DNA of 18,801 nt, taken from positions 5,142 through 23,942 of the forward strand of contig JAADIA010000095.1 in assembly GCA_013151555.1 (NCBI GenBank), given 5' to 3'. The notes under the pieces are model-generated. The model was not told where the DNA came from. It was given only the letters and a program-made list of their open reading frames with translations, and did no database searches. Of this stretch, positions 1-18,801 are shown in pieces. Both the position numbers and the translations under genes were made by a program. This DNA is from Nitrospirota bacterium (GTDB lineage: Bacteria > NPL-UPA2 > JAADIA01). Position 1 is the first letter of the stretch; every line of letters starts with the position of its first letter.

Positions 1-1956
1 CCGGAAAGCCCTTTATCCCCTCTGGCTCTTTTTCACCTGGGGGAAACTTATCTCCGTTTAGAGAAGAACGCGTCCGCCCGGAAAGCTTACCGGCAGGTTC
101 TGGAAGACTATCCCCGGTCGGCATGGGCTCCGCGAGCGCTCTTCCTCATCGGCTGGAGTTATCTCCAGGAAGGGAAAGCACCCCAGGCGAAGGAAACGTT
201 TGAGAAATTATTGGCTGATTTCTCGAACAGCGAACTGGACGCTACCACTTACTTTGCTTTAGGGAACATCTTCTATGAAAAAGGAAAGTTCGAAAAAGCC
301 CAAGAAAATTATCAGAAGGTATTAGAGAAATACGGGAAAAGCCTTTGGGCAGATAAGGCTCAACTGGGGTTAGGATTAAGTTTATATAACTTATCGAAAT
401 ACGAGAAGTCAACGGAAACTTTGGAAGCTCTCTTAGCCAGATTCCCCAAAAGCAATCTCCGAGCTACAGCTCAGTACTGGGAAGGGGAATCTCTCCTTGA
501 AAAAGGAGATTATCCGGACGCTATAGCTACTTATAAAAGCCTTTTAAGAAAGTTCCCGGAGAGTCCCTGGACCGCTGAGTCCCAATATAGTCTGGGTTGG
601 GGGTATCTTAAAGAGGGAAAGTTTGAAGAAGCTTCCTCGGCCTTCAAGAAATTGATATCCCGGATCCCCGAGAGCGAACTTCGGGAGGACGCCCAGCTCC
701 GAATCGGAGATTTGCTTTTTCAGCAGAAGAAGTTTTCCCAGGCCCGGAAAGTCTATCAAGAGTTAATCCGGAAGTATCCTCAGGACGACCTGGTTCCTCT
801 CGCTCAATTTCGGATTGGTTCAACCTATTATCAAGAGAAGAAATTTGAAGAGGCAGTGTCTTCCTTCCAACAATTTGTGAAGGACTATCCCAAAAGCAAT
901 TGGGCCGACAAGGGCCAGTACTGGCTGGCTTCTTCTTACTTCCGTCTGGATAAGTTCAGGGAAGCGATCAATGGTTACCAGAAACTCCTCGACAACTATC
1001 CCAACAGCGAACTGGTAATAGAAGCTTTCTTTCGTCAAGGGAACGCCTACTATCATCAAGGGGATTACCGGAAAGCGATAACCATATATGAGAAGTTAGT
1101 TAAATCTTTCCCGGAAAGTTCCTTCGCAGCAGAAGCTCATTACCGTTTAGGATGGAGCTATGTTCTCTCCGGAGATAAGGAAAAAGCTTTAAGTAAATTC
1201 CAGGAGTATTTACAACTCTACCCTCAAGAGGAATATGCTCCTCAGGTACAATTATGGATGGGGGAATACTACCATCAGGCGAAGAACTTTTCTCAAGCAG
1301 TAACGGTTTTTAGGAGTTTTCTTGCTAATTACCCGGAAAATCCCTTAAGAGAAGATGCTCGTTACGGATTGGGAGAAAGCTTGCTCGGGGAGGGAAAATT
1401 CCTCCAGGCCAGGCTCGCATTTGAGAAACTTCTTACCGATTTTCCCCAAAGCGATTTCCGGTTACCGGCGGAATTCCGGATAGGGCATTGTTTTGCCCGG
1501 GAAGGAAAGTACAAGGAAGCCGTGGAAGTTTATGAGAAGCTTCTCCGGGAATACCCCGAAAATGTCCTGACCAAGGAAATAAACTTTGGATTGGGAAAAG
1601 CCTGGGAGAGTTTGGAAGAATGGGACAAGGCTATCGGAGCTTACGGGAAAGTTATTCGGGGAAGCGGAGATGCCATGGAAGCTGAAGCTCAGTTTCGGGC
1701 AGCCGGGGCTTATCAGAAATTGGGAAACTTGGAAGAAGCCACTATCGATTATTTAAAGGTGGTCTATTTCTATCCTGATTTCCCGGTTTGGGTCCTCAAA
1801 GCCGAGGAGAAGGCCGGTTTTTGCCTGGAAAAACAGGGAAGATGGGGGGAAGCTAAGAGAATCTATGAGAAACTGCTCCGGGCTGACCCGGAAGGAGTAC
1901 AAGGAGAGTCAGCCAGAGAGAGAATCAAATGGATTAAAGAAAATAAAAAGGAATAA
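1..1956 (+). CDS. TPR-repeat envelope protein, 5' end outside window
   Basis: The reading frame is open from base 1 to the TAA at 1954-1956, so at least 651 codons are visible and the true start lies upstream. The protein is an almost perfectly regular array of about 17 tetratricopeptide-type repeats with a 37-residue period. Each has a helix pair containing a core like LGxxYYxxGKFEEA, followed by a loop ending in YPxS or FPxS. At least a dozen consecutive units keep exactly 37 residues. This spacing and the YPxS turns are typical of BamD/CpoB-like envelope TPR proteins, which act as protein-interaction scaffolds. The last 20 residues are charged and leave the repeat. The gene lies 46 nt upstream of an ExbB/TolQ gene, so a role with that proton-channel complex is plausible but inferred. 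A signal peptide cannot be checked because the N-terminus is missing. Confidence 0.9.
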   Translation, partial: PESPLSPLALFHLGETYLRLEKNASARKAYRQVLEDYPRSAWAPRALFLIGWSYLQEGKAPQAKETFEKLLADFSNSELDATTYFALGNIFYEKGKFEKAQENYQKVLEKYGKSLWADKAQLGLGLSLYNLSKYEKSTETLEALLARFPKSNLRATAQYWEGESLLEKGDYPDAIATYKSLLRKFPESPWTAESQYSLGWGYLKEGKFEEASSAFKKLISRIPESELREDAQLRIGDLLFQQKKFSQARKVYQELIRKYPQDDLVPLAQFRIGSTYYQEKKFEEAVSSFQQFVKDYPKSNWADKGQYWLASSYFRLDKFREAINGYQKLLDNYPNSELVIEAFFRQGNAYYHQGDYRKAITIYEKLVKSFPESSFAAEAHYRLGWSYVLSGDKEKALSKFQEYLQLYPQEEYAPQVQLWMGEYYHQAKNFSQAVTVFRSFLANYPENPLREDARYGLGESLLGEGKFLQARLAFEKLLTDFPQSDFRLPAEFRIGHCFAREGKYKEAVEVYEKLLREYPENVLTKEINFGLGKAWESLEEWDKAIGAYGKVIRGSGDAMEAEAQFRAAGAYQKLGNLEEATIDYLKVVYFYPDFPVWVLKAEEKAGFCLEKQGRWGEAKRIYEKLLRADPEGVQGESARERIKWIKENKKE

Positions 1957-2002
1957 TAAATAAGGCGGCATAAATGTGCCGTCCTTGAGAGGGGAAAAGA
2001 CT

Positions 2003-2641
2003 ATGCTTAATTTTGTTAATCCGGCTCTGGATTTCATGGAAAAAGGGGGAGTGATGCTCTACACGATTGTGTTCGCTTCCTGGATAGCTATCGCTATCAT
2101 CATTGAACGGTTCTGGAGTTTTCAGCGGATGAATGTCCAGCGTAAGAAGTTGATGGCAAATATTGGGGCTTCTCTGAAAAGAAAGAAGGTCATCGAAGCT
2201 ATCTCCGTCTGCGATAAGATTTCCCGCCCTCTATCCCGGGTGGTCAAAGCAGGGCTCCTCCGGCATGACCGCGGAAAGGCGGAAATTAAAGAAGCTATGC
2301 AGGAAGCCGGCCAGGAAGAGCTTACTAATCTGGAAAGATACCTGCCTATTTTAGGAACCTTGGCTTACGTCACTCCCCTCCTTGGTTTTCTGGGAACGGT
2401 CATGGGAATGATTAGAGTCTTTATGGAGATTCAAAAGGAAGTGGAGTTTGCCACTGCCGCGAGTCTGGCAGGAGGAATCTGGGAAGCTTTAATCAGCACC
2501 GCCGCAGGGTTAGTAGTAGCTATCCCTGCCCTTATTGCCTACAACTACTTCGTCGGACGAGTAGACGGGTTTCTCATGGACGTAGAGGGAACTGCCGTAG
2601 ATTTAGTTAACTTGCTTTCAATGCCGGGAGAAGAGCTATGA
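2003..2641 (+). CDS. exbB: MotA/TolQ/ExbB-family proton channel subunit
   Basis: This 212-residue inner-membrane protein is the channel subunit of a proton-motive-force transducer. It has three predicted membrane segments: near residues 18-36, and two in the C-terminal half that contain the family signatures TPLLGFLGTVMGM and AGGIWEALISTAAGL. Length and layout match ExbB/TolQ. I place the start at ATG 2003, which follows a GAGAGGGGAAA ribosome binding site. An in-frame GTG at 1976 would add nine residues but has no such site. The stop overlaps the start of the ExbD-like gene as ATGA at 2638-2641, which suggests translational coupling and a fixed partnership. Whether it serves TonB-type or Tol-Pal-type work cannot be decided from this subunit alone. 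Confidence 0.93.
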   Translation: MLNFVNPALDFMEKGGVMLYTIVFASWIAIAIIIERFWSFQRMNVQRKKLMANIGASLKRKKVIEAISVCDKISRPLSRVVKAGLLRHDRGKAEIKEAMQEAGQEELTNLERYLPILGTLAYVTPLLGFLGTVMGMIRVFMEIQKEVEFATAASLAGGIWEALISTAAGLVVAIPALIAYNYFVGRVDGFLMDVEGTAVDLVNLLSMPGEEL

Positions 2642-3048
2642 AGTTTAAGAGACGAGCTCAGCGGATAGCGGGAAAGACAGACCTGATTCCTTTACTCGAC
2701 GTTATTTTCCTTCTGCTCATATTTTTCGTTCTCTCCTCCCGTTTTATCTTCCAATCCGTGGTCTCCGTCAACTTACCGGAAGCGATTACTTCAGAGATAG
2801 AAAATCAGGACCACCATACGGTCATTCTTACCAAGAGCGGTCTCATCTTCTTCGATGGGAGGAAAATTAATAACCTGGAAGGACTTAATTTCGGCCTGGA
2901 ATTAGCTTTATCCAAGGATCGCAATCCCCTGGTAATCATCAAGGCCGATGAAGCTGTTTCTCAGAGCCGGGTAATGAAAATTATGGGGTTAGCTAAGAAG
3001 ATAGGGATTAAAAAAATCGCCCTGGCCACAGAACCGAAAAGAGAGTAA
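2638..3048 (+). CDS. exbD: ExbD/TolR-family proton channel subunit
   Basis: This 136-residue protein has a short basic cytoplasmic N-terminus, one membrane helix at about residues 16-35 and a periplasmic domain. The helix carries the family's key acid, Asp21, in the motif IPLLDVIFLLLIFF. It corresponds to the protonatable Asp of E. coli ExbD (D25) and TolR (D23). The periplasmic part has the beta-strand pattern of the ExbD/TolR fold, including TVILTKSGLIFFDG and LVIIKADEAVSQ. It overlaps the upstream channel gene by four bases. A structured 70-nt gap separates it from the next gene. All residues needed for proton coupling that I can recognise are present. Confidence 0.93.
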   Translation: MKFKRRAQRIAGKTDLIPLLDVIFLLLIFFVLSSRFIFQSVVSVNLPEAITSEIENQDHHTVILTKSGLIFFDGRKINNLEGLNFGLELALSKDRNPLVIIKADEAVSQSRVMKIMGLAKKIGIKKIALATEPKRE

Positions 3049-3058
3049 TTTATAATTA

Positions 3059-3105
3059 GTAACCGGCAAATCTAAAAGCTCCTTTAGTTGTTGGTTACCG
3101 GTTAC
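3059..3105 (+). other. Nested inverted repeat between exbD and the TonB-like gene
   Basis: A perfect 8-bp inverted repeat, GTAACCGG (3059-3066) and CCGGTTAC (3098-3105), encloses a second 5-bp hairpin, CTAAA/TTTAG (about 3072-3087). Only four T follow the outer stem, so it is a weak candidate for an intrinsic terminator. It could attenuate or process the message between exbD and the downstream genes. The structure is seen directly; the function is unknown. Confidence 0.5.
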
Positions 3106-3127
3106 GGCTTTTATAGGAATGACTTTT

Positions 3128-3544
3128 ATGTCTGCTCGACGGATACTAATTGTTTCTCTTCTCATTTCCCTGGCGGGACACTTAATTGTCTTTACCGCTT
3201 TCTCAACCGCTACCTTTAAGAAAGTGAAAAGACCTCCTGAGCTGACCCGGTTTTCTTTCCTGGGCGAGTTTCTTGAAGAAAAAGCTCCTCTTCAAGTAGA
3301 GGCGGTGATCGGAAAAGAGAAGATACCTCCACTCCAGCCCTTGGTCAGGGAACCGGAGATAGGACCTGGGGTAAGTTTCAACAAGCCTCGCCTGAAGGCG
3401 TCCGTTCCTCGAATCTCGGGAGAGGAAATAAGCACTCTCCTCCAGGATAAGGAAAAGGCTCTCTTGAAACTTAAAGAAAGCGCTGAGAGAAAAGAAAATC
3501 CTCCGGCAAAGCTCCACCTGCTGGAGAAGGAGCAAAAGAAATGA
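3128..3544 (+). CDS. TonB-like N-terminal anchor protein lacking a TonB C-terminal domain
   Basis: This 138-residue protein has a single N-terminal membrane helix (about residues 6-27) followed by a proline- and lysine-rich, probably extended periplasmic region. The helix contains S14-x-x-x-H18 (SLAGH). This is the spacing of the essential Ser16/His20 pair in the TonB transmembrane helix that contacts ExbB/ExbD. No TonB C-terminal beta-domain or YP-type motif follows: the protein ends in a charged, helix-prone stretch, roughly residues 97-138. I choose ATG 3128 because AGGA at 3115-3118 is nine bases upstream, while ATG 3119 is too close to it. The gene lies directly after exbB-exbD, and its TGA overlaps the next ATG. 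I infer that it couples the proton channel to another partner. Homology to TonB beyond the helix is not visible. Confidence 0.65.
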   Translation: MSARRILIVSLLISLAGHLIVFTAFSTATFKKVKRPPELTRFSFLGEFLEEKAPLQVEAVIGKEKIPPLQPLVREPEIGPGVSFNKPRLKASVPRISGEEISTLLQDKEKALLKLKESAERKENPPAKLHLLEKEQKK

Positions 3545-3771
3545 TCGAAGTTAACCTTTCTTTCTTTCTTACGGCATATCTTCTTCTCATCCTGGCCATC
3601 TTCTTTTTCACCTGGGTTCATATAGAAGGAAGGAAACGGTTCAGAAGTCTGGATCAACAAGAAGGATATCTCTGGCAATGTCCCATCTGTGCTTTCATCT
3701 ACCTTGACCCTGAGGAAGATAAGCTTTCCCGTTGTCCCCGTTGCCAGAGCTTTAATAAGCGACCTGCCTAA
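3541..3771 (+). CDS. Membrane-anchored rubredoxin-like zinc-ribbon protein
   Basis: This 76-residue protein has one N-terminal membrane helix (about residues 7-26), a basic linker and a C-terminal zinc ribbon. The ribbon has CPIC at 47-50 and CPRC at 65-68, with aromatic and acidic residues between them as in rubredoxin-like ribbons. The four cysteines should bind one metal ion, probably zinc. With basic residues after the helix, the ribbon is likely cytoplasmic. The start overlaps the stop of the TonB-like gene by four bases (ATGA), so it is very probably co-translated with it. Its role is unknown. Membrane-tethered ribbons of this size are often unnamed conserved proteins. Confidence 0.75.
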   Translation: MIEVNLSFFLTAYLLLILAIFFFTWVHIEGRKRFRSLDQQEGYLWQCPICAFIYLDPEEDKLSRCPRCQSFNKRPA

Positions 3772-3780
3772 GGCGGTTCG

Positions 3781-3917
3781 AATTGGAAATTGAAGATTGG
3801 AAATTGGAAATTTTAAAGCGTAAGACATAAGGATTTAATTTCTTAGATTTTGATTCATTTTTTAATAAATTTGCAATTTAATATTTACAATTTGCAATTT
3901 GCATTTTACAATTCAAG
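3781..3917 (+). repeat. AT-rich intergenic repeat cluster with ATTGGAAATT and CAATTTGC units
   Basis: The gap between the zinc-ribbon gene and the DUF2229 gene starts with three close copies of ATTGGAAATT (3782-3812). It ends with several copies of CAATTT-type units (about 3871-3914), which are roughly the reverse complement of the first set, so the gap could fold into a long imperfect hairpin. A shortened copy, GAAGATTGGGAATTTTAAA, occurs just after the nucleotidyltransferase gene near 10379. No gene or terminator is visible here. It looks like a simple intergenic repeat family. Confidence 0.5.
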
Positions 3918-3938
3918 TTACGACAGGAGGGAATTAAC

Positions 3939-4916
3939 TTGAAACGGATAGGTATAGCGAGAAGTCTTCTTTATTACCACTACTTTTATCTCTGGAAAAC
4001 TTTCTTTGAGGAATTAGGTGTAGAAGTAGTCCTCTCTTCGCCCACTAATAAAAAGATCCTGGAGAACGGGATGAAAAAAGCAGTGGACGATACCTGTCTT
4101 CCCGTGAAGTTAACCTTCGGACATCTAATGGACTTAGCTGACCGGGTCGATTATCTCTTTATTCCCCGCCTGGTAAGTATAGAACCGGATGCTTTCACTT
4201 GCCCCAAGCTCATCGGTCTTCCGGACATGATTAAGGCGAACCTGGAAAACCTTCCTACCGTCCTGGATACCTGCTTTGATATCAAGAAAGGGATTAGCCT
4301 CTATCAGTCTTTCCTGGAGCTGGGACAAAACTTTACCAACAAAACCGCCCTCATCAACAACGCTTTTCAGAAAGCAGAGATGAAGCAGAAAGAGTTCGAG
4401 AAGACGATGGAAAAAGGACTGACTCCCGAGGAAGCTATAGATATCATGGAAGGGTCTCCATCTCCGGCTAATAATAATCCCGTCAAACCCCGGACAGAGG
4501 ATTTAAAAATTGGTCTCATCGGTCATCCTTATAATCTCTATGACAACTACATTAACATGGATTTGATTGAGAAGTTGCGGCAAGGAGGCTGTCAGGTAAT
4601 AACGGCAGAGATGCTTCCAGCCCCGGTTATGAAGAAAGAGGCTGCGGCCTGGAGAGAAGATATTTTCTGGACTATGGGAAGGAAAATGGTCGGGGCAGCT
4701 TTCCATTTCTTTAATTCCAACCGCGTGGACGGGATAATATGCTGTATCTCCTTCGAGTGCGGACCGGATTCCCTGCTTGAGGTTCTTATCTTAGAAGAAG
4801 CCCGGAAACACAAGGAGATTCCTTATATGTCTCTTATCATCGATGAGCATACAGGCGAGGCAGGGGTAGTAACCAGGGTAGAGGCTTTTTTGGACATGAT
4901 TAGAAGAAAAAGATAG
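3939..4916 (+). CDS. DUF2229 protein, acyl-CoA dehydratase activase partner
   Basis: This 325-residue soluble protein belongs to the DUF2229 family, related to 2-hydroxyacyl-CoA dehydratase subunits and usually found beside or fused to activases. Recognisable conserved pieces are the N-terminal RIGIARSLLYYHYFYLW, the cysteine segments DDTCLPVKL and FTCPKLIGLPD, GLIGHPYNLYDNYIN in the middle, and CCISFECGPDSL near the end. The cysteines suggest an iron-sulfur cluster. The start is TTG 3939, eight bases after an AGGAGG site, with no better alternative. The gene ends 19 nt before the activase gene and presumably works with it. The substrate is unknown because no dehydratase gene is in view. Confidence 0.85.
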   Translation: MKRIGIARSLLYYHYFYLWKTFFEELGVEVVLSSPTNKKILENGMKKAVDDTCLPVKLTFGHLMDLADRVDYLFIPRLVSIEPDAFTCPKLIGLPDMIKANLENLPTVLDTCFDIKKGISLYQSFLELGQNFTNKTALINNAFQKAEMKQKEFEKTMEKGLTPEEAIDIMEGSPSPANNNPVKPRTEDLKIGLIGHPYNLYDNYINMDLIEKLRQGGCQVITAEMLPAPVMKKEAAAWREDIFWTMGRKMVGAAFHFFNSNRVDGIICCISFECGPDSLLEVLILEEARKHKEIPYMSLIIDEHTGEAGVVTRVEAFLDMIRRKR

Positions 4917-4935
4917 CGAGGTAGGAGGTACAAAG

Positions 4936-5889
4936 ATGAAAGGTTATTTGGGAATTGATGTGGGTTCGGTGACTACAAAGATGGTAGTCCTTAATGAAGA
5001 TGATGAGGTAATTGCTTATAACTATTTGCGAACGGGAGGCAATCCCGTTAAGGCCGTTCAGGAGGGATTAAAGGATATTATCGAGAGATTAGATCCTCTG
5101 ACTACGATACAAGCCGTAGGAACAACAGGGAGTGGCCGTTACTTAGCAGGAGTGTTGGTAGGCGCGGATACTATTAAGAATGAGATAACCGCTCATGCAG
5201 TGGCTGCTACCTGTCTCATTCCGGAGGCAAAGACCGTATTCGAAATCGGAGGGCAGGACTCTAAAATTATTATCATCCGGGATGAGATTGTGATCGACTT
5301 TGCTATGAATACTGTCTGCGCAGCAGGTACAGGTTCTTTCCTCGACCACCAGGCTGCCAGGATCAACCTCCCCATCGAGAAGTTTGGAGAATATGCCCTC
5401 AAAGCTCGCAATCCCGTGCGCATCGCCGGACGATGTACCGTATTTGCAGAGAGCGATATGATTCACAAGCAACAGACCGGTCATAATCGGGAGGATATAA
5501 TTGCCGGACTTTGCCAGGCTCTGGTGCGCAATTATCTCAATAACATAGCCAAGGGTAAAGAGCTTCTCTCTCCCTTCCTTTTCCAGGGAGGAGTAGCAGC
5601 TAACCAGGGTATTAAGGCTGCTTTCGAGAGAGAATTGGAAAGTGAGGTAATCGTTCCCCCTCACCATGCGGTGATGGGAGCTATCGGAGTAGCCATTTTA
5701 GCCCAGGAGGAACTCGCCTCAAGGGGAGAAAAAACAAAATTCAAGAGCTTCGAGGTGGCGGAAGCCGATTATCAAACGAGCAGTTTTGAATGCGGTGACT
5801 GTGCTAACTTCTGTGAGGTGGTTCAGCTTTCCCTAAGCGACCAACCCGTCTCCCGCTGGGGAAGCCGCTGCCGGAAGTGGGAAGTGTAA
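4936..5889 (+). CDS. Acyl-CoA dehydratase activase, BcrA/BadF/HgdC family ATPase
   Basis: This 317-residue ATPase of the ASKHA fold carries a [4Fe-4S] cluster at a dimer interface and donates ATP-driven low-potential electrons. Visible motifs are the phosphate loop GIDVGSVTTK (residues 6-15), TTGSGR (63-68), EIGGQDSK (103-110), and two cluster cysteines, Cys128 in NTVCAAGTGSF and Cys167 in GRCTVFAESD. These are 39 residues apart, as in HgdC (127/166). FQGGVAANQG (216-225) is the adenosine-binding loop. The C-terminus adds a second cysteine set, Cys286, Cys289, Cys293 and Cys312, typical of the longer activase-like proteins. The start at ATG 4936 follows AGGAGG by seven bases. It sits directly after the DUF2229 gene, likely in one transcript. 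Confidence 0.92.
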   Translation: MKGYLGIDVGSVTTKMVVLNEDDEVIAYNYLRTGGNPVKAVQEGLKDIIERLDPLTTIQAVGTTGSGRYLAGVLVGADTIKNEITAHAVAATCLIPEAKTVFEIGGQDSKIIIIRDEIVIDFAMNTVCAAGTGSFLDHQAARINLPIEKFGEYALKARNPVRIAGRCTVFAESDMIHKQQTGHNREDIIAGLCQALVRNYLNNIAKGKELLSPFLFQGGVAANQGIKAAFERELESEVIVPPHHAVMGAIGVAILAQEELASRGEKTKFKSFEVAEADYQTSSFECGDCANFCEVVQLSLSDQPVSRWGSRCRKWEV

Positions 5890-6017
5890 GCAGAAAATCA
5901 AGGTAACGAGCGCTCACGTGCCCCGGCTAACAAGCTCTCTTTTTCAACCGGGAAACCGGAACCCGGGAACACTTATCAAGTGTTTATCAGGCTTGCAATA
6001 ATAAGGGCAAGGGCTCC

Positions 6018-6046
6018 TTGACTTCTTTTTCTAATGGAGGTATACT
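6018..6046 (+). promoter_or_regulatory. Sigma70-type promoter of the lipoprotein gene
   Basis: TTGACT (6018-6023) and TATACT (6041-6046) are separated by 17 bp, each one base from the consensus hexamer. Transcription would begin near 6053, leaving a leader of about 20 nt that contains the AGGAGG site at 6058-6063. This rules out the TTG at 6018 as a start codon and supports ATG 6072. Confidence 0.75.
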
Positions 6047-6071
6047 GAAAGATAGGAAGGAGGGGATGCAG

Positions 6072-6323
6072 ATGAAAGAAATGAAGGTAATCGCGGGAGG
6101 GCTCATCCTGGTGCTGTTGATTTTAACCGGATGCACTACTACTCAGAAAGGGGCAGGTATTGGTGCCGCCACCGGAGCGGTCCTGGGCACCATTATCGGA
6201 CATCAATCGGGGAAGGAGATTGAAGGAGCAGCTATTGGAGCAGCCGTGGGGGGGATAACCGGAGCAGCTATTGGGAAAAAGGCGGAGCCGGCCCAACCGA
6301 AAGAACCAAAAACCACGCAGTAG
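6072..6323 (+). CDS. Glycine-zipper lipoprotein, 17-kDa surface antigen type
   Basis: This 83-residue precursor has a signal peptide ending in a lipobox, LTGC, with lipidation predicted at Cys21, giving a mature lipoprotein of 63 residues. The mature part has two glycine-zipper hairpin segments: GAGIGAATGAVLGTIIG and, after a short HQSGKEIEG turn, a second of the same kind. A proline/lysine-rich tail follows. This is the layout of the Rick_17kDa/SlyB-type glycine-zipper family, associated with the outer membrane and envelope integrity. ATG 6072 is eight bases from AGGAGG; ATG 6066 would be too close. The gene has its own strong promoter, so it is probably expressed independently of the activase genes. 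Confidence 0.85.
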   Translation: MKEMKVIAGGLILVLLILTGCTTTQKGAGIGAATGAVLGTIIGHQSGKEIEGAAIGAAVGGITGAAIGKKAEPAQPKEPKTTQ

Positions 6324-6356
6324 AAGGAAGTGATAGAAAGCCTTGAGTAAGAATAA

Positions 6357-7034
6357 GTGATAATACCTTTAAAATCAGATGCGCCTACTCATAGCCTACC
6401 CATAGCAACCATATTGCTGATTCTTGCCAGTACTCTTATGTTCGCCTATCAGCTTTCCCCGGTGGCTCAGAACAAACATTTTACGGAGAAATTCGGAGCG
6501 AACCCTTCCCAAATCGTTTCCCAGCCCTTTAAGCGGATTATTTATCGGGGAGTTAAACAACGGTTTGTCCTTCCCACCGTGGCCACTTTAATTACCTCTA
6601 TGTTCTTGCACGGCTCCTTTCCCCATATCATTTTCAATATGCTTTTCCTCTGGATATTCGGCCCCAATGTAGAAGACAAAGTGGGCCCCTGGCGTTTTGT
6701 TCTCTTCTACCTCCTCACCGGAACAATAGGAACCCTAACTCATATCGCTGTCACTCCCCATTCTTCCATACCGCTTATCGGAGCCAGTGGGGCCATCGCC
6801 GGAATTATGGGAGCTTACCTGATGCTCTTTCCCCGAGCGAAGATACTCTGCTGGTTCATCTTGCTCTTTCGGATTTCGGCTTTTGTCTTCTTAGGAGTCT
6901 GGATCGCTCTCCAGTTCTGGAATGCCAACACCACTCCCAAGGATGTGATCGAGGTAGCCTGGTTTGCTCATATCGGGGGGTTCTTATCCGGATTCTTTCT
7001 CATTCACCTCTTTGTGAGAAGAGAAGAAGGGTAG
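6357..7034 (+). CDS. Rhomboid family intramembrane serine protease
   Basis: This 225-residue membrane protease has at least six predicted helices. The catalytic Ser144 sits in GASG (142-145) and His205 in AHIGGF. His90 and Asn94 (HIIFN) match the oxyanion-hole residues His150 and Asn154 of E. coli GlpG, so the active site looks complete. The N-terminus MIIPLKSDAPTHSLP resembles the common bacterial rhomboid start MIPLxDDNPT, supporting the GTG start at 6357 although no strong ribosome site precedes it. Rhomboids cut membrane proteins within or near their helices. The substrate here is unknown. The gene is 33 nt after the lipoprotein and may share its transcript. Confidence 0.92.
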   Translation: MIIPLKSDAPTHSLPIATILLILASTLMFAYQLSPVAQNKHFTEKFGANPSQIVSQPFKRIIYRGVKQRFVLPTVATLITSMFLHGSFPHIIFNMLFLWIFGPNVEDKVGPWRFVLFYLLTGTIGTLTHIAVTPHSSIPLIGASGAIAGIMGAYLMLFPRAKILCWFILLFRISAFVFLGVWIALQFWNANTTPKDVIEVAWFAHIGGFLSGFFLIHLFVRREEG

Positions 7035-7110
7035 AAAGAAATTTCTCCTGATTTGCTTTTTATGTTCGCCTATGATATTCTCATAAGGAAATAAATATAG
7101 GAATCATCCC

Positions 7111-8109
7111 ATGCCCTTCAAAGATTTCATCATCTTCTTCATTTCCCTTGCCGTAATCATCAAGAGTGCCGACCTGTTCACCAGCGGAACCGCCGGGTTA
7201 GCTGAAGCCTTGAGGATTCCCCGGATGATTATCGGACTTACCATAGTCAGTTTAGCCACCTCAGCGCCTGAATTTACCGTATCCACCTTTTCCGCATATA
7301 TGTCACGGCTCCCCGCAGAAGGAAGTGCCGGGGGAATGGCAGTGGGAAATGCGCTGGGCTCCTGTATCGCTAATATCGGTTTGGTATTAGGTCTGGCGGC
7401 TATGGTCAGAACCATCCATTTCCAGCCTAAGCTGATAAAGATAGAGTTAAAATTCCTTATCGGAATAATCGTGTTTCTTTTCCTCTTAATGCTTGATTTC
7501 AGAAGAGGACCCGGGGGCCTTCTTAAAGGAGGAACTCTCGGTTTCGGGGACGGGATTCTCCTCAACATCCTCCTTATCGGTTCTTTCTTCTACATCGTCA
7601 AAAGAGAGCTGAAGATAAGGAGCAAGTTACTTCAGGACGGAAGTCCTCCCCTAAGCATGAAAAAAGATTTACTCAAATTCTCAATCGGAGCCATAGGAGT
7701 AATCGCCTCGGCAAAGTATGGTATTATCCCCAGTGGATTGAATATCGCTCACTTCTTGAAAGTTCCCGAGGTAGTTATCGGCCTCTCTATGGTCGCAGTG
7801 GGAACTTCGCTGCCGGAATTATTTACTGCTCTGGTGGCAGCATCCAAGAATATGGGAGATATCGCTGCCGGGACGGTAATCGGCTCCAATATCGCAAACA
7901 TTCTCTGGGTCCTGGGAGCTTCTTCTCTTATCAACCCTTTGCCTATAGATAGCCAGACTCTCACGGTAACCATGCCGGTGATGCTTTTCCTCACCGTTAT
8001 CATGCTTATCTTTGCTAAGAGAGGTTTCCGTCTGGTACGCAGAGAAGGGGCTCTGTTATTCCTTGTTTACTTAGGTTACCTTTTTTATCTCTTTAAATTC
8101 GCTTATTGA
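7111..8109 (+). CDS. CaCA-family sodium/calcium exchanger-like transporter
   Basis: This 332-residue, roughly ten-helix membrane protein has the two inverted alpha repeats of the cation/Ca2+ exchanger superfamily. The first holds ATSAPEFTVS with Glu54, followed by GNALGSCIANIG (79-90). The second holds GTSLPELFTAL with Glu236, followed by GSNIANILWVLGA (258-270). The paired acidic residues bind the transported cations. A basic, more polar stretch in the middle (about residues 163-187) is the cytoplasmic loop between the halves. Length and motifs match bacterial YrbG-type proteins. The ion specificity cannot be read from sequence. It sits 76 nt after the rhomboid gene and 18 nt before mutM. 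Confidence 0.92.
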   Translation: MPFKDFIIFFISLAVIIKSADLFTSGTAGLAEALRIPRMIIGLTIVSLATSAPEFTVSTFSAYMSRLPAEGSAGGMAVGNALGSCIANIGLVLGLAAMVRTIHFQPKLIKIELKFLIGIIVFLFLLMLDFRRGPGGLLKGGTLGFGDGILLNILLIGSFFYIVKRELKIRSKLLQDGSPPLSMKKDLLKFSIGAIGVIASAKYGIIPSGLNIAHFLKVPEVVIGLSMVAVGTSLPELFTALVAASKNMGDIAAGTVIGSNIANILWVLGASSLINPLPIDSQTLTVTMPVMLFLTVIMLIFAKRGFRLVRREGALLFLVYLGYLFYLFKFAY

Positions 8110-8127
8110 AAGAGGGGAAAAAATATT

Positions 8128-8946
8128 ATGCCGGAGTTGCCGGAGGTAGAAGTAATCAAAGACGGTCTTCGAAGAAAGCTCAGAAACAGGACCATCAAGG
8201 GAGTAGATATCCTCTTCAAAGGCTCCATAAAAAATCTTTCCCCTCCCGTGTTTGGGAAAAGAATGCTCGGAAGAAAATTTGAAGACGTTTCCCGCCGGGG
8301 GAAATTTCTTATCTTTTCCCTCGACAACGGGTCTTTCCTGATTATCCATCTAAGAATGACCGGGCAGTTGACTTATTGCCCGTCAAACGAAGAGGCGGAT
8401 AAATACCTTTGTCTGAAATTCATTCTTGACAATGGTTATCAGCTACGATTCATGGACATGCGACGCTTTGGAGTTGTTTATCTGGTAAAAAAATTAGAGG
8501 AAATTACGACCTTAGCTAACTTAGGGCCGGAACCTTTGGAAAGCAATTTCACGGCGCTTTCTTTGGAAGAGATTCTTAAAGGACAAAAGAAGAAAGTGAA
8601 GATAGTTCTCATGGATCAGAACCTCATTGCCGGAATAGGAAACATCTATGCCACAGAGGCCCTTTATCAGGCAAAGATTAATCCGGAGAGAAAAGCCAAC
8701 CAATTAACTGAAGCTGAAGTCAAAGAGCTTCATAGAGCTATCAGAGATATTCTGCAAAGGTCAATTTCCGCCCGGGGGACTTCCACCGATAATTATCGCG
8801 ATGCCGAAGGAAAAAAAGGAAACTTTCAATACCAGTTACAAGTTTATCAGCGAGGAGGAGAACCCTGCTCTCGTTGCGGAGCAAAGATCTCCCAGATAAA
8901 AATTTCCGGGAGAAGCACTTATTTCTGCCCGAGCTGCCAGAAGTAG
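8128..8946 (+). CDS. mutM: Formamidopyrimidine-DNA glycosylase (Fpg/MutM)
   Basis: This 272-residue base-excision repair enzyme removes oxidised purines such as 8-oxoguanine and nicks the abasic site. The N-terminus MPELPEVE gives the catalytic Pro (residue 2, after Met removal) and Glu3. Lys59 in SRRGKF, the HLRMTGQL loop (74-81) and the helix-two-turn-helix DQNLIAGIGNIYATEAL (163-179) are present. The C-terminal zinc finger has Cys247, Cys250, Cys267 and Cys270. Length is normal for the family, and all catalytic and zinc residues are intact. A GAGGGGAAA site lies before ATG 8128. It may be expressed with the upstream exchanger gene. Confidence 0.97.
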   Translation: MPELPEVEVIKDGLRRKLRNRTIKGVDILFKGSIKNLSPPVFGKRMLGRKFEDVSRRGKFLIFSLDNGSFLIIHLRMTGQLTYCPSNEEADKYLCLKFILDNGYQLRFMDMRRFGVVYLVKKLEEITTLANLGPEPLESNFTALSLEEILKGQKKKVKIVLMDQNLIAGIGNIYATEALYQAKINPERKANQLTEAEVKELHRAIRDILQRSISARGTSTDNYRDAEGKKGNFQYQLQVYQRGGEPCSRCGAKISQIKISGRSTYFCPSCQK

Positions 8947-8965
8947 ATTAAAAGACAGGCTCAAT

Positions 8966-9038
8966 AGGCACTGAGGCACAAAGGCACAGAGTTAAAAATA
9001 GGGATTTCCAATCATCTTATCTTTGTACCTATGTGCCT
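8966..9038. repeat. Imperfect inverted repeat made of GGCACNN heptamers
   Basis: The left arm AGGCACTGAGGCACAAAG (8966-8983), followed by another GGCACAG, is matched at 15 of 18 positions by the reverse complement of CTTTGTACCTATGTGCCT (9021-9038). The arms are built from near-tandem heptamers of the GGCACAA type and flank a 37-nt loop. It lies between mutM and the nucleotidyltransferase gene and makes an upstream GTG start at 9033 for the latter unlikely. It looks like a small dispersed intergenic repeat. Confidence 0.55.
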
Positions 9039-9065
9039 TGTTCGCACCGGAGGGGCTCTATATTT

Positions 9066-10379
9066 ATGAAGCAGGAAAACTTGAAACAAATGATGAAGGA
9101 GAAACTTCCGGGAAAAGTGTTCCACCTCCTGGAGAATACGGGAAAGATAGCCGAGAAGGAAGGTTATTCTGCTTACCTTGTCGGGGGAATGGTGCGAGAC
9201 CTCCTCTTAGGGGTAGAGAATTTAGATATTGACATTACCGTGGAGGGAGAGGGAATAGCCTTTGCAGAAAAATTGGCTAAACGTCTCTCAGGAAGGGTGC
9301 AGGGAAAGACGCGTTTTGGAACGGCTGTCGTCACTTTTCCGGGCAGGCTCAAGGTCGATGTGGCAACCGCCCGCAGTGAATATTACGAACACCCGGCCGC
9401 CTTACCTGAAGTTCGCTCCAGTTCCCTCAGAGAGGACCAGTTCCGCCGGGATTTCACCATTAATGCCATGTCCATAAGACTTAACCCGGAAGATTTCGGG
9501 ATTCTTATAGATTTCTTTGGCGGGAGGAAAGACCTGGAAAAGAGAATAATTCGGGCTCTCCATAAAGGAAGTTTTCTCGATGACCCTACGCGTATCTTCC
9601 GGGCAGTGAGGTTTGCCGAACGCTACAGGTTTAAAATTGAGAAGCGTACAGAGACCCTCATCAAGAAAGCCGTCAAATTAGCCATGTTCGATGAGTTAAC
9701 TATTGAACGGTTAAGGGATGAACTCGTCCTTATCTTTAGCGAGAAGAAACCCCTGAGGGCTATAGAGAAAATGGCGGAACTGCACGAACTGAAATTTATC
9801 CATCCCCGGATCAGGTTCAATAAAGGATTAAAGAAGTTGCTGGCAGGAGTAGAGGAAACCTTGATCTGGTTCAAAGACTCTTTTCCCAACGAGAAAATGA
9901 TCCCCTGGCTTATCTACTTCGCCGCACTCCTCGACCAGTTAACCCCCAAAGAAGTCAAAACCACCTGCCGGCGATTCCACCTGAGCCGGAAAAATGAAGA
10001 AAAGATTATCAAGGGCCGGAAAGGGGTCGCGAAGAGACTGAAAGAGTTAAGCAAGAAGGAAGAGCTTAAACCCAGCCGGATTTATAGGCAGTTGGAGGAC
10101 CTGCCGCTGGAAACGTTGCTCCTCTTGATGGCCCGGACGGAGAAAGTAGCCAGAGAAAGGATTGTTTTTTATTTAAACGAACTGCGGCAAATAAAGTCGA
10201 AGGTCAGCGGGAAAGAACTCCTGGAGCTGGGTTTGAAACCCGGTCCTCAGTTTGCCAGGATATTGAAGAACCTGCTTTATGCCCGGCTTGACGGCCGAGT
10301 CAGGACCAAACGGGACGAGATGAAGTATGTGAAGAAATACTTAGACAACCTGACCCGGACGGGTCAAACGGTAAACTGA
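9066..10379 (+). CDS. cca: CCA-adding-type tRNA nucleotidyltransferase / poly(A) polymerase family
   Basis: This 437-residue class II nucleotidyltransferase is likely to finish or repair tRNA 3' CCA ends. Visible motifs are LVGGMVRDLLLG (38-49) with the GGxVRD signature, the metal-binding pair Asp54 and Asp56 in LDIDIT, RRDFTINAM (127-135), DDPTRIFRAVRFAER (172-186), and ERLRDEL in the body. I do not see a HD phosphohydrolase domain. ATG 9066 is chosen because GGAGGGG (9049-9055) lies ten bases upstream; the GTG at 9033 has no site and falls in a repeat. Within the family, CCA-adding, CC-adding, A-adding and poly(A) activities are hard to separate by eye. The convergent tRNA gene next to it lacks an encoded CCA, so such an enzyme is needed. 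Confidence 0.88.
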   Translation: MKQENLKQMMKEKLPGKVFHLLENTGKIAEKEGYSAYLVGGMVRDLLLGVENLDIDITVEGEGIAFAEKLAKRLSGRVQGKTRFGTAVVTFPGRLKVDVATARSEYYEHPAALPEVRSSSLREDQFRRDFTINAMSIRLNPEDFGILIDFFGGRKDLEKRIIRALHKGSFLDDPTRIFRAVRFAERYRFKIEKRTETLIKKAVKLAMFDELTIERLRDELVLIFSEKKPLRAIEKMAELHELKFIHPRIRFNKGLKKLLAGVEETLIWFKDSFPNEKMIPWLIYFAALLDQLTPKEVKTTCRRFHLSRKNEEKIIKGRKGVAKRLKELSKKEELKPSRIYRQLEDLPLETLLLLMARTEKVARERIVFYLNELRQIKSKVSGKELLELGLKPGPQFARILKNLLYARLDGRVRTKRDEMKYVKKYLDNLTRTGQTVN

Positions 10380-10416
10380 AGATTGGGAATTTTAAAAGAA
10401 AGTGAAACTAAATTAG

Positions 10417-10490
10417 TGGCGGTGGAGGGACTCGAACCCGCGACACGCGGATTATGATTCCGCTGCTCTAACCAACTGAGCTACACCGCC
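10417..10490 (-). tRNA. tRNA with CAU anticodon (elongator Met or Ile2)
   Basis: The minus strand folds into a complete cloverleaf of 74 nt. Acceptor strands GGCGGTG/CACCGCC pair fully, the D arm is GCTC/GAGC, the anticodon stem GCGGA/TCCGC holds the loop ATCATAA with anticodon CAT, and the T loop is TTCGAGT. The discriminator is A. The bases after it are CTA, so CCA is not encoded. The T stem GCGGG/CCCTC has one C-U mismatch, and position 32 is A instead of the usual pyrimidine. The paired acceptor end and anticodon stem argue against initiator tRNA. Elongator methionine and lysidine-modified isoleucine tRNA cannot be told apart here. Confidence 0.93.
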
Positions 10491-10535
10491 GAGTTTTATA
10501 TTTCAATAACTTACAGAATACGTTATTACCTGTTT

Positions 10536-10564
10536 TTTTTAACACGATTCAGGGCACCTGTCAA
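10536..10564 (-). promoter_or_regulatory. Probable promoter of the tRNA gene
   Basis: On the minus strand TTGACA (10564-10559) is a perfect -35 box. TAAAAA (10541-10536) follows after 17 bp as a 4-of-6 -10 box. Transcription would start near 10529, about 40 nt before the mature 5' end at 10490. The stretch from 10491 to 10666 holds nothing else I can recognise. Confidence 0.5.
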
Positions 10565-10666
10565 GTATTTCATTCATCGGATTCACGGAATTATTAATAA
10601 TACTACGATAGATATTATCCTCGCAATGATACCCATTTCAAGCCAAAACGTGCGCTTTCCCCCTTA

Positions 10667-11146
10667 TTAATTAACAAAAGTTGCTTTAACACGTTTCGAT
10701 ATGAGCATATACGGAATCCAGATTAGGCTCGCCGCGAGTGCCTGGAGAAAAGCTTTGAGTGTATTCGGACCAAACATTGGCTCATTCGGCATAATCAATT
10801 TTACCATCCAAGCATCAATAACTATAAATATCAATGAGAAAACCAAAATACCTATATACCATTTAGGGAATCCCCTTCGTTTCGAAAAGAACAGATACAG
10901 CAAATACAATGATACAAGTATGAGCCCGGTATTTATGACAATTTCCGATAGCAGTATTGGCGCCCAAAGCGGGCTATACGCTTCGTAGCCAGGGGTGGTT
11001 AATGCCTCCCAGATTCCCCCTGAAAAAATTGGTGGAAATGTTTTCAATAATAGAGCGCCAAGCCGCAATGGCGTTATAACTATGCCAATACCAACCAGAA
11101 TCAACCACCCGCCCAAACCTTCAAGGTTCTTGTCTTCTTGTTTCAT
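10667..11146 (-). CDS. DUF2569-like four-helix membrane protein
   Basis: This 159-residue predicted inner-membrane protein has four hydrophobic segments and the N-terminal signature LGGWLILVGIGIVITPLRLG of DUF2569 proteins. The C-terminus is SKRVKATFVN, also common in the family. Function is unknown. I prefer the ATG at 11146; an in-frame GTG at 11170 would add eight residues. The start lies 16 nt beyond the GTTAGGC core of the attC-like site at 11162-11217, as expected for the first gene of a captured cassette. No attC-like repeat is recognisable after its stop, so it may be the last cassette or the flank of the array. Confidence 0.75.
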   Translation of the reverse strand: MKQEDKNLEGLGGWLILVGIGIVITPLRLGALLLKTFPPIFSGGIWEALTTPGYEAYSPLWAPILLSEIVINTGLILVSLYLLYLFFSKRRGFPKWYIGILVFSLIFIVIDAWMVKLIMPNEPMFGPNTLKAFLQALAASLIWIPYMLISKRVKATFVN

Positions 11147-11161
11147 ATTCCTTTTACCCTT

Positions 11162-11217
11162 GCCTAACACTAAAGCTCAGCGACGCGGCTCATCCGCATT
11201 CGCTAGAGCGCCTGGTT
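11162..11217 (-). other. attC-like recombination site (site A)
   Basis: On the plus strand GCTCAGCG (11175-11182) pairs with CGCT-A-GAGC (11201-11209), an 8-bp stem with a single bulged base at 11205. Inside it a second stem, GCGG/CCGC (11185-11188 and 11194-11197), is offset by unpaired AC and ATT. The minus-strand end is GTTAGGC (11168-11162), a perfect GTTRRRY core site, and the opposite end keeps AAC. Bulged L arms, an unpaired central spacer, a variable stem and a GTTRRRY core are the attC architecture of integron cassettes. The outer 7-mer on the gene side has decayed. Confidence 0.65.
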
Positions 11218-11581
11218 CTACAACCACTTGTTTACGCTGAGCCGGAGTTTTGTTTTTTATATATGCTTTATTTAGTTTTTTGGTGACAGCTGCAAAACGC
11301 CATCCCCCCAGAAGCCCCAAACAGAAACCAAGAACAAGCAGGATGGCTCCTAAAATACGAAGGTATCCCTCGTCCGGGAAAATCTTAATAAGAGTTCCAC
11401 CGGCAGCTGAAAATGTAATTGCAGTGCGTAAGTATGCTAAAAAAGTCCGTTCATTCGCAAGTCTTGTCCTGTCTTGTGCTAAGTAATCGCGAAGAATCAT
11501 TTCTGATTGATCAAATTTAGAATAAGGCATTGTGTTTTTCTTCCTTGTAGAATAACCTCCTAACGCATTTTCCTCTCTCAT
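11177..11581 (-). CDS. DUF202 membrane protein
   Basis: This 134-residue protein belongs to DUF202. It has the signature RDYLAQDRTRLANERTFLAYLRTA followed by two membrane helices in the second half. Function is unknown for the family. Two starts are plausible. ATG 11581 overlaps the sulfatase stop as ATGA and has AAGGA six bases upstream. ATG 11530 has AAGGAAG about ten bases upstream and would give a more typical length of 117 residues. The last dozen residues (GALANADEPRR) are encoded by the attC-like site A, so the TGA stop lies inside the recombination site and the protein tail is cassette-derived. It is translationally coupled to the sulfatase. Confidence 0.85.
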   Translation of the reverse strand: MREENALGGYSTRKKNTMPYSKFDQSEMILRDYLAQDRTRLANERTFLAYLRTAITFSAAGGTLIKIFPDEGYLRILGAILLVLGFCLGLLGGWRFAAVTKKLNKAYIKNKTPAQRKQVVVEPGALANADEPRR

Positions 11582-12942
11582 CCTCTATCCTTTATATCAT
11601 ACATTGCGATAATGTAAGGATGCTCCAGGTCAAAATGGGTTAAAGTATCCGGGTTAGCAATCCGTCCAATAGGCCTGATGTTTTTTCCCTCCATGCCGAT
11701 AGCCTCGTCCCCTATATCCTCACGACATAGACCTATTTTAGCTGTGAGATCTTTTACAACCTCGGGGAATTCATAATATACATTGTTGCTTTCTCCTATA
11801 TCTGCTTCAAGATTATACAGTTCCTTAACTTCATTCCTGTTTTTTCGAATATGCAGCTTCCATTTTCCATTGCGTACTGCTTCAATATCGTTTTTCATAT
11901 AATAGAAAAAAGCCTCGTGAGGAGATTTTTCCCCGGTCCTGTTCAGCATCAAAGGCAAAATGTCTTTTCCGTCAATAATCTTGTCTTCCGGCAGACGAAC
12001 ATCTGCCAGTGATGCAAAGGTCGGGTAAAAATCCATAGCGGTTACAAGTTCTTTACAAACCTTTCCGGCAGGTATTTTAGCAGGCCATCTCATAATACAT
12101 GGCACTCGCTGACCTCCTTCCCAGGTAGTACCTTTAGTTCCGCGCAAGGGTTCATTACTGCCCCCTTCGCCTCGAGCCCGGGATCCGTTGTCACTGGTAA
12201 AGACCACCAGGGTTTTTTCGTCAAGTCCCAGCATTTTCAGCTCATGAAGCATAACGTCTGCTACCCAGTCAATACATTCAACCGCCGCGCCATACGGTCC
12301 ATTTTTAGTCTCTCGCAAGAACCAGTCCGGCACATAGAGCGGGAGATGCACATACATATGAGCAAAATAGAGAAAGAACGGCCCATCTTTATTATCGCGA
12401 ATAAATCTGACGGCTTCTTCAACATAACGTTCAGTCAGGGAACTCTGGTCCGGTTGCTCTTGGATTACTTCTTCATCCCGCAAAAGAGGTAAAGGAGGAT
12501 AAATATCATCTTCATGCTGCCTACCCATATCATTGCTGTAGGGGAGACCATAGTAACTATCAAATCCGTGTCTTGTTGGCAGAAACTCTTTCTGGTCACC
12601 ACAGTGCCACTTTCCAATAAGCTTGGTTTTATAGTCCGCCTTTTTTAGCAATTTGGCAATGGTTTCCTCTTTTGGATTTAGTCCCACAGCCTGCCCGGGG
12701 TAAAGGACTCCTCTTCCTTCAAAAGACCCAAAACTTATCCTCGGTGGATAACATCCAGTCATCATTGCACCCCGGGAAGGAGAACACACAGGCGAAGCCA
12801 TGTAGAAATCTGTAAAACGAACACCATCGGCAGCCATCTTATCAAGTACCGGGGTTTTATTTACCTTGGAACCGTAGCAACCCAGATCACCGTAGCCAAG
12901 ATCATCACAATTTATTAAGATTACATTCGGTTTATCACTCAA
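11578..12942 (-). CDS. Sulfatase family hydrolase without signal peptide
   Basis: This 454-residue alkaline-phosphatase-superfamily sulfatase hydrolyses sulfate esters. Metal-binding Asp13 and Asp14 lie in NCDDLGYGD. The modification motif CSPSR (53-57) supplies Cys53 for conversion to formylglycine, which needs a maturase not seen in this window. Lys111 and His113 (GKWHCG), and Asp251 and Asn252 (FTSDNGS), complete the active site. The protein starts MSDKPNVILINCDD with no signal peptide, so it is predicted to be cytoplasmic, while many family members are exported. The start is TTG 12942 with AAGGA seven bases upstream; that site lies in the small palindrome AAGGAATTTCCTT. The stop overlaps the DUF202 start. 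Substrate cannot be predicted. Confidence 0.93.
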   Translation of the reverse strand: MSDKPNVILINCDDLGYGDLGCYGSKVNKTPVLDKMAADGVRFTDFYMASPVCSPSRGAMMTGCYPPRISFGSFEGRGVLYPGQAVGLNPKEETIAKLLKKADYKTKLIGKWHCGDQKEFLPTRHGFDSYYGLPYSNDMGRQHEDDIYPPLPLLRDEEVIQEQPDQSSLTERYVEEAVRFIRDNKDGPFFLYFAHMYVHLPLYVPDWFLRETKNGPYGAAVECIDWVADVMLHELKMLGLDEKTLVVFTSDNGSRARGEGGSNEPLRGTKGTTWEGGQRVPCIMRWPAKIPAGKVCKELVTAMDFYPTFASLADVRLPEDKIIDGKDILPLMLNRTGEKSPHEAFFYYMKNDIEAVRNGKWKLHIRKNRNEVKELYNLEADIGESNNVYYEFPEVVKDLTAKIGLCREDIGDEAIGMEGKNIRPIGRIANPDTLTHFDLEHPYIIAMYDIKDRG

Positions 12943-12959
12943 AGGAATTTCCTTCTATA

Positions 12960-13025
12960 ATAATAATTGCCAAGAAAATTAATATTGTATCCCCTGATTA
13001 AAAAAAACTATTTTTGGCTCAGGGG
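12960..13025 (-). other. Degenerate attC-like site (site G)
   Basis: The plus-strand end ATAATAATTGCCAAG (12960-12974) resembles the ends of sites B and D (ATATAATG-N-CCAAG). Further in, CCCCTGA (12991-12997) and TCAGGGG (13019-13025) form a 7-bp stem around an A/T-rich loop. The second arm expected for an attC site is not recognisable. The element separates the sulfatase start from the GNAT gene end. It may be a worn cassette boundary, or the GGGGA stem may be a REP-like hairpin. Confidence 0.3.
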
Positions 13026-13046
13026 ACCTTACCGGTATTATATTTT

Positions 13047-13520
13047 CTAATCTCTTTTCAGCCAGGTTTTAAATATGCCCGGAGATGTATCCGGAATTTC
13101 AATGGCCCCAACGGTGTTTCTGTAAAACTCAAAAATACCGGTTGGAATAATAGCGTACCCGTATCCTTTAAGCTTCATGTCCAGCATGCAGGCGAGGAGC
13201 AATGCCTTGCCTGTACCTTTTCCCCGGCATGATTCCTCAACTCCAATTGGCCCGAAGAAACCAAGGGCTGTTGCATCGTAGCAAGCAAACCCGATGACTT
13301 TTGTGTCCTTGATCGCAACAAAAAAGGTCCTCGGTGTATTCGATATCGCTATGTCAGATTCACTTGCCCAAGCATCGGAGAAATTCTCTCTCACCCAATC
13401 AATGATGAGATGCTTTTCCGGTCCTATTGGTTTGCGTATCGTGACGCCGATGCTCTCCTGGTCTGCAAGAAAACTCCAGTCATCCTTTAGTTCATACAAT
13501 TTGACAAGCATATCCGACAT
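13047..13520 (-). CDS. GNAT-family N-acetyltransferase
   Basis: This 157-residue single-domain acyltransferase has the GNAT motif A, FGPIGVEESCRGKGTGKALLL, in which RGKGTG (99-104) binds acetyl-CoA pyrophosphate. A beta-bulge strand TFFVAIKDTKVIGFACYDA precedes it, and GIFEFYRNTVGAIEI near the C-terminus is the usual last motif. The acceptor substrate is unknown. ATG 13520 starts MSDMLVK, about 20 nt from the core-like end of site B, so the spacing fits a cassette. GNAT genes are frequent cargo of integron cassettes. No linked gene suggests a substrate. Confidence 0.88.
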   Translation of the reverse strand: MSDMLVKLYELKDDWSFLADQESIGVTIRKPIGPEKHLIIDWVRENFSDAWASESDIAISNTPRTFFVAIKDTKVIGFACYDATALGFFGPIGVEESCRGKGTGKALLLACMLDMKLKGYGYAIIPTGIFEFYRNTVGAIEIPDTSPGIFKTWLKRD

Positions 13521-13535
13521 AAGTCATTTCCTGAA

Positions 13536-13599
13536 ATATAATGACCAAGTGCAGCAACTGGAACCAGTGCCGGCGGTCACAGTTCGCTGCCTTGATTTG
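13536..13599 (-). other. attC-like recombination site (site B)
   Basis: The plus strand begins ATATAATGACCAAG and ends AGTTCGCTGCCTTGATTTG. The arms pair as CAAG-(T)-G-CAGC-AAC with GTT-(C)-GCTG-C-CTTG, about 12 bp with single-base bulges. Between them a variable stem contains AACTGGAACCAGT. The first 23 bases match site D at 19 positions. It begins three bases after the toxin stop and ends about 20 bases before the GNAT start. The core is ATTATAT rather than GTTRRRY, so recombination activity is uncertain. Confidence 0.55.
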
Positions 13600-13601
13600 A
13601 C

Positions 13602-13868
13602 TCACTCATAATGAGCCCACATACGAATTACCTTTACTTTTTTGATGTCTATCAGGACTTGATATACCAGACGATGTTGAATGTTAATACGACGGGAGTA
13701 AGTTCCAGACAGGTCCCCAACCAATTTCTCGAACGGCGGGGGCTGTTGGAATGGGTCCTTCCTCAGAATTTCTAACAAAACCTCAGCCTTTGGACGAAGC
13801 CCCGAGGCTAAAAGCTTTTTAGCATCTTTTTGTACTTGCTTTGTAAAGACCAGTTGCCAACTCACCAC
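13602..13868 (-). CDS. yoeB: Txe/YoeB-family toxin, ribosome-dependent mRNA endonuclease
   Basis: This 88-residue RelE-superfamily toxin resembles YoeB/Txe. The E. coli catalytic residues have counterparts here: Glu47 in PPPFEKLVGDL, Arg66 in IQHRLVY, and the C-terminal pair His86-Tyr87 in MWAHYE. SRRINIQHRLVYQV is the best family signature. YoeB enzymes cut mRNA at the ribosomal A site when free of antitoxin. The GTG start at 13868 overlaps the antitoxin stop, so the two are translationally coupled, antitoxin first. All active-site residues are intact, so it is probably functional. Toxin-antitoxin pairs are common stabilising cargo in cassette arrays. Confidence 0.93.
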   Translation of the reverse strand: MVSWQLVFTKQVQKDAKKLLASGLRPKAEVLLEILRKDPFQQPPPFEKLVGDLSGTYSRRINIQHRLVYQVLIDIKKVKVIRMWAHYE

Positions 13869-14104
13869 TTTAAATCCGGGCTACATTTCTCTACAGGAGT
13901 GTCAAGTCCCTTGCGGATAGACTCTCGCATTCCCGGAATCGATAGCAGATAAAGAGTTTCTTGAATTGCTCGCCAATCTTCCTCAGCGATAAGGACAGCA
14001 TTAGCCCTCTTGCCTGTAATTTGGATGGGGTGGTGAGATGAAGCAGCTTCATCCAGTAGCTTGTAGAGTTTCGCCCTTGCTTCACTGGCAGTTAATGTTA
14101 TCAT
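13862..14104 (-). CDS. yefM: Phd/YefM-family antitoxin
   Basis: This 80-residue antitoxin of the Phd/YefM fold starts MITLTASEARAKLYKLLDEA, the family's DNA-binding N-terminus, and continues with HPIQITGKRANAVLIAEEDW. The C-terminal third (about residues 56-80) is the variable toxin-neutralising segment. I choose ATG 14104 because GAGGTG ends six bases upstream; starts at 14110 and 14134 are in frame, but 14110 abuts the site and 14134 lies in the operator. It precedes and overlaps the YoeB-like toxin gene. A palindrome over its promoter suggests self-repression by the complex. Confidence 0.92.
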   Translation of the reverse strand: MITLTASEARAKLYKLLDEAASSHHPIQITGKRANAVLIAEEDWRAIQETLYLLSIPGMRESIRKGLDTPVEKCSPDLKW

Positions 14105-14122
14105 ATTCATCACCTCTATCAA

Positions 14123-14153
14123 ATACCGTACCATATTGCGTACGTATTGTCAA
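14123..14153 (-). promoter_or_regulatory. Toxin-antitoxin promoter with overlapping operator palindrome
   Basis: On the minus strand TTGACA (14153-14148) is a perfect -35 box, and TACGGT (14130-14125) lies 17 bp further as a weak -10 box. The inverted repeat ATACCGTAC (14123-14131) and GTACGTAT (14140-14147), with an 8-nt spacer, covers the spacer and -10 box. GTAC-centred palindromes at this place are how YefM-YoeB complexes repress their own operon. Confidence 0.6.
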
Positions 14154-14197
14154 GTTCTAATTGCCTCAATTGACTAATTTTTTATCACCTTACTTAT

Positions 14198-14215
14198 GTG
14201 CCCCCGTTCCCTCAT
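14198..14215 (-). repeat. GTG-CCCCGTTC-CTCAT motif, copy 1
   Basis: The plus-strand 18-mer GTGCCCCCGTTCCCTCAT ends six bases before the stop of the secreted-protein gene and matches 16 of 18 bases of a second copy at 16950-16967. GGGGAC/GTCCCC-type cores resemble REP elements served by RAYT transposases. The CGTTC-CTCA part also resembles one arm of site D, so it could instead be a worn attC arm. The rest of 14154-14221 holds nothing clear. Confidence 0.4.
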
Positions 14216-14221
14216 ATCGAT

Positions 14222-15058
14222 TCAGCTTTCCCCGGCAACCTTCTTGGAAACATATCCTCCGATCCAGTCGATTTTCCACTCATCGCCCATACGGACGAAA
14301 TAAATTTTCCAAACTTGTTTCCCACGCTTAGCTTTCAGGACCAATTTTCCATTCTTAAGGTACACTGATTCCGGTTCCAGCTTGAGAAAATCTTTCCTGC
14401 TCCACCAGAACAGCGCGTACGTGGGGTGGGACCGATTCATCGCTTGTGCGAACCACTCTAAGCCAGCCGGGAATTCTGCCTCCTGGTAGTCCTTGGTGAA
14501 CATCGCCCACACATCTTCGTATCTTTTTTCTCTAATATATCGCTGGAGATCACGGAACGTTTTCATAACGATATCGGCTCTCGCTCCGGAGATCGGGGTA
14601 GACAGCTTGCCAACATCTCGGCGTTCCAGATCTCTAGAGAGATACTTCTTCTCTCCAAAATAACCTTTGTAATCGTACTGGGCCTGGGATTCCGGGTTAT
14701 AGAATCGCAGTCTCACCCAAGTCTTATCTGTGATCGGTCCCTGAATTTTGAAAACGAACCGAACCCATTTTGTTTCGTTAGCCCTGAGGGTTCTAAAAAA
14801 CACTGCTCCCCAACCCCTGCCATGTCTAAGGTACTTGGGAGAGCGAGTCTGTATATGAATGCCAAAGACCTGATCAAGTCCCGTGCCATTCTGAACTTTT
14901 ACCTGGACCACGTTTTTTCCTCGTGCAATAGGTTCGAATTTCACTTCCAATACCTTTACAGCTGTTGCTCCCGGTTCATCTGCTGCTGCAGTCTCCACTG
15001 CTGCGGCAAACCAAGCAACGATATAGACCATCGACAATAGGATAACGAGCTTGCGCAT
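14222..15058 (-). CDS. Secreted protein of unknown function
   Basis: This 278-residue protein has a clear Sec signal peptide (hydrophobic residues 4-20, cleavage probably near AAA-DEP, residue 26). An N-terminal half rich in beta strands (about 35-125, with KVLEVKFEPIARGKNVVQVKV) is followed by a helix-rich segment, FRDLQRYIREKRYEDVWAMFTKDYQ (about 167-191). The C-terminal strands, about 225-270, include LVLKAKRGKQVWKIYFVRMG and EWKIDWIGGY. The second half resembles the general shape of NTF2-like/SnoaL-type lumazine-fold domains, which is only an impression. No catalytic motif is evident. A GGAGGAGGG site precedes ATG 15058. A REP-like motif lies after the stop and attC-like site C before the start. 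Confidence 0.75.
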   Translation of the reverse strand: MRKLVILLSMVYIVAWFAAAVETAAADEPGATAVKVLEVKFEPIARGKNVVQVKVQNGTGLDQVFGIHIQTRSPKYLRHGRGWGAVFFRTLRANETKWVRFVFKIQGPITDKTWVRLRFYNPESQAQYDYKGYFGEKKYLSRDLERRDVGKLSTPISGARADIVMKTFRDLQRYIREKRYEDVWAMFTKDYQEAEFPAGLEWFAQAMNRSHPTYALFWWSRKDFLKLEPESVYLKNGKLVLKAKRGKQVWKIYFVRMGDEWKIDWIGGYVSKKVAGES

Positions 15059-15085
15059 ACCCTCCTCCCTTCTGCCAATTCTACT

Positions 15086-15138
15086 GGCTAATCGTCCAGC
15101 TCAGAGACAGCAGTACCAATTCGCTGTAGCGCCTGGTT
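15086..15138 (-). other. attC-like recombination site (site C)
   Basis: The plus strand has AGCTCAGAGAC (15098-15108) and ATTCGCTGTAGCGCCTGGTT (15119-15138). The second arm matches site A at 18 of 20 bases and the first at 9 of 11, while the centre differs. The inner arms pair as GCTCAG and CTG-T-AGC with one bulged base. The core side reads GATTAGCC on the minus strand, close to GTTRRRY. The secreted-protein start is 27 nt beyond the core end, and the preceding membrane-protein stop lies eight bases before the outer arm. Confidence 0.6.
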
Positions 15139-15146
15139 TGCTTTCA

Positions 15147-15575
15147 TTATTTAAATTGCTTCTTAACATTGGGAAGCCTCAAAAAGTAAATTGAACAAGA
15201 TATGCCGATTGCAAATAATATGACAATCAAGAAGATTAATATATCCGCTCCCCCAGAGATTAGAAGAATCGTTGCAGGTAAAATCCCTGCTATTAGAACA
15301 AGTAAAAGGTATAAGTATAATGCTATTAAACTTATCACTCTGCCAACCCTTTTTCTTTTTAAAACAAGAATTCCTCCCGTTATAAGACTAATGAACAATG
15401 GTAATAGCAATATATTAATGATAAATCCATGGACATCACCCCCACGCTTATTGTGCAACAGCCATACTAAGGAATCCATTATCATATATGTGATATATGT
15501 GCCTGTAATAATCTCAAACCAACCTACAATGGTTACCCCGATGGTTACCCCGATGGACGGTTTTCTTTCCATCAT
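15147..15575 (-). CDS. Small four-helix membrane protein of unknown function
   Basis: This 142-residue protein has four hydrophobic segments, at about residues 9-34, 49-71, 79-104 and 109-131, with basic loops (KRKRVGR and a lysine-rich C-terminus). No family is recognised with certainty. Starts at 15575 and 15572 are adjacent ATGs; GGAG fits the second better. A 12-bp tandem duplication, ATGGTTACCCCG on the plus strand at 15529-15552, encodes the repeated GVTI at residues 9-16 and looks recent. It is flanked by attC-like sites D before and C after, so it looks like a single-gene cassette. Confidence 0.7.
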   Translation of the reverse strand: MMERKPSIGVTIGVTIVGWFEIITGTYITYMIMDSLVWLLHNKRGGDVHGFIINILLLPLFISLITGGILVLKRKRVGRVISLIALYLYLLLVLIAGILPATILLISGGADILIFLIVILFAIGISCSIYFLRLPNVKKQFK

Positions 15576-15593
15576 TGCTCCATTTTGATTTTC

Positions 15594-15643
15594 ATATAAT
15601 GTCCAAGCTCAGCGACGGCGATAGCCGTTCGCTCACTGATTTG
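15594..15643 (-). other. attC-like recombination site (site D)
   Basis: On the plus strand AGCGACGGC (15611-15619) pairs with GCCGT-T-CGCT (15624-15633), a 9-bp stem with one bulged T and a GATA loop. The flank ATATAATGTCCAAGCTCAGC matches site B, and CTCAGCGAC also matches site A. The core side is ATTATAT on the minus strand. It lies between the GNAT stop (38 nt) and the membrane-protein start (19 nt). Confidence 0.55.
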
Positions 15644-15680
15644 TCAATAATAAAGATTGTGACCCCCTCAGCCCTACATA

Positions 15681-16136
15681 TTATTTGTAAAATTTTTCCA
15701 TATAAAATATTTCTATATTTCCGCATTCATATTGGTCTGTCTTATATATATTATATCCCAATTTTTGATAGAGATGTATGTTTTTATCGCTTTTAGAGCC
15801 AACAAAAAGTTCATAGCGATTTGGACTATAAAGTTTTTCAATCTCCCGCATAAGAGATGTTCCGATTCCTTGATTTTGCATATCGGGATGTACGGCTAAT
15901 CTCCCCACATAACATGTCCCATTTTTTTCGTAGGCACGCACAGTGCCGATAATTTTACCTTCAGAAACAGCTTTCAGAAATATATGACTTTTGAATTGTT
16001 CTTTTATTTCATCAACAGTCTGCCTAAGTGGTGGTATATCATAATTATTATAGCGTTCGGATTCGCTTCTATAGGCTAACTTTTGTAAGGTTAAAATTTC
16101 TTCGGCATCGTCAATTATTGCTTGTAAAATTTCCAT
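15681..16136 (-). CDS. GNAT-family N-acetyltransferase
   Basis: This 151-residue acetyltransferase has GNAT motif A, VGRLAVHPDMQNQGIGTSLM, with the acetyl-CoA loop QNQGIG at 87-92. It also has the strand ELFVGSKSDKNIHLYQKLGYN, the usual C-terminal motif with a conserved Tyr. It closely fits the ordinary single-domain GNAT size. The substrate is unknown. It is not similar to the GNAT encoded at 13047-13520 beyond the fold. Codon use is more A/T-rich than in the left half of the window, consistent with acquisition. It lies between a truncated DUF2007 gene and attC-like site D. Confidence 0.9.
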   Translation of the reverse strand: MEILQAIIDDAEEILTLQKLAYRSESERYNNYDIPPLRQTVDEIKEQFKSHIFLKAVSEGKIIGTVRAYEKNGTCYVGRLAVHPDMQNQGIGTSLMREIEKLYSPNRYELFVGSKSDKNIHLYQKLGYNIYKTDQYECGNIEIFYMEKFYK

Positions 16137-16229
16137 TTTTTTATTTGCTTTTTTACATCTAATGTCAGGCTACGTGAACACTATTTTTCATCCTATCATA
16201 AGCTGATATAATCAAGCAAGGAGGAAAAA

Positions 16230-16334
16230 CTAAAAATGATCATTATGTACAAAATAAGGAATGTTGGCTCCCTCTAGAATACTTTTAATGATAGCAAGTT
16301 CAACTTCATTTTTTGGGGAATATAAATTAATCAT
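16230..16334 (-). pseudogene. Truncated DUF2007-family gene, N-terminal half only
   Basis: A 34-codon minus-strand ORF starts at ATG 16334. It encodes MINLYSPKNEVELAIIKSIL, then EGANIPYFVHNDHF and a TAG at 16232-16230. The pattern LYSxxNExELxxIKxxLE and IPxFVxNDHF is the first half of a DUF2007 domain, small proteins of about 70 residues. The conserved continuation (usually G plus the second half) is absent; the next 90 nt do not restore it in any frame I checked. The start is 17 nt from the GTTATAC core of site F, so this is a decayed or 3'-deleted cassette. ATTAGAT near 16162 may mark the joined boundary. Confidence 0.65.
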
Positions 16335-16350
16335 CTTTTATTTAATTTTT

Positions 16351-16422
16351 GTATAACGATAGAAATGAGCGGCTGAGAAAATGCGTAACGGTTTCTCAGT
16401 TCGTTCCATTCATTTGTTGGTC
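16351..16422 (-). other. attC-like recombination site (site F)
   Basis: On the plus strand GTATAAC (16351-16357) and GTTGGTC (16416-16422) are opposed outer 7-mers, each one base from RYYYAAC/GTTRRRY. AAATGA (16363-16368) pairs with TCATTT (16410-16415). CTGAGAAA (16373-16380) pairs perfectly with TTTCTCAG (16392-16399) around an 11-nt loop. This is the nested order expected for attC. The TGA stop of the FtsH-domain gene (16398-16396) lies within the inner stem. Confidence 0.65.
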
Positions 16423-16842
16423 GCTTCTTTGGTTTTTTAGTACTTCATTCAGTTTCATGATGATAACAATCAATAGAATGAAAAATATAAGGGGTTTTAC
16501 CAGAAAGATAAGTTTAGTGAGCGTTCGCATTAGGGGACGGCGTTCCGTCACATCTCGCATTGAAACAGTCACGTCGTGCTCTCTCAGAAAGCGGGTAAGA
16601 AGCGGGTCGTTAGCAGAAGCGATTGGGGTGTACGAGCGAAAAGTGCTTGTCGTGTTACCGACCGCGAGCGTTCCGCTGATTGAGGCACGCTTGTCAAGAG
16701 TCACTGACTTAATCTTTCCTCCCTCCACTTGACGAATGAATTCATTGTAAGTTAGATGCCGAGAACCGGCGGCAAACGACACACTGACAACGCCAATAAT
16801 CATAACGCTAATAATTATAAGAGCTACTACGATCGTTTTCAT
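16396..16842 (-). CDS. Stand-alone FtsH extracytoplasmic domain protein
   Basis: This 148-residue membrane protein corresponds to only the first part of the FtsH protease. It has a membrane helix (about 3-24), an FtsH_ext-like domain (28-105) with LTYNEFIRQVEGGKIKSVTL and ANDPLLTRFLREHDVTVSM, a second helix (109-130) and an 18-residue cytoplasmic tail. Full FtsH continues with an AAA ATPase and a zinc protease; neither is present. The ORF stops inside the attC-like site F, so this is a complete captured ORF and not obviously a broken gene end. FtsH works as a hexamer whose periplasmic domains contact each other and HflKC. A lone domain could join or disturb those assemblies, which is inference. 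The start has GGAGAG upstream. Confidence 0.8.
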   Translation of the reverse strand: MKTIVVALIIISVMIIGVVSVSFAAGSRHLTYNEFIRQVEGGKIKSVTLDKRASISGTLAVGNTTSTFRSYTPIASANDPLLTRFLREHDVTVSMRDVTERRPLMRTLTKLIFLVKPLIFFILLIVIIMKLNEVLKNQRSDQQMNGTN

Positions 16843-16867
16843 ATGGCTCTCCTTTCTGCAACCAATA

Positions 16868-16928
16868 TCCCAGATCGGGACTGGGAACGCGCCAAAGTCA
16901 ATGAATTAACCCCATTGATATTGCTTTG
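16868..16928. other. Two hairpins upstream of the FtsH-domain gene
   Basis: TCCCAG (16868-16873) and CTGGGA (16881-16886) form a 6-bp hairpin. CAAAG-TCAATG (16893-16903) pairs with CATTGA and CTTTG (16913-16918, 16924-16928) with a 5-nt bulge. On the minus strand, GACTTTGGCGCGTT next to the first hairpin resembles the core-proximal arm of attC sites (GCTTTGGCGTTAGGC-type). The segment 16882-16970 may therefore be the attC of the TolB-like cassette, but the arms do not pair well. Confidence 0.35.
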
Positions 16929-16949
16929 AGTTATTTGCCAAATTAATAA

Positions 16950-16967
16950 GTGTCCCCGTTCGCTCAT
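16950..16967 (-). repeat. GTG-CCCCGTTC-CTCAT motif, copy 2
   Basis: GTGTCCCCGTTCGCTCAT on the plus strand is the second copy (16 of 18 bases) of the motif at 14198-14215. It again lies just after the stop of a gene for a secreted protein, here 28 nt away. On the minus strand it contains GAGCGAACGG, also found in site D. It may be a REP-like element or one arm of a degenerate attC site. Confidence 0.4.
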
Positions 16968-16995
16968 TTTCCCATACAGCTCCCGAAATCCTCAC

Positions 16996-17937
16996 CTATC
17001 TTGGCACCCCCGAATATGGCTGCACATAAGATCTGAGGACTGTTTTTCCCTTGATTTTAGTCCATCGGTTAAAAGCAATATTCTTTCCATCAGGAGACAA
17101 AAGGGCACGAATGATGGTACTATCCGCAATTGCTTGAACCGGTTCTCCCCCTTTAACTGGCACAGCCCAGACCCCTCTACTCTTACCACCGCCTGTGCCA
17201 AACCTGGTAAAGATGATAGTTTTCCCATCAGGAGACCAACAGGGATAAGCAGCATTCATTCCAAAGGTAATCTGCTTCGGTTGGCTACTCCCATCACTTG
17301 GTACTGTCCAAATGTCCATATCTGTCTTGCCTGGAGTCCGTGAGGTAAAAGCGATGGTCTTTCCATCTGGAGACCATCTTGGATATCTATCCTTTTTAGG
17401 ACTGATAGTCAGTCTTCTCGGTGAACCACCTGGTATTGGCAGTACAAATATTTCCAGGTTGGGTTTTTTCCCGTCCTCCGAAACCATAGCTTCACAGGCA
17501 ATCTCTTTCCCATCCGGGGACCAATCGAGCATAGAGATATACGGGAATGGGGTAGGAACTTTTGTTACCATTCGCCCCTCTGGTGACACTATCCAAATAG
17601 CCATAGTATCGTCCTTTGGACTAATAGCAGAAAAGGCTATCTTATCACCAACTGGCGACCAGGACCCCCACATAAATATTTTAGAATCTATTTTTGCGCC
17701 GGAGATTACCAATGCAGCTTTCCCGTCAGCAAGCGATACCGTCCAGAGACTCTTGGCACCATCTTTGTCCGACTCGATGAGAACCTTGGTCCCACCTGGA
17801 GACCAACCATAAATCGTAGATTTGCCGCTTTCCAAGCCTGCACCAAGTTCCATCGTTGCACCTTCGCTAATACTTCTACTTCCAAGTATCACAAGAAAAG
17901 ATAATAGAACAACATAATTTTTTCTCCATTTGCTCAT
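16996..17937 (-). CDS. Secreted TolB-like beta-propeller protein
   Basis: This 313-residue protein has a signal peptide (hydrophobic residues 8-19, cleavage probably near residue 27) and a six-bladed TolB/PD40-type propeller. Blade signatures recur about every 42-47 residues: GWSPGGTKVLI, SWSPVGDKIAF, DWSPDGKEIAC, RWSPDGKTIAF, CWSPDGKTIIF and LSPDGKNIAF. Between them are xIWTVxxxGG-type strands. Such propellers bind proteins or sugars in the periplasm. This one lacks the N-terminal domain of true TolB, so it is not a TolB orthologue by architecture. A strong GGAGGAGG site lies before ATG 17937. It is a large product for a single-gene cassette. Confidence 0.88.
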   Translation of the reverse strand: MSKWRKNYVVLLSFLVILGSRSISEGATMELGAGLESGKSTIYGWSPGGTKVLIESDKDGAKSLWTVSLADGKAALVISGAKIDSKIFMWGSWSPVGDKIAFSAISPKDDTMAIWIVSPEGRMVTKVPTPFPYISMLDWSPDGKEIACEAMVSEDGKKPNLEIFVLPIPGGSPRRLTISPKKDRYPRWSPDGKTIAFTSRTPGKTDMDIWTVPSDGSSQPKQITFGMNAAYPCWSPDGKTIIFTRFGTGGGKSRGVWAVPVKGGEPVQAIADSTIIRALLSPDGKNIAFNRWTKIKGKTVLRSYVQPYSGVPR

Positions 17938-18029
17938 CTTTCTTCCTCCTCCTTTAACCCCTGGGTTTTCATTATTGTAATGGACCTCTTTTATGTCCCA
18001 GCAGCTTTTGGTAGAGACTGTTCTTGAGA

Positions 18030-18055
18030 GTTCTGGGGACGGTTCACTTAATTAC
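18030..18055 (-). repeat. REP-like GTCCCC element beside the transposase remnant
   Basis: On the minus strand the transposase frame's stop codon is followed by TTAAGTGAACCGTCCCCAGA. GTCCCC-containing motifs directly after RAYT genes are typical of the REP elements those transposases mobilise. It has no coding potential. Related GGGGAC cores occur at 13022 and within the 14198 and 16950 motifs. Confidence 0.5.
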
Positions 18056-18276
18056 CTTTTTTGGACCCGGTTTATTCTTACGCAAGAACCTCTGCCGGTT
18101 ACCTTTTCTATTTTTTCAATAAAATCACCATCTCCTAACGGCCTGCCAACCTCAGTATGCCGAGCAAATAAATCTATATCTTCTCTATTATCCCCATCTG
18201 CTAAATATCCTGTTTTGTCTTGGGGTCTGTTTTGTCTTGTTGTCTTGGGGTCGGACCAAGCTAAGCCATTGAAATA
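18052..18276 (-). pseudogene. C-terminal remnant of a REP-associated tyrosine transposase (RAYT)
   Basis: The minus-strand frame is open from 18276 to the TAA at 18054-18052, without a start codon. Its last 50 codons include LFARHTEVGRPLGDGDFIEK and then IEKVTGRGSCVRINRVQKR. The motif TGRPLGxxxFxxxLExxTGR is the typical C-terminus of Y1-type RAYT/IS200-like transposases. The catalytic HUH domain is absent, and the upstream part runs into a simple repeat (18211-18252), so the gene is dead. It explains the REP-like motif beside it and hints that functional copies exist elsewhere in the genome. Confidence 0.6.
18211..18252 (+). repeat. Short tandem repeat with TGTTTTGTCTTGGGGTC units
   Basis: One full 17-nt unit (18211-18227) is followed by a partial unit (18228-18239) and a third lacking its first bases (18240-18252). 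GGGGTC is a core often found in RAYT-related palindromic repeats. It interrupts the transposase remnant and has no other visible role. Confidence 0.6.
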
Positions 18277-18377
18277 TTATCATCATCTTTGCACCAAAAA
18301 TACATGTTTTTTGGGCTTAGAAGGCTCTTTTTGGGGTCAAAAACAGCCTTGTAAGGATTTTGAGGTTCTCTAAGCAT
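18261..18377 (-). CDS. Unassigned short ORF or gene fragment
   Basis: A 38-codon minus-strand ORF begins MLREPQNPYKAVFDPKKSLL and ends CKDDDNISMA before a TAG at 18263-18261. The frame stays open upstream to about 18440 (ending RTIVENEDNF just before the Met), so it may be an internal piece of a longer gene. Composition looks protein-like, but I recognise no family and no good ribosome site. It could equally be chance. No intact gene was found elsewhere in 17938-18433. Confidence 0.25.
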   Translation of the reverse strand: MLREPQNPYKAVFDPKKSLLSPKNMYFWCKDDDNISMA

Positions 18378-18433
18378 GAAATTATCTTCATTCTCAACAA
18401 TCGTGCGCCCTCGGGCCTTATAGGTGTTAGCAT

Positions 18434-18783
18434 CTATGTTTTTTTATTTGCAAGAATCTCTACCTTCTCCTCAATCTGCTGAAGAATATCTTCTGAAATT
18501 TCTTCTTTTTTCAAAATCCCGGATTTTTCAAAATCCCGGACTCTAATCCTATTGCAACTATCATGTCCGCTTTAAAATAATTGTGTTTCTTCCACAACTC
18601 CCGAGATGGTCCATCATGAAACTTATGTATATATTCATTTATCTCAAAACAATCTATCTTTTTCTCCCTCCATTCATCAAACCTCTTTGCCAATTCCTCT
18701 ACATACTGATCAAGCTCTCTCTTCCATACCAACGTGGCAAGTTCTTTCAATTTTTTTCTTATTTCTTTATTATATTTTTTCAT
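18434..18783 (-). pseudogene. 110-residue gene frameshifted by a 17-bp tandem duplication
   Basis: ATG 18783 opens a frame that now stops at 18513-18511 after 90 residues (ending ILKNPGF). Removing one copy of the 17-bp duplication at 18507-18540 restores a frame that runs on as ILKKEEISEDILQQIEEKVE to a TAG at 18436-18434, giving exactly 111 codons. The protein is charged and helical, with FHDGPSRELWKKHNYFKADM at about residues 55-74, and no family is recognised. GTTAGCA lies 11 nt upstream of the ATG, and its inverse TGCTAAC lies just after the restored stop. That is the arrangement of an integron cassette. The 90-residue form may still be made. Confidence 0.6.
18507..18540. repeat. 17-bp perfect tandem duplication
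   Basis: TTTTTCAAAATCCCGGA occurs twice in direct succession (18507-18523 and 18524-18540). Its length is not a multiple of three, so it shifts the reading frame of the gene on the minus strand. The copies are identical, which suggests a recent slip, possible phase variation or an assembly artefact. Confidence 0.9.
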
Positions 18784-18793
18784 ATTTATTCTC

Positions 18794-18801
18794 TGCTAAC
18801 G
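18794..18801 (-). other. Possible attC core site at the window edge
   Basis: The minus strand reads CGTTAGCA at the right edge, close to the GTTRRRY core. It lies 11 nt before the start of the gene at 18783 and is the exact inverse of TGCTAAC after that gene (18432-18426). The rest of the site would lie outside the window. Confidence 0.4.

Follow-up and report, generated by a model that had tools for sequence, protein, structure and literature searches.

The question raised by this locus is what a short protein corresponding to the N-terminal part of FtsH is doing among cassette-like genes, where FtsH itself is a nearly universal and often essential protease. The whole stretch of DNA analysed here, the window (18,801 nucleotides), forms the end of contig C67 in the genome (G000) of an uncultured bacterium, an assembly of 1.81 Mb that is divided into 99 contigs and is 93.7% complete. 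Small co-oriented genes were found on its (-) strand, with typical cassette cargo including DUF202. The features are listed below in the direction of transcription, with their basis in brackets.

16996..17937 (-): TolB-like PD40 beta-propeller protein lying upstream of FtsH_ext; no attC was detected separating the two genes (profile search)
16396..16842 (-): stand-alone FtsH_ext protein, 148 aa (Pfam, AlphaFold2 model, Foldseek)
16349..16417 (-): attC-like site of the FtsH_ext cassette, overlapping the stop codon, of a subtype in common with contig C40 (covariance model; similarity to C40)
16240..16344 (-): truncated DUF2007 ORF, 34 aa, directly after the FtsH_ext attC-like site and ending in TAG (sequence; Pfam PF09413, 32.3 bits)
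15681..16136 (-): GNAT acetyltransferase cassette (Pfam)
15592..15648 (-): attC-like site (covariance models)
15147..15575 (-): 142-aa membrane protein of no family (profile search)
15084..15141 (-): attC-like site (covariance models)
14222..15058 (-): 278-aa exported protein of no family (profile search)
13602..14134 (-): Phd/YefM antitoxin and YoeB-like toxin pair (profile search)
13534..13604 (-): attC-like site (covariance models)
13047..13520 (-): GNAT acetyltransferase (profile search)
11160..11220 (-): attC-like site with canonical GTTAGGC (covariance models)
10667..11170 (-): DUF2569 membrane protein, after the attC-like site at 11160..11220 (Pfam)

The ATG of the 16396-16842 frame is preceded by a Shine-Dalgarno-like GGAGAG. 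Residues 7-94 of its product were found to match the Pfam family FtsH_ext (PF06480) with an E-value of 7.9e-12 and 45.7 bits against a cut-off of 25.5. This was the only Pfam family above its cut-off in the 148-aa protein, where no match to AAA or Peptidase_M41 was observed. The chain stops after the second transmembrane helix (TM2) and contains neither the AAA module nor the M41 peptidase by which an FtsH protease is recognised. In agreement with this, residues 7-134 align only to the N-terminal 133 positions of the NCBIfam model FtsH_fam, and the hydropathy profile shows two hydrophobic helices at residues 3-21 and 111-129. The first-pass annotation, which had described FtsH-type membrane helices and an FtsH_ext domain lacking ATPase and protease, is thereby confirmed, and the chance it allowed for, that an FtsH_ext profile would not match at all, did not materialise.

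The fold leads to the same family. An AlphaFold2 model computed from a two-row alignment has a helix, the N-domain and a long helix in this order, with pLDDT values of 82-92 across residues 31-90. When the model was searched with Foldseek, the top PDB matches were FtsH chains and isolated FtsH N-domains, as exemplified by 4v0b (TM-score 0.85 by target length, rmsd 2.3), 4m8a (0.80-0.82) and 2muy (0.69). A single-sequence search of the PDB missed FtsH, which was recovered by the fold search. The gene product is a diverged stand-alone N-terminal FtsH module made up of TM1 or a signal peptide (residues 2-24), the N-domain (28-96), and TM2 with a short basic tail (103-146). The first of these segments is to be read with caution since it resembles a signal peptide and should not be presumed to be an FtsH-like TM1. 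The N-termini finish with AxA-like motifs (SFA/A here and AIA/A in a relative from contig C94), so that TM1 of the stand-alone proteins may in fact be cut off as a signal peptide, and the membrane ring would then be altered.

The hairpins between the genes of the window are alike in their stem (AGCGA), which carries an extrahelical base, and in their [A/G]TTA core. The array comprises at least five attC-like sites, of which two or more would already count as a cluster, and several of their core sites are degenerate. A first covariance model was built from five window sites, the FtsH_ext site among them, and gave three independent matches elsewhere in the genome. Contig C40 has two of them, which lie 1.2 kb apart and flank a 178-aa ORF, and the other is close to the end of contig C21. 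When the FtsH_ext site was left out of the training set, a second model recovered the remaining sites as well as a third site on C40. The attC-like array on C40 (L106:3851-5162), the second one in this genome, was also noticed to encode small exported proteins of no known family.

The TGA stop codon of the FtsH_ext gene (16396-16398) is contained in the 5' arm of a hairpin of 8 bp, whose arms span 16392-16399 and 16373-16380. After this hairpin comes an R'-like core site, GTTATAC (16351-16357). The attC-like site as a whole scored 42.9 bits with the model whose training set includes it and only 11.5 bits with the model trained without it, the weakest of the five window sites. It was also observed to be the best match in the entire window to the third C40 site, with 38 of 59 positions identical and a score of 14, where 2000 shuffles averaged -15 (sd 4.3) and reached at most 0. 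The C40 site ends a putative cassette of its own. As this match is far above the shuffles, the stop codon of the FtsH_ext gene lies within an attC-like element, as had been suggested from its stem. The attC reading is supported at the level of the array by the three independent matches of the covariance model, and for the FtsH_ext site taken alone its support is weaker.

No integron integrase (intI) was found over the cut-off in the 93.7% complete MAG, where the best match, on contig C33, looks XerC/D-like. The array is therefore of the CALIN type, in which attC-like sites occur without an integrase. CALIN arrays form most archaeal arrays and are common in bacterial genomes (PMC9668308). The window shares with them tandem attC-like sites, small co-oriented genes, typical cargo and the lack of intI; it differs in that several core sites are degenerate and that, on the upstream side of the FtsH_ext cassette, neither covariance model found a boundary attC between 16420 and the contig end at 18801. 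Within this CALIN-like array, the window ORF is a genuine and unbroken gene for a stand-alone FtsH N-domain protein. Two contigs, those of the window and C21, end in or near attC-like sites, the window contig with CGTTAGC at 18801, and the assembly therefore seems to break within cassette arrays.

Two further FtsH_ext-only proteins without AAA were found, of the kind that the first-pass annotation had proposed to look for. One is encoded in the same genome (C94, 178 aa) and the other in a MAG of another phylum (G098; JAUWYL010000020.1, isolate CSMAG_2709; 142 aa), where its gene sits between a tRNA cluster and thrS. Both are above the Pfam FtsH_ext cut-off. In leave-one-out profiles the left-out proteins scored 82.8, 63.1 and 54.8 bits whereas FtsHs reached at most 41.4, and each outranked all compared FtsH N-termini under the profile of the other two. 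The three also form one clade (97/88) in a tree of 55 N-domains, within which the window and G098 proteins are sisters (98/72) on long branches. A basic-Q-M type motif after TM2, present in 45 of 50 FtsHs, is absent from all three, which have a short tail instead. Membership of the window protein in this stand-alone family is close to certain.

The three proteins form a rare family which none of the libraries searched names separately. Among about 385 mostly overlapping genomes from two samples, stand-alone members were found in G000 and G098 only, and the other FtsH_ext matches in those samples are FtsHs that are either full-length or interrupted by a contig end. Short frames in G035, G046, G007 and G411 were rejected as belonging to the latter class. 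No other member was found within the phylum of G098 itself or in 195 genomes of one further phylum. A wider profile search of genome contigs gave no matches with a two-row alignment and the G098 protein only with a three-row alignment. Stand-alone relatives were likewise absent from phages, IMG/VR, BFVD and PLSDB, where two viral-contig matches are full-length FtsH, and a phage, viral or plasmid origin was rejected on the ground of this absence. The rare and patchy distribution of the three members is compatible with horizontal transfer. Using the covariance model, no attC was found near the C94 and G098 copies. The description of the protein as encoded in a cassette thus holds for the cassette-like location of the window gene and not as a family property, with one of three members in an array.

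The sole M41 gene found in the genome is an ftsH on contig C3, away from the window contig. The N-domain of this host FtsH shares about 20% identity with the window protein and reaches only 20 bits with the FtsH_ext profile. A recent truncation of a neighbouring ftsH lacking homologues, the other outcome that had been considered, is ruled out by this identity and the separate contigs, and homologues do exist. Trees that place the window protein with the host FtsH (p 0.30) or with the C94 protein (p 0.40) were not rejected by the AU test, and descent long ago from an FtsH of the host lineage is therefore possible. The ftsH on C3 (L009:654-2571, (-)) was noticed to be split in the AAA region into two frames of 338 and 296 aa, either by a short deletion or by an assembly error.

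For the role of the protein we tentatively favour modulation of FtsH/HflKC, by analogy with published systems, at a confidence that falls somewhat short of even. The protein would insert like FtsH, with its N-domain periplasmic and its tail cytoplasmic, and would use the hexamer-forming N-domain/TM ring. The stand-alone proteins might then either take up places in the hexamers of the host FtsH, where they would be catalytically inert, or form their own rings which compete for HflK/HflC, and in both cases FtsH proteolysis would be lowered or redirected. Co-assembly with FtsH, which the first-pass annotation had considered, is plausible. This reading is ranked first because of published data on four points together with the host's HflK/HflC genes. 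When the cytosolic part of E. coli FtsH is removed, the remaining TM and periplasmic fragment is still a hexamer (PMC13097134), an FtsH gained by horizontal transfer forms mixed assemblies with the resident FtsH (PMC6629908), HflK touches the FtsH periplasmic domain (PMC12048511), and FtsH activity is set by the linker after TM2 (PMC10850787), which is absent from the window protein. The putative partners in the host are one FtsH and HflK/HflC pairs. Two sets of HflK/HflC-like genes were observed, on C24 and C68, and C24 has an additional Band_7 gene. Counting against modulation are the identity of about 20% to the host FtsH, which makes a compatible hexamer interface an assumption, the chance that TM1 is cleaved as a signal peptide, the absence of gene linkage to ftsH or hflKC, and the size of the family, with only three members. 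The broader proposal is that the FtsH N-modules, lacking any catalytic part, form a mobile family which poisons or retunes the FtsH-HflKC of any cassette recipient, and this we consider distinctly less likely than not.

The divergence from the host FtsH, the loss of the post-TM2 motif, the signal-peptide-like N-terminus and the location of the G098 copy beside thrS and the tRNA cluster, not beside ftsH, would all suit a protein with an independent function. Such a protein would have put the FtsH N-domain fold to a new use, as a homo-oligomer anchored in the membrane that serves for binding or as a scaffold in the periplasm and makes no contact with FtsH. However, the full TM-N-domain-TM module is retained with no extra domain, and we give this explanation a substantial minority chance.

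It is improbable that the gene is a non-functional remnant, that is, a truncated FtsH N-terminus caught by a cassette and drifting. The array does have broken neighbours (the DUF2007 fragment and a 17-bp duplication at 18507-18540) and several degenerate attC core sites, but all three diverged members keep an open frame through TM2 and the short tail as well as N-domain motifs (DPLL), and the window frame is intact with a good ribosome-binding site. Least probable of all, and hardly credible, is the anti-phage or counter-phage device that had been offered as a guard, a decoy for FtsH-acting phage proteins (lambda CIII-like): the gene does lie in a cassette-like position in an array with a toxin-antitoxin pair, but no PADLOC model matched the array proteins tested, which gives no link to defence and led to the rejection of a defence gene, the phage, viral and plasmid matches are full-length FtsHs only, and the other two members lie outside recognised cassettes.

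Compared with known systems, the window protein resembles the FtsH N-terminal periplasmic domain (PF06480; 4v0b, 4m8a, 2muy) in profile, predicted fold and place between two TM helices, and differs from FtsH in having no linker, AAA, M41, RQMQ-type motif after TM2 or Gly-rich linker. The FtsHi pseudoproteases of plants and algae (complexes 8xqw and 8xks) are likewise protease-inactive FtsH relatives that assemble in the membrane, but they keep the AAA motor whereas the window protein has neither motor nor protease. PaFtsH2 of the P. aeruginosa clone C island is likewise a horizontally acquired FtsH relative and hetero-oligomerises with the resident FtsH; it is a full-length active protease on a genomic island, whereas the window protein is an N-module in a cassette array. 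SpoVM and lambda CIII are small proteins that inhibit FtsH or have been proposed to do so, and neither is related in sequence to the window protein. CIII acts on FtsH as an inhibitor while also being its substrate (PMC1838920), and does not copy its N-domain.

A transferable protein made of the FtsH assembly module alone would lend itself to acting as a dominant-negative or an adaptor and would offer a tool for controlling membrane proteolysis. One of the numerous cassette-borne membrane proteins without an assigned role would in this way gain a function open to testing. Judged from its sequences, the family appears to be rare and real and may tune FtsH.

Two minor observations were made in the window. 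A perfect 17-bp tandem duplication at 18507-18540, at the end of the ORF 18511-18783(-), probably frameshifts a longer ORF. Furthermore, the motif ATGAGSGAACGGGGRCAC is repeated on the (-) strand in two intergenic regions, at 14205 and 16950, and these copies are perhaps remnants of a REP-like element.
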